From contig NZ_CP114054.1 in assembly GCF_026967575.1 (NCBI RefSeq), forward strand, positions 2,604,001-2,668,000: a DNA stretch of 64,000 bases. The letters are read 5' to 3'. The translations under genes were made by a program, and so were the position numbers. The notes under the pieces were generated by a model. The model was not told where the DNA came from, did not search any database, and worked only from the letters and a program-made list of their open reading frames with translations. Below are positions 1 through 64,000 of this stretch, one piece after another. Numbering within the stretch: the stretch's first letter is position 1; the number at the start of each line of letters is the position of its first letter. The stretch is from Aurantiacibacter sp. MUD11 (GTDB lineage: Bacteria; Pseudomonadota; Alphaproteobacteria; Sphingomonadales; Sphingomonadaceae).

Positions 1-13
1 AGACAGACAGACC

Positions 14-838
14 ATGCGCCTCTCGATCCGTCACACCACACACTATCGCTTTGCCGAGCCGGTGGCTCACGGCATCCAGCGCCTGCGCCTGACCCCGAAG
101 GAGACGCAGGGGCAGGAAATCATCGAATGGAACATGGAGCTGGAAGGCGCGCGCGAGCAGTTCTCCTATGACGACCAGAACTTCAACCACGTCTCCCTGG
201 TGTCGGTAGAGGAGGGCGCGAAGGAAGTGGTCGTCACCTGCAGCGGGAAGGTCGACACGCACGATCGCGCCGGGGTGATCGGGCACCATGCCGGGCACCT
301 GCCGCTATGGGCCTTCCTCGGCCAGACCGAGCTGACCAAGCCGGGACCGAAGATCCGTGAACTGATCAATGCAGTGGAACGCAGCGAAGAGGGCATGGTG
401 GCCACGCTGCACAACCTGTCCGCCGTCATCCGCGAGAACGTGGAATACGGCACCGGCAGCACCGGTGTCACCACCACGGGCGAGGAAGCGGCGGCGGAAG
501 GCGTGGGCGTATGCCAGGACCATGCGCACATCTTCATTTCCGCGGCGCGCAGCCTGGAGATCCCGGCGCGCTATGTCAGCGGCTACCTGATGATGAACGA
601 CCGGGTCGAACAGGAAGCGACTCACGCCTGGGCGGAGGCCTGGGTGCAGGGGCTGGGCTGGGTCGGATTCGACATATCCAATGGCATCAGCCCCGATCCG
701 CGCTATGTGCGCGTGGCGACGGGTCGCGACTACCGCGATGCCGCGCCGATTACCGGGATCAGCTTCGGCGCCGTGACGGAAGACCTGTCGGTAAACCTGG
801 CGGTGGAGCAACAATTGGAAGAACAACAACAACAATGA
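14..838 (+). CDS. Transglutaminase-like cysteine protease of the Anbu operon
   Basis: A 274-residue protein of the bacterial transglutaminase-like family. The N-terminal third fits the beta-rich domain that precedes these enzymes. The core carries the Cys-His-Asp triad: Cys167 in GVCQDHAH, His204 in THAWAEAW and Asp220 in GFDISNG. The C-terminus ends in a Glu/Gln-rich tail. Its stop overlaps the start of the Anbu gene (ATGA at 835-838), so the two are translationally coupled. In many proteobacteria Anbu is encoded with a transglutaminase-like protein, an alpha-E domain protein and a circularly permuted ATP-grasp protein; the last two would lie upstream, outside the window. The substrate is unknown; a protease or amide-ligase role is inferred. 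Confidence 0.88.
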   Translation: MRLSIRHTTHYRFAEPVAHGIQRLRLTPKETQGQEIIEWNMELEGAREQFSYDDQNFNHVSLVSVEEGAKEVVVTCSGKVDTHDRAGVIGHHAGHLPLWAFLGQTELTKPGPKIRELINAVERSEEGMVATLHNLSAVIRENVEYGTGSTGVTTTGEEAAAEGVGVCQDHAHIFISAARSLEIPARYVSGYLMMNDRVEQEATHAWAEAWVQGLGWVGFDISNGISPDPRYVRVATGRDYRDAAPITGISFGAVTEDLSVNLAVEQQLEEQQQQ

Positions 839-1590
839 CCTATTGCGTTGGCCTGATGCTCGACAAGGGCCTGGTCCTGATGAGCGACACCCGCACCAAT
901 TCGGGCGTCGACAACATTTCCGTATTCCGCAAGATGTTCACCTGGTCGATTCCGGGCGACCGGCTGATCACGATCATGACGGCGGGCAACCTCGCCACCA
1001 CGCAGGCGGTGATCAGCCGGCTGGAGGAACGCAGCAAGGCCCCCTCCGAGCGACAGAACTCGCTGATGGAACTGCCCACCATGTTCCAGGTGGCCTGCGA
1101 AATCGGCAAACTGCTGCGCGAGACCATTACGGATACCCAGGACGACAACGGCCAGAGCGGGAAGGGACGCTTCACCGCCTCGATCATCCTCGCCGGCCAG
1201 ATCAAGGGCATGGAGCCGCGCCTGTTCATGATCTACCCGGAAGGCAACTTCATCGAAGCCAGCTGGGATACGCCCTTCTTCCAGATTGGCGAGACCAAGT
1301 ACGGCCGCCCGATCCTGATCCGCGGCTATGATCGCGACATGAGCTTCGAGGACGCGGTCAAGCTGCTGATGGTCAGCTTCGACTCGACGCTGAAGGCCAA
1401 TCTCTCAGTCGGTCTGCCACTCGACCTGCTGGTGATGGAACGGGACAATTTCACCCCCAAGCACGAGCGTCGCGTCGAGCACAACGATCCGTACTTCGAT
1501 GCGATCTCCAACAGCTGGAGCGATGCGCTGCGCAGCGCCTTCCACTCGCTGCCCGACTACAGCTTCTACCAGCCAAGTGATTCCACCTAG
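835..1590 (+). CDS. anbu: Anbu, proteasome-related N-terminal threonine peptidase
   Basis: A 251-residue homologue of proteasome beta subunits and HslV, of the Anbu (ancestral beta subunit) type. It begins MTYCVGLMLDKG, so removal of Met would expose Thr as the N-terminal nucleophile. Asp18 (in SDTRTN) and Lys33 fit the Asp17/Lys33 positions of threonine peptidases once Met is removed. I chose this start because it places the catalytic Thr at position 2; longer upstream reading frames only translate the transglutaminase gene out of frame. It overlaps the transglutaminase stop by 4 bases. Anbu assembles into a ring or helical particle in characterised species, and its substrates are not established. 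Confidence 0.9.
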   Translation: MTYCVGLMLDKGLVLMSDTRTNSGVDNISVFRKMFTWSIPGDRLITIMTAGNLATTQAVISRLEERSKAPSERQNSLMELPTMFQVACEIGKLLRETITDTQDDNGQSGKGRFTASIILAGQIKGMEPRLFMIYPEGNFIEASWDTPFFQIGETKYGRPILIRGYDRDMSFEDAVKLLMVSFDSTLKANLSVGLPLDLLVMERDNFTPKHERRVEHNDPYFDAISNSWSDALRSAFHSLPDYSFYQPSDST

Positions 1591-1730
1591 TCGAAGCCAC
1601 CGATCCGGATAGGGCCCGGCCCCAAGGGCTTCGGCCTATGCGGGAAATTACGGAAATAGGTCCGAACCGGAGGCATTCCTGCCTGCGGGAAAGCTGACCT
1701 TTTCCTATATAACAAAGGGTTATAGGTGTA

Positions 1731-1750
1731 ATTCCGAAGTACTACGGAGT
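1731..1750. promoter_or_regulatory. 20-bp imperfect palindrome, candidate LuxR/FixJ-type operator
   Basis: The core CCGAAGTACTACGG is centred on GTAC and sits about 35 bp before the ATG of the FixJ-type regulator gene. In the 20-bp element 16 positions are symmetric. The size and symmetry resemble sites bound by dimers of LuxR/FixJ-type helix-turn-helix proteins, so autoregulation by the downstream gene is a reasonable inference. An AT-rich stretch with CCTATA...TATAGG arms lies just upstream (about 1704-1726). Confidence 0.35.
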
Positions 1751-1784
1751 GCTTCCTTCCGTACATTCTGCGCAAATTCCTCCC

Positions 1785-2432
1785 ATGGAACAGCGTATCA
1801 CAATCCACATTGTCGGCGGCAACAGCCGCTCGCGGGCCGAACAGTCCCGCCTGATCCTCTCCATGGGCCACCATGCAGAGGTCTATTCGGACCTGGTCGA
1901 ACTGATCGACCGTCCACCGCGTTCGGGGGTGATCATCGCCAGTGATGGCGTGCTCGACAACGGCATCACCGAATTGCTCGAAGAACTAGCCGATGCGGGC
2001 ATCTGGGTGCCGCTGATCGCCGCGAAGGAGGACCCGCTGGTCGAGGAGGTCGTGGAGGCGATCCAGGCCGGCGCGCTCGACTTCGTGCGGCTGCCGCTGT
2101 GCGAGGACGAGCTTCAGCGCCTTGTCGGCCATGTCCACAGCGATGCCGGACGCCATGCCGAGGCGCGGCGCCGGCTCATCGATGCCCGCCGCCGGATAGA
2201 GGGGCTCTCGAAGCGCGAGCGTGAAGTGCTCGACTGGCTGTCGGAAGGCTGCTCGAACAAGGCCATTGCGCGCAACCTGGAAATCAGTCCGCGAACGGTC
2301 GAGATTCACCGCGCGAACATGATGGCGAAGCTCGGTGCCAACCATGCCGCCGAGGCCGTGCGCTTGCGGCTGGAAGCGGACTTCGATGAGGCGCAGGCGA
2401 GCGAAGCCATGGCACCGATCATGCGAGGGTGA
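1785..2432 (+). CDS. FixJ/NarL-type response regulator with degenerate receiver
   Basis: The 215-residue form starts at ATG 1785; a start 36 bases upstream is possible but adds residues unlike a receiver. Residues 5-118 resemble a receiver domain, but the position of the phospho-accepting Asp in FixJ is occupied by Ala52, with Asp54 the nearest acid. Residues 140-198 form a LuxR-type helix-turn-helix (LSKREREVLDWLSEG, then SPRTVEIHRANMMAKLG). It is therefore likely a DNA-binding regulator that does not depend on classical phosphorylation. The gene stands alone, with no kinase neighbour. A palindrome upstream suggests autoregulation. Confidence 0.82.
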   Translation: MEQRITIHIVGGNSRSRAEQSRLILSMGHHAEVYSDLVELIDRPPRSGVIIASDGVLDNGITELLEELADAGIWVPLIAAKEDPLVEEVVEAIQAGALDFVRLPLCEDELQRLVGHVHSDAGRHAEARRRLIDARRRIEGLSKREREVLDWLSEGCSNKAIARNLEISPRTVEIHRANMMAKLGANHAAEAVRLRLEADFDEAQASEAMAPIMRG

Positions 2433-2501
2433 TCGGGTGGCGGGCGTCTCCCAGCCTGCCACAGTCGCTTCTGCTGCCGTTGCCGGCGTGGCCCACCGCC
2501 G

Positions 2502-3218
2502 TCAGCGGCAGTAGGAGTTCCCCTCGATCACGCCTTCGAAGTGGAAATGGTCGCGGTGGTCGGCATTGTAGTCCGGCCCCAGCACGGTGGCGAAGCGGCG
2601 ACAGGCGCTGCGTTGCACGACACGCAGGAATTCGCGCTCCTTGGCATTGCCGTTCCAGCCTTCGGCCACGCTGATGCGGGTGCCGTCGGCCAGGATGAAG
2701 GCACCGATGTCGATCGCGTCGGCACTGGCGTGGGCGGAGCGGCGGCTGGTTCCCGCGACATTGCGGCAGGCATAGCTGCCCATGGTCTGGATGCTGGCGA
2801 GCCGCTGCCCGAAAATTTGCTGCGCCGCGCGGTCGGCGCCGAATCGCGCCCAGGCGGCAAAGGCGCTGCTGACGGGGCAGGTGACCGGGCCAAGGTTGCT
2901 GACATTCAACTGGCCGGTATCGCTCGCCAGGGCATGCATCATCACCGTGCCCAGGTTGCTGCAACCCTGTCCCAGGTAACGGTCGGGCAAGGGCTCGAAG
3001 CGCGCGCCGGCCTCGCCCAGCTGCGCCAGACACTGGTTGTCGGCATTGTTCTGCGCCACCGGCGCCGGTGCATAGATTCGCGCCGAGCGGGCGGAAACGG
3101 TGGATCGGTCATGCGAGGCAGTCTCGGTTGCGGCGTAGCCGCCACCGGAGACCTGCGGCACCAGCGAACAGGCCGAAAGGCCCAAGGCTGCCAGGGGGAG
3201 CATGATTACATTGCGCAT
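2502..3218 (-). CDS. Extensin-like C-terminal domain lipoprotein
   Basis: A 238-residue protein with a lipoprotein signal peptide (LSAC lipobox, Cys17), so it is probably anchored in the cell envelope. From about residue 60 it matches the bacterial 'extensin-like' family. The segment AHASADAIDIG gives His-x6-Asp, and DHFHFEG gives His-x-His. That pattern is the zinc-binding signature of LAS metallopeptidases, so a peptidoglycan peptidase role is possible. That function is inference from the motif only. It is transcribed opposite to the FixJ-type gene, and its start is divergent from serC. Confidence 0.82.
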   Translation of the reverse strand: MRNVIMLPLAALGLSACSLVPQVSGGGYAATETASHDRSTVSARSARIYAPAPVAQNNADNQCLAQLGEAGARFEPLPDRYLGQGCSNLGTVMMHALASDTGQLNVSNLGPVTCPVSSAFAAWARFGADRAAQQIFGQRLASIQTMGSYACRNVAGTSRRSAHASADAIDIGAFILADGTRISVAEGWNGNAKEREFLRVVQRSACRRFATVLGPDYNADHRDHFHFEGVIEGNSYCR

Positions 3219-3370
3219 GACATTTTACTGCCAAGACATGGTTAACAGAAGGTTTCCATCGCGCTTTCTCGAAGCATCGTGACACAACCGTGCGCGGCGC
3301 AGGCGCCGTCCATCGCGATGGTTGCACACGAAACCGCAAATTCGTTTGACTCGGCAAGCGCAATCTCTAG

Positions 3371-3424
3371 TGGCCGCTGCGGGCCACGCGGTCCCAACGC
3401 CGCGCGAGCTCTCTGCAAGGAGAG
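3371..3424 (+). promoter_or_regulatory. Candidate serC leader RNA with RBS-masking hairpin
   Basis: Two hairpins precede serC. The first is TGGCC (3371-3375) pairing with GGCCA (3382-3386). The second is CTCTCT (3409-3414), a GCAA tetraloop (3415-3418) and GGAGAG (3419-3424), in which the 3' arm is the serC ribosome-binding site. A conserved 'serC leader' is known upstream of serC-serA operons in alphaproteobacteria, and its last stem overlaps the ribosome-binding site. Position, downstream genes and the masked site all agree. The ligand or signal is unknown. Confidence 0.65.
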
Positions 3425-3429
3425 AATAC

Positions 3430-4590
3430 ATGACTGCACAACCTGCGCTCCGTCCGGAGCGTCCCTTCTTTTCATCCGGACCCACCTGCAAGCCTCCCGG
3501 CTGGTCGATCGACAAGCTCGACCTGAAGTCGCTGGGCCGCTCGCACCGTTCCAAGTACGCCAAGGGCCGGCTGAAGTACGCCATCGACCTGACCAAGGAA
3601 CTGCTCGGCATCCCCGACGACTACCTCGTCGGCATCATGCCCGGTTCCGACACCGGCGCGCTGGAATGCGCGATGTGGACCATGCTTGGCGCGCGCCCCG
3701 CGACCGTCGCCGCATGGGAAAGCTTCGGTAACGTCTGGATCCAGGATGCAGTCAAGCAGCTCAAGCTGAAGGACCTGCAGGTCCTCGATGCCGGCTACGG
3801 CGAAATCCCCGATCTCAGCCAGGTGCCGCAGGAAAACGACGTCGTCTTCACCTGGAACGGCACCACCTCCGGCGCGAAGATCCCGAACACCGACTGGCTC
3901 GCCCCGGGTCGTGAAGGCCTGGCCATCAACGATGCCACCAGCGCCATCTTCGCCATGGAGATGGACTGGGCCAAGCTCGATGCCACCACCTACTCGTGGC
4001 AGAAGGTGCTGGGCGGCGAAGCGCAGCACGGCATGCTGATCCTCAGCCCCAAGGCCGTGGAGCGGATCGAGAGCTACGATCCCGAGTGGCCGCTGCCCAA
4101 GCTGTTCCGCCTGAAGAAGGGCGACAAGATCAATCGCGGCATCTTCGAGGGGGCCACGATCAACACGCCTTCGATGCTGGCCACGGAAGACTACATCGCC
4201 GCGCTGGAGTGGGTGAAGTCGATCGGCGGCCGCCAGGCCATGTTCGACCGTGCCGACGCGAACGCCAAGATCGTCAAGGACTGGATCGAAGCCACGCCGT
4301 GGCTGCGCAACATGGTCGACGATCCGGCCAAGCAGACCAACACCGGCGTGTGCATGTGCTTCCAGGGCGAGTGGATCGAAAGCCTCTCCGCCGAGGAAGC
4401 GGCCGCCGTGCCGAAGACAATCGCTTCCAAGCTGGAAGAGATGGACATCGGTTACGATTTCAACGGCTACCGCGACGCTCCGCCGAGCCTGCGCATCTGG
4501 TGCGGCGGCTCGCTCGAGTCCGAAGACATCAAGCGTCTGCTGCCGTGGATCGAATGGGCTTACGAAGAGCTCAAGGCCGGCAACCTCTGA
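3430..4590 (+). CDS. serC: Phosphoserine aminotransferase
   Basis: A 386-residue pyridoxal-phosphate enzyme that converts 3-phosphohydroxypyruvate and glutamate to phosphoserine, the second step of serine synthesis. It is of the alphaproteobacterial/methanogen-like type (FSSGPTCKPPGW at the start). The PLP lysine is Lys192 in SWQKVLGGEAQHG. The start at ATG 3430 follows AGGAGAG by 5 bases; an in-frame ATG at 3322 would read through the leader hairpins and is unlikely. serA follows 119 bases downstream in the same direction, the usual order for this pathway in the group. Confidence 0.95.
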   Translation: MTAQPALRPERPFFSSGPTCKPPGWSIDKLDLKSLGRSHRSKYAKGRLKYAIDLTKELLGIPDDYLVGIMPGSDTGALECAMWTMLGARPATVAAWESFGNVWIQDAVKQLKLKDLQVLDAGYGEIPDLSQVPQENDVVFTWNGTTSGAKIPNTDWLAPGREGLAINDATSAIFAMEMDWAKLDATTYSWQKVLGGEAQHGMLILSPKAVERIESYDPEWPLPKLFRLKKGDKINRGIFEGATINTPSMLATEDYIAALEWVKSIGGRQAMFDRADANAKIVKDWIEATPWLRNMVDDPAKQTNTGVCMCFQGEWIESLSAEEAAAVPKTIASKLEEMDIGYDFNGYRDAPPSLRIWCGGSLESEDIKRLLPWIEWAYEELKAGNL

Positions 4591-4608
4591 GGTTAGCCTG
4601 ACCGCGTA

Positions 4609-4629
4609 GCCCCGCCGATCCGGCGGGGC
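4609..4629 (+). other. Perfect 8-bp hairpin between serC and serA
   Basis: GCCCCGCC (4609-4616) pairs perfectly with GGCGGGGC (4622-4629) around a 5-base loop, 18 bases after the serC stop. No T-run follows, so this is not a clear intrinsic terminator. It could stabilise the serC message or reduce read-through into serA. No other element is obvious before the serA start at 4710. Confidence 0.4.
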
Positions 4630-4709
4630 GCGCATCCCTCCGTTTACGAATTCATGCCCGGATGGCGCCCGAAAACCGTTTGGCGCACCGGCACAACAAG
4701 AGACTTATC

Positions 4710-6293
4710 ATGACCAAGCCCAAAGTCCTCATTTCCGACAAGATGGACGACAATGCCGCCCGCATTTTCGAGGAGCGCGGCTGCGACGTCGACGTCATCA
4801 CCGGCAAGACGCCTGAAGAGCTGAAGGAAATCATCGGCCAGTACGAAGGCCTTGCCATCCGTTCGTCGACCAAGGTGACCGCCGACATCCTTGAAGCCGC
4901 GACCAACCTGAAGGTTATCGGCCGCGCCGGCATCGGCGTCGACAACGTCGATATCCCCGCCGCCAGCGCCAAGGGCGTGGTGGTGATGAACACGCCGTTC
5001 GGCAACTCGATCACCACGGCCGAACACGCCATCGCCATGATGATGGCGCTGGCCCGCCAGATTCCCGAAGCCAATGCCCGCACGCAGGCCGGCGAATGGC
5101 CCAAGAGCGCCTTCATGGGCGTCGAGGTGACCGGTAAGACGCTGGGCCTGATCGGTGCCGGCAACATCGGCGCCATCGTCGCCAGCCGCGCGCTGGGCCT
5201 GAAGATGAAGGTGGTCGCCTACGATCCCTTCCTGACGCCCGAACGCGCCATCGAACTGGGCGTTGAGAAGGTGGACCTCGGCCAGCTGCTGGCCCGTGCC
5301 GACTTCATCACGCTGCATACCCCGCTGACCGACGAGACCCGCAACATCCTCAGCCGCGAGCGGCTGGAGCAGGCCAAGCCCGGCGTGCGCATCGTCAACT
5401 GCGCGCGCGGCGGCCTGATCGACGAGGCGGCACTGAAGGACATGCTGGAAAGCGGCCACGTCGCCGGTGCGGCGCTGGACGTGTTCGCGGTGGAACCCGC
5501 CAAGGAGAACCCGCTGTTCGGAACGCCGAACTTCATCTGCACCCCGCACCTCGGTGCCTCGACCACCGAAGCGCAGGTCAACGTGGCACTGCAGGTGGCC
5601 GAGCAGATGGCTGACTACCTCGTCAACGGCGGCGTCACCAACGCGCTCAACATGCCCAGCCTCAGCGCCGAGGAAGCACCGAAGCTGAAGCCCTACATGG
5701 CGCTCGCCGAAAACCTCGGTTCGCTGATCGGCCAGCTCGCCCACGGCGATCTCGACAAGATCAGCATCGAGACCGAAGGCCACGCCGCCGAACTGAACCA
5801 GAAGCCGATCGTCGGTGCCGTGCTGGCGGGCCTGATGAAGCGCTATTCGCAGAGCGTGAACATGGTCAACGCGCCTTTCATGGCGAAGGAACGCGGCATG
5901 GAAGTGCGCGAGATCCGCAACGACAGGGAAGGCGTGTTCCACACGCTGATCCGCGTCACTGTGGCCACCAGCCAGGGCAACCGCTCGGTCGCCGGCACGC
6001 TGTTCGGCAACAACGAACCGCGCCTGGTGGAAATCTTCGGCATCGGGATCGAGGCCGACCTGTCGGGCAAGATGCTCTACATCGTCAACGAGGACGCGCC
6101 GGGCTTCATCGGTCGCGTCGGCTCGCTGATGGGCGAATACGACATCAACATCGGCACCTTCCACCTTGGCCGCCGCGACAACGGCGGCGAGGCCATCGTG
6201 CTGCTGTCGGTCGATCAGGACATTCCGCAGGAAGTGGTCGACAAGGCCTGCAAGCTGGATGGCGTGAAGGTGGTCAGGTCGCTTTCGTTCTGA
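4710..6293 (+). CDS. serA: D-3-phosphoglycerate dehydrogenase
   Basis: A 527-residue NAD-dependent dehydrogenase for the first committed step of serine synthesis. The substrate and NAD domains contain the Rossmann motif GLIGAGNIG near residue 150, the Arg motif NCARGGLID and the catalytic His in CTPHLGAST. The length and the region after about residue 310 fit the long form with an intervening allosteric domain. The ACT domain is at about 455-527 (YIVNEDAPGFIGRVGSLMGEY). The ACT domain suggests serine feedback. The start at ATG 4710 gives MTKPKVLISDKMD, typical of the family; an in-frame ATG at 4662 adds an atypical 16 residues. Confidence 0.96.
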   Translation: MTKPKVLISDKMDDNAARIFEERGCDVDVITGKTPEELKEIIGQYEGLAIRSSTKVTADILEAATNLKVIGRAGIGVDNVDIPAASAKGVVVMNTPFGNSITTAEHAIAMMMALARQIPEANARTQAGEWPKSAFMGVEVTGKTLGLIGAGNIGAIVASRALGLKMKVVAYDPFLTPERAIELGVEKVDLGQLLARADFITLHTPLTDETRNILSRERLEQAKPGVRIVNCARGGLIDEAALKDMLESGHVAGAALDVFAVEPAKENPLFGTPNFICTPHLGASTTEAQVNVALQVAEQMADYLVNGGVTNALNMPSLSAEEAPKLKPYMALAENLGSLIGQLAHGDLDKISIETEGHAAELNQKPIVGAVLAGLMKRYSQSVNMVNAPFMAKERGMEVREIRNDREGVFHTLIRVTVATSQGNRSVAGTLFGNNEPRLVEIFGIGIEADLSGKMLYIVNEDAPGFIGRVGSLMGEYDINIGTFHLGRRDNGGEAIVLLSVDQDIPQEVVDKACKLDGVKVVRSLSF

Positions 6294-6318
6294 CGCCTTT
6301 GCGACTAGGGCATCGCGC

Positions 6319-7431
6319 ATGACCGATCCGACGCAGGACCTGTTGCCCGAAGGGCTGGAAGACCGCCTGCCGCAATCCGCGGCTGCGGCGACCCGCATCG
6401 AACGTGCGATGCTGGAGGCGATGGGCGCGCATGGTTACGACCGTGTGCGTCCGCCGCTGGTCGAGTTCGAACGCTCGATGAGCCGCCGCATGGACGGGGT
6501 GATGACGCGGCACATGTTCCGCTTCACCGACCCTGCCTCGCTGCGCACGCTCGCCCTGCGCAGCGACATGACGGTGCAGGTTGGGCGCATCGCGGCCACC
6601 GGCCTCGCCAATGCGCCGCGCCCCTTGCGGCTGTGCTATGCCGGGCAGGTCGCCCGCATCCAGGGCAGCAAGCTGGAACCCCGGCGCGAGGACCTGCAGG
6701 TCGGCGCGGAGCTGATCGGTAGCGACAGCGTCGCCGCCGCCAGCGAGATCGTCGAACTTGCCATCACCGCGCTGGAAGCGGCGGGGGCAACCGGCATCTC
6801 GGTCGACTTCACCCTGCCGGACCTGGTCGACACCCTGGCTGACGGCCCCATGCCGCTGGACGAGGCGCAGCGCGAACGCGTGCGGCGCGAGCTCGACATG
6901 AAGGATGCTGGCGGATTGGTGGAAGCTGGCGGCGAAGCCTACCTGCCGCTGATCCACGCCACCGGCGACTTTGCCGGCGCGGTCGAAAAACTGTCCGCGC
7001 TGGATACCTCAGGTGTGCTTGAGACTCGCATCGAGGGCCTGCGCCAGATCGCCGCACGCGTGGGTGACCGCGCCCGGCTGACGCTGGACCCCAGCGAACG
7101 CCACGGCTTCGAATACCAGAGCTGGTGCGGCTTCACCCTCTACGCCGATGGCGTGCGCGGCGAGCTTGGCCGGGGCGGCACCTATTGCATCGGCGGCAGC
7201 GACGAAGCGGCAACCGGCTTCTCGCTCTATCCCGAAAACCTGGTCGAAGCCGTCAAGGCGGACGAGCAGTTCGGCGACAAGCTGTTCCTGCCGCTGGGCC
7301 ACGACGCCAATGCGGCGGCGAAGCTGCGTGCCGAAGGCTGGCGCACGGTCGCCGCACTGTCCGATGCCGATGACGGCAAGACGCTCGGCTGCTCGCACGT
7401 GCTCGACGGCGCTGCGCCGCGCGCGCTGTAA
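6319..7431 (+). CDS. hisZ: ATP phosphoribosyltransferase regulatory subunit HisZ
   Basis: A 370-residue paralogue of histidyl-tRNA synthetase catalytic domains that acts as the regulatory subunit of short-form HisG in histidine biosynthesis. It starts [18 protein letters not shown], close to the HisZ/HisS N-terminus, and retains class II core segments ([27 protein letters not shown]). It lies 25 bases after serA and 155 bases before purA. No hisG is present in the window, so its partner must be encoded elsewhere. It lacks an anticodon-binding domain, which distinguishes it from HisS. Confidence 0.9.
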
Positions 7432-7586
7432 ATCGCTGCGCCAGCGGAAGATCTTCCAGTAGTTGCAGGGGCCCCTGTCGCGGCATTCCCGCACCAACGC
7501 GGCGGATGGATTACCGCAACTGCTTGCGGTCCACGCTCCTACGGCCTAGTGCCGCGCCGTTTGTCCCCTTTGCAGGAATCGAATTC

Positions 7587-8879
7587 ATGCCCAACGTCAC
7601 CGTAGTCGGCGCCCAGTGGGGCGATGAAGGCAAAGGCAAGATCGTCGACTGGCTGGCCACCCGCGCCGATGCGGTGGTGCGCTTCCAGGGCGGTCACAAT
7701 GCCGGCCATACGCTGGTGGTGGACGGCAAGACCTACAAGCTCTCGCTGCTGCCCAGCGGCATCGTCACCGGCACGCTCAGCCTGATCGGCAATGGCGTGG
7801 TGCTGGACCCGTGGGCGCTGCGTTCCGAAATCGAGAAGCTGGAAGGGCAGGGCGTTTCCATCACGCCGGAGAATTTCGGCATCGCCGACAATTGCGCGCT
7901 GATCCTGCCGCTGCACGGCGAACTGGACGGGCTGCGTGAAGCTGCCGCGGGCAAGGGCCAGATCGGCACCACCAAGCGCGGTATCGGCCCGGCCTACGAG
8001 GACAAGGTGGGCCGCCGCGCCATTCGCGTGTGCGACCTGGCACACCTCGACGAGCTGGACGCCCAGCTCGATCGCCTCTGCGCCCATCACGATGCGCTGC
8101 TGGCCGGTTTCGGCAAGCCGCCGGTGGACCGCGAGGCGCTGGTCGCCATGCTGCAGGAAATCGCCCCCTTTGTGCTGCAATATGCGCAGCCGGTGTGGAA
8201 GCGCCTGCGCGAGGTGCGGGCCGATGGTGCGCGCATCCTGTTCGAAGGCGCGCAGGGCGTGCTGTTGGACGTTGACCACGGCACCTATCCCTTTGTCACC
8301 AGCTCCAACACCGTCAGCGGCACGGTGGCGAGCGGCAGCGGCGTCGGTCCCAATGCGGCCGGTTTCGTGCTCGGCATCGTCAAGGCCTACACCACCCGCG
8401 TGGGCGAAGGCCCGTTCCCGACCGAGCTGGACGACGAGGTCGGCCAGCGGCTGGGCGAACGCGGTCACGAGTTCGGCACGGTCACCGCGCGCAAGCGGCG
8501 CTGCGGCTGGTTCGATGCCGTGCTGGTGCGCCAGACCTGCGCGATCAGCGGCGTCACCGGCATCGCGCTGACCAAGGTGGACGTGCTCGACGGCTTCGAT
8601 ACGGTGAAGATCTGCACCGGCTACAAGCTGGACGGCAAGGTAATCGACTACCTGCCTTCCAGCGCGGTGGAACAGGCGCGGCTGGAGCCGGTCTACGAGG
8701 AAATGGAAGGCTGGAGCGAAAGCACCGAGGGTGCGCGCAGCTGGGCCGAGCTTCCGGCGCAGGCGATCAAGTACATCCGCCGCATCGAAGAACTGATCGA
8801 GTGCCCCGTGGCCAGCGTCTCCACCAGCCCGGAACGCGACGACACCATCCTCGTGCGTAATCCGTTCGCGGAACTGTAA
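7587..8879 (+). CDS. purA: Adenylosuccinate synthase
   Basis: A 430-residue GTP-dependent enzyme joining IMP and aspartate, the first step from IMP to AMP. Diagnostic motifs are QWGDEGKGK near residue 12, GGHNAGHT near residue 40, [14 protein letters not shown] near 130 and RKRRCGWFD near 300. ATG 7587 follows a GCAGGA-like site and gives the conserved start [15 protein letters not shown]; the in-frame codons upstream to 7506 encode nothing recognisable. The 155-base gap after hisZ suggests its own promoter, though none is clear. Confidence 0.97.
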
Positions 8880-8892
8880 GCCAACGATATTC

Positions 8893-8920
8893 TTGACATA
8901 ATCTGCTTTTGTTCTACTCC
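8893..8920 (+). promoter_or_regulatory. Candidate sigma-70 promoter of the winged-helix gene
   Basis: TTGACA (8893-8898) is a perfect -35 hexamer. After 16 bases comes TACTCC (8915-8920), a weak -10. It lies between the purA stop (8879) and ATG 8952, which is preceded by the ribosome-binding site GGGGAGA. The -35 match is strong and the -10 is poor, so confidence is modest. Confidence 0.35.
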
Positions 8921-8951
8921 TGTTCCAACGCGAATCAGGGGAGAACGGGAA

Positions 8952-9938
8952 ATGCCGCCAGCCGACTTTGTTTATGACGTGGCGGCCGATGCCGCGGGTC
9001 TGCCGCTGGGCGTGTCGATCTTCGCCGACGATGCGGACGTGCGCGCCATTTTGCAGGAAGACGTTGTCGCCGCGGGCTTCACCACGCGCGAATGCGGCAC
9101 GATCGACGCGCTGCTGGCTGGCGACGCCAAGGTGCTCGGCGATCTCGTGCTGATCGACTGCCCCATGCCCGATGCCTCTTCCATGGCCGCGCTCTCGCGG
9201 CTGGACAGCCGGTCAGCGAAATCGGGTGCCCGGATCATCGTCTCCACTTCGGTGGACGGGCTGGACGACGTTTTCGCCGCCTGCGCCGAATCGCGCGCGC
9301 AGATCCTGGTCGACCCGACCCGCGCGGACCGGGTGATCGCCATCGGCCGGATGCTGGCGGAGGTGCCCAACCTGCGCCTGCGCGAACTGTCGGAGACGGA
9401 CCGGCTGGCGCTGCTGCGGCTCACCGAGCAGGTCAGCAAGATTGCCGAGCGGCTCGAGACCATCGACCGGCGCGGCTGGGGCAAGGAGGCGGAGAGCACC
9501 GGCTCCAGCGCCTTCCGCTTCGAGACGCCGGTGGATACTTATTGCGCGCCGGGGCAGGAACGCCAGCCGCAGCGCAAGACCAGGGCGCCGCTGCCCAGCG
9601 CGCGGCTGGTGCGCAAGATCATTGCCGCCCGCAAGGCGCGCGCGCGGTTTCTCGATTCCGAGCTCTTCGCCGATCCCGCATGGGACATGCTGCTGGACCT
9701 GACGGCCGCGCGCGTCGAGCACGCGCGGGTATCGGTCACCTCGCTGTGCATCGCCTCGGGCGTGCCGCCCACCACTGCGCTGCGCTGGATCGGCCAGATG
9801 ACCGATGCCGGCCTGTTCGAACGGGTGGAGGATGATACCGACCGCCGCCGTGCGTTCATCCGGCTGTCGGACAAGGCGGCCGACGCCATGGCGCGCTACT
9901 TCGCCGAACTGGGACAGGACGCGGCCGTGCTGGCCTAG
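8952..9938 (+). CDS. Receiver-like / coiled-coil / MarR-type winged-helix protein
   Basis: A 328-residue protein with three parts. Residues about 18-140 resemble a receiver fold: LVLIDCPMPD places an Asp where the phospho-acceptor would be, but the conserved Lys is replaced (ILVDPTRAD). Residues about 145-175 are a short predicted coiled coil (LALLRLTEQVSKIAERLETID). Residues about 210-325 are a MarR-like winged helix (ARVSVTSLCIASGVPPTTALRWI, then a wing DDTDRRRAFIRLSD). It is probably a transcription regulator. Its stop shares CTAG with the convergent asparaginase gene. Target genes are unknown. Confidence 0.7.
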   Translation: MPPADFVYDVAADAAGLPLGVSIFADDADVRAILQEDVVAAGFTTRECGTIDALLAGDAKVLGDLVLIDCPMPDASSMAALSRLDSRSAKSGARIIVSTSVDGLDDVFAACAESRAQILVDPTRADRVIAIGRMLAEVPNLRLRELSETDRLALLRLTEQVSKIAERLETIDRRGWGKEAESTGSSAFRFETPVDTYCAPGQERQPQRKTRAPLPSARLVRKIIAARKARARFLDSELFADPAWDMLLDLTAARVEHARVSVTSLCIASGVPPTTALRWIGQMTDAGLFERVEDDTDRRRAFIRLSDKAADAMARYFAELGQDAAVLA

Positions 9939-10915
9939 CGCCGGTTGAAGGCCTGCTGCACCAGCTGCGGCTCGGTGATGCCGTTGGCGATCAGGACCTG
10001 CAACAGGATACGCGCCTTCGCCGGGCCAAGCGCACGGGCGGCGACGAAGCCGTTGCTGTCGTCGGCGGGTTCGCGGTCGACCAGCCCCTCGTCGACGCGG
10101 GTGGCGCGAACCACGACGATCCCGGCCGCTGCCGCATCGGCCAGTGCTGCGCGCACGGCGTCGGGCGCATTGCCTTCGCCAAGGCCCGCCAGCACGATGC
10201 CTTTCGCGCCTGCCTCCACCAGCCGGGTAACGCTGTCCGCACCTTGCCCGGCATAGGCGTGCAGGATGGGGACTTCGGAGAATTCGGTCGGGAAGGCGTA
10301 GCGGGCTGCTTCTCCCAGGCGCCACGGCGGTTGCAGCCAGTCGAGCGACGCCGGTGTCGCCAGCGCCACCGCACCGCGCGGGAAGCCTTCGAAGGCATTG
10401 GAGCCGCTGGTGCGGGCCTTGCGCGCATCGCGGGCAGCCAGCACCTGGTCCCCCATCACCAGCAGCACGCCGCGCCCGCCTGCATCGGGATCGGCTGCCA
10501 CCTGCACGGCATTGGCGAAATTGCGCAGCCCGTCGCTGCCTACCGCATCGGCAGGACGCATCGCGCCAACCAGCACGACCGGCTTGGCGGTCGGCAGCGT
10601 CAGGTCGAGCAGGAAGGCGGTTTCCTCCGCCGTGTCGGTGCCGTGGGTGATGATGATCCCGTCGCACCGCGGATCGGCGATGGCCGCGTCGATACCCGAG
10701 TGGAGTTCGCGCCAGATTTCCGGCCCGATATTGGCCGAATCGATGTTCGCTACCTGCCGCCCGGTCAGCCGCGCGGGCAAGCCTAGCTCGGCGAAAGAGG
10801 CCAGGAAATCGGCAATGTCGATCTGGCCGGGGCGGTAGTCGCGCCGCGTGGCGGAACCGGCCTGTCCGGCAATGGTGCCGCCGGTCGCCAGCACAAGGAT
10901 GGAAGCATCGCGCAT
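9935..10915 (-). CDS. L-asparaginase, type II-like fold, probably cytoplasmic
   Basis: A 326-residue hydrolase of asparagine to aspartate and ammonia. It has the two threonine motifs of the family: TGGTIAG with Thr14, and THGTDTAEE near residue 95. Also present is MRPADAVGSDG, which lines the active site. The Lys of the catalytic triad is probably in ARKARTSGSNAFEG. There is no signal peptide, unlike the secreted type II enzymes. It ends on a CTAG shared with the convergent regulator gene. It starts about 100 bases from tRNA-Val, on the opposite strand. Confidence 0.9.
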   Translation of the reverse strand: MRDASILVLATGGTIAGQAGSATRRDYRPGQIDIADFLASFAELGLPARLTGRQVANIDSANIGPEIWRELHSGIDAAIADPRCDGIIITHGTDTAEETAFLLDLTLPTAKPVVLVGAMRPADAVGSDGLRNFANAVQVAADPDAGGRGVLLVMGDQVLAARDARKARTSGSNAFEGFPRGAVALATPASLDWLQPPWRLGEAARYAFPTEFSEVPILHAYAGQGADSVTRLVEAGAKGIVLAGLGEGNAPDAVRAALADAAAAGIVVVRATRVDEGLVDREPADDSNGFVAARALGPAKARILLQVLIANGITEPQLVQQAFNRR

Positions 10916-11014
10916 GCCAGCGCCCTAGCGCGGAGCAAGGAACTTGCCCAGCCGCGTAAATGGGCCTTTCCCGCCGCGCAGCTTTGGGTTAGGGGGCGCG
11001 CGGACCGCAAGGAT

Positions 11015-11090
11015 GGGCGATTAGCTCAGTTGGTAGAGCATCTCGTTTACACCGAGAGGGTCGGCAGTTCGAGCCTGTCATCGCCCACCA
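11015..11090 (+). tRNA. tRNA-Val (anticodon TAC)
   Basis: A 76-base cloverleaf. The acceptor stem is GGGCGAT with ATCGCCC, the D stem is GCTC/GAGC, and the anticodon stem is TCTCG/CGAGA. The loop TTTACAC gives anticodon TAC (valine). The T stem is GGCAG/CTGTC with loop TTCGAGC. The discriminator is A (11087), and CCA is encoded (11088-11090). It stands alone between two minus-strand genes. No clear promoter or terminator was found. Confidence 0.97.
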
Positions 11091-11126
11091 TCCCTTTCCC
11101 GTGAAAACCAGTCGTGGCGCCGGAGC

Positions 11127-11714
11127 CTAGCCTTCCGCGAGCGCTTCCTCGATGGCGGCGCGGGCTTCCTCGCTGCCCCAGTCGTATGCACCGATGACGC
11201 GCCACAGCTCCTTGCCCTCGGCATCGTAGAGCACGGTCAGCGGCAGCACCGGGCCGCCGCCGAAGGAGAAGGCGAGGTCGTTCTGTTCGTCCAGCCAGCG
11301 CGGCAGGTTGGGCAGGTCGCGCGCGGCGAAGAAGGGTTCCACCACCTCGGCCCCGCGCAGGTCCTCGCTGACGGTTACCACGCGCACGCGGCCCGCCAGG
11401 TCGACGGCCAGCTCGTCGAGCAGGGGCATTTCCACCACGCAGGGCGCGCACCAGGTCGCCCACAGGTTCAGCAGCATCGGCTCGCCCACCTCGGCCAGCG
11501 CCAGTTGCGCGCCTGCGGGGTCGGTCACGGTAACTTGCGGAACCTCCTCGCCCACGAAGCTGCGGTCGAGGATGCCGGTGAGTTCGATAGTTGCGCTTTC
11601 TGGCGACAGCGCCGCGTTTTCTTGCACCGCCTCTTCCCCGCCGTTATCGCACGCGGCGAGAAGGCCGGCAGCACAGCAGGCCGCAACGGACAGGATCGGG
11701 CGAGTTTTGGCCAC
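11127..11714 (-). CDS. TlpA-like thioredoxin-fold lipoprotein
   Basis: A 195-residue protein starting at GTG 11714, chosen because GGAGGA lies 6-7 bases upstream and the start gives a lipoprotein signal (LLAAC, Cys22). A longer reading frame to 11990 only shadows argH. Residues about 58-195 form a TlpA/ResA thioredoxin fold with the redox motif WCAPC (Cys89, Cys92). It is probably a periplasmic, membrane-anchored thiol-disulfide reductase, for example for cytochrome c or copper-site maturation; the exact client is not indicated. Its start is only 34 bases from argH, which is divergent. Confidence 0.88.
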
Positions 11715-11748
11715 GGACAATTCCTCCAAAGCCCAGCAGGGCAACAAG

Positions 11749-13125
11749 ATGTGGGGCGGGCGCTTTGCCGAGGGCCCCTCTGCCATAATGCGCGAGATCA
11801 ATGCCAGTATCCCGTTCGACAAGGCGCTATGGCGGCAGGATATTGCCGCAAGCAAGGCCCATGTCGCAATGCTGGCTGCCTGCGATATCGTTTCGGACGA
11901 TGATGCTGAGACCATCATCGAGGGGCTGGAGAAGGTCGCCGCCGAATACGAAGCCGACGGCGTGCCGGAGGACTGGGACCTCGAAGACATTCACATGACC
12001 ACCGAGGCGCGGCTGGCCGAACTGGTCGGCCCGGCGGCGGGTCGCCTGCACACGGCGCGCAGCCGCAACGACCAGGTGGCAACCGACTTCCGCCTATGGG
12101 TGCGCGACGCCATCGACCAGGCGCTGGACGGGCTGGAGGCGCTGCAACGCGCGCTGGTGACGCGGGCGGGCGAACATGCCGATAGCATCATGCCCGGCTT
12201 CACCCACCTGCAGACCGCCCAGCCGGTGACGCTGGGTCACCACCTGATGGCCTATTACGAAATGGCCGCCCGCGATGTTTCGCGCTTTGCCGATGCCCGC
12301 AAGCGGCTCAACCAGTGTCCGCTCGGCAGCGCGGCGCTGGCCGGCACCGGCTTTCCCATCGACCGCGAGATGACCGCGCAGGCGCTGGGCTTTGCCGCGC
12401 CGACGAACAACAGCCTCGATGCCGTGTCCGACCGTGATTTCGCGCTCGACTACCTGCAGGCCGCCGCGCAGTGCAGCCTGCACCTGTCGCGGCTGGCGGA
12501 AGAGTTCGTGATCTGGGCCAGCCAGCCGTTCGGCTTCGTGCGCATGCCCGATACGCTGAGCACCGGCAGTTCGATCATGCCGCAGAAGAAGAACCCCGAC
12601 GCGGCGGAGCTGGTACGCGGCCATGCCGGGCGCATCGTCGGCTGCCTCACCAGCCTGATGGTGACGATGAAGGGCCTGCCGCTCGCCTATTCGAAGGACA
12701 TGCAGGACGACAAGCCGCCGGTGTTCGAAGCCGCCGGCCTGCTCAACCTCTCCATCGCCGCGATGACCGGCATGGTGGAAGGCGCCACCTTCCGTACCGA
12801 GCGCATGCGCGAGGCGGCGGAGCTGGGCTATGCCACCGCCACCGACCTTGCCGACTGGCTGGTGCGCGAGGCGGATATTCCCTTTCGCGAGGCGCACCAC
12901 ATCACCGGCGCCGCGGTGAAGCTGGCGGAAGGCAAGGGCGTGGCGCTGGAAGCGCTGTCGCTGGACGAATTGCAGGCGATCGACGTGCGCATCGACGAGC
13001 GGGTCTATACCGCGCTATCGGTCGAGGCATCGGTCGCCGCGCGCAAGTCGCACGGCGGCACCGCGCCGGACGAGGTGCGCAAACGCGTGGCCGAGGCGCG
13101 CGAGCAGCTGGAGATGGACCAGTGA
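11749..13125 (+). CDS. argH: Argininosuccinate lyase
   Basis: A 458-residue fumarase/aspartase-superfamily enzyme splitting argininosuccinate into arginine and fumarate. It starts MWGGRF, the conserved N-terminus. It carries HTARSRNDQ near residue 105, TVSD-region equivalents, and the family signature [12 protein letters not shown] near residue 280, where the mobile loop serine sits. The ATG at 11749 has a weak ribosome-binding site; TTG 11707 in frame would add 14 residues and is an alternative. The downstream lptM gene starts inside its stop (GTGA). Confidence 0.94.
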
Positions 13126-13364
13126 CCCGTATCGCCGCCATTGCCGTCGCCGCCATGCTGCTTGCCGCCTGCGGCCAGCGCGCGCCGCTGACGCCGCCAC
13201 CGGGCGAAACATTGCCGCCGCCAGCCTATGGCGAGAGCCAATCGCCCACCGCCGAACAACTGCTCGAACTCGATCCGCAAGCCGCGCCAGAGCGTAGCGT
13301 GGAGCTGCGCCGGGAAAGCGAAGAGCGCGAGGACGATCCGTTCGACCTCCCGCCGGAGAATTAA
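13122..13364 (+). CDS. lptM: LptM-like small lipoprotein
   Basis: An 80-residue lipoprotein starting at GTG 13122, overlapping the argH stop. The signal peptide ends in LLAAC (Cys17), followed immediately by GQRAPLTPP, which matches the LptM/YifL signature CGQKGPLYLP. The rest is Pro/Glu-rich and probably disordered. LptM (YifL) helps oxidative maturation of LptD in the outer membrane in Escherichia coli. The argH-lptM-lysA order is widely conserved in proteobacteria, which supports the call despite the longer C-terminus. Confidence 0.85.
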
Positions 13365-14630
13365 GTGGACCATTTCCAGCTCAGGAACGGTGAATTGCAC
13401 GCCGAGGACGTGCCCCTGTCGCGCATCGCGGAAGCGGTGGGCACGCCCGTCTATGTCTATTCGCGCGCGACCTTCGAGCGCCATGCCCGCGTCTTTCGCA
13501 AGGCGCTGAGCGGGCTGGAACGCCCGCCGCACATCGCCTTTGCCGTGAAGGCGAATCCCAACCTGGCCGTGCTGAGCCTGCTCAGCCGCGAAGGGCTGGG
13601 GGCCGACGTCGTCTCGGGCGGCGAGATGGCGCGGGCACTGGCTGCAGGCATGCCGGCCAGCGACATCGTCTTCTCGGGCGTCGGCAAGACGCACAAGGAA
13701 CTCGGCGACGCGCTCGATGCGGGCATCGGCCAGTTCAACATCGAATCGGGCGAGGAAGGCCGCGAGCTGGCTGAGATCGCGGCCGCCAAGGGTAAGGTTG
13801 CCCAGTGCGCGCTGCGGGTCAACCCCGATGTCGACGCTGGTACCCATGACAAGATCTCCACCGGGAAGGCGGACAACAAGTTCGGCGTGCCCATCGGCCA
13901 TGCCCCGGCGCTGTTCGCGGAGCTGTCGCAGAAGCCCGGCCTGAACCTGCGCGGCCTTGCCGTGCATATCGGCAGCCAGCTGTCCGACCTCGCCCCGCTG
14001 GAAGCCGCCTTCGCCAAGCTGGGCGCGATGATGACTCAGCTGCGCGCCGAGGGGCACACGATCACCCACATGGACCTCGGGGGCGGCCTGGGCGTGCCTT
14101 ACAAGGCGGGCGAACAACTGCCGTCGCCGGCCGACTATGGCGCCATGGTGGCCCGCGCCACCAAGGGCTGGGACGTCACACTGATGTTCGAACCGGGCCG
14201 AGTCATCGCGGGCAATGCCGGCGTGTTGCTGACCCGCGTGATCCGCGTGAAGCGCGGGCTGAAGCACCCCTTCGTCATCGTCGATGCGGCGATGAACGAC
14301 CTGGCCCGGCCTGCGCTGTATGGTGCCTGGCACGATTTCGACGCAGTTAAGCCCAGCGGGGAAAAAATGGTCGCCAACATCGTCGGCCCGATCTGCGAAA
14401 CCGGCGATACCTTCGCCATGGACCGCGAGATCGATACCCTCATTGCCGGCGACCTTGCCGTGTTCCGCACCGCCGGCGCCTATGGCGCGACCATGGCCTC
14501 CTCCTACAACTCGCGCGGGTTCGTGGCCGAAGTGATGGTCGACGGATCGGACTTCGCCGTGGTGGCAGATCGCATCCCGCCGGGCGACATCGCCGATGCC
14601 GAACGGGTGCCGGACTTCCTCAAGGACTGA
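13365..14630 (+). CDS. lysA: Diaminopimelate decarboxylase
   Basis: A 421-residue PLP enzyme producing lysine from meso-diaminopimelate. It starts at GTG 13365, directly after the lptM stop. The alanine-racemase-like barrel holds the PLP Lys62 (FAVKANPN). The glycine loop is DLGGGLGVPY near 232, and the C-terminal beta domain carries the active-site Cys in GPICETGD near 344. The stop overlaps the next ATG (TGATG). Confidence 0.96.
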   Translation: MDHFQLRNGELHAEDVPLSRIAEAVGTPVYVYSRATFERHARVFRKALSGLERPPHIAFAVKANPNLAVLSLLSREGLGADVVSGGEMARALAAGMPASDIVFSGVGKTHKELGDALDAGIGQFNIESGEEGRELAEIAAAKGKVAQCALRVNPDVDAGTHDKISTGKADNKFGVPIGHAPALFAELSQKPGLNLRGLAVHIGSQLSDLAPLEAAFAKLGAMMTQLRAEGHTITHMDLGGGLGVPYKAGEQLPSPADYGAMVARATKGWDVTLMFEPGRVIAGNAGVLLTRVIRVKRGLKHPFVIVDAAMNDLARPALYGAWHDFDAVKPSGEKMVANIVGPICETGDTFAMDREIDTLIAGDLAVFRTAGAYGATMASSYNSRGFVAEVMVDGSDFAVVADRIPPGDIADAERVPDFLKD

Positions 14631-15409
14631 TGCGCTCGCTGCCGCTCTTCCATCGCATTGCCGGACAGCCGGTGATCGTGCTGGGCGAGGGCGACATGGC
14701 CGAGCCCAAGCGCCGGCTGGTGGAACGCGCCGGGGGGCGCGTGGTCAGCGACATGCAGGAAGGCATCGACGAGGGCGCGCGGCTGGCCTTCATCGCCCAT
14801 GACGATGCCAAGATGTGCGAGGGCGATGCGATTCGCCTGCGCTGCGCCGGGCTGCTGGTGAATGTCGTCGACCGGCCCGACCTGTGCGATTTTACCACCC
14901 CCAGCCTGCTGGAGCGGGACCCGGTGCTGATCGCCGTGGGCACCAGCGGTGCCTCTGCCGGCCTCGCCAAGCAGTTGCGCCTGCGGCTGGAGCAGCTGCT
15001 GCCGGCAGACCTTGGCGCGCTGGCGGAGCGGCTTTCCGCCATGCGCGAGGCGATCAAGGTGCGTTTCCCCGCCATGGCCGAGCGCCGCCGCGCGCTCGAC
15101 GAGGCGTTGGGCGAGGGCGGGCCGCTCAACGTGCTGGCTGAAGGCAGCGCCGGACGAGTCGAGGCATGGATCGACGAGTCCGATACCCCGCCGGCCAGCG
15201 GCATTCACCGCTTCACGATTACCAGCGACGACCCCGAAGAGCTGACCATCAGGCAGGCGCGCCTGCTGGGCAGCGCCGATGCCGTGATTGCCGACGCTGC
15301 GATCCCGGCGACCATCCTCGACCGGGCGCGGGCCGATGCCGCGCGGCTCACCCTGCCGCACGATGGTGACATGCCGAAAGGGCTCGTAGTCGTGCTCGAA
15401 CGCGGCTGA
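14630..15409 (+). CDS. Siroheme synthase (precorrin-2 dehydrogenase / ferrochelatase, Met8/CysG-B type)
   Basis: A 259-residue protein like the N-terminal half of CysG. The NAD-binding region begins VIVLGEGDMAEPKRR near residue 16. VNVVDRPDLCDFTTPSLLERDPVL near 85 contains the aspartate used for dehydrogenation and chelation in the family. No uroporphyrinogen methyltransferase domain is fused. It overlaps lysA by one base. Siroheme serves sulfite or nitrite reductase, but neither is in the window. Confidence 0.88.
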   Translation: MRSLPLFHRIAGQPVIVLGEGDMAEPKRRLVERAGGRVVSDMQEGIDEGARLAFIAHDDAKMCEGDAIRLRCAGLLVNVVDRPDLCDFTTPSLLERDPVLIAVGTSGASAGLAKQLRLRLEQLLPADLGALAERLSAMREAIKVRFPAMAERRRALDEALGEGGPLNVLAEGSAGRVEAWIDESDTPPASGIHRFTITSDDPEELTIRQARLLGSADAVIADAAIPATILDRARADAARLTLPHDGDMPKGLVVVLERG

Positions 15410-15461
15410 GAACGGTCACATTACAGACATTTAACTTAAATCCGCGCCTCCCGCGCCGCAC

Positions 15462-15504
15462 TCTCCCGGACAGCAGCGACACGGTGTTGCTCCACTTCGG
15501 GAGA
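15462..15504 (+). promoter_or_regulatory. Candidate leader hairpin masking the RBS of the 51-residue peptide gene
   Basis: TCTCCCG (15462-15468) is perfectly complementary to CGGGAGA (15498-15504), and the latter is the ribosome-binding site of the peptide gene at 15510. Inside, AGCA (15472-15475) can pair with TGCT (15488-15491) and ACA with TGT. Translation could be switched by opening this structure. Upstream, 15418-15441 is AT-rich with TTAAAT, a possible -10, but no convincing -35 was found. Confidence 0.4.
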
Positions 15505-15509
15505 AAACA

Positions 15510-15665
15510 ATGAAACTGCCCAAAATCGACCTGGCCAGCCTGCCGGACCTCGATACTCTCACCGGGTTCTTCGGTTCCATGCGGACGCCGGGACATGATG
15601 ACACCATCATCGTGATCGCGACCATCGTGTACGAGAGCAACCCGCCCAGCGGCGGGCTCATCTGA
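15510..15665 (+). CDS. 51-residue peptide, possible precursor of a modified peptide
   Basis: A small open reading frame with a good ribosome-binding site (CGGGAGA, 5 bases before ATG). The peptide starts MKLPKIDLASLPDLDTLTG, an acidic and Leu-rich segment resembling a leader. A short Gly/His/Asp linker (FFGSMRTPGHDD) follows, then a very hydrophobic Ile/Val/Thr stretch (TIIVIATIVYE), and it ends SNPPSGGLI. It has no Cys. It is followed after 15 bases by a HEAT-like protein and then, overlapping, by a cupin-like protein. The layout (small peptide plus two unassigned proteins, one with a metal-site-like His cluster) suggests a peptide-tailoring or signalling unit. I do not recognise a named family. 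Confidence 0.7.
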   Translation: MKLPKIDLASLPDLDTLTGFFGSMRTPGHDDTIIVIATIVYESNPPSGGLI

Positions 15666-15680
15666 GCGGGGCCGCGCGCG

Positions 15681-16637
15681 ATGCAGGTCCACCCCGACAT
15701 CGCGGCGTTGCGGAGCGATCGCGCTCCGCAACGCCAGGCCCAGACCGCCATCCTTGCCGCGCGCGATGCGTGGGCCGCGGAAGAGGGCGCGTCCGAACTG
15801 CTGGCGGAGCTGGATGCCTATGGCACCGGCGCCCCGCTGGAGGCCTGCTCGACACTGGAAGCCGTGTTCACCGGACAGGGCGAGGCCGAACGGCTGATGG
15901 GCCTGCTCTCGAAGCATTACTGCAATGCCATTGCCGCCAACCCGATCGGCCACCCGCCGTTTCGCAACGGGTTCGACGGGATGGCCAGCTCCATCCTGCT
16001 GGCCCGGGCGGGCCGTGCCCAGCTGATGCTGCAGGCGCGCGAGCCGGGAGAGATGGCCAATCCCGGTTACATCTTCTCCGATGCCTCCCGCTTCGATGCC
16101 GTGCTGGCCGGGGAAGCCGAGGCACGCATCGTGCGGATCGCTTCCCGGCAAGAGCAAGCCGCCGAATTCGTCGAAGAGCGCGTGCACCTGCGGCCCGGCC
16201 ATCGCATCGCCTTCGACCTTGCTACTGAAGCCCTGATGATCGACCGGGTCACCCGCCGCGTGGTCATCCTGCGGCTGATGCGCACTGCCGCGGACCCGCA
16301 GCCCGGGCGCGAATATTGCGCCGAGACGGGGTGCCTGCTGCACCAGAGCGCAGGCTGCATTGCCACCAGCCGGCAGGAGGCGATCATCGCCTTGCTCGGC
16401 CGGATGGGGCGCGACGATGCCGCGCCGGCCATCGCCCAAGTCGCCATGGCCGACGGCGACAACTCGCTGCGCTGGCAAGCCATGCGTGAAGCGCTGGCGC
16501 TGGACACCGCCACGGGCTTCGCTGCGCTCTATACGGTGGCGCGCCGCAGCGAGGACCCGCTGGCCGGGCAGGCCGGCGCCCTGCGCGCGCAGCTGCTCGA
16601 AACCTATCCCCAACTGGCCCAAGTGGAGGCTGCCTGA
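15681..16637 (+). CDS. HEAT-like repeat protein of the peptide operon, function unknown
   Basis: A 318-residue soluble protein. Residues about 230-312 are regular helical pairs of HEAT type (QEAIIALLGRMGRDDAAPAI, then WQAMREALALD). The first two thirds match no family I can name. They include a conserved-looking patch with His91 (GHPPFRNGFDG) and a Cys cluster near 213-226 (YCAETGCLLHQSAGC). It starts 15 bases after the peptide gene, and its stop overlaps the next start (TGATG), so all three are probably co-transcribed. A scaffold or peptide-binding role is inference. Confidence 0.72.
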   Translation: MQVHPDIAALRSDRAPQRQAQTAILAARDAWAAEEGASELLAELDAYGTGAPLEACSTLEAVFTGQGEAERLMGLLSKHYCNAIAANPIGHPPFRNGFDGMASSILLARAGRAQLMLQAREPGEMANPGYIFSDASRFDAVLAGEAEARIVRIASRQEQAAEFVEERVHLRPGHRIAFDLATEALMIDRVTRRVVILRLMRTAADPQPGREYCAETGCLLHQSAGCIATSRQEAIIALLGRMGRDDAAPAIAQVAMADGDNSLRWQAMREALALDTATGFAALYTVARRSEDPLAGQAGALRAQLLETYPQLAQVEAA

Positions 16638-17536
16638 TGCCCCGCGTCATCGACCATCGCGACGAGACTTCCTGCGAACTTGGCGACTGCCTTGCCGCTC
16701 TCGAGGCGGAAGGATTCCGACCCTACGAGGAAGAAAGCCTGCTGCACGCGGCCGCCTGGTTGCGGCGACTGGGGAACAACCGGCAATTCCTGGGCGACAT
16801 CATGCTGGAGGAGCTGAAGCAGGGCGTGAAGGCCGCCGAAGAGGCGAGCAGCTATGGCCCGCAGGTGGTGATGCTGTGCGAGCTTGGCCGCGAATACTTC
16901 ATACGCGCCAATTTCTGGCCGAGCGCCGACGAGCACATGTTCCGGGCCAGCGGATCGTCCGCCTTCAGCTACGAACTGCCGCACGATCACAACTTCGATT
17001 TCCTGACCGTCGGCTATTTCGGCCCCGGCTATGCCAGCGACTATTATGAGTACGACTACGACAAGGTCGCTGGCGGGATCGGCGAGAGGGCGGGCTTGCG
17101 GTTCATCGAGCGCAGCACGCTCGATCCCGGCAAGTTGATGCATTACCGCGCTCACCGCGACGTGCATTCGCAACTGCCGCCGGAAAGCCTCTCCGTCTCG
17201 CTCAACATCATGCATGCAGGCGGGGCGCAGGGCTGGCTCGACCAGTACAAGTTCGACGTCGACAAGGACGAGATCAGCGGCGTGATCAGCCCGGGAGGGA
17301 GCGAGATATTCCTGCGCGTAGCCGTGGGGCTGGGGGGCGCAGAGGCGCGCGACCTGGCGCACAATTTCGCCGCCTCGCATCCCAGCGACCGGATGCGGCT
17401 GGTGGCGCTGGAGGCGCAGGCGGGTGTGCTCGACGAAGGGGGCCGCGACGATTTGTGGCGCAGGGCGGAAGGATCGGGCAGCAGGCTGGTGGAGATGGAG
17501 GCCACGCGGCGGCGGCGCGAACTGGCGCCCGCTTAG
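16637..17536 (+). CDS. Cupin-like putative metal oxygenase of the peptide operon
   Basis: A 299-residue protein. Residues about 112-230 look like a cupin barrel. PHDHNFDF (His116, His118) resembles cupin motif 1, and DPGKLMHYRAHRDVH (His169, His173, His177) resembles motif 2 with its PG turn. N190 and H193 follow in SLNIMH. Helical segments at about 233-262 (AEARDLAHNFAASHPSDRMRL) look HEAT-like. The His pattern suggests a mononuclear iron or other metal centre acting on the neighbouring peptide or on a small molecule, which is inference. It ends 10 bases from the convergent ruvX gene. Confidence 0.68.
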   Translation: MPRVIDHRDETSCELGDCLAALEAEGFRPYEEESLLHAAAWLRRLGNNRQFLGDIMLEELKQGVKAAEEASSYGPQVVMLCELGREYFIRANFWPSADEHMFRASGSSAFSYELPHDHNFDFLTVGYFGPGYASDYYEYDYDKVAGGIGERAGLRFIERSTLDPGKLMHYRAHRDVHSQLPPESLSVSLNIMHAGGAQGWLDQYKFDVDKDEISGVISPGGSEIFLRVAVGLGGAEARDLAHNFAASHPSDRMRLVALEAQAGVLDEGGRDDLWRRAEGSGSRLVEMEATRRRRELAPA

Positions 17537-17546
17537 ACGAATTGGC

Positions 17547-18044
17547 CTAGAGGATGCCGCCCGCAAGCCGGTCGATCGCGCCTTGCAGGATGACCGCAGC
17601 CGCATGACTGTCGATCCGCTCGGCGCGTTTCCCGCGGCTCATGTCCTGCGCGATCATGTCCCGCTCGGCGCTAGCGGTGGACCAGCGCTCGTCCCACAGC
17701 AGCACCGGCAGTCCGAGGCCGTTCTGCGCGGCGGCGAGATTGCGGGCGAAGGCGCGACTGGCCTGCGCGCGCGGCCCGGCGCTGCCATCCATGTTCAAGG
17801 GCAGGCCGATCACGATCCCGACGGCGCTGCGATCCTTGCAGATTGCCGCCAGCGCATCCTTGTCTCGGGTGAACTTGCCCTTGGGCAGGGTCTTGCCCGC
17901 CGTCGCGAAGCTCCATCCGGCATCGCACAGCGCCGTGCCGATGGTCTTGCTGCCGAGGTCCAGTCCCAGCAGCACGCCACCCTCGGGCAAGGCATCGCGG
18001 AAGACGCCGGCGTCTTCGGTTACGAGTGCTGCTGCTGGTGCCAT
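17547..18044 (-). CDS. ruvX: Holliday junction resolvase-like RuvX/YqgF
   Basis: A 165-residue RNase H-fold nuclease of the YqgF family, implicated in pre-16S rRNA 5'-end processing. The fold starts at LLGLDLGSKTIGTALCD (catalytic Asp near 29). VGIVIGLPLNMDGSAGPRA and LLWDERWSTASAE follow, with a late Asp-His in RIDSHAAAVIL. About 23 residues precede the usual start; an internal start is possible, but none has a better site. The gene overlaps the upstream DUF3089 gene by 25 bases. Confidence 0.88.
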   Translation of the reverse strand: MAPAAALVTEDAGVFRDALPEGGVLLGLDLGSKTIGTALCDAGWSFATAGKTLPKGKFTRDKDALAAICKDRSAVGIVIGLPLNMDGSAGPRAQASRAFARNLAAAQNGLGLPVLLWDERWSTASAERDMIAQDMSRGKRAERIDSHAAAVILQGAIDRLAGGIL

Positions 18045-19153
18045 CGGTTCACGCGGGTGACCACGTCCTGTTGCAGGTTCCGCCAGAACAGCGGGATGTC
18101 GTAGACATGGTAGTTGTTGCCCGGCAGCACATACTGGCCGAGGTCGGGCGGGTCGCCGATCAGCAGCACGCCGGATGCGGCGTCGCAGCGCGCGGGCACG
18201 GCGCCGGCCACCAGTTCGCCGCTGCCAAGGTCGTCCTCTGGCACCAGCGTGCCGAGATTGCGCGACGCTTCGGCGCTATCGTTCAGGCTGCCCGTCAGCG
18301 GGTTGAAACAGAGGATTGGCGTCCCCTGACGCGGCTCCCCGTTGATGCCGGGCACTTCGTTGTAGAGGCGCAGGTACTGTGCGGTATCGGCAGGCTCGGC
18401 GAAGCTCGCCCAGCTGGCGATGCAGCCGGCCTGTTCGGCCGTGGCGCAAGCGGGCAGCCCCAGTTCGGGCAAGTCGGCCTGCACCGAGATCGGCATGCCC
18501 ACGGAGTAGGCCACGGCCACGCGCTCCAGCAGCGGCGAGCCCTTCAGCTTGTCGGTCAGCAGGCGGACGACGTGATAGCCCCCCTGGCTGTGCCCGGCGA
18601 TCACGATCGGCACGTCTTCCGGCACCGAATCGACGAAGAAGTCGAAGGCGGCCTCGATGTCGGCATAGGCCGCATCCAGCGCACGGCCGGCGTCGGCACT
18701 GTCGGTAAGCAAGGCACCGTAGGTCGCCTGGCGATAGCGGGGCACCCAGATTTCGCTGGCCTGGTTGAAGGCGCTGCCCATGCTGCGCACCATGGCGCGG
18801 GCGCGCTCCTGCGACGGTTCGTCGTCCAGCGGTGCGTTCCACGCATCGTTTTCCGTGAAGCTGGTCGAGTGGACGAAGAACACGGCGAAGGCCGGGGTGT
18901 CCGCGGCCGAAGCCGGCTCCGTCGGTGTCGGCAGCAGCGAACGGTCCTCGCTGAAGGCTGGCTGCCAGCGCGCCGGGTCGTTCACCGCGCCCATGCCCGG
19001 GCGGCTGAACCACATGGCGGGATCCTCGTAGGCATTCTCCGCCAGTGGTTCCTGTTCGACGAATTCGACGCGCGGGACCATCGCGAATTCGGTCAGCTCC
19101 TCGGCGTACATGCGCAGCACGAACAGCCCGGCAATCACCAGCACGATGAGCAC
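18020..19153 (-). CDS. DUF3089 alpha/beta hydrolase, membrane-anchored
   Basis: A 377-residue protein with one N-terminal transmembrane helix and a periplasmic DUF3089 alpha/beta-hydrolase domain. FFVHSTSF (oxyanion region), GHSQGGYH (nucleophilic Ser, near residue 202) and a late GNNYHVYD (candidate His) are visible. The GTG at 19153 lies inside the hydrophobic helix. An in-frame CTG at 19178-19180 would give LRKFLYTIVV, a normal basic N-terminus, but CTG starts are rare. The true start is therefore open. Substrate unknown, probably an ester. Confidence 0.82.
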   Translation of the reverse strand: MLIVLVIAGLFVLRMYAEELTEFAMVPRVEFVEQEPLAENAYEDPAMWFSRPGMGAVNDPARWQPAFSEDRSLLPTPTEPASAADTPAFAVFFVHSTSFTENDAWNAPLDDEPSQERARAMVRSMGSAFNQASEIWVPRYRQATYGALLTDSADAGRALDAAYADIEAAFDFFVDSVPEDVPIVIAGHSQGGYHVVRLLTDKLKGSPLLERVAVAYSVGMPISVQADLPELGLPACATAEQAGCIASWASFAEPADTAQYLRLYNEVPGINGEPRQGTPILCFNPLTGSLNDSAEASRNLGTLVPEDDLGSGELVAGAVPARCDAASGVLLIGDPPDLGQYVLPGNNYHVYDIPLFWRNLQQDVVTRVNRWHQQQHS

Positions 19154-19172
19154 GACGATGGTGTAGAGGAAT

Positions 19173-20288
19173 TTACGCAGGGGTGGCCTCCGGGTTCTCG
19201 GCCTGGGCGGCGTCTTCCGCGTCCTTGGCCTTGGCGCGCTGTTCCAGCGCCACCTTGAGCATGGCGAGCATCGGGTCGGCCAGGAACAGGCCGAGGATGC
19301 CGAACAGGATGCCCATGATCAGCTGCATCGACAGCACCAGCGCCGGTGCCAGGTCCACCGTCTTGCGGGCGATCATCGGGATGACGATGTAGCCATCGAT
19401 GTTCTGCACCGCGAAATAGACGAAGATGGTGTAGAAGCCCATCTGCGCGCCGCCGGAAAAGCCCACCAGCACCATCAGCACGCCGGAAACGACCGCGCCG
19501 ATATTGGGCACGAAGGCCAGCAGGCCGGTAAGGATAGCGAGCAGCGCCGCCATCGGGATCGGGTCACCGGTGACGATGCCGTATCCCAACAGCATGACGT
19601 AGGTGAACACGCCCTCGAACACCATGCCGACCAGGCGCCCGAACATCAGGCGACGCATGGTGAAGGCCATGCGGCTGATGGTTTCGTAGAATTCGTGCCG
19701 CCGCGGCTTGGGCAGCATCCAAGCGACACCGCGCTCGTAGAGGCGCGGTTCGATCACCAGGTAGATGCCGATGATCACGATCAGCAGCAGGGTGGTGAAG
19801 CCGCCGAGGATGCCGCCCAGCGCGCGGGTAACGGTGCCGAAGCCACTGATCGCCTGGCTGGCCATGCCCTGTACGTTCTGCACGTCGATCTGGAAGCCCT
19901 GCGCGCGCAGCCATTCGAACAACGCGGTGGTCTGTTCCTGCACGATGCGCGGGAATTCCGCCGCCTCGCGGGAGATCTGCGTGCCGGCAAAGAAACTGAG
20001 CCAGGCGAGAAAAGCGACGGAGGTGAAGAGCACGATTGCGATGCGCCAGCTGCGCCCGATATTGAGTGCCCGGCCCAGCAGGCGCGCACCGCCGTCGACC
20101 ATGGAGGCGAACACCAGGGCGCCGAATATGACCAGCAGGCTCTGCGCGAGATAGACCGACAGCACGACCAGGCCGACGACCACGGTCCAGGTCAGCGCGC
20201 GCCAGGCCTCCAGACGCAGTTCCGGGGTGGAGATACGCGCGGGGCTGGCGCCGATGTTTTCGCCGTCGTCGTTGCTGTCGTCGCTCAT
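19173..20288 (-). CDS. AI-2E family transporter (PerM/YhhT-like permease)
   Basis: A 371-residue inner-membrane protein with about seven or eight transmembrane helices in the AI-2E/PerM arrangement. Two N-terminal pairs are followed by a soluble region (about 115-175), then the C-terminal helices with LLAFVPNIGAVVSG and the late DLAPALVLSMQLIMG. The start at ATG 20288 overlaps the lepB stop (ATGA). The tail is Ala/Glu-rich. The family includes autoinducer exporters and Na+/H+ antiporters, so the substrate cannot be told from sequence. Confidence 0.88.
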   Translation of the reverse strand: MSDDSNDDGENIGASPARISTPELRLEAWRALTWTVVVGLVVLSVYLAQSLLVIFGALVFASMVDGGARLLGRALNIGRSWRIAIVLFTSVAFLAWLSFFAGTQISREAAEFPRIVQEQTTALFEWLRAQGFQIDVQNVQGMASQAISGFGTVTRALGGILGGFTTLLLIVIIGIYLVIEPRLYERGVAWMLPKPRRHEFYETISRMAFTMRRLMFGRLVGMVFEGVFTYVMLLGYGIVTGDPIPMAALLAILTGLLAFVPNIGAVVSGVLMVLVGFSGGAQMGFYTIFVYFAVQNIDGYIVIPMIARKTVDLAPALVLSMQLIMGILFGILGLFLADPMLAMLKVALEQRAKAKDAEDAAQAENPEATPA

Positions 20289-21145
20289 TCCTCGCTCGCT
20301 CCGCGCAGTTCGGGCCGCAGGCTGGTCCATGCGCGCTCGCCGCGCAAGGCCTCGAACCAGCTGAGCGGATTATAGCTTGCCCGACCGTCGAGCGAGAAGG
20401 TGATCATTTCCGCGCGTCCGCCGACGTCTTCCAGCGGCACCGGCCCGTCCAGCCCGCTGCTGAACAGCGGCGCGCGGCTGTCCGCCGAATGGTCGCGGTT
20501 GTCGCCCATCAGGAACACGTGCCCTTCGGGAACGGTAATCTCGGCCATGTTGTCGAGGCTCTGTTCGATGTGGTCGATGATCAGGTAGCTCGCGCCGTTG
20601 GGAAGGGTCTCGCGATAGGTGGGCGGCTCGTAGACCTGCGAGCCGTCTTCCAACGTGACGCGGTAGTCCTCGAAGTAATAGAGGCAGTTGGTGAAGCCGC
20701 ACTGGTTGTCATGCTCGGCGGGAATGCGCACCGGGGGTTCGACCTCCTGCGGCACCGGCTCGCCGTTGAGGATGATTTGCCCGTTGACCAGCGCGATGGT
20801 GTCGCCCGGCAGGGCGACGACGCGCTTGATGTAGTCCTCCGCCCTGTCGGGTGGCACGACGATCACGATGTCGCCGTATTCGGGCGTGGAGGGCGCAATG
20901 CGCCAGTCGTCGCGCGGCAGCAGGTGGAAGCTGGCCGAGACCCAGGACCAGCCATAGGGATACTTGCTCACCACCAGCCGGTCTCCCACCATCAGGTTGG
21001 GCACCATGCTGGCACTGGGAATATAGAACGGCTTGGCGATGAAGGTGTGGAAGGCCAGCACGGCCAGCAGCATCAGCGCCAGCCCGCGCACTTCCGCGAC
21101 CCAGTTGATAGGTTCCTTGGTGTCCTTGGACTTGTCGTCGCTCAT
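20285..21145 (-). CDS. lepB: Signal peptidase I
   Basis: A 286-residue membrane-bound leader peptidase that removes signal peptides from exported proteins. There is one N-terminal membrane segment (about 20-36). The catalytic Ser46 is in IPSASMVPN and Lys107 in YIKRVVALPGD, with box E as GDNRDHSADSR near 214-224. Between the Lys and box E is an insertion containing Cys149 and Cys154 (QCGFTNC), which could form a periplasmic disulfide. It heads a coupled minus-strand row with the AI-2E gene. Confidence 0.96.
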   Translation of the reverse strand: MSDDKSKDTKEPINWVAEVRGLALMLLAVLAFHTFIAKPFYIPSASMVPNLMVGDRLVVSKYPYGWSWVSASFHLLPRDDWRIAPSTPEYGDIVIVVPPDRAEDYIKRVVALPGDTIALVNGQIILNGEPVPQEVEPPVRIPAEHDNQCGFTNCLYYFEDYRVTLEDGSQVYEPPTYRETLPNGASYLIIDHIEQSLDNMAEITVPEGHVFLMGDNRDHSADSRAPLFSSGLDGPVPLEDVGGRAEMITFSLDGRASYNPLSWFEALRGERAWTSLRPELRGASEE

Positions 21146-21155
21146 GGAATTGCTG

Positions 21156-21560
21156 TCAGGCTTTCGGATGCGCCTCGATAATCACGAAGGCCTGTGCCCA
21201 TGGGTGATCGTCGGTGAGGGTAAGGTGAATGGAGACAAGGTGATCCGGCGGGGTCAGTTCCTGCAGCCGCAAGGCCGCGCCGCCGGTAAGCGCGAGGGTG
21301 GGGGCGCCGCTGGGGGCGTTGATGACGCCGATGTCCTTCATGAATACGCCGCGCTTGAACCCGGTGCCGACAGCCTTGGAGAACGCCTCCTTGGCGGCGA
21401 ACCGCTTGGCATAGGTGCCCGCCTGCGTGTGCGGGCGGCGCGCGGCCTTGGCATTCTCGATGTCGGTGAAGACGCGGTTGATGAACCGCTCGCCCCAGCG
21501 ATCGAGCGAGTTCTGGATGCGCTCGATGTTACAGAGGTCGGAGCCGAGGCCGATGATCAT
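21156..21560 (-). CDS. acpS: Holo-[acyl-carrier-protein] synthase
   Basis: A 134-residue phosphopantetheinyl transferase that activates acyl carrier protein with coenzyme A. The metal-binding Asp8 is in [12 protein letters not shown], and the conserved Glu is in [15 protein letters not shown]. Length is normal. Its start overlaps the pdxJ stop (ATGA), and lepB follows 10 bases downstream. The pdxJ-acpS-lepB order is common in proteobacteria. Confidence 0.96.
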
Positions 21561-22312
21561 CGCGCCAGGTCCATCAGTTCGCGCATCTTCAGCACCGCCG
21601 GTTCGAGGCCGCAGAAGATGGCCTCGCCGATCAGGTAATGGCCGATGTTCAGTTCCGCCAGTTGCGGGATCGCGGCAATCGGCTGGACGTTGTCGTAGGT
21701 CAGGCCGTGGCCGGCATGCGGCTCGATGCCGTTCTTGGCGGCCAGCGCGGCCATGTCGGCCACGCGCTTCAGTTCCCTGGCGACCCGCTCGCTGTCGCCG
21801 TCCAGCCCGGCATGGGCATATTCGCCGGTGTGGAATTCCACCACCGGCGCGCCAAGGCGCAGCGCGGCGTCGAGCTGGCGCTCGCTCGCCTCGATGAACA
21901 GCGAGACGCGGATGCCGGCATCCTGCAGGCGGCCGACGATGGGGGCGAGGTGGTTGTGCTGCCCGGCGGCATCCAGCCCGCCCTCGGTGGTGCGTTCCTC
22001 GCGCTTTTCGGGGACGATGCAGGCGGCGTGCGGCTTGTGGGCGAGGGCGATAGCCAGCATCTCCTCGGTCGCGGCCATTTCCAGGTTCAGCGGCAGGTCG
22101 GTCGCATCCTGGATGCGCCGCAAGTCCTCGTCGCGGATATGGCGGCGGTCTTCACGCAGGTGCGCGGTAATGCCGTCGCCGCCGCAGCGCGCCACGATCT
22201 CCGCCGCGCGCACCGGATCGGGATGGTCGCCACCGCGCGCGTTGCGGATGGTCGCCACGTGATCGATGTTCACGCCCAACCTGAGTCCATTGGGACGAAG
22301 CTTGTGGCTCAT
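21557..22312 (-). CDS. pdxJ: Pyridoxine 5'-phosphate synthase
   Basis: A 251-residue TIM-barrel enzyme condensing 1-deoxyxylulose 5-phosphate with 3-amino-2-oxopropyl phosphate to make vitamin B6. Signature segments are [17 protein letters not shown] near residue 8, [13 protein letters not shown] near 44, and [10 protein letters not shown] and GHGLTYDN toward the C-terminus. ATG 22312 gives the family-like start [18 protein letters not shown]; the reading frame upstream only shadows pyrE. It follows the pyrE stop by 4 bases. Confidence 0.96.
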
Positions 22313-22316
22313 CGCT

Positions 22317-22895
22317 CTACTTCCGGCTGCCGGGCTTGGTGATCGGGATCGCGGCCAGTTCTGCCGGCACTTCGTCCTCCGCATAGGTTGGGAAGTCGAT
22401 ATCGATCAGCGGGAAGAACGGCACGCCAAGGTCGACAGAACCGCTGGAGCGGTCGACCAGCGCCACTTCGGCCAGCACTTCGCCGCCCTCGCGCGCCACG
22501 GCGGCAATCGCCTCGCGGCTGGACAGGCCGGTGGTGACCACGTCCTCCACCATCAGCACCTTTGCGCCCGGTTGCAGCGCGAATCCGCGTCGCAGGTGGA
22601 ACTCGCCATCGGGGCGTTCGAGGAACATGGCATCGAGATTCAGCGCGCGGCCCATTTCATGGCCGATAATGATGCCGCCCATGGCAGGCGACACCACGAC
22701 ATCGAGCGAATCGAGGATCTCGCCGGGAATCAGTTGACCCAGCGCTTCGGCCAGTCGCGCGGCGCGATGCGGGTTCATCAACACCCGCGCGCATTGCAGA
22801 TAGTGTCCCGAATGTCGGCCCGACGACAGCTTGAAGTGGCCTTCCAGCAATGCACCGCTGGCGCGAAATTCCTTGAGGACCTCGTCCTGAGTCAT
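22317..22895 (-). CDS. pyrE: Orotate phosphoribosyltransferase
   Basis: A 192-residue type I phosphoribosyltransferase attaching ribose phosphate to orotate in pyrimidine synthesis. The PRPP-binding motif is VLMVEDVVTTGLS near residue 107, and the start MTQDEVLKEFRASGALLEGHFKLSSGRHS is typical. It is the first gene of the minus-strand pyrE-pdxJ-acpS-lepB row and diverges from the cytochrome oxidase operon across a 192-base gap. Confidence 0.95.
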   Translation of the reverse strand: MTQDEVLKEFRASGALLEGHFKLSSGRHSGHYLQCARVLMNPHRAARLAEALGQLIPGEILDSLDVVVSPAMGGIIIGHEMGRALNLDAMFLERPDGEFHLRRGFALQPGAKVLMVEDVVTTGLSSREAIAAVAREGGEVLAEVALVDRSSGSVDLGVPFFPLIDIDFPTYAEDEVPAELAAIPITKPGSRK

Positions 22896-23004
22896 GCCTT
22901 TGTCGGGGCCTTTCCTATGGCAAGTGCTGCGGGTCGGCCACGGTTTGGACCAAAGCCCGCATTGATGGTTTTTGAGCGGCGTGGAAAAAAGTCCCTAGTT
23001 GCGC

Positions 23005-23033
23005 TTGAGGCATGGGGCAAGCGCGCGTATAGG
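23005..23033 (+). promoter_or_regulatory. Candidate promoter of the cytochrome oxidase operon
   Basis: TTGAGG (23005-23010), a 17-base spacer and TATAGG (23028-23033) make a reasonable sigma-70-type promoter about 55 bases before the coxB start. A small hairpin (CGGCC/GGCCG) follows in the leader. No other element stands out in the 192-base pyrE-coxB gap apart from a GC-poor patch near 22962-22995. Confidence 0.45.
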
Positions 23034-23087
23034 CGCGGCGCAGGCGGCCTCTCGTGGCCGAATGGGCCTTCGTGCCCGGGACAGAAA

Positions 23088-24107
23088 ATGGAAAGCATTG
23101 ACGCGATGATTTTCGGCGTATTTGCCCGCAAGACACTCAATCTGATGGCCGGCCTGGCACTTGGCCTGTCGGCGCTTGCTCAGCCCGCGCTGGCGCAGGA
23201 AGCTGCCGAGACGGAAGCCGTGGCTGAAGCAGCCGCCGCTGCCGAGGCACCCGCTTTCGAGCACTATGGTCCGGACATGATCAAGGGCCAGCCCGTTGAT
23301 CGCGGCCTGACCTTCCAGCCGCAGTTCACCGAGAACGGTGAATATGCGCTGTGGATGCACGATGCGATCCTGCTGCCGATCATCACCGTGATCAGCCTGT
23401 TCGTGCTGGCACTGCTGCTGTGGGTCATCGTGCGCTACAACAAGCGCGCCAACACGGTGCCTTCCAAGACCAGCCACAACACCCTGATCGAGGTCATCTG
23501 GACCGTGATCCCGGTGCTGATCCTGGTGGTCATCGCCGTCCCGTCGATCACGCTGCTGGCGCGCCAGTACCAGTCGCCGCCGGAAGACGCGATCACCATC
23601 AAGGCCAACGGCTACCAGTGGTACTGGGGCTACGAATATGTCGACAACGGCGGTTTCGAGGTGATCTCGAACATGCTCGACGAGAGCGAGGCGCTGGATG
23701 CCGGTGAGCCGCACCAGCTGGCCGTGGACAACCGCATGGTCGTCCCCGTCGGCGTGCCGATCCGCCTGCAGACCTTCGGTGCCGACGTGATCCACTCGTT
23801 CGGCATCCCCTCGCTGTGGTTCAAGCTCGACGCCGTCCCGGGTCGCATCAACGAGAAGATGCTGACCATCGAGGAGCCGGGCATCTACTACGGCCAGTGC
23901 ATGGAGCTGTGCGGTGCCCGCCACGGTTACATGCCGATCGCCATCGAGGCGCGTCCGCTGGAAGAGTTCAACGCCTGGGTGCAGAGCCAGCCGGGCGGCA
24001 TGACCCGCGCGCAGATCGAGGCCGAGGCAGCTGCTGCCGCGGCTCCGGCCGAAGCTAACGAAGCAGCGGAAGAAGCAGCCGACGAAGCTGCCGCCACCGC
24101 CGCCTGA
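23088..24107 (+). CDS. coxB: Cytochrome c oxidase subunit II (CuA)
   Basis: A 339-residue subunit of aa3-type oxidase that receives electrons from cytochrome c. It has a signal peptide ending near ALAQPALAQ, then two transmembrane helices (about 93-115 and 135-157). The periplasmic CuA domain contains the aromatic entry patch YQWYWGYEY, His in DVIHSFGIPSLW, and GQCMELCGARHGYMP, which supplies Cys, Glu, Cys, His and Met ligands. The C-terminus is an Ala/Glu tail. ATG 23088 follows GGGACAG. coxA begins 36 bases downstream. Confidence 0.96.
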   Translation: MESIDAMIFGVFARKTLNLMAGLALGLSALAQPALAQEAAETEAVAEAAAAAEAPAFEHYGPDMIKGQPVDRGLTFQPQFTENGEYALWMHDAILLPIITVISLFVLALLLWVIVRYNKRANTVPSKTSHNTLIEVIWTVIPVLILVVIAVPSITLLARQYQSPPEDAITIKANGYQWYWGYEYVDNGGFEVISNMLDESEALDAGEPHQLAVDNRMVVPVGVPIRLQTFGADVIHSFGIPSLWFKLDAVPGRINEKMLTIEEPGIYYGQCMELCGARHGYMPIAIEARPLEEFNAWVQSQPGGMTRAQIEAEAAAAAAPAEANEAAEEAADEAAATAA

Positions 24108-24143
24108 TTACCTGATTTAGACTGACGATAAGGTTCGCTGACA

Positions 24144-25859
24144 ATGGCTACCACCGCTGAAGGTTTCGACGCCCACCACGAAGACGCGCACCACGATGCC
24201 GATCACAAGCCCGGCTTCTTCGCGCGCTGGTTCATGTCGACCAACCACAAGGACATCGGCACGCTCTACCTGATCTTCGCGATCATCGCGGGTATCATCG
24301 GTGGCGCCATTTCCGGCTTCATGCGCGCAGAGCTGGGCGCGCCCGGCCTGCAGGTCATGGGCGAGCTGGTGAACATGCTGGGCGGTGACGGCTCCAGCTT
24401 CGACCAGCAGGGCCACATGTGGAACGTGCTGATCACGGCGCACGGCCTGATCATGGTGTTCTTCATGGTCATGCCGGCCATGATCGGCGGCTTCGGCAAC
24501 TGGTTCGTGCCGCTGATGATCGGCGCGCCGGACATGGCGTTCCCGCGCATGAACAACATCAGCTTCTGGCTGACCGTTGCCGGCTTCCTGTCGCTGCTGT
24601 TCTCGATGTTCGTGCCGGGCGGCACGGGCCTGGGCGCCGGCGTCGGCTGGACCGTCTACGCCCCGCTGTCGACCAGCGGCGCCGTCGGCCCGGCCGTCGA
24701 CTTCGCGATCTTCTCGCTGCACCTTGCCGGTGCCGGCTCGATCCTGGGCGCGACCAACTTCATCACCACCATCTTCAACATGCGTGCGCCGGGCATGACC
24801 CTGCACAAGATGCCGCTGTTCGTGTGGTCGGTGCTGGTTACCGCCTTCCTGCTGCTGCTGGCGCTGCCGGTGCTGGCTGCCGCCATCACCATGCTGCTGA
24901 CCGACCGCAACTTCGGCACGACCTTCTTCGATGCCGCCGGTGGCGGTGACCCGGTCCTGTACCAGCACCTGTTCTGGTTCTTCGGCCACCCCGAAGTATA
25001 CATCATGATCCTGCCGGGCTTCGGCATGATCTCGCAGATCGTGGCGACCTTCAGCCGCAAGCCGGTGTTCGGCTACCTCGGCATGGCCTACGCCATGGTC
25101 GCCATCGGCGTCGTCGGCTTCATCGTTTGGGCGCACCACATGTATACCGTCGGCCTCGACGTGAACACGAAGATGTACTTCACCGCGGCCACCATGGTCA
25201 TCGCGGTGCCCACCGGCATCAAGATCTTCAGCTGGATCGCCACCATGTGGGGCGGCTCCATCGAGTTCAAGTCGCCGATGGTCTGGGCCATGGGCTTCAT
25301 CTTCCTGTTCACCGTGGGCGGCGTGACCGGCGTCGTGCTCGCCAATGGCGGCGTCGACGACAACCTGCACGACACCTACTACGTGGTGGCGCACTTCCAC
25401 TACGTGCTGTCGATGGGTGCGGTGTTCTCGATGTTCGCCGGCTGGTACTACTGGTTCCCGAAGATGTCCGGCCGCTGGCACTCGGAATTCCTGAGCCACC
25501 TGCACTTCTGGACGTTCTTCGTCGGCGTGAACGTGATCTTCTTCCCGATGCACTTCCTTGGCCTGCAGGGCATGCCGCGCCGCTATCCGGACTTCACGGC
25601 TGCCTACGCCTACTGGAACGAAATCGCGACGATCGGCTACATGATCATGGCCGGCTCGATGGTGATCTTCTTCGTGAACATCGCCTACGCCTTCATCGCC
25701 GGCAAGAAGGCCGCGGGCAACTACTGGGGCGAGGGTGCGACCACGCTCGAGTGGAGCCTGTCCAGCCCGCCGCCGTTCCACCAGTTCGAAACGCTGCCGG
25801 TGATCGAAGACCACCACAGCGCTGACGACCACATCAGCGAGAAGCCCGCTACCGCGTAA
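24144..25859 (+). CDS. coxA: Cytochrome c oxidase subunit I
   Basis: A 571-residue, 12-helix core subunit carrying heme a and the heme a3-CuB site where oxygen is reduced. [14 protein letters not shown] near residue 279 contains the CuB His and the cross-linked Tyr, and the conserved AHHMYTVG near 330 supplies the other two CuB His. HFHYVLSMG near 415 carries the heme a and a3 ligands. The N-terminus is His/Asp-rich ([11 protein letters not shown]). The motifs indicate a type A proton-pumping oxidase. It is second in the operon. Confidence 0.97.
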
Positions 25860-25894
25860 CCGCGCGGGCCCTCGCTCAAACGGAAAACGGGGAG

Positions 25895-25920
25895 GGGGCG
25901 CGCCGGAGACGGGGCGCCCC
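25895..25920 (+). terminator. GC-rich hairpin between coxA and ctaB, weak terminator or attenuator
   Basis: GGGGCGC (25895-25901) pairs with GCGCCCC (25914-25920), followed by TTCTCAT. The T-run is short, so partial termination is more likely than a hard stop, which would make subunits I and II more abundant than the assembly factors. It is the only notable element in the 85-base gap. Confidence 0.4.
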
Positions 25921-25944
25921 TTCTCATATCGAGACTGACACCAA

Positions 25945-26856
25945 GTGACCGCAACCGCCGCCCCTGCTGCAACCCAATTGCCCGCCGAGTGGCGCGATTT
26001 CTTCGCGCTGACCAAGCCGCGGGTGATGAGCCTGGTGGTCTTCACCGGCCTCTGCGGCCTGTTGGCGGCGCCCGGTGCGATTCACCCGGTCCTTGGCTTC
26101 ACCACCATCCTGTGCATCGCCATGGGCGCCGGTGGCGCTGCGGCGCTCAACCAGTGGTGGGAAAGTGACATCGACGCCAAAATGAAGCGCACCTCCAAGC
26201 GTCCGCTGCCTGCGGGCCGGATGCGCCGCGAGGATGCGCGCGACTTCGGCATGCTGCTGTCGGGCGCATCGGTGATGATCATGGGGCTGGCCATCCACTG
26301 GCTGCCCGCGCTCGTGCTGGCGCTGTCGATTGCCTACTACGCGGTGATCTATACCATGTGGCTGAAACCGCGCACGCCACAGAACATCGTCATCGGCGGC
26401 GGGGCCGGGGCCTTTCCCCCGCTGATCGGCTGGATCGCGGTCACCAACGAAATCACCGCGATGCCGTTGCTGCTGTTCGCGATCATCTTCATCTGGACGC
26501 CGCCGCACTTCTGGGCGCTCGCCCTGTTCGTGAAGACCGACTACGCCGAGGCCGGCATCCCGATGATGCCGGTGGTGAAGGGCGAGAAGTCCACCCGCCG
26601 CCAAGTGCTCTACTACTCGGTCGCACTGCTGGTTACGGCGCTGCTGCCCTGGGCCATCGGCGGCACCGGCGCCATCTACGGCGTGTCGGCCCTGGTCCTT
26701 TCTGCCGTGTTTGTGGCGCTGTCTGTTCCGGTAGGCTTGCGCAGCACGGTAGCGGACGATTCGATGAAGCCGGAGAAGCGCCTGTTCGCCTATTCGGTGC
26801 TCTACCTGTTCGCCCTGTTTACCGCGCTTGTCGCAGATCGCATGGTGCTGTCATGA
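25945..26856 (+). CDS. ctaB: Protoheme IX farnesyltransferase (heme O synthase)
   Basis: A 303-residue UbiA-superfamily membrane enzyme that farnesylates heme b to heme o, the precursor of heme a for subunit I. The Asp-rich motif is [15 protein letters not shown] near residue 68, with the second polar loop at [13 protein letters not shown] near 195. About nine hydrophobic helices are visible. It starts at GTG 25945, and its stop overlaps the next ATG (ATGA). Confidence 0.95.
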
Positions 26857-26978
26857 CGCCTGAAGAAGAGAAAGAGTTCATCCGCCGCCGCAAGGTGCGC
26901 AATGTCGTGATCGGGCTGATCCTGTTCGGCTTCGTCGCGCTGTTCTATGCCATCACCATCGTGAGGATGGGCGACTGA
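26853..26978 (+). CDS. CoxF-like 41-residue membrane protein of the oxidase operon
   Basis: A very small gene, overlapped by 4 bases at its start (ctaB stop) and 1 base at its end (ctaG start). The peptide starts with an acidic/basic segment ([17 protein letters not shown]), continues with one transmembrane helix ([20 protein letters not shown]) and ends RMGD. Short proteins of this design sit between ctaB and ctaG in many alphaproteobacterial operons and are annotated CoxF or oxidase assembly. Tight coupling on both sides makes it a real gene. Confidence 0.82.
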
Positions 26979-27574
26979 TGGCAAGCGCAGCAACTCTCGA
27001 ACACCGCAACCGTCGCACCATGCTGGTCGCTTTCGGCATCGCCCTGGGCATGCTGGGGCTCGGCTATGCGGCCGTCCCGCTCTACGACCTGTTCTGCCGC
27101 GTCACCGGCTTCGGCGGCACCACCCAGGTCGCCACCGAGGCGGAGGCCAGTCTGGCAGAACGCATGGCGGCGAGTGCCGGCGGGGTGACCTATTCGATCC
27201 GCTTCGACGCCAACACCTCGCGCGACATGCCGTGGGAGTTCAAGCCGGTGCAGGTGACCGACCGGGTCGCCATCGGCCAGCGCGACATGGCCTTCTACAC
27301 CGCGCGCAACAATTCCAGCATTCCCGTAACCGGCACGGCCACCTTCAACGTGGAGCCGGAACAGGCGGGTCGCTACTTCAACAAGATCCAGTGCTTCTGC
27401 TTCACCGAGCAGACGCTGCAGCCCGGCGAAGAGATCCGCATGCCGGTGCTCTATTTCGTCGACCCGGCGGCGCTGGACGATCCGAACATGGAGGGGGTCG
27501 AGCAGATCACCCTGTCCTATACCTTCCATCGTGCGCCCGAGCAGCCGGAATTGCCGCAGGAAAGCGGCAGCTAG
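26978..27574 (+). CDS. ctaG: Cytochrome c oxidase assembly protein CtaG/Cox11
   Basis: A 198-residue copper chaperone that delivers copper to the CuB site of subunit I. One N-terminal membrane helix (about 15-35) is followed by a periplasmic immunoglobulin-like domain. The copper motif is IQCFCFTEQTL near residue 140, and AVPLYDLFCRVTGFGGT after the helix is family-typical. It overlaps the previous gene by one base; coxC follows 76 bases downstream. Confidence 0.95.
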   Translation: MASAATLEHRNRRTMLVAFGIALGMLGLGYAAVPLYDLFCRVTGFGGTTQVATEAEASLAERMAASAGGVTYSIRFDANTSRDMPWEFKPVQVTDRVAIGQRDMAFYTARNNSSIPVTGTATFNVEPEQAGRYFNKIQCFCFTEQTLQPGEEIRMPVLYFVDPAALDDPNMEGVEQITLSYTFHRAPEQPELPQESGS

Positions 27575-27650
27575 GCTCTGGACCCGGACGCGCCCACGCA
27601 TTACAGGCCCTTCGAACCCGAATATCAGGCCCCAGAATCAGGATATCATC

Positions 27651-28535
27651 ATGGCCGGTTCCAAGAACCACGATTTTCACATTCTCGCTCCCGACATCTG
27701 GCCGCTGGTGGGTGCCTTTTCGGCACTGACCTTCACCACCGGCATGGTGATGTTCATGCACGCGGACGAAGGCGTTTTCGGTGAAGGCCTGTGGCGCGTC
27801 GTGCTCGGCCTCGGCATCGCCGGCCTGATTGCCACCTTCTTCGGCTGGTTCTCGAAGGTCGTGAACGAAGCGCAGAGTGGCGACCACACCCCGGTCGTGC
27901 AGCTGCACATGCGTTACGGCATGATCCTGTTCATCGCTTCGGAAGTGATGTTCTTCGTCGGCTGGTTCTGGTCCTGGTTCGATTTCGCGCTGTTCCCCGC
28001 CCCGATCCAGGCAATGGGCGACGGCGTGTGGCAGAACCTGATCGGTCAGGAAGGCGCCGCTGCCCTGGCGAACTTCCCGCCCGACGGCGTGCGAGTGCTC
28101 GACGCTTTCGACTTGCCGCTGCTCAACACCCTGATCCTGCTGTGCTCGGGCACCACCGTGACCTGGGCGCACCACAGCCTGATCAACGGCGACCGTGACG
28201 GCCTGAAGAAGGGCCTGTGGCTCACCGTCGCGCTGGGCGTGCTGTTCACCGCCATTCAGGCCTACGAGTACAGCCACGCCAGCTTCGGCTTCGGCGGCAA
28301 CAACTACTCCTCGGCCTTCTACATGGCGACCGGCTTCCACGGCTTCCACGTGCTGGTCGGCACGATCTTCCTGATCGTCTGCCTGCGTCGCGCCTACCTC
28401 GGCCACTTTACGCCCAAGCAGCACTTCGGCTTCGAGGCCGCTGCCTGGTACTGGCACTTCGTCGACGTCGTCTGGCTGTTCCTGTTCGTGACCGTCTACG
28501 TCTGGGGCGGCTGGGGCGCCGAAATCGGCCACTAA
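27651..28535 (+). CDS. coxC: Cytochrome c oxidase subunit III
   Basis: A 294-residue, seven-helix subunit that stabilises subunit I. It starts MAGSKNHDFHILAPDIWPL, with KNHDFHI typical of the family. FIASEVMFFVGWFWSWF and ATGFHGFHVLVGTIFL are diagnostic, and YWHFVDVVWLFLF is the usual C-terminal signature. ATG 27651 is supported by this start; the reading frame upstream is noise. The DUF983 gene follows 8 bases later. Confidence 0.97.
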   Translation: MAGSKNHDFHILAPDIWPLVGAFSALTFTTGMVMFMHADEGVFGEGLWRVVLGLGIAGLIATFFGWFSKVVNEAQSGDHTPVVQLHMRYGMILFIASEVMFFVGWFWSWFDFALFPAPIQAMGDGVWQNLIGQEGAAALANFPPDGVRVLDAFDLPLLNTLILLCSGTTVTWAHHSLINGDRDGLKKGLWLTVALGVLFTAIQAYEYSHASFGFGGNNYSSAFYMATGFHGFHVLVGTIFLIVCLRRAYLGHFTPKQHFGFEAAAWYWHFVDVVWLFLFVTVYVWGGWGAEIGH

Positions 28536-28543
28536 GCCAGTCC

Positions 28544-28939
28544 GTGACCGAATTACCGGACACCACGAAGGGGCGGCCCGCCATGCGCGAGGCCGCCCTT
28601 TTCGGTTCTTGCCCACGCTGCGGTGCGCGCACGCTGTTCGACGGCTGGATCGCCTTTGCCGACAGGTGCCGCGCCTGCGGGCTGGAGTACGCCAAGTTCA
28701 ATGTTGGCGACGGCCCGGCTGCCTTCCTGACGCTGGGCATCGGCACGATAATCGTCGCACTGGCACTGTGGCTGCAATTGGCGGTCGAGCCGGCATGGTG
28801 GGTGCACGTCATCCTGTGGGTGCCGTTGACCATTGTCGGCGTGCTTGCCGGACTGCGGGCCGCCAAGGCTTGGCTGCTCGTCGCGGAGTACCAGCGCCGC
28901 GCCGAGGAACACCGCCATGAAGGGAGCGACCTGACATGA
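28544..28939 (+). CDS. DUF983 membrane protein of the oxidase operon
   Basis: A 131-residue protein starting at GTG 28544 (ATG 28583 is an alternative). The N-terminal part has two CxxC pairs, CPRCG and CRACG, resembling a zinc ribbon, followed by two transmembrane helices (about 65-84 and 90-112). DUF983 genes often sit in alphaproteobacterial oxidase operons between subunit III and SURF1, so an assembly role is plausible but unproven. Its stop overlaps the SURF1 start (ATGA). Confidence 0.85.
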   Translation: MTELPDTTKGRPAMREAALFGSCPRCGARTLFDGWIAFADRCRACGLEYAKFNVGDGPAAFLTLGIGTIIVALALWLQLAVEPAWWVHVILWVPLTIVGVLAGLRAAKAWLLVAEYQRRAEEHRHEGSDLT

Positions 28940-29526
28940 CCCGCCGCATTCCGATCATCCCAACGATCTTCGTCATGGCCGCCGCCGCCACCATGGTGGC
29001 GCTGGGCGTGTGGCAGCTGGGCAGGGCGGATTGGAAGGCAGGGCTGCTGGACCGCTACGCGGCGGCAGCGAACGATCCGCAAACGGTCGCCTGGCCGCAG
29101 AACGAGGCCCAGGTCGAAGAACGCCTGTTCCAGCGGAGCAACCTGCGCTGCGACCGGGTCGTTGCCATCAATGGCATCGCGGGTCGTTCCGCTTCAGGCC
29201 AGCAAGGCTGGATGCAGCTTGCCACATGCGCCATTTCCGGCGGTGGCGAAGGCGAGGTTGCCCTTGGCTGGTCCTCCCGACCGGACCTGGTTTCCTGGGA
29301 CGGAGGAGTGGTTGAAGGCGTCCTGGCGCCGTCTCCTGCCGGCGCGCGCATCATTGCCGAGCCGCCGGTCGCCGGCCTCGAACCGCTCGCCAGGCCCGAC
29401 CCCAGCGACCTGCCCAACAATCACCTCGCCTATGCCGGGCAGTGGTTCTTCTTCGCGCTGACCGCGCTGGTGATCTACTGGCTGGCCCTGCGGCGGCGCT
29501 GGCGCGATGGTGACGCGGAAGGCTGA
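28936..29526 (+). CDS. SURF1 family oxidase assembly protein
   Basis: A 196-residue protein with the two-helix SURF1 layout. The N-terminal helix is followed by the motif LGVWQLGRADWK, a periplasmic domain follows, and the C-terminal helix comes after NNHLAYAGQWFFFALTAL. SURF1 helps insert or hold heme a in subunit I. The protein is a little short for the family. It overlaps DUF983 by 4 bases and closes the oxidase assembly set. Confidence 0.92.
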   Translation: MTRRIPIIPTIFVMAAAATMVALGVWQLGRADWKAGLLDRYAAAANDPQTVAWPQNEAQVEERLFQRSNLRCDRVVAINGIAGRSASGQQGWMQLATCAISGGGEGEVALGWSSRPDLVSWDGGVVEGVLAPSPAGARIIAEPPVAGLEPLARPDPSDLPNNHLAYAGQWFFFALTALVIYWLALRRRWRDGDAEG

Positions 29527-29591
29527 AACGCCTCCCGCAAACAACAGCTTTCTTGCGGCCCGCGCATGCTGGCGCTACGCCGCGCGCCGAC

Positions 29592-30992
29592 ATGAAGTAC
29601 ATTTCCACCCGTGGCAGCGCGCAGGCGCTCGATTTCGAAGGCGTTACTCTGGCCGGCCTCGCGTCCGACGGCGGCCTCTACGTGCCCGAAAGCTGGCCCC
29701 GCTTCACCGAGGCGGAGATCGCCGACATGGCGGGTCTCTCCTATGTCGAGCTGGCCGTGCGGGTGATGTCGCCCTTCGTCGCTGGGTCGCTGACCGAAGA
29801 CGAGCTGCGCGACCTGTGCACGCGCGCCTACGGCCGTTTCAGCCACGTCGCCGTGACCCCGCTGGTGCAGCTGGACCAGCAGCACCAGCTGCTCGAGCTG
29901 TTCCACGGCCCCACGCTGGCCTTCAAGGACGTGGCGCTGCAACTGCTCGGCCGCCTGTTCGAACACTTCCTGCAGAAGCGCGACGATCACCTGACCATTG
30001 TCGGCGCAACCAGCGGCGATACCGGCAGCGCGGCCATCGATGCCGTGGCGGGGCGTGAGCGGGTCGATATCTTCATGCTGCACCCCAGGGGCCGGGTCAG
30101 CGACGTGCAGCGTCGCCAGATGACCACGGTGCGTGCGCCCAACGTCCACAATCTCGCGATCGAAGGCAGCTTCGACGACGCGCAGGCCATGGTGAAGCGC
30201 ATGTTCGTGGACCAGGCGATGACGGGCAAGTATCGCATCACCGCAGTCAACTCGATCAACTGGGCGCGGCTGATGGCGCAGGTGGTCTACTACTTCGCCA
30301 GCGCGCTGCAGCTGGGCGCGCCGCACCGCAAGGTCGCCTTCAGCGTGCCGACGGGCAATTTCGGCGATGTCTTCGCCGGCTATGTCGCGGCGCAGATGGG
30401 CCTGCCGGTCGAGCGGCTGATCGTGGCAACCAACGTCAACGACATCCTCCACCGTGCGCTGTCCACCGGCGACTATTCGGCGGGCACGGTCACGCCCACG
30501 GCTGCGCCGAGCATGGATATCCAGGTTTCCTCCAACTTCGAACGCCTGCTGTTCGACCTTGGCGGCCGCGACGGTGCCGCCATGGCCGAGCAGATGCGCG
30601 GTTTCGAGGCGACCAAGGCCATGCAGCTGACCAATGCCCAGCGCGAAGGCGCGGCAGCGCTGTTCTCCAGCGCGCGCGTCGATGCCGAGGCCATGGCACG
30701 CGCCATGAGCTGGACCTACGAGAACTGCGGCGAGGTGCTCGACCCGCACACCGCCATCGGCTTGCACGCTGCGCGCGAGGCAGGCGTCGATGCGGCCATC
30801 CCCGTGGTGACGCTGGCTACCGCTCATCCGGCCAAGTTCAGCGACGCGGTGGAGCGCGCCACCGGCGTGCGTCCGGCGCTGCCTTCGCGCATCGGCGACC
30901 TGTTCGAACGCAGCGAGAGCTTCGCCGAACTGCCCGGCGAATACGACGCCGTGGCGGCCTACGTCTCGCAGCACGGCACGCCCAGCGCCTGA
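29592..30992 (+). CDS. thrC: Threonine synthase
   Basis: A 466-residue PLP enzyme converting O-phosphohomoserine to threonine. It starts MKYISTRG, the usual N-terminus. The PLP Lys is in GPTLAFKDVALQLLG near residue 115, and GATSGDTGSAA near 140 is the phosphate/PLP loop. It follows SURF1 by 65 bases and overlaps the methyltransferase start (TGATG). Placement behind the cox operon is common in sphingomonads but unrelated in function. Confidence 0.96.
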   Translation: MKYISTRGSAQALDFEGVTLAGLASDGGLYVPESWPRFTEAEIADMAGLSYVELAVRVMSPFVAGSLTEDELRDLCTRAYGRFSHVAVTPLVQLDQQHQLLELFHGPTLAFKDVALQLLGRLFEHFLQKRDDHLTIVGATSGDTGSAAIDAVAGRERVDIFMLHPRGRVSDVQRRQMTTVRAPNVHNLAIEGSFDDAQAMVKRMFVDQAMTGKYRITAVNSINWARLMAQVVYYFASALQLGAPHRKVAFSVPTGNFGDVFAGYVAAQMGLPVERLIVATNVNDILHRALSTGDYSAGTVTPTAAPSMDIQVSSNFERLLFDLGGRDGAAMAEQMRGFEATKAMQLTNAQREGAAALFSSARVDAEAMARAMSWTYENCGEVLDPHTAIGLHAAREAGVDAAIPVVTLATAHPAKFSDAVERATGVRPALPSRIGDLFERSESFAELPGEYDAVAAYVSQHGTPSA

Positions 30993-31882
30993 TGGCAGAG
31001 CTGGTCCGCGATCCGGTAGTCATGATCGGCGAGGGCTGGGCCGACTACGGCCTGGTCGATAGCGGACATGGCCGCAAGCTGGAACGCTATGGCAGCCGCC
31101 GCTTCATCCGCCCCGAACCGCAGGCCATGTGGTCTCCGCGGGAAGCCAACTGGCAAGCCGACGGAGAATTCGTGCCCGGCAGCGACGAGGACGGCGGCGG
31201 CCGCTGGCAGTTCACCGGCGACGTGCCGAGCGATGGCTGGCCGCTGGCCTGGGAAGAGGTGAAGTTTACCGCCCAATGCACACCTTTCCGCCACCTCGGT
31301 TTCTTCCCCGACATGGCACCCGTCTGGCACTGGATGCGCGGTCAGCTTGATGGCCGCGAGGATGCGCAGACGCTGAACCTGTTCGGCTATACCGGCGTCG
31401 GTTCGCTGGCGCTGAGCAAGTGCGGCCCCGTCACCCATGTCGATGCCAGCAAGAAATCGGTGGCGCAGGCGCGCGAGAACGCCGCGCTTTCCGGGATGGA
31501 AGATCGCCCGATCCGCTGGCTGGTCGACGATGCCGCCAAGTTCACCGCGCGTGAAGTGCGGCGCGAGCGGCGCTATGACGGGATCATCCTCGATCCGCCC
31601 AAGTTCGGACGCGGGCCGAAGAATGAGACCTGGCGCATCGAGGAAGGGCTGCCCGGCCTGATCGCCGATTGCCGCCAGCTGCTCGATGCTGACAGCCGGT
31701 TCCTGTTCCTGACGGTCTATGCCGTGCGGATGAGCTCGCTCGCCATCGGCGGCCTGCTGGCAGAGGCCCTTGACGGGCTGCCGGGCGAGGTCGAGCACGG
31801 CGACCTGGCCGTGCGCGAGGATGGCGAGAACGGCCGCCTGCTACCCACCGCGATCTTCGCGCGGTGGAGCAATCCAGCCTAG
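30992..31882 (+). CDS. Class I SAM-dependent methyltransferase, RlmI/RlmK-like
   Basis: A 296-residue methyltransferase. LNLFGYTGVGSLAL near residue 128 is the SAM loop, HVDASKKSVAQARENAALSG follows, and the catalytic-type motif LDPPKFGRG near 202 matches the DPPxF/Y signature of the RlmI/RlmK family of rRNA methyltransferases. The N-terminus lacks an obvious PUA domain. Target probably 23S rRNA, by family. It shares CTAG with the convergent DUF1499 gene. Confidence 0.85.
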   Translation: MAELVRDPVVMIGEGWADYGLVDSGHGRKLERYGSRRFIRPEPQAMWSPREANWQADGEFVPGSDEDGGGRWQFTGDVPSDGWPLAWEEVKFTAQCTPFRHLGFFPDMAPVWHWMRGQLDGREDAQTLNLFGYTGVGSLALSKCGPVTHVDASKKSVAQARENAALSGMEDRPIRWLVDDAAKFTAREVRRERRYDGIILDPPKFGRGPKNETWRIEEGLPGLIADCRQLLDADSRFLFLTVYAVRMSSLAIGGLLAEALDGLPGEVEHGDLAVREDGENGRLLPTAIFARWSNPA

Positions 31883-32649
31883 CCGCGCGGCATGTCCGCC
31901 AGGAAATCGCGGATGCGTGCGGCGTTGTAACCCACGTCACTCACGCCCACGCGGCTGACGCTGCGCATGTCCACGCGGGTGGAGCCGTCGGCAATCGGTG
32001 TCACTTCCACGATCACGTCGTCATAGAAACGCACGTAGCCAGCGGTTGCAGTCGCCTCCAGCTTGCCCGCCTCGGCATCGTAGCTGGCAATTTCCCAGCC
32101 ACGGTCCTCGGCCAGGGCCTGCGCGCTAGCCAGCACCTCTTCCGGCGGAGCGGAGATCACGATCGGCTGCACGTCGGCATAGGCACCTTCGTGGAAGGCG
32201 CGCCATTCCTCCTGGCTGAAGGGGCCGGTGCTGACCGGCACGTCAACATCCAGCACGGTGAACTGCGGCGGATCGTCGAGGTCGGTGGTCACGTCGTGGA
32301 TGGGCGGCACGTTGCCTGCGGGGATGATCAGCATGGAATAGACGGCAAAGGCCATGGCAATCGACAGCACCGTGCCCGCCAGCAGCTTCTTAGTCGGCCC
32401 GACTTTCTTCACCAGCGCATAGATCAGCGCGACGCCGCCGATGATCGTCAGCGCGCGGGCGGGGTTGAGCGCCATGGCGAAGGGGATGAAGCCCGATAGC
32501 TTGTCGATCATGTCGAACCGCGCAAGCGTGGCGGCGATCAGCACGATCGCCACCATCAGCACTGCGCCGCCTAGCACGAAGTTGCCGATCCAGCGGATGA
32601 ACTTGTTCTGAGCTTTCGGCGTCGTCGCCGTTGCTTCGATTGCGGCCAT
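31879..32649 (-). CDS. DUF1499 membrane protein
   Basis: A 256-residue protein. Three hydrophobic segments (about 22-44, 57-78 and 90-108) are followed by a soluble DUF1499 domain (about 115-256), with PPQFTVLDVDVP near its start and RMDMRSVSRVGVSDVGYNAARIR-like ending typical of the family. ATG 32649 is preceded by GGGAAAGGGAG. No biochemical role is known for DUF1499. It diverges from folB across 155 bases. Confidence 0.8.
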   Translation of the reverse strand: MAAIEATATTPKAQNKFIRWIGNFVLGGAVLMVAIVLIAATLARFDMIDKLSGFIPFAMALNPARALTIIGGVALIYALVKKVGPTKKLLAGTVLSIAMAFAVYSMLIIPAGNVPPIHDVTTDLDDPPQFTVLDVDVPVSTGPFSQEEWRAFHEGAYADVQPIVISAPPEEVLASAQALAEDRGWEIASYDAEAGKLEATATAGYVRFYDDVIVEVTPIADGSTRVDMRSVSRVGVSDVGYNAARIRDFLADMPRG

Positions 32650-32804
32650 GATTGGCTCCCTTTCCCTGACTGACGACAGGAGTGCCCTTAAACCGGGGCA
32701 ATCGTCAACTGCGACCAAAGGTCCATGGTCGCTGGCAGGTTTGGTTCGTTGACTGTGTCTGTTTTCTTGTAAAACGCGTCGCAGGCTGTAATCACGCGCC
32801 GCAT

Positions 32805-33173
32805 ATGGCCGATAGCCTTCATCTCGAACTCGTCGACTTCGTGCACATGGTGCACACCGGCATCTATTCCGAAGAGACCGGCCAGCCGCAGCCGCTGCGC
32901 TTCACCGTGCGCGTCAAGCTGAAGGTGGAACGGCATTACGATGCCGACACGCCGCTAGATGCCAGCAAGAACTACATGGACCTGAAGTTCGCCTGCTCGG
33001 AAGCGCTGGGCGACCGGCACTACAAGCTGATCGAGGCGGTGGCGGACCATGTCTGCGAGACGCTGTTCCTGCAGGACGAGCGGGTCGAGGAGATCAGCGT
33101 GAAGATCGTCAAGCTGGCGCTGAGCGAGGCGGACGAGGAAATCGGCATCACCTTGGTGCGGGAGCGCAAGTGA
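32805..33173 (+). CDS. folB: Dihydroneopterin aldolase
   Basis: A 122-residue folate-pathway enzyme that cleaves dihydroneopterin. It has the FolB fold: VHTGIYSEETGQPQPLRFTVRV at the start, then a central helix (YKLIEAVADHVCETLF) and VEEISVKIVKLALSEADEEIGI near the end, with the conserved Lys in the last motif. Its stop overlaps the next start (GTGA). The upstream 155-base gap has CTTGTAAAA-like AT-rich patches but no clear promoter. Confidence 0.9.
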   Translation: MADSLHLELVDFVHMVHTGIYSEETGQPQPLRFTVRVKLKVERHYDADTPLDASKNYMDLKFACSEALGDRHYKLIEAVADHVCETLFLQDERVEEISVKIVKLALSEADEEIGITLVRERK

Positions 33174-33493
33174 GCGAGCTGGCCCGCATAGAGGCGCGAT
33201 CGCTGCCCGATGGCCCGCTGGATGCGGCGGCGGCGTTCCATGCGCGTATCGTTCCCGCGGCACGGAAGGCCTCGGCCGATCACGACATTGTCGTGCTGTT
33301 CGATCCCGCCGGGCACGAGCATCAAGGCTGGCGCAAGGCTGCGGTCGAGGAACTGGCGCGCGAGGCCGCGCCCTGCCGCGTGAACGGCGTGGTCGGTGCT
33401 GCCGACGCCGCGCTGGACGAAGTATGCGTCTATCTGGCCGCAGCCCCCGGCGTTACCGGGCAAGTGCTGGCCGTAGCGGACACAAGCGACTAG
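33170..33493 (+). CDS. Small Rossmann-like protein linked to folB
   Basis: A 107-residue protein starting at GTG 33170. The central part DHDIVVLFDPAGHEHQGW looks like one strand-turn-helix of a Rossmann-type fold, and VNGVVGAADAALDEVCVYLAAAPGVTGQVLAVAD resembles the tail of short-chain reductases. It is too short to be a full dehydrogenase. It is coupled to folB and 9 bases before moaA, which hints at pterin metabolism, but the function is unknown. Confidence 0.65.
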   Translation: MSELARIEARSLPDGPLDAAAAFHARIVPAARKASADHDIVVLFDPAGHEHQGWRKAAVEELAREAAPCRVNGVVGAADAALDEVCVYLAAAPGVTGQVLAVADTSD

Positions 33494-33502
33494 ATTGGCC
33501 CC

Positions 33503-34504
33503 ATGTCCTGTTCCCAGCCCCTCGTAGACGCCTTCCAGCGCCGCATTTCCTACCTGCGGCTGTCAGTGACGGATCGCTGCGACCTGCGCTGTTCCTACTG
33601 CATGCCGGAGCGCATGACCTTCCTGCCCAAGAAGGAAGTGTTGAGCCTGGAAGAGCTGCACAAGCTGGGCCTCGCCTTCATCGAACGCGGTATCACCAAG
33701 ATCCGCCTGACGGGTGGCGAGCCGCTGGTGCGTCGCGACGTGATCGAGCTGGTCCAGGCCCTGGGCCGCAAGCTGGGTAACGGGCTGGACGAGTTGACGC
33801 TCACCACCAACGGCACCCGGCTGGAAGAATTTGCGGGCGACCTGTTCGAGGCCGGCGTGCGCCGCGTGAACGTCTCGCTCGACACGATGGACGGCGCGCT
33901 GTTCGAACAATTGTCTCGCCGCGACCGACTGCTTCCCGTGCTGCGCGGCATCGCCGAGGCCAAGCGCGTCGGCCTGCAGGTGAAGATCAACACCGTGGCG
34001 CTGAAAGGCCTCAACGAGGAGGAAATCCCCTTCCTCGTCGAATGGGCCGGCACCAACGGCCACGACATGACGCTGATCGAGGTGATGCCGCTGGGCGAGG
34101 TCGATGGCGAGCGCGTCGACCACTACCTGCCGCTGCCGGCCGTGCGCGACGTGCTGGAAACGCGGTTCACGCTCACCGACATCGATCATTCGACGGGCGG
34201 CCCGGCGCGCTATGTCCGGGTGGAGGAAACCGGCGGTCGGCTGGGCTTCATCACCCCGCTCACCAACAATTTCTGCGCCAGCTGCAACCGCATCCGCGTG
34301 ACCGCGACCGGCCAGCTCTACGCCTGTCTCGGCGGGGCGGAGAAGGTGGACCTGCGCGCCGCGCTGCGCTCCGAAGCGCCTGACGCCAACGTCGCCGCCG
34401 CGCTGGACGAGGCCATGCGAATCAAGCCCGAGCGCCACCATTTCCGCATCGAGAAGGGCGCTGCCCCGGCGCAGCCGCGCCACATGTCGATGACGGGCGG
34501 CTGA
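33503..34504 (+). CDS. moaA: GTP 3',8-cyclase MoaA
   Basis: A 333-residue radical-SAM enzyme for the first step of molybdenum cofactor synthesis. The radical cluster is C26-x3-C30-x2-C33 in DRCDLRCSYC. RLTGGEPLVRRD near 73 contacts SAM. The C-terminal cluster is FCASCNRIRVTATGQLYACL, and the protein ends in the conserved GG. It overlaps moaD by one base. Confidence 0.96.
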   Translation: MSCSQPLVDAFQRRISYLRLSVTDRCDLRCSYCMPERMTFLPKKEVLSLEELHKLGLAFIERGITKIRLTGGEPLVRRDVIELVQALGRKLGNGLDELTLTTNGTRLEEFAGDLFEAGVRRVNVSLDTMDGALFEQLSRRDRLLPVLRGIAEAKRVGLQVKINTVALKGLNEEEIPFLVEWAGTNGHDMTLIEVMPLGEVDGERVDHYLPLPAVRDVLETRFTLTDIDHSTGGPARYVRVEETGGRLGFITPLTNNFCASCNRIRVTATGQLYACLGGAEKVDLRAALRSEAPDANVAAALDEAMRIKPERHHFRIEKGAAPAQPRHMSMTGG

Positions 34505-34746
34505 TGGCGGTCACCGTCGTCTTCCTCGGCAAGCTGGCTGACATTGCCGGCGAGAGCGAGCGCGAAGTCACCGCTCCGCTCCACTGGGCGGATCTTGCGC
34601 AGGCACTGGGCGAGGACATTGCGCAGGCAGCTGGTGACGAACGCACCAAGCTGGCGCTCAACGGCGCCGTGCTGGCGGACAAGACCGCGCTGGCCGCGCA
34701 GGATGGCGACGAGGTGGCGCTGCTCCCGCCCGTCAGCGGAGGCTGA
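34504..34746 (+). CDS. moaD: Molybdopterin synthase sulfur carrier subunit MoaD
   Basis: An 80-residue ubiquitin-like protein ending PPVSGG, the C-terminal Gly-Gly that is thiocarboxylated. It begins MAVTVVFLGKLADIAGE, typical of MoaD. It overlaps the moaA stop (TGATG) and lies 1 base before moaE, so the subunits of molybdopterin synthase are encoded together. Confidence 0.92.
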   Translation: MAVTVVFLGKLADIAGESEREVTAPLHWADLAQALGEDIAQAAGDERTKLALNGAVLADKTALAAQDGDEVALLPPVSGG

Positions 34747-34747
34747 C

Positions 34748-35197
34748 ATGGCGATCACCGTCAAGCTGCTCGACCAGCCGTTCAACCCCGGCGAGTTCGT
34801 CGGCCCGTTCACCAATGCCCATCCCGGCCTTGGCGGCGTGTGCACCTTCGTTGGCGAAGTGCGCGGCGAGGACGATGTCGAGGCGCTGGAACTGCTGCAT
34901 TACGAGCGCATGACCCTGCCGGGCATGCAGCAGCTGGCAGAGCAGGCGGCGGACCGATTCGGGCTGATGGGCCTGCTGATGGTGCACCGCCACGGCGTGA
35001 TGCGTCCCGGAGAACCGATCGTGCTCGTATCAGCCTGCGCCCGGCACCGGCGCGGGGCGATCGACGCGGTCGATTTCTGCATGGATCACCTGAAATCCAA
35101 CAGCTGGTTCTGGAAGCGCGAGCAGCGCAGCGACGGCTGGCACTGGATCGAACCGCGCGCGGATGACCACAAGGACCTGGCCCGCTGGGCCATTTGA
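34748..35197 (+). CDS. moaE: Molybdopterin synthase catalytic subunit MoaE
   Basis: A 149-residue subunit that uses MoaD thiocarboxylate to make molybdopterin. GVCTFVGEVRGEDDVEALELLHYE near residue 30 and HRHGVMRPGEPIVLVSACARHR near 81 are diagnostic, and FWKREQRSDGWHWIEPR contains the conserved Lys. The last codons of the gene overlap an FNR-type site (35194-35207). Confidence 0.94.
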   Translation: MAITVKLLDQPFNPGEFVGPFTNAHPGLGGVCTFVGEVRGEDDVEALELLHYERMTLPGMQQLAEQAADRFGLMGLLMVHRHGVMRPGEPIVLVSACARHRRGAIDAVDFCMDHLKSNSWFWKREQRSDGWHWIEPRADDHKDLARWAI

Positions 35198-35207
35198 TCG
35201 AGGTCAA
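35194..35207 (+). promoter_or_regulatory. FNR-type binding site
   Basis: TTGATCGAGGTCAA matches the FNR/FixK consensus TTGAT-N4-ATCAA at 9 of 10 positions. Its centre is 60 bases before ATG 35261. Activation from -41.5 would put the transcript start near 35242, about 19 bases before the start codon and just before the AGGAAGGAG ribosome-binding site. An FnrL-type gene lies 500 bases away. The first half overlaps the moaE stop codon. Confidence 0.55.
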
Positions 35208-35260
35208 GGCAGCCCGGTCCGATTCGCGGCATCTCCTTTCGCACAGGAAGGAGCCCCAAC

Positions 35261-35686
35261 ATGGCCGAACAACTTACCCGCGAGCAGATTGCCCAGCACG
35301 CCGACATTCACATTGACGCGCCGCGCGTTGCCGCGCCCGTCGACCGCACTTTCGAACTGCCCAAGGGGCTCTACATCGGAACGGTGGGCCTCTACCTCGG
35401 CTTCATCGCCATGCTGGCGGTGACCTTCGCCCATCCCGAGCTGACCATCCTCGCGGTGATCTTCGCACTTTCCGTTATCGCCGGTTTCGGCCTGCCGCTC
35501 GTCTGGACGCGTCTCGCACCCCAGACGAAGAGCAAGTCCAAGACCTGGGGCCGTTTTCAGCAGGAAGGCGTCATGACCGCATCTGGCCGCGCCAGTGCCC
35601 GTGATGCCACGGTGCAGGTGATGATCCTGCCTGTACTCATCTTCCTGTGGGGGGTGTGCGTGGTGGCAATTGCTGCCTTGGTCTGA
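35261..35686 (+). CDS. Small three-helix membrane protein, candidate FNR target
   Basis: A 141-residue protein with hydrophobic segments at about 37-55, 60-80 and 120-140, and a hydrophilic N-terminus. It has a strong ribosome-binding site (AGGAAGGAG). I do not recognise a family. The site upstream suggests oxygen-dependent control. It ends 12 bases from the convergent fnr-like gene. A link to respiration is inference from that context. Confidence 0.72.
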   Translation: MAEQLTREQIAQHADIHIDAPRVAAPVDRTFELPKGLYIGTVGLYLGFIAMLAVTFAHPELTILAVIFALSVIAGFGLPLVWTRLAPQTKSKSKTWGRFQQEGVMTASGRASARDATVQVMILPVLIFLWGVCVVAIAALV

Positions 35687-35698
35687 TCGTCTCCCGAC

Positions 35699-36382
35699 CT
35701 AGACCGAACCCTCCAGGCGCGCGGGGTCGAGCAATTCGATCCCGCGCGCTCCGTCGCGCTTGATCGCCCCTTCGCGTTCGAGCGATGTTAGCGCCCGGCT
35801 GACCGTCTCGATCGTCAGGCCCAGCATGCTGGCCATTTCGCCGCGCGTCAGCGGCAATTCGAATTTCTGGCTGGGGTGGCACGGCGAATCGCTCGCCGCC
35901 TGTGCCAGCGCCAGCAGGAAGGTGCCGACCTGCTCGGTCGCGCTGCGGCCGGAGCCCAGCGCCAGCAACTGCCGCGCCCAGTAAAGGTCTTCCTGCGAAC
36001 GACGCAGCAGGGCACGCGTCAGGTCGGGATAGGTCTCCAGCGCGCGTTCCATATCGGCCCGGGCGAAGACGCACAGCTTGGTCTTGGTCAGCGCCACCAC
36101 GTCATGCGCGGCGAAGGGAGCGAACATCTCGCCCACGAAGCCGGCAGGGTGGATCAGCGCCAGGATCCGCTCGTTGCCTTCCTCGTCGTAGGAACAGACC
36201 TTCAGTGCGCCGCTGAGCAGGGTAGCACAGACAGTGTCTTCGTCGCCGGCGGCGAACAGCACTTCCCCGCGGGAAAGCTCGCGCGTGCGCCCGGCCTTCG
36301 CCAGCGCGTCACGCTCATCTTCGGAAAGAACCGAGCAGGCGGCGCTATCGCGCACGGGACAGGAAGCACAGGCCAAGCTCAT
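35699..36382 (-). CDS. fnrL: FnrL-type oxygen-sensing transcription regulator
   Basis: A 227-residue Crp/Fnr family protein. N-terminal C5-x2-C8-x7-C16 (CASCPVRDSAAC) plus Cys104 (TKLCVFARAD, aligned with FNR Cys122) fit a [4Fe-4S] cluster of the Rhodobacter FnrL type. The recognition helix LTIETVSRALTSLE has Glu-x-x-Ser-Arg, which reads TTGAT half-sites. It is probably the activator of the site at 35194. It is coupled to the upstream lipoprotein gene (ATGA). Confidence 0.92.
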   Translation of the reverse strand: MSLACASCPVRDSAACSVLSEDERDALAKAGRTRELSRGEVLFAAGDEDTVCATLLSGALKVCSYDEEGNERILALIHPAGFVGEMFAPFAAHDVVALTKTKLCVFARADMERALETYPDLTRALLRRSQEDLYWARQLLALGSGRSATEQVGTFLLALAQAASDSPCHPSQKFELPLTRGEMASMLGLTIETVSRALTSLEREGAIKRDGARGIELLDPARLEGSV

Positions 36383-36885
36383 GATGTGAGTAACTCCAGC
36401 AGCGAATCGACCACCGCATCTTGCTCGGCGAGCAAGCTGCCGATTTCCGCGTGAGTAGCCTCAATCTCTTCAATATGCACGGAATCTGACATTGCGCTGA
36501 CAAAAATCCGGTCGATGTCGGCCATCGCAATCGTCGTCCGGCTGCGTCGCGCCTCCAGGTCCGCGATGGCAACCTGCGCGCGGGCCCAGCCGTCGCTGCC
36601 ATGCTCGGCCCCGGCCGCCGCGACGACGGTCGATCGGGCCGCAGGCGCCGCTTCGAGGAATTCGGCATGAGCCGAGCGCGCGTCGGCTGCCAGCTGCTGC
36701 AACTGTTCGATGGTGGCGGGCGCAGGGGCGGGTGGCGGAGGCGGCGGCGCCGGCTCCACCTCCATCGTCCCCGTAACGCGCTCTATGTCGCGCACCGCCA
36801 GCGACGGGTACTCGTCACGCGGCGCGGCACAGGCGGCAAGCGGCACCATGGTAAGGACGAAAAGCGGGCGCAGCGGTTGTCTCAT
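36379..36885 (-). CDS. Small lipoprotein with coiled-coil region, co-transcribed with fnrL
   Basis: A 168-residue protein. The signal peptide ends LAAC (Cys19). A Pro-rich stretch (about 46-56) and Ala/Glu-rich helices follow, likely coiled coil at about 57-168. No known family. Its stop overlaps the fnrL start, so it heads a two-gene unit. Function unknown; envelope location from the lipobox. Confidence 0.72.
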
Positions 36886-36959
36886 GCGGCTTTTGCCCTA
36901 CATTCCCTCGCACGGGCTTTCCAGCATGCATTTTGGCTGACTTTCGGCCAATCTCTTGG

Positions 36960-36988
36960 TTGACAGTCTCGGGTGCTTCGCCTAACGG
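36960..36988 (+). promoter_or_regulatory. Candidate promoter of rplU
   Basis: TTGACA (36960-36965), 17 bases, TAACGG (36983-36988). The -35 is perfect and the -10 is weak. A transcript would start about 36995, only a few bases before the hairpin at 37002. Confidence 0.35.
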
Positions 36989-37001
36989 CTGCGCTCTCTA
37001 C

Positions 37002-37024
37002 GGTGCCCTGTGGGCGCCTTTTTT
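37002..37024 (+). terminator. Intrinsic terminator-like attenuator in the rplU leader
   Basis: GGTGCCC (37002-37008), loop TGT, GGGCGCC (37012-37018), then six T (37019-37024). It sits between the rplU promoter candidate and the rplU start, with no plus-strand gene before it. It may therefore control transcription into rplU-rpmA. The next 82 bases before ATG 37107 hold no other clear element. Confidence 0.5.
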
Positions 37025-37106
37025 GTCGTTGCTGCGCATTGGCGCTGGATTGGTTTCCAGGGTTGGGGTGCAGGGTAAGACACCAGAAGAAACGGATTTG
37101 AGCACC

Positions 37107-37664
37107 ATGTTCGCAGTAGTGCGCACGGGCGGCAAGCAGTATCGCGTCGCCGAAGGAGACAAGATCGCAGTCGAGAAGCTGGCTGGTGAGGCCGGTGACA
37201 CGATCGTGCTGGACGATGTCCTGCTGGCCGGTGAAGGCGACAAGATCGCCGATGCCGCCAAGGTCACCGTGTCGGCGGAAGTGATCGCCCAGGCGAAGAG
37301 CGAGAAGGTTACGGTCTTCAAGAAGCGCCGTCGTCACAACTATCGCCGCAAGAACGGCCACCGCCAGCAGATGACGCTGCTGCGCATCACCGCCGTTGGC
37401 GAAGGCAAGAAGGCTCCGGCCAAGAAGGCCGCCGCTCCGAAGAAGGACACTTCCGAAGAGAAGGCCGCGCCGAAGGCGCACAAGGCTGCTCCGGTGAAGG
37501 AAGCCGCTGGCGCCGCCAAGGCCACTGCCAAGAAGGCTCCGGCCAAGAAGCCGGCCGCCAAGAAGGAAACCGCTGCGGCCAAGAAGCCCGCCGCAAAGAA
37601 GGCAGCGCCGAAGAAGGCCGCCGCCAAGAAGCCCGCCGCCAAGAAGACGGCTGACAAGGAATAA
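37107..37664 (+). CDS. rplU: Large ribosomal subunit protein bL21 with Lys/Ala tail
   Basis: A 185-residue protein. Residues 1-100 are normal bL21 ([14 protein letters not shown] start, [17 protein letters not shown]). Residues 101-185 are an extension of repeated KKAPAKK/KKPAAKK-like units, resembling histone H1 tails and making the protein nearly twice the usual length. The tail is probably disordered and RNA-binding. rpmA follows 47 bases later, the normal order. Confidence 0.95.
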
Positions 37665-37711
37665 TCCGGCCCAAGTGCCCTTTGGCCCGGATGCATACGG
37701 AGTAAGACGCA

Positions 37712-37981
37712 ATGGCACATAAGAAAGCAGGCGGTTCATCGCGTAACGGTCGCGATTCAGCCGGCCGTCGCCTTGGTGTGAAGAAGTTCGGCGGTCAGGA
37801 CGTGATCGGCGGCAACATTATCGTGCGTCAGCGCGGCACGAAGTTCTACCCGGGTGCCAATGTCGGCATGGGTAAGGACCACACGCTGTTTGCGCTGACC
37901 GAAGGCGTCGTCCGTTTCCACGACGGCAAGCTCGGCCGCAAATACGTCTCGGTCGACGCGATGGCGGAAGCCGCCGAATAA
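37712..37981 (+). CDS. rpmA: Large ribosomal subunit protein bL27
   Basis: An 89-residue ribosomal protein near the peptidyl-transferase centre. It starts [22 protein letters not shown], without a cleavable N-terminal extension. [27 protein letters not shown] is typical. It is co-transcribed with rplU. Two hairpins follow, the second a strong terminator. Confidence 0.97.
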
Positions 37982-37998
37982 CCGGATGACCAGATAAA

Positions 37999-38022
37999 GG
38001 GGTCATCCACCGGGATGGCCCC
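37999..38022 (+). other. Hairpin just after rpmA
   Basis: GGGGTCATCC (37999-38008) pairs with GGATGGCCCC (38013-38022) around a 4-base loop, with one G-U pair. No T-run follows. It probably protects the 3' end of the rplU-rpmA message. Confidence 0.45.
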
Positions 38023-38053
38023 TTCCGGACACCACAGGTCCGGAAATTCGGAA

Positions 38054-38082
38054 GGAGATGGGGCCGCCCCGTCTCCTTTTTT
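38054..38082 (+). terminator. Strong intrinsic terminator of rplU-rpmA
   Basis: GGAGATGGGG (38054-38063), loop CCG, CCCCGTCTCC (38067-38076) and six T (38077-38082): a 10-bp stem with one wobble. A perfect 11-bp inverted repeat (TTCGGAAGGAG 38047-38057 with CTCCTTCCGAA 38087-38097) brackets it and could compete with it. Confidence 0.75.
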
Positions 38083-38174
38083 GATTCTCCTTCCGAAAAA
38101 CTGCCTCGCCGTCATCGCGAGGTCAGACCGGAGGCCCACTGGAGGCGGGCACCCGGCCCATGGGGAGAATAACA

Positions 38175-38723
38175 ATGTTCATGCGTACCGAGCGGCTGTT
38201 CCTGCGGCCCCTGTTCCCCGAAGACTGGCGCGAGATCTATCGCGGCATCGCCGATTTCGGCGTTGTCAGCATGCTGGCGCGCGCGCCGTGGCCCTATCGC
38301 CCGGCCGATGCCGTCGCCTTTGCCCGCAAGCCGGTCCCCAACGGTGCGCTGAAGTTTGCCATCACTCTGCCCGAACTGTCCGGCGCGCCGCTGATCGGCA
38401 TGATCGGGATTGAGCCGATGGACGATAGTGGCCACGAGCTGGGCTACTGGATCGGGCACAAGTGGCAGCGGCGCGGCTACGCGACCGAGGCCGCCAAGGG
38501 CGTGCTCGAGATTTCCGATACGCTGGGTATCGAGCGGGTCGAGGCCGGCCACTACCTGGAGAATGCCGCCAGCGGAAAGGTGCTGCGCGCCGCCGGTTTC
38601 GTGGAAACGGGCGAAGTGCGGCCGACCTCGTGCCTGGCGCGGGGTGGCGAGCTGGTGCTCGCCCGGCGCTACGAGCGCCTCAATCCGGCTTGTGTCGAAC
38701 GGGTGACCGACCAGGCAGCCTGA
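38175..38723 (+). CDS. GNAT acetyltransferase, RimJ/RimL type
   Basis: A 182-residue N-acetyltransferase. It starts MFMRTERLFLRPLFPEDW, the usual RimJ/RimL beginning. ELGYWIGHKWQRRGYATEAAKGVL near residue 90 is the acetyl-CoA loop (Q/R-x-x-G-x-G/A), followed by ENAASGKVLRAAGF. ATG 38175 has GGGGAGA 7 bases before it; ATG 38160 and 38181 are less likely. Substrate unknown. It converges on the next gene. Confidence 0.85.
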   Translation: MFMRTERLFLRPLFPEDWREIYRGIADFGVVSMLARAPWPYRPADAVAFARKPVPNGALKFAITLPELSGAPLIGMIGIEPMDDSGHELGYWIGHKWQRRGYATEAAKGVLEISDTLGIERVEAGHYLENAASGKVLRAAGFVETGEVRPTSCLARGGELVLARRYERLNPACVERVTDQAA

Positions 38724-38741
38724 TCGGGTGTGCCGTGCCTG

Positions 38742-39602
38742 CTATTCGGCGGGCACGGCCTCCATGTTGGCGGCTGCATAGGCGCTGTCGTGCAGCTGGA
38801 TCAGCTCGCGGTCGTCGTGGTCCCACGGGTGGAAACCGGGGCGGAAGTACGACAGCCAGGCCGGGAAGATCCGCCGGAGCATGCCGGGCTTGCCGAGAAG
38901 GTAGGCGAACAGCTTCCAGCGGGCGGACAAGCCGGTGATGCCGTCCTGCTCCATCAGTTCCAGCGAATCGCGCACGCGGTTGCGCAGGAAGCGGGCCGTG
39001 GTCTTCAGCATCACCAGCGTGCGGACCATGTACCGCTTGCGGTCGGTCCAGTCGCGGGTGGCGTGGTTCCAGGTATCGAAGGCGACGCCCTTGTGCTCGA
39101 TTTCCTCGGCAGCGTGCCAGCGCCACAGTTCGGGATCGCCGATCCCGTCGGACACGATGCTGTCCGGGTCGGTGAGGAAGAGGTGGGCGATGATGGCGGT
39201 GAAGTGTTCCAGCGCGATGGTAATCGCCAGGGTGACGATGCGCGGGGCGTCCAGCGCCTCGTCCGCCAGCGCGTTCACGCGCCGCTCCACATTGGTAACG
39301 TCGTAACCGGCTTCCACCGCAGCGCGGTTGAAGGCGATGTGTTCGCGGGTGTGGTTCACTTCCTGCTTGATGAACTCGCGGATTTCGCCCGCCAGGCGTT
39401 CGGGGGTGCCGTCGCGGTGGGCCTTCACGGCCTCGATGAACATGGCCTCGCCGCGCGGGAAGGAGGCGGATAGCGCCAGGAACCAGGCTGCGGCGACAGG
39501 GTCCTTGCCCTTCTTGCGCTGCACGTTGCGGCCGAAGCGACGGTCTCGCGCATGGAGCACAATTTCCGCGGGGCTTGCCTTGGGAGGTGTGTTTGCGGTC
39601 AT
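38742..39602 (-). CDS. Predicted metal-dependent hydrolase (PF10118 family)
   Basis: A 286-residue helical protein of the PF10118 'metal-dependent hydrolase' family. Likely metal ligands are spread over helices: FIKQEVNHTREHI, ALEHFTAIIAH and HAAEEIEHKGVAF, a ferritin-like Glu/His pattern suggesting a diiron centre. Substrate unknown. It is divergent from a TetR regulator with a 56-base gap, so regulation by that protein is plausible. Confidence 0.82.
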   Translation of the reverse strand: MTANTPPKASPAEIVLHARDRRFGRNVQRKKGKDPVAAAWFLALSASFPRGEAMFIEAVKAHRDGTPERLAGEIREFIKQEVNHTREHIAFNRAAVEAGYDVTNVERRVNALADEALDAPRIVTLAITIALEHFTAIIAHLFLTDPDSIVSDGIGDPELWRWHAAEEIEHKGVAFDTWNHATRDWTDRKRYMVRTLVMLKTTARFLRNRVRDSLELMEQDGITGLSARWKLFAYLLGKPGMLRRIFPAWLSYFRPGFHPWDHDDRELIQLHDSAYAAANMEAVPAE

Positions 39603-39658
39603 ATCATGGTCCGAATCAGCCTTGTCCCTCGTGACCTATGTGAGAGAAACTTACACTA

Positions 39659-40255
39659 ATGTCAATAAGGAAGCGCCTCAGCCCAGAGGAAAGCCGCGCG
39701 GTTGCGCTGGAGGCGGCGCGGGCGCTGCTGATCGAAACCGGTCCGCAGAGCGTCACCTTGAAGGCGGTTGCCGGGCGAATCGGACGCACCCACGCCAACC
39801 TGTTGCACCACTTCGGATCGGCCTCGGGCTTGCAGAAGGAACTGGCGCGCCACCTCGCGCAGACGGTCTGCGACACCATCGGCGAGGCGGTGCGGGCGAC
39901 CCGTGCGGGCATCGGCAGTCCCCGCGAAGTGGTGGACCTGACCTTCGACGCTTTCGGGCGCGAGGGCGGCGGGCCGCTGGCAAGCTGGATGCTGGCCTCG
40001 GGTAACGAGGATGCGCTCAACCCGATCGTCGAGACGATTCACGAACTGGTCGACGACCTCGCCCCGGAAGAGGCACAGCACGACGCCAAGCTGTCGATGC
40101 ATGAAACGACGTTCACCCTGGTGCTGCTGGCACTGGGAGACGCGCTGATGGGTGAGCAGCTGGCCGAATCGCTGAACGTGGATCGCATGGCCGCGCGCGA
40201 CCGGGCAGAGGCGATGCTGGTGGCCTCGCTCAAGGAAAGCGGGCTGCTGGCCTAG
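39659..40255 (+). CDS. TetR family transcription regulator
   Basis: A 198-residue repressor-type protein. The N-terminal helix-turn-helix is TLKAVAGRIGRTHANLLHHFGSASGLQKEL (about 33-62). The rest is a helical ligand domain. It probably controls the divergent PF10118 gene and itself. The 39640-39668 interval (CTTACACTAATGTCAATAAG) is AT-rich and holds the reverse-strand TTGACA. It shares CTAG with ygfZ. Confidence 0.88.
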   Translation: MSIRKRLSPEESRAVALEAARALLIETGPQSVTLKAVAGRIGRTHANLLHHFGSASGLQKELARHLAQTVCDTIGEAVRATRAGIGSPREVVDLTFDAFGREGGGPLASWMLASGNEDALNPIVETIHELVDDLAPEEAQHDAKLSMHETTFTLVLLALGDALMGEQLAESLNVDRMAARDRAEAMLVASLKESGLLA

Positions 40256-40965
40256 AGCTCGAGCCAGGCGGGCTTGAGGTCCGCCGGAATGTCATCCACC
40301 CGCAGGTGGTCCACGGCGAGGCCCAGTTCGGGATAGGCGACCTTGCGGCGCTTCTCTTCCGAACGATCGAGCGGCACGATCACCAGCCGGCGATTGACCT
40401 TCTGCCGCCAGTTCATCCGCGCCGTGTTCTCCTGCCCGATGTAGCAACCCTTGGTGAAGCTGACGCCGTTCAGTTCCACGGCATTGGTTTCCAGCCACAA
40501 TATGTCGGCCAGCTCCGTGTGCCCCTCGGGCACGCCGAGCGCGAGTCGATGGGACTGCCATGCGTGGTCGGCGGCTTCTCCTGCTTCGGTGGACAGCCAC
40601 CGATGCCCGAGCGCGGCAAGGCGCGGATCGGCGGCGGCGCCTTCGCGCGGCTCTGCCTGCCAGTGCACCTTCAGCGAATCGTCCACGGCAATCGCCAGCT
40701 TGCGGCGCAGGCGGTAGAGCGAGAGGCGCTTCACCAGGTCCTCGGCCTGGTCCGCCTCGCAGTCGAGCAGCAGGTCCGCCCCGTCGCGCCACACGATCAT
40801 GTCGAACATGGTCTTGCCCTGTGCGGTCAGCAGCGCGGCATAGCCGGGCAAGTCGCCGGTCACGTCATTGGTGAGCAGGCCTTGCAGGAAGGCGGCGGGA
40901 TCTTCCGTCTGGTCGGTGGCGGACACGCGCACCACGGCGCGGCTGGTGAGGCAGGTTGAACTCAT
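40252..40965 (-). CDS. ygfZ: Folate-binding protein YgfZ/IBA57-like
   Basis: A 237-residue protein of the GcvT-like YgfZ family involved in iron-sulfur cluster maturation. The signature KGCYIGQE (KGCY-x-GQE) is present near residue 176, and the N-terminus LQGLLTNDVTGD is typical. ATG 40965 is used; the longer frame overlaps pyrC on the other strand. It diverges from pyrC by 37 bases. Confidence 0.9.
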   Translation of the reverse strand: MSSTCLTSRAVVRVSATDQTEDPAAFLQGLLTNDVTGDLPGYAALLTAQGKTMFDMIVWRDGADLLLDCEADQAEDLVKRLSLYRLRRKLAIAVDDSLKVHWQAEPREGAAADPRLAALGHRWLSTEAGEAADHAWQSHRLALGVPEGHTELADILWLETNAVELNGVSFTKGCYIGQENTARMNWRQKVNRRLVIVPLDRSEEKRRKVAYPELGLAVDHLRVDDIPADLKPAWLEL

Positions 40966-41002
40966 GGGTGACAGATAGGACGGCGCGCGCCATAGGCAAA
41001 CC

Positions 41003-42040
41003 ATGACTGACAGCCTGACGATCCGCCGCCCCGACGACTGGCACGTGCACCTGCGCGACGGTGCCATGCTGGAAGCCGTGGCGGGCCATACCGCGCGGCA
41101 GTTCGCCCGCGCCATCGTGATGCCGAACCTCACCCCGCCGGTGACGACCGTTGCCGCGGGTGAAGCCTATCGCCAGCGTATCATGGCCGCACTTCCGGCT
41201 GGCGCCGACTTCACCCCGCTGATGACCTGCTACCTCACCGACAATACCGACCCGGAAGAGGTGCGGCGCGGGTTCCAGCAGGGGGTGTTCACCGCCTGCA
41301 AGCTCTACCCGGCCGGGGCGACAACCAATTCGGACAGTGGCGTCACCGATATCGCCAATATCCGCGGTGTGCTGGAAGTGATGGCGGAGATCGGCATGGT
41401 CCTGTGCGTCCATGGCGAGGTGACCAGCGCCGACATCGACATCTTCGACCGCGAGGCCGTGTTCATCGAACGCATCCTCAAGCCGCTGATCGCCGAGCTG
41501 CCGCAGCTGAAGGTGGTCTTCGAGCACATCACCACCAGCGAGGCGGTCGATTTCGTGACCGGCGCGCCTGACAATGTCGCAGCGACGATCACCCCGCAGC
41601 ACCTGCACATCAACCGCAACGCCATGCTGGTCGGTGGCATCCGTCCGCACGCCTATTGCCTGCCCGTCGCCAAGCGCGAGGCGCACCGGCTGGCGCTGCG
41701 CAAGGCAGCGACCAGCGGCAGCTCCAAGTTCTTCCTCGGCACCGACAGCGCGCCGCACGCGCGCGAGGCCAAGGAAAGCGCCTGCGGCTGCGCGGGCATC
41801 TTCAACGCGCCCTTCGCGCTGGAAAGCTATCTCGCCGTCTTCGAGGAAGAGGGCGCCATCGAGCATTTCGAGGGCTTTGCCAGCCTGCACGGACCGCGCT
41901 TCTACGGCCTGCCGGTGAATGAAGCGCAGGTGACGCTGGAGAAGGTGGAGACACAAGTGCCCGCCGCGCTGCCCGGTCCGGATACGCAACTGGTGCCCTT
42001 CCATGCGGGCGAGAGCCTGCGCTGGCGCTTCGTCGGCTAG
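41003..42040 (+). CDS. pyrC: Dihydroorotase
   Basis: A 345-residue metal-dependent amidohydrolase of pyrimidine synthesis (class II, Escherichia coli-like). Metal ligands are visible: [10 protein letters not shown] (His), [16 protein letters not shown] (carboxylated Lys), LCVHGEV, FEHITT and FLGTDSAPH (Asp). It ends on CTAG shared with rarD. Confidence 0.95.
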
Positions 42041-42957
42041 GTCGGGACGACGTTCTTCGCGGTGCGCCGTGCGCCGCGCCACATGTCCCAGGTAAACAGC
42101 GCAATCGCCAGCCAGATCAGCACGAAGCAGATCAGCTGCGCGGGCTTCAGATCCTCGCCGAACACGGTCAGGCCGAGGATGAAGATCGCCGTGGGCGAGA
42201 GGAACTGCAGGAAGCCGATCACGGTGTAGGGCAGGGCGCGCGTGGCCGTGGCGAACAGGATCAGCGGGATCGCCGTCAGCGCGCCGGAGAAGACAATTGC
42301 CAGGCTTTCGACCAGTTCGCGGCCCAGCGTGATCCCATTGCCGGACACACCCTCCCAGGTGAGGTAACCCGCCACCAGTGGCAGCAGGATCGTCCCCTCG
42401 ATTGTCAGGCCGACCAGCGGTCCGGCGTTCACCGTCTTGCGCAGCAGGCCGTAGATGCCGAAGGTGATTGCCAGCGTCAGGCTGACCCACAGCGTGGTCA
42501 GCGCCCCGGCGGCCAACGCCGCGACGCCGATGGCGGCCATGACCACGGCGGCCTGCTGCCAGCGGGACAGGCGTTCGCCCAGGAACAGCATGCCCAGCAC
42601 CATCATCACCAGCGGCAAGATGTAATAGCCGAGGCTGGCGGCGTAGACGTGGTGTGTCTGGATCGCCCAGACATAGAGGAACCAGTTGATCGCGATCATG
42701 CACGAACTGGCGAGCAGCGTGCGGAGCGTGCGGCGATCCTTCACGGTGCGCCGCACTTCCGCAAACTGGCCGAACCGCCAGAGGAACAGCAGGCAGACGG
42801 GCAAGGTGAACAGCGTGCGCCATGCCACGAATTCGAGCGGCGGCACTTCGTCCACAAGAATAAGGTAAAGCGGCAGGCCGCCCCAGATCGCATGCGTCGC
42901 CAAGGCACATAACAAGGCACGACGTTGGCTGACCGATTCTTCTGTCATCTTGCCCAA
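42037..42957 (-). CDS. rarD: RarD-like EamA family transporter
   Basis: A 306-residue permease with ten hydrophobic helices, of the RarD branch of the drug/metabolite transporter superfamily. [30 protein letters not shown] and the central [16 protein letters not shown] are typical. The start is ATG 42957 (ATG 42948 is equally possible). Substrate unknown; RarD was named for chloramphenicol sensitivity. An AT-rich palindrome lies just upstream. Confidence 0.88.
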
Positions 42958-42969
42958 TCAGCCCCTTTT

Positions 42970-42992
42970 GGAAAATTTAATTAAACTTTTCC
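42970..42992. promoter_or_regulatory. AT-rich imperfect palindrome upstream of rarD
   Basis: GGAAAA (42970-42975), TTTAATTAAA (42976-42985), one C, TTTTCC (42987-42992). It sits 13 bases before the rarD start, on the upstream side. Such an AT-rich symmetric element is unusual here and may be a repressor site or the -10 region of rarD. Confidence 0.35.
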
Positions 42993-43001
42993 GGTGGTTG
43001 C

Positions 43002-43029
43002 TTGCGGTTAACACTGATGGCGCTATATC
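43002..43029 (+). promoter_or_regulatory. Promoter of the candidate small RNA
   Basis: TTGCGG (43002-43007) and GCTATATC (43022-43029), which is a full match to the alphaproteobacterial -10 element GCTANAWC. The spacing from the -35 to TATATC is 16 bases. It faces away from rarD and no plus-strand protein gene follows. Confidence 0.5.
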
Positions 43030-43035
43030 CGCGCC

Positions 43036-43178
43036 TCTTCCGGGATCAACATTAGCCGAAATTCCGGCATCGGTACTGCCTCCCCTGTTGGGCAGTCTCG
43101 AAGCGCGACTCTCTGGGTCGTGTCAAAGGGGGTCGCGCCGAGGCGTCCGGGCCTAGCGGCCTGGACGCCTCGTTTGTG
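43036..43178 (+). ncRNA. Candidate small RNA between rarD and astD
   Basis: A roughly 140-base transcript is bounded by the promoter at 43002-43029 and a strong hairpin at 43139-43172. Internal stems are ACTGCC/GGCAGT (43075-43096) and GCGCGAC/GTCGCGC (43103-43138), which directly abuts the terminator stem. It does not match SRP RNA, 6S RNA or tmRNA signatures that I know. The only plus-strand reading frame (42950-43156) lacks a start site and protein-like composition. Function unknown; expression is inferred from signals only. Confidence 0.4.
43139..43172. terminator. 15-bp hairpin terminator between the small RNA and astD
   Basis: CGAGGCGTCC (43139-43148) pairs with GGACGCCTCG (43163-43172). 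A G-U pair and GGCC/GGCC extend the stem over a TAGC loop. On the plus strand it is followed by TTTGTGG. On the minus strand it lies 8 bases after the astD stop but lacks a T-run, so it may also protect the astD message. Confidence 0.65.
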
Positions 43179-43179
43179 G

Positions 43180-44601
43180 TTAGCCGGCATCCTTGAAGCC
43201 GACGCCAACGCTGGCGCGCGGCTGTTCCATTTCCGTGCTGGTGACCGGGTAGGCGCAGTAGTCGGCGGCGTAGAATGCCGCCGGACGATGGTTGCCCGAC
43301 AGGCCGATGCCGCCGAATGGCGCAGCGCTGGAAGCACCGTTGGTCGGGCGGTTCCAGTTGACGATGCCTGCGCGGATATTCGCCCAGAAGCGGTTGTACT
43401 GCTGCGGCGAGCCACCGATCAGCGAGGCCGAAAGGCCGAAACGCGTGTTGTTCGCCTCGGCAATGGCCTGGTCGAAGTCGTCGACCTTGATGATTTGCAG
43501 GATCGGTCCGAACAGCTCCACGTCGGGGCGTTCCTTCATCGCGGTCGTGTCGATGATGGCAGGCGAAAGGAAGGGCAGGTCTTCCTGCGGGCGACGCAGG
43601 TGCGAGATCGCCTTGCCGCCGTTGGACAGCAGGTAGAGGAAGCTCTCGGTCAGCTGGTCTGCCGTGTTCACGTCGATCACCGGACCCATGAACGGCTGCG
43701 GCTCGTCGAACGGCGCGCCAACGATGATCCGGCTGGCGAGTTTCTTCACCGTTTCCACCGCCTCGTCGTACATCGAGCTTTTCACGATCAGTCGGCGCGC
43801 GGCGGTGCAACGCTGTCCGGCGGTGGTGAAGGCCGACTGGATGATCAGCGTCGCCGCGTCGGACATTTTCGGGGTGTCCCACAGCACGATAGGATTGTTG
43901 CCACCCATTTCCAGCGCGACGATCTTGCCCGGATTGGTGGCGAGCTTCTTGTTGATGGCGATGCCCACCTGGGCGGAGCCGGTGAACAGCACGCCGTCGA
44001 CACCCGAATGTGCCACCAGCGCCTTGCCCTCTTCCGGGCCGCCGATCAGGCACTGCACCAGTGCCGAGGGAATTCCGGCCCGGTTGAAATAGGTCAGCAG
44101 CCGCTCACCCACCGCCGGGGTCTTTTCCGAAGGCTTGAGGATGATGGCATTGCCCGCGATCAGCGCGGGTACGATGTGGCCGTTGGGCAGGTGCGCCGGG
44201 AAGTTGTACGGCCCCAGCACGGCCATCACGCCATGCGGCTTGTGGCGCAGCGCGGCAGTGCCCTGCAGCGCGCTGTCGAGCTTGCGCTGACCGGTCCGCT
44301 CCGCGTAGGCGCTCACCGAGATTTCCACCTTGGCGATGACCGCTTCCACCTCGGTGCGGGCTTCCCACAGGGGCTTGCCCGTCTCGCGCGCGATCAGTTC
44401 GGCGAAGTCGTCCTGGTCCTTGCGCACTTCGTTGGCGAAGCGGCGCACCAGTTCGATGCGCTTGGCCAGCGGTTCCGCCGCCCAGGCCGGCCAGGCACGG
44501 CGTGCCCGATCGACGAGATCGTCGACGTCGCCATGCTTGCCCCGCCACAGCTCGGCGTTGGTCGCAGGTTCATAGGAAACGAGTTCTCGGGTGTCGGACA
44601 A
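43180..44601 (-). CDS. astD: N-succinylglutamate 5-semialdehyde dehydrogenase
   Basis: A 473-residue aldehyde dehydrogenase of the AstD type (arginine succinyltransferase pathway). GPYNFPAHLPNGHIVPALIAGNAI near residue 130 and LEMGGNNPIVLWD near 232 (catalytic Glu) are present. The catalytic Cys is in TTAGQRCTAARR near 266. No other ast genes are adjacent, so the pathway partners must be elsewhere or the substrate may differ. The 131-base region upstream has two GGTTAAG repeats (about 44675-44694) and no clear promoter. Confidence 0.9.
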   Translation of the reverse strand: MSDTRELVSYEPATNAELWRGKHGDVDDLVDRARRAWPAWAAEPLAKRIELVRRFANEVRKDQDDFAELIARETGKPLWEARTEVEAVIAKVEISVSAYAERTGQRKLDSALQGTAALRHKPHGVMAVLGPYNFPAHLPNGHIVPALIAGNAIILKPSEKTPAVGERLLTYFNRAGIPSALVQCLIGGPEEGKALVAHSGVDGVLFTGSAQVGIAINKKLATNPGKIVALEMGGNNPIVLWDTPKMSDAATLIIQSAFTTAGQRCTAARRLIVKSSMYDEAVETVKKLASRIIVGAPFDEPQPFMGPVIDVNTADQLTESFLYLLSNGGKAISHLRRPQEDLPFLSPAIIDTTAMKERPDVELFGPILQIIKVDDFDQAIAEANNTRFGLSASLIGGSPQQYNRFWANIRAGIVNWNRPTNGASSAAPFGGIGLSGNHRPAAFYAADYCAYPVTSTEMEQPRASVGVGFKDAG

Positions 44602-44732
44602 GGCGCAGCGCCCTTTGGTTGAATCTGAAACTGGATCGGCCCTTAGAGAAACTAAGCCGCAGGCGCAAAGCCGCGGTTAAGCTCTAGGGTTAAGACGGTC
44701 ACCATGCCTGTTTGCGAATGCTTTGGCTTCAA

Positions 44733-45188
44733 TCAGTTACATGTCCCGACGCGCCGACCCGTCACCGCATAATTCATTGTCATCGGTCCCATGCCCATGT
44801 CTCCGCGCATGGCCATGGTCATGTCGTAGGTGGTGTCGGTGTAGGTCCCGTCCATGGTCATGGTCATCGTGCCTTCCTCGGTATTGCACTGCGCCACGGC
44901 GTGCAGCGTGCCCCCCGACATGTCGAACTCCGAATACTGGCAATCGCCATTGGTCTCGCGGAACAGGTTCTCCGGCGCATTCTGGATCTGGTCGGCGGTG
45001 ACGCAGGTGGTGCTGGTGAAGGTGCGATCGCCCAGCATCTGGCGCACCATGCCGGCGGTCTCCGCCGGGATGCTGTCGGGCAGTTCGATGTCGACCATCC
45101 GGCTGGTCGCTTCCCAGTTGCCCGGTTCGATGGCGGCGGCCGACGCCGCGATGCCAAGGGCGGCGATACCGATCACGATCTTGCGCAT
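44733..45188 (-). CDS. DUF3617 exported protein
   Basis: A 151-residue protein with a signal peptide (MRKIVIGIAALGIAASAAA) and a DUF3617 domain: PGNWEATSRMVDIELPD, then a Cys pair TTCVTADQIQ with NGDCQYSEFD, and a very Met/Thr-rich late segment (TMTMTMDGTYTDTTYDMTM). Probably periplasmic. Function unknown. It follows selO by 44 bases on the same strand. Confidence 0.8.
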   Translation of the reverse strand: MRKIVIGIAALGIAASAAAIEPGNWEATSRMVDIELPDSIPAETAGMVRQMLGDRTFTSTTCVTADQIQNAPENLFRETNGDCQYSEFDMSGGTLHAVAQCNTEEGTMTMTMDGTYTDTTYDMTMAMRGDMGMGPMTMNYAVTGRRVGTCN

Positions 45189-45232
45189 GGATTTCCCTCC
45201 AAGGTCCTGAAACGCTGGAGGCAACCTATCAA

Positions 45233-46639
45233 CTATTCGGCGACTTGGCACCCCGGTGCCGGCGGAGGCTCTCCCAAGGCTTCGCCCATGCGCCGCACGC
45301 GGGCGATCTTGTCCGCCAAGGGCTGCCAGTCGTCGCGCTCGTCGATGGCGGACCACAGCGTCTCGACTTCGTCGATCAGCATGGATTCCGGTTGGCCGTC
45401 GGACCAGTAGTCGTGCGTGCTGTCGAGCTCGCGATAACCCTGCAGGGCGTCTGCCAGCGCACCCTCTGCCGCGCGGCCGCCGCGATGGCGGTAGAAGAAT
45501 TCGTCGGGGCCGATGCGTCCTTCGCGCATGGCGACTTCGGCGGCGTTGATGACGGCGGCGTCCTGCTCCAGCCCGCGCGCCTCGATGCCGAGTCGCCAGC
45601 AGAAACGCCGCGCCATGGCCTGGTGATAGAGCAGGCCGAAACGTTCGAGCGCGGCCACCAGCGGTTCGGCCTCCACCAGCGGGCGCAGGGCGATGGCGAA
45701 CTGGCCGAGGTTCCAGCGGATCGCCTCGGGCTGGCGACCGAAGGCATAGAGGCCGGTCTGGTCGAAATAGGCGGCGGTGAAGCCCGGCTCCCACGCCGGC
45801 AGCCAGCGCCACGGGCCATAGTCGAAGCTTTCCCCCGTCACGTTCATGTTGTCGGTGTTGAGCACCCCGTGGACGAAGCCTGCCACCATGTAGCTGGCGG
45901 CAAGGTCGGCCAGCCGCTCGGTGACCTGGTGCATCAGCTGCACGGCCGGTTCGTCACGGCCCGGTGCGTCCTCCGGCGGCGGCGGGCCGGGATAGGTGGC
46001 GAGGCAATAGTCGACGAGGCGGGCGAGGTGGTCGTTCTCCTCGAAGGCCATCAGTCGCTGGAAACTGCCGACGCGGATATGTCCGTGCGACAGGCGCACC
46101 ATCACCGCCGAGCGGGTGGGCGAGGGCTCGTCGCCGCGCTCCAGCGCCTCGCCCGTCTCGATGATGGAGAAGGTCTTGGAAGTATTCGTGCCCAGCGCCT
46201 CCAGCATCTCGGTGGCGAGGATCTCGCGCACGCCGCCCTTCAGCGTCAGTCGCCCGTCGGCCGTGCGTGAATAGGGCGTGGTGCCGCTGCCCTTGGTGCC
46301 AAGGTCCAGCAGGCGGCCATCGCCATCGCGCAGCTGGGCGAACAGAAACCCGCGCCCGTCGCCGATTTCCGGATTGTACACGCGGAACTGGTGGCCATGG
46401 TAGCGCAGGGCCAGCGGTTGCGGCAGGTTGCCGGGCAAAGGCTCGAACCGGGCGAAATGGCGCACCCACTCCTCGTCGGAGAGCGAATCCAGCCCTACCG
46501 CCTTGTCCCACCGGCTGTTGCGGAAGCGCAAGTTGGCCTGCGGAAAGTCCGCCGCCTGCACCGGATCGGCAAGGAAATCCGCGACCTGCTCGATAGCGGT
46601 GTCGGGGTCGTATTCGTGAGGTTGCGGTTCGCTGCGCAT
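45233..46639 (-). CDS. selO: SelO/YdiU protein adenylyltransferase
   Basis: A 468-residue pseudokinase-fold enzyme that transfers AMP to proteins. LRYHGHQFRVYNPEIGDGRGFLFAQ and LDLGTKGSGTTPYSR (nucleotide loop), GGVREILATEMLEALG, and FVHGVLNTDNMNVTGESFDYGPW (catalytic Asp and metal) are all family hallmarks. A Cys at 464 near the C-terminus occupies the region of the selenocysteine of eukaryotic SelO. It is involved in oxidative stress in studied species. Confidence 0.95.
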   Translation of the reverse strand: MRSEPQPHEYDPDTAIEQVADFLADPVQAADFPQANLRFRNSRWDKAVGLDSLSDEEWVRHFARFEPLPGNLPQPLALRYHGHQFRVYNPEIGDGRGFLFAQLRDGDGRLLDLGTKGSGTTPYSRTADGRLTLKGGVREILATEMLEALGTNTSKTFSIIETGEALERGDEPSPTRSAVMVRLSHGHIRVGSFQRLMAFEENDHLARLVDYCLATYPGPPPPEDAPGRDEPAVQLMHQVTERLADLAASYMVAGFVHGVLNTDNMNVTGESFDYGPWRWLPAWEPGFTAAYFDQTGLYAFGRQPEAIRWNLGQFAIALRPLVEAEPLVAALERFGLLYHQAMARRFCWRLGIEARGLEQDAAVINAAEVAMREGRIGPDEFFYRHRGGRAAEGALADALQGYRELDSTHDYWSDGQPESMLIDEVETLWSAIDERDDWQPLADKIARVRRMGEALGEPPPAPGCQVAE

Positions 46640-46702
46640 GCTTCCATTAGTGGAGCTTCACCTGGCCCGCCGCAAGGCAGGGCGAATCCAAGAGGACCGG
46701 AC

Positions 46703-47566
46703 TTGAGCGACACCGCCTATACGGACGGCAGCTGGGAAAGCAGCGACGGGCTGAAATTGCACTATCGCGATTACCCGGGACGCGCGGATCGCCCGGCGAT
46801 CCTGTGCATCCCCGGCCTGACCCGCAATGCCCGCGATTTCGAGCCGGTGGCCGATGCCTTCGCTGGCGAGTGGCGCGTGATCTGTGCGGAACTGCGCGGC
46901 CGCGGCGACAGCGATTATGCCAAGGACCCGGCCAGCTATACGCCGAAGACCTATGTCGAGGACATCACCGCGCTGCTGGAGCAGGCGAAGCTCGACAAGG
47001 TGGTGCTGCTGGGCACCTCGCTGGGCGGGATCATCACCATGCTGCTGGCGACCATCCATGGCGAGCGGCTGGCGGGCGCGATCATCAACGATATCGGCCC
47101 GGAGATCGAGGAACTGGGACTGGAGCGGATCAAGGACTACGTCGGCCAGGGCCGCAGCTATCCCACCTGGATGCACGCCGCCTGGGCGCTGAAGGACAGC
47201 TCCAGCTACATCTATCCCGATTTCCAGACGGCGGACTGGCTCAAGCTGGCCAAGCGCCTGATGTGCGTGGGGGGCAACGGCCGCATCACGCTGGATTACG
47301 ACATGAAGATCGCCGAGCCCTTCGATTCCGAGGAAGACGCCGGCGAGATCGATCTGTGGCCGGCCTGGCGTGCGCTGGCGGGCCGCCCGGTGCTGGCGCT
47401 GCGCGGCGAGCTGTCGGACATCCTCTCGGCCGAGACCTTCGCGCGGATGGCCAAGGAGGTCGAAGGGCTGGACGCCGTTACCGTGCCGGGCGTGGGCCAC
47501 GTGCCGACGCTGGAAGAGCCGGTGGCGCAGGAAGCCATCGCGCGGCTGCTGTCGAGGGTGGCATGA
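46703..47566 (+). CDS. Alpha/beta hydrolase
   Basis: A 287-residue hydrolase starting at TTG 46703, chosen because AGAGGA lies 7 bases upstream and no ATG is suitably placed. IPGLTRNARDFEP (oxyanion), LLGTSLGGIIT (nucleophile Ser near 116), and VPGVGHVPTLEEP (His) form the active site. Substrate unknown. Coupled to the next glycosyltransferase gene (ATGA). Confidence 0.88.
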   Translation: MSDTAYTDGSWESSDGLKLHYRDYPGRADRPAILCIPGLTRNARDFEPVADAFAGEWRVICAELRGRGDSDYAKDPASYTPKTYVEDITALLEQAKLDKVVLLGTSLGGIITMLLATIHGERLAGAIINDIGPEIEELGLERIKDYVGQGRSYPTWMHAAWALKDSSSYIYPDFQTADWLKLAKRLMCVGGNGRITLDYDMKIAEPFDSEEDAGEIDLWPAWRALAGRPVLALRGELSDILSAETFARMAKEVEGLDAVTVPGVGHVPTLEEPVAQEAIARLLSRVA

Positions 47567-48714
47567 GCAAGACGCCGAAGATCCTGCACCTGCACTCCAC
47601 CTTCGATGCCGGGGGCAAGGAGCTGCGCAATGTCCGCCTGATCAACGAATGGGGCCGGGAGGTGGACCACGCCATCGTCTCCGGCGATCTCGAAAAGCGC
47701 GGCGCGGCGAAGCTGCTGGGCAACAAGGCGCGGGTGAGCTGGCCCAAGTTCCCCGCCCTGCAGGGGCGCCCGACACCCGGCCGCCTGTCTGCCTTGGCCA
47801 AGGCGATGGCGGGGTATGACCTTATCTGCACCTACAACTGGGGGGCGATCGACGCGGTGATGGCGCACACCGTCTTCGCCGATGCCTTCAAGCTGCCGCC
47901 GCTGGTGCATCACGAGGACGGCTTCAACGAGGACGAGGCCAAGCGCCTGAAGAAGCGCCGCAACTGGTATCGCAAGATCGCACTGGGGCGCACGGCGGCG
48001 CTGGTGGTGCCTTCCGCCAAGCTGGAGGACATCGCCCTCAACGTGTGGAGCCAGCCGCGCACCCGCGTGCGGCGTATCCCGAACGGCATCGACACTCGCG
48101 CCTTCGCCGCGCCGCCCAAGCGCGACCTGCTGCCTGGCCTGGTCAAGCACAAGGACGAGTTCTGGGTCGGCACGCTGGCGGGCCTGCGCCCAGTCAAGCA
48201 GCTCGACGTGCTGGTACGCGCGATGGACCGCATGCCGGCCGAATGGCAGCTGGTGATCGTGGGCGAGGGGCCGGAACGCGAGGAACTGCTGGCCGAGGCC
48301 GAACGCTGGGGCGTGGAGGACCGCGTGCACCTGCCCGGCTTCGTGGCCGAGCCGCAGAAGCTGATCGGCCTGTTCGACATCTTCGCGCTCTCCAGCCGCT
48401 CCGAACAGTTCCCGATCTCGGTGGTGGAGGCGATGGCGGCGGGCCTGCCGATAGTCGCACCGCGCGTGGGCGACATCGGCACTATGGTTTCCAGCGACAA
48501 CGGCCCCGCGCTGGTCGATCCGATTACCGGCAAGGATGAGGAAAAGGCCTTCGCCAGGTCGCTCGCGCGGCTGGCCGACGATCCGGTCACCCGCAAGCGC
48601 ATGGGGCAGGCCAATCGTCAGAAGGCGCGCGAGGAGTTCGACGAACGCAAGATGATCGAACGCTACCGGGCGCTCTACTGGGGGCTGATGCAGAAATACC
48701 CGAAATCGGAGTAG
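47563..48714 (+). CDS. GT4-type glycosyltransferase
   Basis: A 383-residue GT-B glycosyltransferase. The N-terminal domain starts ILHLHSTFDAGGKELRNVRL. VRRIPNGIDTRAF marks the start of the C-terminal donor domain, and FPISVVEAMAAGLPIVAP is the E-x7-E-like sugar nucleotide motif. Acceptor and sugar unknown, possibly an envelope polysaccharide. It overlaps the hydrolase gene by 4 bases. Confidence 0.88.
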   Translation: MSKTPKILHLHSTFDAGGKELRNVRLINEWGREVDHAIVSGDLEKRGAAKLLGNKARVSWPKFPALQGRPTPGRLSALAKAMAGYDLICTYNWGAIDAVMAHTVFADAFKLPPLVHHEDGFNEDEAKRLKKRRNWYRKIALGRTAALVVPSAKLEDIALNVWSQPRTRVRRIPNGIDTRAFAAPPKRDLLPGLVKHKDEFWVGTLAGLRPVKQLDVLVRAMDRMPAEWQLVIVGEGPEREELLAEAERWGVEDRVHLPGFVAEPQKLIGLFDIFALSSRSEQFPISVVEAMAAGLPIVAPRVGDIGTMVSSDNGPALVDPITGKDEEKAFARSLARLADDPVTRKRMGQANRQKAREEFDERKMIERYRALYWGLMQKYPKSE

Positions 48715-48842
48715 ATCCGCGCGGAAACAGGCTTAAGCGGCCATTCACCCGCACGGGGACAGGCTCGCCTCTTCGATTGAAAAGCCCGCCCCATCCGTTA
48801 AAGAGCGCGGCTCAACCGTTCATTCCAGCAGATCGACGCATA

Positions 48843-49628
48843 GTGGCCAGACAACCGACTCCTTCGAACAGCCCCGACAAGCCCGCTCCGGCGCAGAAGC
48901 TCGATGCAGAGCAGGAAATGCTCATGCGCGAGGTGGACGAGGCCGTCCGCCAGGACGAGGTCGGCGATTTCGCAAAGAAATACGGCTGGCCGCTGGGCAT
49001 TGCCTTCGCGCTGGGCATCGCGGCCTTCGGCGGCATCCTGTTCTGGCAGGATCGCAGCGAGGGCGAGCTGGAGGCACAGTCCGAACAGCTGATCCAGGCG
49101 ATCGACGAACTGGAAGCGGGCAACCGCGAGATCGCCGACGGCGAACTGGCCATGCTGGCAGAAGGCGAGGGCGGCGTTGCCACCATGGCCGCCATGCTGC
49201 GCGCCGGCATTGCTATCGAGGACGAACGCCCCGCCGACGCCGTGGCCATCTACGATCGCATTTCCGGCAATGCCGACCTGCCTGCCGAACTGCGCGACAT
49301 TGCCACGATCCGCGGCGTTTCCGTGCAGTACGACGAGATGCAGCCGCAGGACGTGGTGGCGCGCGTCGGGCCGATCGCCGTGCCGGACAGTCCCTATTAC
49401 GGCAGCGCCGCCGAACTGGTGGCCAACGCCTACATCGACCAAGGTCAGGAAGACCAGGCCGGTGCCCTGCTGGTGGAACTGGCGGGCAACGATGATGTCC
49501 CGGCATCCATCCGCGACCGTGCCCGCCGCCTGGCCGGCATGCTTGGATTTGACGCCATCGAGGATGTCGATGCGACCCTGGCGGAAATCACCGGAGAGGA
49601 AGCACCTGCTGTCCAGCTGGTGAACTGA
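48843..49628 (+). CDS. YfgM-like tetratricopeptide membrane protein
   Basis: A 261-residue protein starting at GTG 48843. An N-terminal cytoplasmic segment (MREVDEAVRQDEVGDFAKKYG) is followed by one transmembrane helix (about 49-67) and periplasmic tetratricopeptide-like helices. It resembles the 'YfgM' proteins that sit beside bamB and work with periplasmic chaperones. The bamB gene follows 11 bases later. Confidence 0.82.
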   Translation: MARQPTPSNSPDKPAPAQKLDAEQEMLMREVDEAVRQDEVGDFAKKYGWPLGIAFALGIAAFGGILFWQDRSEGELEAQSEQLIQAIDELEAGNREIADGELAMLAEGEGGVATMAAMLRAGIAIEDERPADAVAIYDRISGNADLPAELRDIATIRGVSVQYDEMQPQDVVARVGPIAVPDSPYYGSAAELVANAYIDQGQEDQAGALLVELAGNDDVPASIRDRARRLAGMLGFDAIEDVDATLAEITGEEAPAVQLVN

Positions 49629-49639
49629 GAGCGAGAATA

Positions 49640-50977
49640 ATGACGATGATGAAGTATCTTGCCGCTCCCGTACTCGCCCTGGCTCTGGCCGGGTGCAGCG
49701 GCGGCCTGTTCGGCGGCGGCGGCGACGATGAGGACGACACGCCGACCGTAGGCCAGCGCATTCCCATCCTGTCGCGCATCGCGACCGAGATTACCGCGGA
49801 TCCCGATCTTGCCAACACGGCGGTGATCCTGCCCCCGGCACAGACCAACACCACCTGGAGCCAGGCTGGCGGCAACGCCGCCAAGGTGGCCGGCCATGTC
49901 ACGCTGTCGACTGCGCCCAGCCGCGCCTGGACCGCCAGCATCGCCGGTACGACGAATACCCGCCGCCTGGCCGCCGCACCGGTGGTGGGCGAGGGCATGC
50001 TGTTCGCGGTCGATACCGCGGCCGTGATCCATGCTTTCGACGCGGAGACCGGTGCACGTCGCTGGACGCACCGCATCCGCGTGTCGGGCGACCTGGAGGA
50101 TGCGACCTTCGGTGGCGGCGCCACCTACGACAACGGGCGCGTCTATGCCACCAACGGCGTGGGCGATGTGGTCGCGTTGAATGCCAGCGACGGCACCGAG
50201 ATCTGGCGCGTGAAGCCGGCCGGTCCGCTGCGCGGTTCGCCGACTGTCGCCTTCAACGACGTGTTCGTCATGACGCAGGACAACCAGATCTTTGCGCTGA
50301 GCGCAGAGGACGGCGAAATCGTGTGGCAGCGTGCTGCCGCCTCCGGCCAGTCCGGCGTGTTCGGCGTGGCGGCACCCGCCGCCGGGCAGGGCACGGTGAT
50401 CGCCGGCTTCTCCAGCGGCGAGCTGGTGGCCTATCGTTACGAGAACGGGCGCGAACTGTGGTCGGACGCACTGGCGCGTACCTCGATCTCGACGCAGGTC
50501 GGCACGCTGACCGACGTCGACGCCGATCCGATTATCGACCAGGGCCGCGTCTACGCGCTGGGCCAGGGCGGCCGCATGGCAGCCTATGAACTGCTGACCG
50601 GTACGCGCATCTGGGAACTGACGCTGGCGGGCATTTCCACCCCCACGGTGATCGGCGAATGGGTGTTCACCCTGACCGACGAAGCGCAGATGCTGGCCAT
50701 CCAGCGTAACACCGGCCGCATCCGCTGGCTCACCCAGCTGGAACGCTGGCGCGATCCGGACGATCGCGAAGGCCCGGTGTTCTGGACCGGTCCGGTGCTG
50801 GCCAGCGGTCGCCTGTGGGTCGCCAGCAGCCGCGGCAATGTCCGCTCGCTGGACGTGATGACCGGCGAGGCAGCCGACTTCACTCGCCTCGACGACGGCG
50901 TTTCGTTGCCGCCCATAGTGGCCAACAACACGCTGTATATCCTCGACGATAGCGGCAAGATTCACGCCTACCGCTAA
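49640..50977 (+). CDS. bamB: Outer membrane protein assembly factor BamB
   Basis: A 445-residue outer-membrane lipoprotein (ALAGC lipobox, Cys19) with an eight-bladed PQQ-type propeller. Blade motifs include GAVRRWTH-like GARRWTHRI, GTEIWRVKPAG, GEIVWQRAA, GRELWSDA, GTRIWELT and GRIRWLTQ. It is part of the BAM complex, which inserts beta-barrel proteins. The usual downstream der gene is absent. Confidence 0.94.
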   Translation: MTMMKYLAAPVLALALAGCSGGLFGGGGDDEDDTPTVGQRIPILSRIATEITADPDLANTAVILPPAQTNTTWSQAGGNAAKVAGHVTLSTAPSRAWTASIAGTTNTRRLAAAPVVGEGMLFAVDTAAVIHAFDAETGARRWTHRIRVSGDLEDATFGGGATYDNGRVYATNGVGDVVALNASDGTEIWRVKPAGPLRGSPTVAFNDVFVMTQDNQIFALSAEDGEIVWQRAAASGQSGVFGVAAPAAGQGTVIAGFSSGELVAYRYENGRELWSDALARTSISTQVGTLTDVDADPIIDQGRVYALGQGGRMAAYELLTGTRIWELTLAGISTPTVIGEWVFTLTDEAQMLAIQRNTGRIRWLTQLERWRDPDDREGPVFWTGPVLASGRLWVASSRGNVRSLDVMTGEAADFTRLDDGVSLPPIVANNTLYILDDSGKIHAYR

Positions 50978-51047
50978 CTGTTCCGAAGCGGGACAGGCCG
51001 TTCGGGCGTTACCCGCCCCTTAACCCTTCGCGCCTAGGACGGGCGCG

Positions 51048-52406
51048 ATGGATAGGCATGGCAAAACTGCGTCGCGACCGCCTGTTAGCGACGTCTCTCC
51101 GTGGGTGGGCTTCGTTGGCCTGTTCACGCTGCTGTCCTGCGTCCTCGTCGCCCGCAACTGGCCGGATATCTGCGCCTTCATGGGCTGGCCGAACGAGCGC
51201 GGCCGCCTGTCCGGCCCCAATGCCGCGCTGGCGACGATGATTCTTACCGGCCTCGCCATGGCGGCATGGTCGGTGATCGTGGAGAAGGTGCATCGCAATC
51301 CCTCCACCGGGATCGACTGGAGCCGCCGGCGTGCGGTGTCCGAAGTGCTCGACATTTCCATCACCAAGCTCGCCGGGCTGTGGGCGACGTGGTTCATCAT
51401 CGGCGCGCTCTACATCCTGTGCCGCTGGTACTGGGAGGGGAACTACCTCTTCGCCATGCAGGTGATCGGCTGGGCGGCGATCCCGATGTTCGTCCTTTCC
51501 ATCCCCTATGTGATCTGGATCGACCGGGTGATGGTGAACCCCAAGGACCATTGCTGGCACTTCGGCGCCATGCTGGTGGGGCGCGAGGCCTGGGACGGCG
51601 AGCAGGTGAAGAAGCACTGGCGGGCCTGGATCATCAAGGGCTTCTTCTCCGCCTTCATGATCGGCATCCTCCCGCCCGGCTTCGCCGCCGTGGTGGAGAC
51701 CGATGCCTCCGTCATCCTGAACGACCCGGTGCGCCTCGGCGTGCTGCTGTTCGAACTGCTGTTCGTGATCGACGTACAGATCGGCACGGTCGGCTACCTG
51801 CTGACGCTACGCCCGCTCGATGCGCATATCCGCAGCGGCAACCCCTTCCTTGCCGGCTGGCTGGCGGCGCTGCTGTGCTACCCGCCCTTCGTCTATGGCA
51901 TCATGGGCAATGGCGGGGTGATCCAGTACGAATACAACACCGCCGACTGGGCTTTCTGGCTGGCCGATACCGGACCGCTGCTGTGGCTTTGGGCGGCCTG
52001 GCTGGTGTTCCTCACCGCGATCTACGCCTGGGCGACGGTGGCCTTCGGCATCCGCTTTTCCAACCTCACCTATCGCGGTGTCATCACCAACGGGCCATAC
52101 CGCTACACCCGCCACCCTGCCTACCTCTCCAAGAACGCCTTCTGGTGGTTCTGCTACATGCCCTTCCTGGTCACCTCGGACTCGCTGCTGGACGCGGTGC
52201 GCAATTCCATCTTCCTGGGCGTAGTGAGCGCCATCTACTACTGGCGCGCGCGCACGGAAGAGGCGCATCTGCTGGCCGAAGACCCGAAATACCGCGAATA
52301 TTACGACTGGATGGAAGAGAACGGCGTGATCACGGCCCGCCTGTCGCGCCTGTTCCGCCGCCTGAACCCGCGCAAGGGCCAGCCGGTGCCGCAGCCGGCC
52401 GAATAG
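51048..52406 (+). CDS. ICMT-like integral membrane protein
   Basis: A 452-residue protein with about ten hydrophobic helices. The C-terminal part has the isoprenylcysteine methyltransferase/sterol reductase signature: NGPYRYTRHPAYLSKNAFWW, then RARTEEAHLLAEDPKYREYYDWM. The N-terminal 250 residues are an extra membrane region, making it twice as long as typical ICMT enzymes. Substrate unknown. It ends 3 bases before the convergent ubiA. Confidence 0.8.
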   Translation: MDRHGKTASRPPVSDVSPWVGFVGLFTLLSCVLVARNWPDICAFMGWPNERGRLSGPNAALATMILTGLAMAAWSVIVEKVHRNPSTGIDWSRRRAVSEVLDISITKLAGLWATWFIIGALYILCRWYWEGNYLFAMQVIGWAAIPMFVLSIPYVIWIDRVMVNPKDHCWHFGAMLVGREAWDGEQVKKHWRAWIIKGFFSAFMIGILPPGFAAVVETDASVILNDPVRLGVLLFELLFVIDVQIGTVGYLLTLRPLDAHIRSGNPFLAGWLAALLCYPPFVYGIMGNGGVIQYEYNTADWAFWLADTGPLLWLWAAWLVFLTAIYAWATVAFGIRFSNLTYRGVITNGPYRYTRHPAYLSKNAFWWFCYMPFLVTSDSLLDAVRNSIFLGVVSAIYYWRARTEEAHLLAEDPKYREYYDWMEENGVITARLSRLFRRLNPRKGQPVPQPAE

Positions 52407-52409
52407 GCC

Positions 52410-53321
52410 CTAGGCCCCCGAATTGCCGACCACGAAGCAGGCCGCTGCCACCAGCGCGCCGGCAAAGCGGTTGGAGCGAAAGCGGGCGAGCGGGTTTTCC
52501 GCATTGTCGGTTTCCAGCGTCGCCACCTGCCAGCCGAGGTGCAGCGCGGCGGGCAGCAGCGCGAGGAGCGCCAGCCAGTCGCCCCGCAGCAGCCAGAAGG
52601 CGAGGCCCCACAGGCCGATGGCAGCGGAGTAGAAGGCGGCGACGCCGCTCTTCACCTTGCCGCCCAGCCGCAGGGCGGAGGACTTGATGCCTACCAGCGC
52701 ATCGTCCTCGCGGTCCTGCAGGGCGTAGATCGTATCGTACCCCATGCACCAGAAGAAGGCCCCGGCGTAGAGCGCCAGCATCACCGGCAGCGGCTCCGTG
52801 CGCATGGCCATCCAGCCGACCGGCGCGCCCCAGGTGAAGACGAGGCCGAGCCAGGCCTGCGGCCACCAGGTGATGCGCTTCATGAACGGGTAGGCCGCGA
52901 CCAGCGCCAGGCTGCCCAGTGCCACCAGCTGCGCCTGCCAGCGCAGTTGCAGCAGCACGACCAGCCCCACCGCGCACAAGGCCAGCAGCCATGCCCAGGC
53001 CGCCTTCAGGCTCACCCGCCCGCTGGCAACGGGACGGCTGGCGGTGCGCGCCACGCTCTTGTCGAGGTCCCGGTCGACGATGTCGTTGTAGACGCAGCCG
53101 GCGGAGCGCATGGCGATGGCGCCCAGCAGCAGCCACAGCACCAGTTGCCATTGCACCCCGGCGCCCGTCAGCCAGACGCCCCATGCGCAGGGCCAGAACA
53201 ACAGCCACCAGCCGATCGGCCGGTCGAACCGCGCCAGCAGCGCATAGTCGCGAAACGGCTGCGGCAGGCGCTCTGCCAGCGACTTGTGCTCGCTGTCCGG
53301 GGTAACGGTATCGGCTGTCAT
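52410..53321 (-). CDS. ubiA: 4-hydroxybenzoate polyprenyltransferase
   Basis: A 303-residue membrane prenyltransferase of ubiquinone synthesis. The first Asp-rich motif is NDIVDRDLDKSVARTASRP near residue 80, and the second is YDTIYALQDREDDALVGIKSSA near 205. About eight helices. It diverges from rsmE by 39 bases. Confidence 0.95.
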   Translation of the reverse strand: MTADTVTPDSEHKSLAERLPQPFRDYALLARFDRPIGWWLLFWPCAWGVWLTGAGVQWQLVLWLLLGAIAMRSAGCVYNDIVDRDLDKSVARTASRPVASGRVSLKAAWAWLLALCAVGLVVLLQLRWQAQLVALGSLALVAAYPFMKRITWWPQAWLGLVFTWGAPVGWMAMRTEPLPVMLALYAGAFFWCMGYDTIYALQDREDDALVGIKSSALRLGGKVKSGVAAFYSAAIGLWGLAFWLLRGDWLALLALLPAALHLGWQVATLETDNAENPLARFRSNRFAGALVAAACFVVGNSGA

Positions 53322-53360
53322 GACTTGCCTGTTAGCTGCGCTTGGCCCTAGTGCCTAGCC

Positions 53361-54137
53361 ATGCCCGCAACGCCCGCCTGGCCGCCCAAATCCGCCCCGC
53401 GCCTGTTCGTCGAGCAGGAACTGTCGCAAGACGCGCAGCTCTCGCTCTCCGGCCCGCAGGCGCATTACCTCGCCCGCGTGATGCGCGTGGGTGAAGGCGA
53501 CGTGGTGATCCTGTGCGACGACGTGACCGGCGAATGGGCCAGCGAAGTCGTCGCCGCCGGCAAGCGCGACGTCACCCTGGGGGTGGTGGAGCAACTGCGT
53601 CCGCGCGAGCAGGTGCCCGATTTCTGGCTCTGCCCCGCGCTGCTGAAGAAAGACCGCTTCGACCTGGTGCTGGAGAAGGCGACCGAGCTTGGCGTCGCCG
53701 AAATCCACCCGGTCGTCACCCGCCGCTGCGTCGCCGACAAGCTCAACCCCGAGCGCGCCCGCACCATTGTTACCGAAGCGGCCGAGCAATGCGCCCGCAC
53801 CGCGCTGCCTCGCCTCGCCGAGCCGCAAAAGCTCGACGCGCTGCTGCGCGACTGGCCCGAAGACCGCCTGTTGTTCTTCGCGGACGAGGACGGCGGCGAT
53901 CCGGCCAGCGATGCCTTTGCCTTCACCAAGTATCCGGAACGCGGGGAAGGGCAGCACAAGGCGGCGCTGCTGGTCGGCCCCGAAGGCGGATTCGACGATG
54001 CCGAGCGCGAGGCAATCCGGGCGCTGGAACAGGCCCGGCCGATCTCGCTCGGCCCCCGCATCCTGCGCGGAGAAACCGCCGCCATCGCCGCCACGGCCCT
54101 GTGGATGGGCCTTGCCGGCGACTGGTCCGACGGCTGA
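53361..54137 (+). CDS. rsmE: 16S rRNA (uracil-1498-N3)-methyltransferase
   Basis: A 258-residue SPOUT-class enzyme. RLFVEQELSQDAQLSLSGPQAHYLARVMR opens the PUA-like domain, and KKDRFDLVLEKATELGV and LLVGPEGGFDDAEREAI with LGPRILRGETAAIAA form the SAM knot. rsmE-gshA order is common in alphaproteobacteria. Confidence 0.95.
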   Translation: MPATPAWPPKSAPRLFVEQELSQDAQLSLSGPQAHYLARVMRVGEGDVVILCDDVTGEWASEVVAAGKRDVTLGVVEQLRPREQVPDFWLCPALLKKDRFDLVLEKATELGVAEIHPVVTRRCVADKLNPERARTIVTEAAEQCARTALPRLAEPQKLDALLRDWPEDRLLFFADEDGGDPASDAFAFTKYPERGEGQHKAALLVGPEGGFDDAEREAIRALEQARPISLGPRILRGETAAIAATALWMGLAGDWSDG

Positions 54138-54204
54138 AGCGCTTGTCGGATAAAGTCAAAATGCCAGTGGCCAATCGGCTTTAATCCGCTAAGGGCGTTT
54201 TCCC

Positions 54205-55575
54205 ATGAGTACGCGCAAGGCCAGCGACACGCCCGAACCGCGGATCGAGAGCCGCGACCAGCTGGTCGCGCCGATGCAACGTGGCGAGAAGCCGGTGGAG
54301 CGCTGGCGCATCGGTACCGAGCACGAAAAGCTCGTCTACAAGCTCGATGACCACCGCGCCCCGTCCTATGACGAGCCGGGCGGCATTCGCGACATCCTCC
54401 ATGCCATGCAGCGCTTCGGCTGGGAGCCGGTGCTGGAGAACGGCCAGACCATCGCCATGTCCGGCGCGGACGGCACGATCAGCCTCGAACCGGCGGGCCA
54501 GCTGGAACTGTCGGGCGCGGCGCTGGAAACGCTGCACCAGACCTGCGCCGAAACCGGCCGCCATCTCGACCAGGTAAAGACCGTGGGCAAGGAATGCGGT
54601 GTCGGCTTCCTCGGTCTCGGCATGTGGCCGGACAAGACCCGCGAAGAACTGCCGGTCATGCCCAAGCAGCGCTACGAGATCATGATGCGGCACATGCCGC
54701 GCGTCGGCACGCTCGGCCTCGACATGATGCTGCGCACCTGCACCATCCAGGTGAACCTGGACTATTCGTCCGAAACCGACATGGCGCAGAAGTTCCGCAC
54801 GGGCCTGGCGCTGCAACCGCTCGCCACCGCGCTGTTCGCCAATTCGCCGTTCACCGAGGGCAAGCCCAACGGCTTCCTCTCCTATCGCAGCCACATCTGG
54901 TCGGACACCGATCCGCACCGCACCGGCATGCTGCCCTTCGTCTTCGACGAGGGCTTCGGCTACGAACACTATGTCGACTACATGCTCGATGTGCCGATGT
55001 ACTTCGTCTACCGCGACGGGACATACATCGACGCTGCCGGCCTCAGCTTCCGCGACTTCCTGAAGGGCGAGCTATCCGTGCTGCCGGGCGAACTGCCGAC
55101 CGAGGCGGACTGGCAGGACCACCTTTCCACCGCCTTCCCCGAAGTACGCCTGAAGAGCTTCCTGGAGATGCGCGGCGCCGATGGCGGCCCGTGGAACCGC
55201 ATCTGCGCGCTGCCCGCTCTGTGGGTGGGCCTGCTCTACGATCAGTCCGCGCTCGATGCCGCGTGGGACCTGGTGAAGGACTGGTCGATGGAAGAGCGCG
55301 AGGAACTGCGCATGGCGGTTCCGAAGCTGGCGCTGGATGCGCCGGTGCCGGGCGGCCGCACGATGCGCGAGTTTGCCGCCGAGGTTCTCGATATCGCCCA
55401 TGCCGGCCTGGTCGCCCGCGACCGGCGCAATTCCATGGGCGACAACGAGAGCGGCTTCCTCAACCCGCTGCGCGAGATCGTCGACAGCGGCAAGGTGCCC
55501 GCCCAGCGCCTGCTCGACCTCTATCACGGCGAGTGGGGCGGGGACATCTCGCGGGTCTACGAACACAGCTTCTGA
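54205..55575 (+). CDS. gshA: Glutamate-cysteine ligase, plant/alphaproteobacterial type
   Basis: A 456-residue GCS2-type ligase making gamma-glutamylcysteine for glutathione. RWRIGTEHEKLVYK near residue 34 and DGTISLEPAGQLELSG near 92 are the ATP/metal-binding segments. LGLGMWPDKTREELPVMPKQRY near 136 and NSPFTEGKPNGFLSYRS near 218 are diagnostic of the plant-like class. It follows rsmE by 67 bases. Confidence 0.95.
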   Translation: MSTRKASDTPEPRIESRDQLVAPMQRGEKPVERWRIGTEHEKLVYKLDDHRAPSYDEPGGIRDILHAMQRFGWEPVLENGQTIAMSGADGTISLEPAGQLELSGAALETLHQTCAETGRHLDQVKTVGKECGVGFLGLGMWPDKTREELPVMPKQRYEIMMRHMPRVGTLGLDMMLRTCTIQVNLDYSSETDMAQKFRTGLALQPLATALFANSPFTEGKPNGFLSYRSHIWSDTDPHRTGMLPFVFDEGFGYEHYVDYMLDVPMYFVYRDGTYIDAAGLSFRDFLKGELSVLPGELPTEADWQDHLSTAFPEVRLKSFLEMRGADGGPWNRICALPALWVGLLYDQSALDAAWDLVKDWSMEEREELRMAVPKLALDAPVPGGRTMREFAAEVLDIAHAGLVARDRRNSMGDNESGFLNPLREIVDSGKVPAQRLLDLYHGEWGGDISRVYEHSF

Positions 55576-55671
55576 GGCCCCTGCGGCAGTGCGGCGCGAG
55601 GGTGCGTTTGCGCAGGCTCGCGCTTTGCGCGCGGCTGGCGGCGAGCGAACATCGGTTCTTGCGGAACGAAC

Positions 55672-56043
55672 TCAAGCATAGCTGACCACCTCGAACTCGA
55701 TCCCGTCCCAATCGAAGAAGTAGAAGCGTCGGCCCGGCTCGTAGTCGTCGTGGCCGAAGGGTTCGAGGCCGGCGCTGGCGACCACCGCTTCGGCAGCATC
55801 CAGATCGTCCACCAGCAGCCCGACATGGTTGAGCGGCATACCCTTGCGCTGCCCTTGGTGATCGCCGCCATCGGTGTACAGCGCGAGGTAGGTGTTCTCC
55901 TCCCCGACATGGATGGTGTGGCCGCCGTTCTGGGCCGGTCCCTGCCAGCGAATGCCCCAGCCGAGCAGCTTCTCGAACAGCGCGGCAGAGCGCGCCGGGT
56001 TGCTGACCGTCAGGTTGACGTGTTCGATCTTTCCTTGAGCCAT
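55672..56043 (-). CDS. VOC family (glyoxalase-fold) protein, likely SoxR target
   Basis: A 123-residue protein with two beta-alpha-beta-beta-beta modules of the vicinal-oxygen-chelate fold. The N-terminal module starts IEHVNLTVSNPARSAALFEKLLGW and the C-terminal one starts LNHVGLLVDDLDAAEAVVASAG, ending FDWDGIEFEVVSYA. Metal ligands are plausibly His and Glu, but no specific enzyme fits. Its promoter holds a SoxR box, pointing to a redox or quinone detoxification role by context. Confidence 0.88.
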   Translation of the reverse strand: MAQGKIEHVNLTVSNPARSAALFEKLLGWGIRWQGPAQNGGHTIHVGEENTYLALYTDGGDHQGQRKGMPLNHVGLLVDDLDAAEAVVASAGLEPFGHDDYEPGRRFYFFDWDGIEFEVVSYA

Positions 56044-56063
56044 GATGTCATATTCCTCATTCA

Positions 56064-56084
56064 AATCATTGTTTAGCAATGATT
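56064..56084 (-). other. Perfect 8-bp hairpin in the VOC gene leader
   Basis: AATCATTG (56064-56071) and CAATGATT (56077-56084) around TTTAG, just upstream of the GAGGAAT ribosome-binding site on the minus strand. It may stabilise the message or modulate initiation. Confidence 0.35.
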
Positions 56085-56127
56085 GTGAGGCACCTTCGCA
56101 AGCACGCTTCGAATCACTGCTTGCATC

Positions 56128-56158
56128 TCTATGCAACCTCAAGCTAAGTTGAGGTCAA
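56128..56158 (-). promoter_or_regulatory. SoxR-controlled promoter of the VOC gene, 19-bp spacer
   Basis: On the minus strand TTGACC (56158-56153) and CATAGA (56133-56128) are separated by 19 bases, the overlong spacer typical of MerR-family promoters. The spacer holds the SoxR box CCTCAAGCTAAGTTGAGG (56137-56154, plus strand), close to the known consensus CCTCAAGTTAACTTGAGG. It lies between the divergent VOC and soxR genes. Confidence 0.7.
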
Positions 56159-56201
56159 GCATTTGTGGAAAAAATTTCGGCAGCTGCAAACAGGGGGTCG
56201 C

Positions 56202-56642
56202 ATGCCGCAAGCCAGCTTCATCACTATTGGGCAATTGTCCAAACGCACCGGCGTCGCCGTGTCGGCGCTGCGCTTTTACGAGGAAAAGGGCCTGCTCCAC
56301 CCGCTGCGATCGGGCGGCAACCAGCGGCGCTTCCTGCGCAGCGACATTCGCCGCGTCAGCTTCATCCTGATCGCGCAGAAGCTGGGCCTGGGCCTCGCCG
56401 AGATCGAGGAACAGCTCGCCAAGCTGCCCGAAGGCCGCAACCCGACGCTGGCCGACTGGCAGAAGATCAGCCGCGCCATGCGCGACCAGATCGACGACAA
56501 GATCCGCCTGCTCAACCGCACCCGCAACCAGCTCGACCAGTGCATCGGCTGCGGCTGCCTGAGCCTGCAGAAATGCCAGCTCTACAACAAGGACGACCAG
56601 CTCGGCCTGAAAGGGCCGGGGCCGCGGGCGGTGCTGGATTGA
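56202..56642 (+). CDS. soxR: Redox-sensitive transcription activator SoxR
   Basis: A 146-residue MerR-family regulator. FITIGQLSKRTGVAVSALRFYEEKG is the DNA-binding domain. C114-x2-C117-x-C119-x5-C125 (CIGCGCLSLQKC) holds the [2Fe-2S] cluster that senses redox-active compounds. The start at ATG 56202 is preceded by GGGGG and gives the normal N-terminus. It probably activates the divergent VOC gene. The 228-base region after its stop belongs to infA. Confidence 0.95.
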   Translation: MPQASFITIGQLSKRTGVAVSALRFYEEKGLLHPLRSGGNQRRFLRSDIRRVSFILIAQKLGLGLAEIEEQLAKLPEGRNPTLADWQKISRAMRDQIDDKIRLLNRTRNQLDQCIGCGCLSLQKCQLYNKDDQLGLKGPGPRAVLD

Positions 56643-56709
56643 GAAGGCGGCTGTCAGTGTAGGAAACGTAATCGCCACCGAAACGGAATTTTCTTCGCAG
56701 ACCACGACC

Positions 56710-56737
56710 TTGCAATTTTTTTACATTGTGCTATATA
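56710..56737 (+). promoter_or_regulatory. Candidate infA promoter
   Basis: TTGCAA (56710-56715), 16 bases, TATATA (56732-56737), embedded in GCTATATA, close to the alphaproteobacterial -10 element. A roughly 125-base leader follows, containing a small hairpin (CGTCG-CCTG-CGACG near 56750). Confidence 0.5.
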
Positions 56738-56870
56738 GACATTGCCTAACGTCGCCTGCGACGGATTTAGATTTACGCCGCGAAGGCGACCGATCTTCCC
56801 TTTCATGCTGCACGGCTCTGCCACGGGATACGCCCTTGCGCAGACGATTTTCTGCATGCGGGGATCCGAT

Positions 56871-57137
56871 TTGGCGAAAGAAGAGCTCATGACGTTGGAA
56901 GGCGAGATCAACGAGGTCCTGCCTGATGGACGCTTCGGCGTCACTCTCGACAATGGGCATCAGATCATCGCCTACACGGCGGGGAAGATGCGGCGATACC
57001 GCATCCGTTCCGTCGCCGGAGACCGCGTGCATGTCGAAATGACGCCTTACGATCTGACCAAGGGTCGGATCGTATTCCGCGAGCGAACTCCCGGGCAAGG
57101 TCCCGGCGGTGCTCGCAAGCGCGGTTTTCGGCGCTGA
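56871..57137 (+). CDS. infA: Translation initiation factor IF-1
   Basis: An 88-residue OB-fold protein. Starting at TTG 56871 it reads [22 protein letters not shown], matching the IF-1 N-terminus MAKEE; GGGGA lies 7 bases upstream. [32 protein letters not shown] is the core. A basic Gly/Arg tail ([17 protein letters not shown]) makes it longer than the usual 72 residues. ATG 56889 would remove the conserved start. Confidence 0.93.
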
Positions 57138-57181
57138 CACATAATGAACAGGGCAGCCAGTGAGCTGCCGACAAGGATATA

Positions 57182-57334
57182 ATGAATCATACGTTTTCGG
57201 GCGCCAGCAAGCGCCATTTCACACGCCCCGGCATTGGTCAGGGCAATCGCGGGCAGATCGATAGCAAATCGGACCTGCCCGGAATTCTCTCGACTTTGGA
57301 ACTGCGACGACTTGTCGCGGCGATGGTCGATTGA
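57182..57334 (+). CDS. 50-residue hypothetical protein
   Basis: Small basic protein (MNHTFSGASKRHFTRPGIGQGNRG...ELRRLVAAMVD) with AAGGAT before the ATG. It ends in an amphipathic helix. No family recognised. It sits between infA and another small gene in the same direction, which supports reality but not function. Confidence 0.5.
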   Translation: MNHTFSGASKRHFTRPGIGQGNRGQIDSKSDLPGILSTLELRRLVAAMVD

Positions 57335-57393
57335 GCGTCAAACAGACAAGCGGCCATGCTCACGGCATTCCCGCAGCAGGCCGGAGAATAATC

Positions 57394-57594
57394 ATGGACC
57401 TCAACAAGGAATATGCCGCGCATCAGCAGGCGCTGATGCATGCAGAACTGGCGCGTGACGATTCAGATCGCCGCGCCAGTCTTGCCCAAGCTTCCGTCAT
57501 CGCCAAGCGCATCGGCGCGTTCCAGCAAAGCCTGGGCGCCGCTGCTGCCTGCGCGTGGAGCGCATCGCAGTTGCACGCAGACGCACGGACCTGA
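57394..57594 (+). CDS. 66-residue hypothetical protein
   Basis: Small helical protein (MDLNKEYAAHQQALMHAELARDD...) with GGAGA before ATG 57394. Leu/Ala-rich amphipathic helices without membrane segments. No family recognised. It ends 34 bases before the convergent smc gene. Confidence 0.5.
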   Translation: MDLNKEYAAHQQALMHAELARDDSDRRASLAQASVIAKRIGAFQQSLGAAAACAWSASQLHADART

Positions 57595-57628
57595 CAAGAG
57601 GGGCGACCGAAACGTGCCCTTGGCTCCG

Positions 57629-60600
57629 TTACTCCGCTGCCAAAGCCTCGGCTTCGCCCAGATCCACGCTGACGAGGCGCGAAATGCCGCGTTCCACCAT
57701 GGTCACGCCGAACAGGCGGTGCATACGGCTCATGGTGACGGCGTTGTGGGTGACGATCAGGTAGCGCGTGCTCGTCTCGCGGTTCATCGAATCCAGCAGG
57801 TCGCAGAAGCGTTCGATATTGGCATCGTCCAGCGGCGCGTCGACTTCGTCCAGCACGCAGATCGGCGCCGGATTGGTCAGGAACAGCGCGAAGATCAGCG
57901 CGGTGGCGGTCAGCGCCTGTTCGCCGCCTGACAGCAGGCTGAGCGACTGCAGGCGCTTGCCCGGCGGCTGGGCGAAGATTTCCAGGCCCGCTTCCAGTGG
58001 ATCGTCGCTGTCGACCAGCGCCAGGTGCGCCTGGCCGCCTTCGAACAGGCGGGTGAACAGGCGCTTGAAGTGCTCGTTCACTTCCTCGAACGCGGCGCGC
58101 AGGCGTTCGCGGCCTTCGCGGTTGAGGTTGCCGATGGAGCCGCGCAGGCGGGCGACGGCTTCGGCCAGTTCGGCCTGTTCCTCGGCGCTGGCGCCGTGCT
58201 CGGCCTCGATCCGCTCCAGTTCTTCGGCGGCGACGAGGTTGACTGGGCCGATCCGCTCGCGGCTGGCGACGAGGCGGTCCATCTCTTCGCTCTCGACCTG
58301 CGACTGCTTTACCCCGGCTTCGTCGAACTCGAACTTCTGCGACAGCAAGGGCGGCGGTGTCTGGAAGCGTTCGCCGGAGACGCGCGCCATTTCCTCGCGG
58401 CGTTGCTCCTCGTTCTCGGCGCGGGTGGCCAGCGTGGCACGCGCCTCGCGGGCGGAGGACAGCGCCTCGTTCAGGTCGCGCAGCTTGTTGTCGGCGGCGC
58501 GGGCCTTGGCCTCGGCAGCGGCGACCGCTTCCTCGGCCTTGGCCAGTTCCTCGCCCAGCCGCGCGCGCACGGCTTCGCCGCCTTCGATTTCCTTCATCAG
58601 ACCGGCGGGCTTGGCGGCGATGACGGCGCGTTCCTGCTCGATTTCCTCGAACCGGGTTTCCATCCCCGCCAGCCGCTGGGCGGCATCGCCGGCGCGGGCT
58701 TCCCAGCCCTTGATGTCGGCGCGCTGCGTGGCAACGCGCTCGCGCGCGACGGCCAGTGCCTGGTCATGCGCGGCGAGCGAGGCGGTGGCGGCCTGTGCGC
58801 TTTCGCGGCTCGCCTCGTTCCTGGCGCGCGCGGCATCCAGCGCGGCACGGCCCGCTTCGGGATCGGGCAGCTCCGCCTTGCGGGCCTCTGCTGCGGCCAA
58901 TTCTTCGGCGGCCTGCTGGCGCTGGGCTTCCAGTTCCTCGCCGCTCTCGGCCAGTTCCTCGCGGCGGGCGGCAAGACGTTCGCGGCGGGCTTCGGCCTGA
59001 TCGAGCCTGCGCAGGGCCTGGCGTTCGTCTTCCTGCGCCTCGGCAATGGCGCGCTCCTGCGCCACGAGGTCGCGTTGCAGCGCGCTCAGGGTCTCCCTGG
59101 CTTCGGTCTCGGCGCTTTCGGCCTGCTCGGCGGCTTCGCGCAGCGCGGGCAGCCGGCCTTCCAGTTCGGCGAAGCGGTTGTCCGCCTCCAGCCGCGCGGC
59201 CTCGGCAGCGCCTTCGCCGCGGGCGACGAAACCGTCCCAGCGGCGCAGGAAGCCGTCCCTCGTCACCAACCATTCGCCGGGGTTCAGGTCACGCCCGTCG
59301 TCTTCCTCGGTGACGTGCACCAGGGCCAGGCGTGCGGCGAGTTCCGCCGGGCAATCGCGCAAGTGGCTGGCGAGGCTGTCGGCCACGGCGGCAGGGGCCT
59401 TGGAGCCGGTCCAGAACCGCCCCTCCGCCTTGCCTTCGGGGGAGCCGAGCGGCGACTTGGCATCGCGGCCCAGCACGGCGGCGAGAGCGCGTTCGTAGCC
59501 GGGTTCGGCTGCCACGCGGTCGAGCGCGGCGGGCATGCCGTGGCCGCCCTTCTTCTGCCGCTCGCGTGCCTCGCGGTCGCGCTTCAGCGCCTGCCATTCG
59601 CGTTCGACACCGGCCAGTTCGGCCTTGGCGGTAGAGAGGGTGGAAGCAGCCTCGTCCCGCGCACCGGCCAGTTCGTCCTTCTGCGCGCGGGCGTTTTCCA
59701 GTGCCTCGCGCAGGCGGGTGACCTCGGCCTGCGCGGCCTCGACCGCCTTCTGCGCCTCGGCGACGTCCTCTTCGGGGTCGCTCTCGCCAAGCAGGGCCTT
59801 GCGCTGGTCCTCCAGCCGCCGCGCCTCGTTTTCCAGCCGCTCGATGCGCGACCTGGCTTGGGCGATCTCCGCCTCGGCCACGCGCCATTCGGCTTCGACG
59901 CCGGCATGGTCCGCCGTGGCATTGGCCAGCGCCAGTTCGGCTGCGCGGCTGGCGCGCTCTGCGGCTTCGACCACCTTTTCGAGATCGGGCCGCTTGGCCT
60001 CGTCCGCCACCAGCTGGCGGGCGCCGGCATCCAGCGCGGCCTCGAGTTCCTTCAGCGCATTTGCCGCGTCGCGCGTCATGCGGTCGGCATCGACGCGGTC
60101 TTCTTCCAGTCGCTGCTTCTGCCGGTCGAGATCCCGCAACCGCTGTTCCGCCGCTTCCAGCTGGCTGGCGAGCGCGGCCATGCGGTGGCCATGGGCACTG
60201 GCATCGTCGCGCCGATCGGCCAGTTCGTCGCGCAATTCGGTCAGCGTTTCGGCGAGTTCGCGCTGTTCCTTCTCCGCCGCCTTGGCGGCTTCCTGCGCCT
60301 GCGCCACCTTGGCTTCGGCCCCGTGCGCCTGTTCGCGCGCAGCCTCCGCCGCGGCTGCGGCGTCACGCCAGCGGGCGAAGAGCAGCCGCGCCTCGGCTAC
60401 GCGGATTTCCTCGGACAGCTTCTTGTAGCGTTCGGCCTGCTTGGCCTGCCGCCGCAGCGAGGCAATCTGCGAGTCCAGCCCCGCCATCAGGTCCTCGAGA
60501 CGTTCGAGGTTCTTCTCGGTGCTGCGCAGCTTGCTCTCGGCATCGCGGCGGCGCACGTGCAGGCCGGCGATACCCGCCGCCTCTTCCAGCATCATGCGCC

Positions 60601-61051
60601 GTTCGACCGGCTTGGCCGCGATCACCTGGGCGATCTTGCCCTGGCTCACCAGCGCCGGGCTGTGCGCGCCGGTGGCGGCGTCGGCGAAGATCAGCGACAC
60701 GTCCTTGGCGCGCACGTCATCGCCGTTCAGGCGATAGGCGCTGCCCGCGCCGCGCTCGATCCGGCGGGTGACGTCCAGCGGTTCGCCGTCGTCATCGACG
60801 GCGTGGAGCTGCACCTCGGCGAAGTCGCGCGGCGGACGGCTGGCCGTGCCGGCGAAGATGACATCCTCCATCCCGCCCGAGCGCATGGATTTGGGCGAGT
60901 TCTCGCCCATCACCCAGCGGATCGCTTCCAGCAGGTTGGACTTGCCGCAACCGTTGGGGCCGACGACGCCCGTCAGCCCCGGTTCGATGCGCAGTTCGGC
61001 GGGCTCGACGAAGCTCTTGAAGCCGCTCAGCCTTAGCTTGCGAAACTCCAT
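57629..61051 (-). CDS. smc: Chromosome segregation protein SMC
   Basis: A 1140-residue ATPase that organises and segregates chromosomes. Walker A is GPNGCGKSNLLEAIRW near residue 32. Long coiled coils (about 165-480 and 640-940) flank a hinge near 490-620. The signature LSGGEQALTATALIF and Walker B PICVLDEVDAPLDDANIERF are near the C-terminus. No scpA or scpB is nearby. The huge plus-strand frame opposite it is a shadow. Confidence 0.97.
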   Translation of the reverse strand: MEFRKLRLSGFKSFVEPAELRIEPGLTGVVGPNGCGKSNLLEAIRWVMGENSPKSMRSGGMEDVIFAGTASRPPRDFAEVQLHAVDDDGEPLDVTRRIERGAGSAYRLNGDDVRAKDVSLIFADAATGAHSPALVSQGKIAQVIAAKPVERRMMLEEAAGIAGLHVRRRDAESKLRSTEKNLERLEDLMAGLDSQIASLRRQAKQAERYKKLSEEIRVAEARLLFARWRDAAAAAEAAREQAHGAEAKVAQAQEAAKAAEKEQRELAETLTELRDELADRRDDASAHGHRMAALASQLEAAEQRLRDLDRQKQRLEEDRVDADRMTRDAANALKELEAALDAGARQLVADEAKRPDLEKVVEAAERASRAAELALANATADHAGVEAEWRVAEAEIAQARSRIERLENEARRLEDQRKALLGESDPEEDVAEAQKAVEAAQAEVTRLREALENARAQKDELAGARDEAASTLSTAKAELAGVEREWQALKRDREARERQKKGGHGMPAALDRVAAEPGYERALAAVLGRDAKSPLGSPEGKAEGRFWTGSKAPAAVADSLASHLRDCPAELAARLALVHVTEEDDGRDLNPGEWLVTRDGFLRRWDGFVARGEGAAEAARLEADNRFAELEGRLPALREAAEQAESAETEARETLSALQRDLVAQERAIAEAQEDERQALRRLDQAEARRERLAARREELAESGEELEAQRQQAAEELAAAEARKAELPDPEAGRAALDAARARNEASRESAQAATASLAAHDQALAVARERVATQRADIKGWEARAGDAAQRLAGMETRFEEIEQERAVIAAKPAGLMKEIEGGEAVRARLGEELAKAEEAVAAAEAKARAADNKLRDLNEALSSAREARATLATRAENEEQRREEMARVSGERFQTPPPLLSQKFEFDEAGVKQSQVESEEMDRLVASRERIGPVNLVAAEELERIEAEHGASAEEQAELAEAVARLRGSIGNLNREGRERLRAAFEEVNEHFKRLFTRLFEGGQAHLALVDSDDPLEAGLEIFAQPPGKRLQSLSLLSGGEQALTATALIFALFLTNPAPICVLDEVDAPLDDANIERFCDLLDSMNRETSTRYLIVTHNAVTMSRMHRLFGVTMVERGISRLVSVDLGEAEALAAE

Positions 61052-61070
61052 AGGCGCCCGCCGTTACCCC

Positions 61071-61829
61071 TCAGCTCTCTGCCGCCGGGCGCGCGCCGGC
61101 GCGCTGCAGCACGGCCTCCAGCTCCTCCCAGCTGCGTTCTTCGAGGACGCGGCCGTTGAGGATGAAGGTGGGGGTGGAATCGATGCCCAGTTCGTCGGAC
61201 TGTTCGGTCGAACGCTCGCCGATGGCCATCACCGCTTCGGAATCGGCCAGGCAGGCACGGGCCTGATCGCGGCTGACACCGCGCGCGGCGAAGAAATCGA
61301 GGAAGCCGGCGGCTTCGGCGATGGCGATGAAACGCTGGTCTTCCGGCAGCGAGCCGACATTGGCCAGCGCGCCCTGGCCTTCCTGCACGCCGCCCATCAC
61401 CTGGTTGAAGTTGGTCCACACCTGGTGCGCCAGCGGGTGGAAGCTTTCCGGTGCCGAGCAGCGGGCCAGCCGGGCCAGCGTCAGGTCGAAGGCGTTGTGT
61501 ACCTGGTTGCGCAGTTCGAACGAAACGACGCCGGTGGCGACATAGTCTTCCACCAGCGGATCTGCGCCCGTCTGGGCGAAATTGGCGCAGGCACCGCAGG
61601 TGAGCGAGCCGTATTCGATCAGCTTGATCGGCGCATCGGGGTTGCCCAGCTGGTAGCCGTCGGCCTCGGTCACCGTGACAATGTCGGTCCAGGCCTGGCC
61701 ATCGGGTGCTGCCACCGCTTCATAGGCTTCTGCGGCCTCGATCTCGCCATCGGAATCGGAGCATGCAGCAAGGCCCAGCGCCAACGGGGCGGCGAGGGTG
61801 GCGTAAGCGATACGGCGCAAATTGGTCAT
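61071..61829 (-). CDS. DsbA-like lipoprotein
   Basis: A 252-residue envelope lipoprotein (LAAC lipobox, Cys23) with a DsbA-type thioredoxin fold: redox motif TCGAC (Cys78, Cys81) and cis-Pro in STPTFILNG. Start ATG 61829 is used; longer frames are shadows. It forms a pair with the next gene, likely by duplication. Confidence 0.9.
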   Translation of the reverse strand: MTNLRRIAYATLAAPLALGLAACSDSDGEIEAAEAYEAVAAPDGQAWTDIVTVTEADGYQLGNPDAPIKLIEYGSLTCGACANFAQTGADPLVEDYVATGVVSFELRNQVHNAFDLTLARLARCSAPESFHPLAHQVWTNFNQVMGGVQEGQGALANVGSLPEDQRFIAIAEAAGFLDFFAARGVSRDQARACLADSEAVMAIGERSTEQSDELGIDSTPTFILNGRVLEERSWEELEAVLQRAGARPAAES

Positions 61830-61944
61830 GTGTCTTCCCGTAAGTTTGACCGGCAACCGGGCGAACGCCCAAGTTAGACCGGGGATGGTTGGCTTTGAAA
61901 AGCGCGTGACGACCCGAAAGGCCGCTTTTGCACAGGCTTTTCCC

Positions 61945-62649
61945 CTATTCGGCGTCAGATTCAACCGTGGTTTCAAGCACGGCGGGGTTGTCGAGCACCT
62001 GCTGCAACTGGCCCCAGCTGTGAATCCCCGGCAGCAACTGCCCGTTCAGGGCGAAGCTGGGGGTGCCTGGAATGTCGAAATCGGCATTGTTGGCTTCGTG
62101 CGCCTCGACGATTTCCAGCGCCTTGGCTTCGTCGGACAGGCACTGGTCGACCTGCACGCGTGACAGGCCGCGCGGCTCCATCAGTTCGTGGAAGCCGAGA
62201 TCGTCGCCGATCGCGCGCATGCGGGCGCCGATGGCACCGGTGGACCAGCGCTGCATCTGCGCCTGCGTGGCCTGGCGGGCGGTTTCCATCCAGCGATTGT
62301 GCGACAGCATCAGCGCGCGGTGGTTGCCGAAAAAGTCGTCCGGCTCGCCGCATTCGGCCACCAGCGAAGCGGCAAGGTCCACCGGGTTGCGGATGTAGGA
62401 TCGCACTTCCACGACCGCGCGGCCCTCGTGCAGGTAGAGCGCCCGCATCGGCGCATCGGACTGCGCTGCGAACGTGGCGCAATGGGGGCAGGTGTAGCTG
62501 ACGAATTCGACCAGCTGCAGCTCCGCCTCGGGATTGCCGACGCGGTGGCCGCGCTCGGTCTGGGCGTAGGTCAGGTTCCAGTCCTGCGCCGCGACCATGG
62601 CGGCCGGGGCGACGATGAGTGCGATGCCGGCGAGTGCCCAGCGCTTCAT
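61945..62649 (-). CDS. DsbA family thiol-disulfide oxidoreductase
   Basis: A 234-residue protein with a cleavable signal (ending MVAAQ) and a DsbA-type fold: YTCPHCATF (Cys54, Cys57) and cis-Pro in GTPSFALNG. Probably periplasmic. It lies 115 bases upstream of the DsbA-like lipoprotein gene on the same strand and overlaps dciA by 4 bases. Confidence 0.9.
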   Translation of the reverse strand: MKRWALAGIALIVAPAAMVAAQDWNLTYAQTERGHRVGNPEAELQLVEFVSYTCPHCATFAAQSDAPMRALYLHEGRAVVEVRSYIRNPVDLAASLVAECGEPDDFFGNHRALMLSHNRWMETARQATQAQMQRWSTGAIGARMRAIGDDLGFHELMEPRGLSRVQVDQCLSDEAKALEIVEAHEANNADFDIPGTPSFALNGQLLPGIHSWGQLQQVLDNPAVLETTVESDAE

Positions 62650-63221
62650 TTGGTTTCGTCCTCTTCCTGTTGCGCGACAGAACGCGCGAGCGATTCCAGC
62701 ACGGCGCGCAGTTCGGGATCGCCGATATCGCGCAAGCTGTCACCCAGTTCCATCGGGATCGGCTTGAGCGAGGGCGGGGCCGTGCGCTTCCCTTGTGCAG
62801 CTGGCGGCTTAACCGCACCTTGCCGCATCTTCACCTTGGCCACGGCGCGGTAGCCGAAAAAGCGGTTCACCCGCTCCATGATTTCCGGGATCACGTGCTG
62901 GATCAGCGGGGCATGGGCAGGCAGCACCACCAGTTGCAGGATGCCGTCGCTCTTCTCCCCGGGCGGGAAGCGGATGCTTTCGGGGGCGCAGACCTTGGCG
63001 TGGTGTTCGCCGACGATTTCCGGCCAGCGGGTGACCACGGAGCTCTGCACGAATCCGAAACGGCGAAAGGCGGCGCGCCCGATTTGCGGCACCAGCTCGG
63101 ATACCGGCTTGGCCGGTCCGCCGCGCGGGCGCTCATAGGGCTTGGCCGCCTTTGACGGGCGCTTCGTCCCGGTCTTCCCCGGCTTCGGTGGATCGCTGCG
63201 TTCCATGAGGCCGCTACCCAT
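62646..63221 (-). CDS. dciA: DciA-like DUF721 protein
   Basis: A 191-residue protein with a DUF721 (DciA) domain, which loads the replicative helicase DnaB in bacteria lacking DnaC. The N-terminus is basic and disordered, and the domain runs about 40-125 (VTRWPEIVGEHHAKVCAPESIRFP). The start is ATG 63221 or 63206. Only 14 bases separate it from the divergent mutY start. Confidence 0.82.
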   Translation of the reverse strand: MGSGLMERSDPPKPGKTGTKRPSKAAKPYERPRGGPAKPVSELVPQIGRAAFRRFGFVQSSVVTRWPEIVGEHHAKVCAPESIRFPPGEKSDGILQLVVLPAHAPLIQHVIPEIMERVNRFFGYRAVAKVKMRQGAVKPPAAQGKRTAPPSLKPIPMELGDSLRDIGDPELRAVLESLARSVAQQEEDETK

Positions 63222-63235
63222 GCCATAGGGCGGCT

Positions 63236-64000
63236 GTGTCCGCCACCGCCACCGATACGATTTCCGCGAAACTGCTCGACTGGTACGATCGCCACGCGCG
63301 CGAGCTGCCGTGGCGCGCGGCGCCCGGGGTGCCGTCGCCCGATCCTTATCGCGTGTGGCTGTCCGAAGTGATGCTGCAGCAGACCACTGTCGCGGCGGTC
63401 GCGCCTTATTTCGCGAAGTTCACCGAAACCTGGCCGACCGTGGAGGCCTTGGCCGCCGCGCCGGAGGAAGAGGTCATGGCCGCATGGGCGGGGCTGGGGT
63501 ACTACTCACGCGCCCGCAACCTGGTGAAATGCGCCAGGGAAGTGGCAGCCATGGGCGGATTTCCCGCTACCGAGGCTGAGCTGCGCAAGCTGCCGGGGCT
63601 GGGCGACTATACCGCCGCCGCCGTCGCCGCCATTGCCTTTGGCGAGCGTGCCGTGGTGGTGGATGCCAATGTCGAGCGGGTGGTTGCGCGCCTGTTCGCC
63701 ATTCGCGAGCCGCTGCCGGGTTCGCGCAAGGCCATCCGCGCGGCCGCGGACGAGATCACTCCGGAAGAGCGCGCGGGCGACTTTGCGCAGGCGATGATGG
63801 ACCTCGGCGCCACTATCTGCACGGCGCGCGATGCCAAGTGCCTGCTGTGCCCGCTTTCGGCCGACTGCCGCGCGCGCGCCGAGGGCAATCCGCTGGAGCT
63901 GCCGGTAAAGCCGAAGAAGAAGCCCAAGCCCAGCCGCACGGGCACGGCCTTCTGGATCGAGCGCGAGGAACAGGTGTGGCTGGTGACGCGTCCGGGCAAG
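63236..64000 (+). CDS. mutY: A/G-specific adenine glycosylase MutY (truncated by the window)
   Basis: The first 255 residues of MutY, reading open to the end of the window. It removes adenine mispaired with 8-oxoguanine. The catalytic Glu is in SEVMLQQT near residue 43. The helix-hairpin-helix is LPGLGDYTAAAVAAIAFG, the catalytic Asp is in VVVDANVERV, and the [4Fe-4S] cluster is C-x6-C-x2-C-x5-C (CTARDAKCLLCPLSADC). The start at GTG 63236 fits the family; the C-terminal NUDIX-like domain is beginning. Confidence 0.94.
   Translation, partial: MSATATDTISAKLLDWYDRHARELPWRAAPGVPSPDPYRVWLSEVMLQQTTVAAVAPYFAKFTETWPTVEALAAAPEEEVMAAWAGLGYYSRARNLVKCAREVAAMGGFPATEAELRKLPGLGDYTAAAVAAIAFGERAVVVDANVERVVARLFAIREPLPGSRKAIRAAADEITPEERAGDFAQAMMDLGATICTARDAKCLLCPLSADCRARAEGNPLELPVKPKKKPKPSRTGTAFWIEREEQVWLVTRPGK

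Follow-up and report, generated by a model that had tools for sequence, protein, structure and literature searches.

A conserved peptide, HEAT-like and cupin-like gene cassette as a candidate peptide-tailoring system

Does the small gene at the head of this locus encode a peptide that the products of the two genes behind it modify? In the stretch of 64,000 nucleotides analysed here (the window), three open reading frames follow one another on the plus strand: a precursor-like peptide gene of 51 amino acids (15510..15665), a gene for a HEAT-like protein of 318 amino acids (15681..16637), and one for a cupin-like enzyme candidate of 299 amino acids (16637..17536). A Shine–Dalgarno-like GGGAG, read in the sequence on the same strand (15499..15503), lies 6 bases upstream of the peptide's ATG. 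The peptide stop and the HEAT-like start are 15 bases apart, and the HEAT-like and cupin-like genes overlap by one base. The original prediction, which proposed that the cupin-like protein modifies the peptide, had described the same three genes, peptide length, gap and overlap, and these were all confirmed.

It had also placed none of the products in a named family, and the searches agree. None of the three reaches a family cut-off in Pfam or NCBIfam, and none was matched by PADLOC at E ≤ 0.1. For the HEAT-like protein there is no Pfam match at E ≤ 1, and its sole weak NCBIfam match is MntR (E 0.014, far under the cut-off). Neither the HEAT-like nor the cupin-like protein has a match at E ≤ 1 in a sequence search of the PDB. 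A phage or defence origin was considered and rejected, given the PADLOC result and PHROG matches that are weak (E 0.06–0.08). The scanned immediate neighbours of the cassette are, by Pfam, a siroheme-synthase-like protein and a DUF3089 protein. The former (14630–15409) has NAD-binding and CysG-dimerisation parts and is ordinary-looking; its gene is the cassette's left neighbour in relatives as well.

Conservation of the block, its site and its peptide

Of 7996 candidates scored against the cupin-like protein, 3876 are homologues at E ≤ 0.001. Counting the window's own genome, a cupin match was found in 34 of 99 genomes of its relatives by single-sequence search, and profile searches gave 143 of 396 genomes in the order, 5 of 385 in the class and 15 of 398 in the phylum. 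A search with an Alteromonas enzyme as the query returned 2960 homologues, which may share members with the 3876; the sources among the best 120 listed include Alteromonas, Pseudoalteromonas, Luteimonas, Lysobacter and Stenotrophomonas. At least 13 of the best 120 homologues listed for the window's enzyme bear the name "transposase" in the source databases (P0004, P0010, P0013, P0031 and others), and such names recur among the homologues of the Alteromonas query (P0200, P0202, P0217 and others).

Peptide, HEAT-like and cupin-like matches stand in this order in all 29 relatives first fetched, the window being the 30th locus, and in each of the 29 a peptide homologue lies just upstream of the HEAT gene by tblastn, with 45–86% identity. 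For the block count, the best 80 of 295 contig stretches encoding a relative were fetched; several of these loci are the same places as before, so the two counts are not independent. HEAT-like and cupin-like matches are present in 80 of 80, some of them partial (at contig ends in L027, L092 and L099), and the peptide is present in 79, the only exception being L099, whose contig begins within the HEAT gene. The conserved block that the original prediction expected was thus found together in 79 of the best 80 loci, and the loss of the peptide frame in relatives that keep both partners, which would have counted against it, was not seen. As a set, the three genes are conserved, and they are present or absent together. 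The stop of the HEAT gene and the start of the enzyme gene overlap by 13 bases in 59 of the 80 loci and by one base in 15. Several frames are split or interrupted, through decay or sequencing error: the HEAT gene runs over two frames in L002/L034, L022/L068 and probably L055, the enzyme frame of L080 is only partly open, and the enzyme genes of G1109, G910, G045 and G1096 each contain one in-frame stop.

The cassette also has a recurrent chromosomal site. Over the 80 loci, many with short flanks, the recurrent neighbour families are argH (46 loci), the ruvX/DUF3089 side (45), a siroheme-synthase-like gene (31) and a decarboxylase gene, here called lysA, with lepB, acpS and pdxJ-like genes farther out; these names are presumed from the sequences. 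No conserved accessory gene was found among the 26 largest neighbour clusters, which otherwise consist of the cassette itself, frame noise and families that are presumably housekeeping. Among same-genus genomes, 11 have no cupin match, and 9 of these were checked for an empty site, leaving aside the two least complete, G025 and G027. All 9 have ruvX and the siroheme-synthase-like gene separated by 15 to about 200 bases, with zero peptide, HEAT or cupin matches between them. Across 61 genomes, a strong peptide-profile match (E < 1e-10) occurs once per genome in 26, all of which carry the cupin gene. The cupin match extends to 27, and the sole genome among them that has no strong peptide match, G011, holds a cupin fragment only. 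At its locus (L209 3872–4319), the final portion of the cupin gene directly follows the first ten residues of the peptide; this junction is a deletion scar. The well-conserved version at one chromosomal site in the window's relatives suggests a standing cellular role rather than only a weapon.

The names in the database records would make the third protein a transposase and the block a mobile element, a reading to which we give practically no credence. No transposase family matches the window protein at E ≤ 1 in Pfam or NCBIfam or appears among the families listed for 70 members, the predicted fold is that of a thiol dioxygenase, and the same chromosomal neighbours recur in loci with enough flank, as they do at the empty sites.

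Selection acts on the peptide itself. The median dN/dS against the window is 0.11 for the peptide (25 usable of 26 pairs); the HEAT gene has 0.29 and the cupin gene 0.15, with 26 pairs for each. These ratios are rough because the median dS exceeds 1 and is near saturation. For pairs with dS of 0.1–1.5, the medians are 0.27, 0.31 and 0.17, respectively (290, 236 and 272 of 351 pairs). The amino-acid sequence of the peptide is under purifying selection, at a dS near saturation. By its linkage in 79 of 80 loci and its dN/dS, the small gene is a short ribosomal precursor-like gene tied to candidate tailoring genes. It is very improbable, in our estimate, that the frame instead serves as a regulatory leader (attenuator) for the two downstream genes. 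Its shortness and its place close upstream, at a median of 16 bases from the HEAT start over 79 loci, would suit that role, but the purifying selection on the amino-acid sequence argues against it, as does the stretch from 15380 to 17620, which contains no terminator-like site.

Read as a precursor, the peptide falls into two parts. The alignment of window-type peptides has 112 rows and 87 unique sequences, with P4, P12, G19 and G22 in 100% of the latter, D7 in 95%, D31 in 97% and Y41 in 95%, and with a variable linker and tail. The common pattern is M-x-L-P-K-I-D, L-P-D-L-D and T-G-x-F-G-S, then the linker, D-D, a V/I/M-rich run and an end in Y-[ED]. Residues 1–22 (15510..15575), with the four invariant positions, would form a leader-like part, and residues 30–51 (15597..15662), V/I-rich and placed with low pLDDT in the model described below, a core-like part. 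Cys is absent from the window peptide, and 8 of the 87 unique sequences have one.

Predicted folds of the two partner proteins

The AlphaFold2 (AF2) model of the cupin-like protein has a mean pLDDT of 90.2 and, by fold searches, a predicted thiol-dioxygenase cupin fold (residues 9–219, 16661..17293) followed by a HEAT-like tail (residues 221–296, 17297..17524). The original prediction would have fallen with a structure that is not a metal-binding cupin; the predicted model does show a cupin. Foldseek also lists JmjC protein hydroxylases for this model, e.g., MINA53 and NO66. In the tail, profile searches match HEAT-type repeat chains (best 2.2e-5, at residues 216–295), and 29 of 70 members of the enzyme family have a HEAT_2 match at E ≤ 1 (best 6.8e-5).

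The candidate metal ligands are three histidines. In the alignment of the cupin-like members, H116, H118 and H177 are invariant (70/70), with H116-D117-H118 at 16982..16990 and H177 at 17165..17167. The trio put forward originally was H116, H118 and H169; the first two are borne out, and H169, present in 20 of 70, was rejected as a ligand, the invariant third being H177. H116-D117-H118 and H177 align with the HDH and the motif-2 His of cysteine-dioxygenase-family proteins, an alignment that serves residue mapping only, since hhalign of the enzyme profile against eight members of that family gave an E-value of 0.12. The S-x-H-x-Y motif, which has its role in rat CDO as H155/Y157, is replaced: the position reads S186-x-S188-x-N190 in 70 of 70. 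With this motif changed and the peptide free of Cys, oxidation of a peptide thiol is unlikely, and we set it aside as disfavoured.

The second protein had been described as HEAT-like. This stands for its C-terminal region (residues 227–317, 16359..16631), which is helical in the AF2 model, and falls short for the rest: the protein is predicted to comprise helices, a cupin and a HEAT-like part, and its cupin-type region (residues about 30–225, 15768..16355) has no conserved metal histidines by fold searches and alignment. The HEAT assignment is also supported by an Alteromonas relative, which matches Pfam HEAT_2 (5.2e-9); for the window protein, Pfam gives no HEAT match. For the cupin region, thiol dioxygenases are the best VIA match, with other cupins within about 1 Z unit, and Foldseek puts seed globulins and auxin-binding protein first. 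It would be a guess to call this protein the enzyme's sister, because other cupins nearly tie with the thiol dioxygenases; a profile comparison of the two proteins gave a probability of 13%, a weak signal of paralogy. The winged-helix recognition fold is absent among the 50 matches listed for the HEAT model, which excludes nothing.

The HEAT-like protein may hold the peptide. A model of the peptide fused to it as a single chain has a mean pLDDT of 88.9. The block of peptide residues 1–10 has a pLDDT of 91 and residues 11–20 one of 81, and residues 26–56 of the fusion fall below 50, so peptide residues 26–51 are placed with no confidence. These confidence scores of a single-chain fusion make the HEAT-like protein the better candidate to hold the peptide's N-terminal half.

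Taken together, we think it somewhat more probable than otherwise that the locus is a compact RiPP-type cassette, in which a HEAT-like protein binds the leader and a cupin-like enzyme oxidises the C-terminal part of the peptide. The 51-residue peptide would be the precursor, with residues 1 to about 22 as the leader and about 30–51 as the part that is altered. In the heterodimer that we infer, the HEAT-like protein, a cupin and HEAT protein with no conserved metal histidines, would bind the leader in the docking that the model predicts. The cupin-like protein would work beside it with a three-histidine site of the iron type (H116, H118 and H177), the metal being presumed, and would oxidise the tethered C-terminal part to a product that is likewise putative. 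We lean towards oxidation of this part because of the predicted fold and the three histidines. The likeliest targets would be the beta-branched run, or Tyr41 or Asp31 adjoining it. Several findings speak against this reading: in the window's relatives the C-terminal part is well conserved, where a typical core would vary; most loci have no recognised export; the distant peptides give a mixed comparison; and sequence profiles by themselves connect neither the enzyme with cysteine dioxygenases nor the two proteins with each other.

Distant cassettes and rival roles for the peptide

A distant set of 33 locus entries, several of them duplicates, extends the comparison. Close to the enzyme start, 32 of them have the end of an open frame of at least 150 codons; in L172, it is the overlapping frame that the HEAT profile matches. 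The HEAT profile matches 24 of the 33 entries. By eye, a plausible Shine–Dalgarno-led peptide precedes the upstream gene in 22 of 27 distant loci, the exceptions being L158, L164, L167, L172 and L120. Strict automatic criteria (an ATG, a Shine–Dalgarno sequence, 34–60 amino acids and a hydrophobic 12-mer in the C-terminal part) were passed in 11 of 19 zones against a background of 10 in 439.6 kb-strand, or 0.015 expected per zone, a count that supports rather than proves the presence of peptides because the criteria were set after the inspection by eye.

When the window-type peptide profile was compared with 21 distant peptides, 8 matched at E < 1e-4 (five over most of their length, the others mainly over the first half). 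Another 5 matched at E < 0.05, and the remaining 8 had E > 0.1. The enzyme profile still matches cassettes whose peptide no longer resembles the window type. In these sequences, a clean pattern of leader kept and core changed is only partly seen, since some peptides keep both halves, some a leader-like start and some neither. Individual loci vary further. A Rhizomicrobium-like candidate peptide (L116 7676–7846, minus strand) has a Gly/Pro/Arg-rich stretch and no V/I-rich end. The peptides upstream of the HEAT gene in L165, L169 and L173 share DDN and then an L-x-x-CL-type ending with Cys, which sets this subgroup apart from the window type. On a plasmid of Vibrio sp. ED002 (L158 5189–6745), the HEAT and cupin genes are shorter and diverged, and a small annotated gene just 3' of the cupin gene has a Gly/Cys-rich stretch and is a possible precursor.

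Two distant cassettes are accompanied by exporters. On an Alteromonas stellipolaris plasmid, HlyD, ABC ATPase and MacB-type genes precede two candidate peptides and the HEAT and cupin genes, which are followed downstream by an ABC ATPase and an ABC-2 permease. In the Sphingomonadales genome G1147 (L161 4509–14957), two tandem cassettes with two different peptides lie on one strand, and downstream on that strand are an HlyD protein, an ABC ATPase, two FtsX-like permeases and an ABC exporter; here, the ATPase and permeases are presumed from sequence and place, without a Pfam call. When 99 loci were screened for transporters with ten proteins of L157 and L161 as queries, 2 matched, both of them the query sources; some of the loci have short flanks, and the screen covers only transporters of the query-like types. 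Beside the window's cassette, no exporter or protease was recognised among the scanned neighbours. The original statement that no transporter is adjacent does not extend to these two relatives.

The exporters could also be read differently. If the peptide were a membrane-active hydrophobic peptide that the two proteins neutralise or to which they confer immunity, the HlyD, MacB-type and ABC genes flanking the Alteromonas cassette would fit, as would the hydrophobic, often V/I-rich run in which most of the 21 distant peptides end. We regard this as improbable: PADLOC gave no match, the run in window-type peptides is short and bounded by DD and Y-[DE], and neutralisation would presumably need no invariant histidine set.

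A weightier alternative, though still an unlikely one, is that the peptide is a small subunit with a stabilising or regulatory role in a HEAT/cupin complex that really acts on a small molecule. In the window's relatives, conservation extends to both halves of the peptide, strong peptide matches come one per genome, 97 of 99 loci have no recognised exporter, and enzymes for small thiols are among the nearest folds. Against this, the distant peptides change far more than the enzyme, with 8 of 21 no longer matching the window-type profile, the C-terminal half is predicted to be disordered on the HEAT protein, two cassettes have exporters beside them, and the enzyme has lost the S-x-H-x-Y motif to another reading. 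What keeps this alternative alive is the core's conservation in close relatives, together with the scarcity of recognised export and the mixed peptide comparison.

Relation to known systems and significance

If the peptide is indeed tailored, the cassette resembles RiPP biosynthesis in having a short precursor-like gene directly upstream of a candidate tailoring pair, and in a peptide whose N-terminal half is conserved and whose C-terminal half is disordered in the model. The usual leader recogniser of RiPPs is a winged-helix (PqqD-type) element, whereas the candidate here is a protein of a metal-less cupin and HEAT. The window locus also differs in having no recognised protease or exporter; a dedicated one nearby is optional in RiPPs. 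Thiol dioxygenases (cysteine, 3-mercaptopropionate, mercaptosuccinate, plant cysteine oxidase and cysteamine) share the predicted cupin fold of the third protein. They differ from it in the S-x-H-x-Y motif, for which it has the S-x-S-x-N reading in all 70 members, and from the cassette in its Cys-free peptide, the extra HEAT tail and the HEAT/cupin partner.

Two other systems, described in PMC12257519, offer parallels. PbsQ, a cupin-like, JmjC-related hydroxylase of the pbs RiPP cluster that acts on ornithine, is likewise a cupin-fold protein of a RiPP pathway; PbsQ alters a ribosomal peptide, and the cassette enzyme is a candidate for doing so. The cassette enzyme differs from the JmjC-related PbsQ in its candidate ligands, H-x-H plus H, and in having thiol dioxygenases as its best fold matches. 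In MNIO (DUF692) systems, an iron-dependent oxidase and a partner protein stand next to a short precursor (PMC12257519), much as a candidate oxidase and a partner adjoin a short precursor-like gene here. The cassette enzyme has a predicted cupin fold, unlike MNIO, and DUF692 matches neither the window protein at E ≤ 1 nor appears among the families listed for the 70 members.

Among the literature matches listed, a scope with subscription papers mostly outside it, titles and the starts of abstracts contain no description of a HEAT/cupin peptide cassette. The cassette would be a variation within RiPP-like systems, and a new class within RiPPs if modification is confirmed; we do not file it as wholly new because PbsQ is already an example of a cupin in a RiPP pathway. 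Such a class would have a metal-less cupin, perhaps the enzyme's sister, as its leader binder and a thiol-dioxygenase fold with an altered second-sphere motif performing non-thiol oxidation on hydrophobic cores, with thousands of members hidden as "transposase" or "hypothetical protein". This is a tentative reading that we put at a little under even chances, given the near tie among cupins and the mixed result for the distant peptides.

Should it hold, the cassette would represent a widespread family of peptide-tailoring systems whose leader recogniser departs from the usual type, and a thiol-dioxygenase fold would have been re-used for another reaction. The name under which thousands of sequences of the enzyme family are filed is misleading. 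The cassette is small, at three genes, and the different peptides of its distant relatives are material for mapping its specificity.
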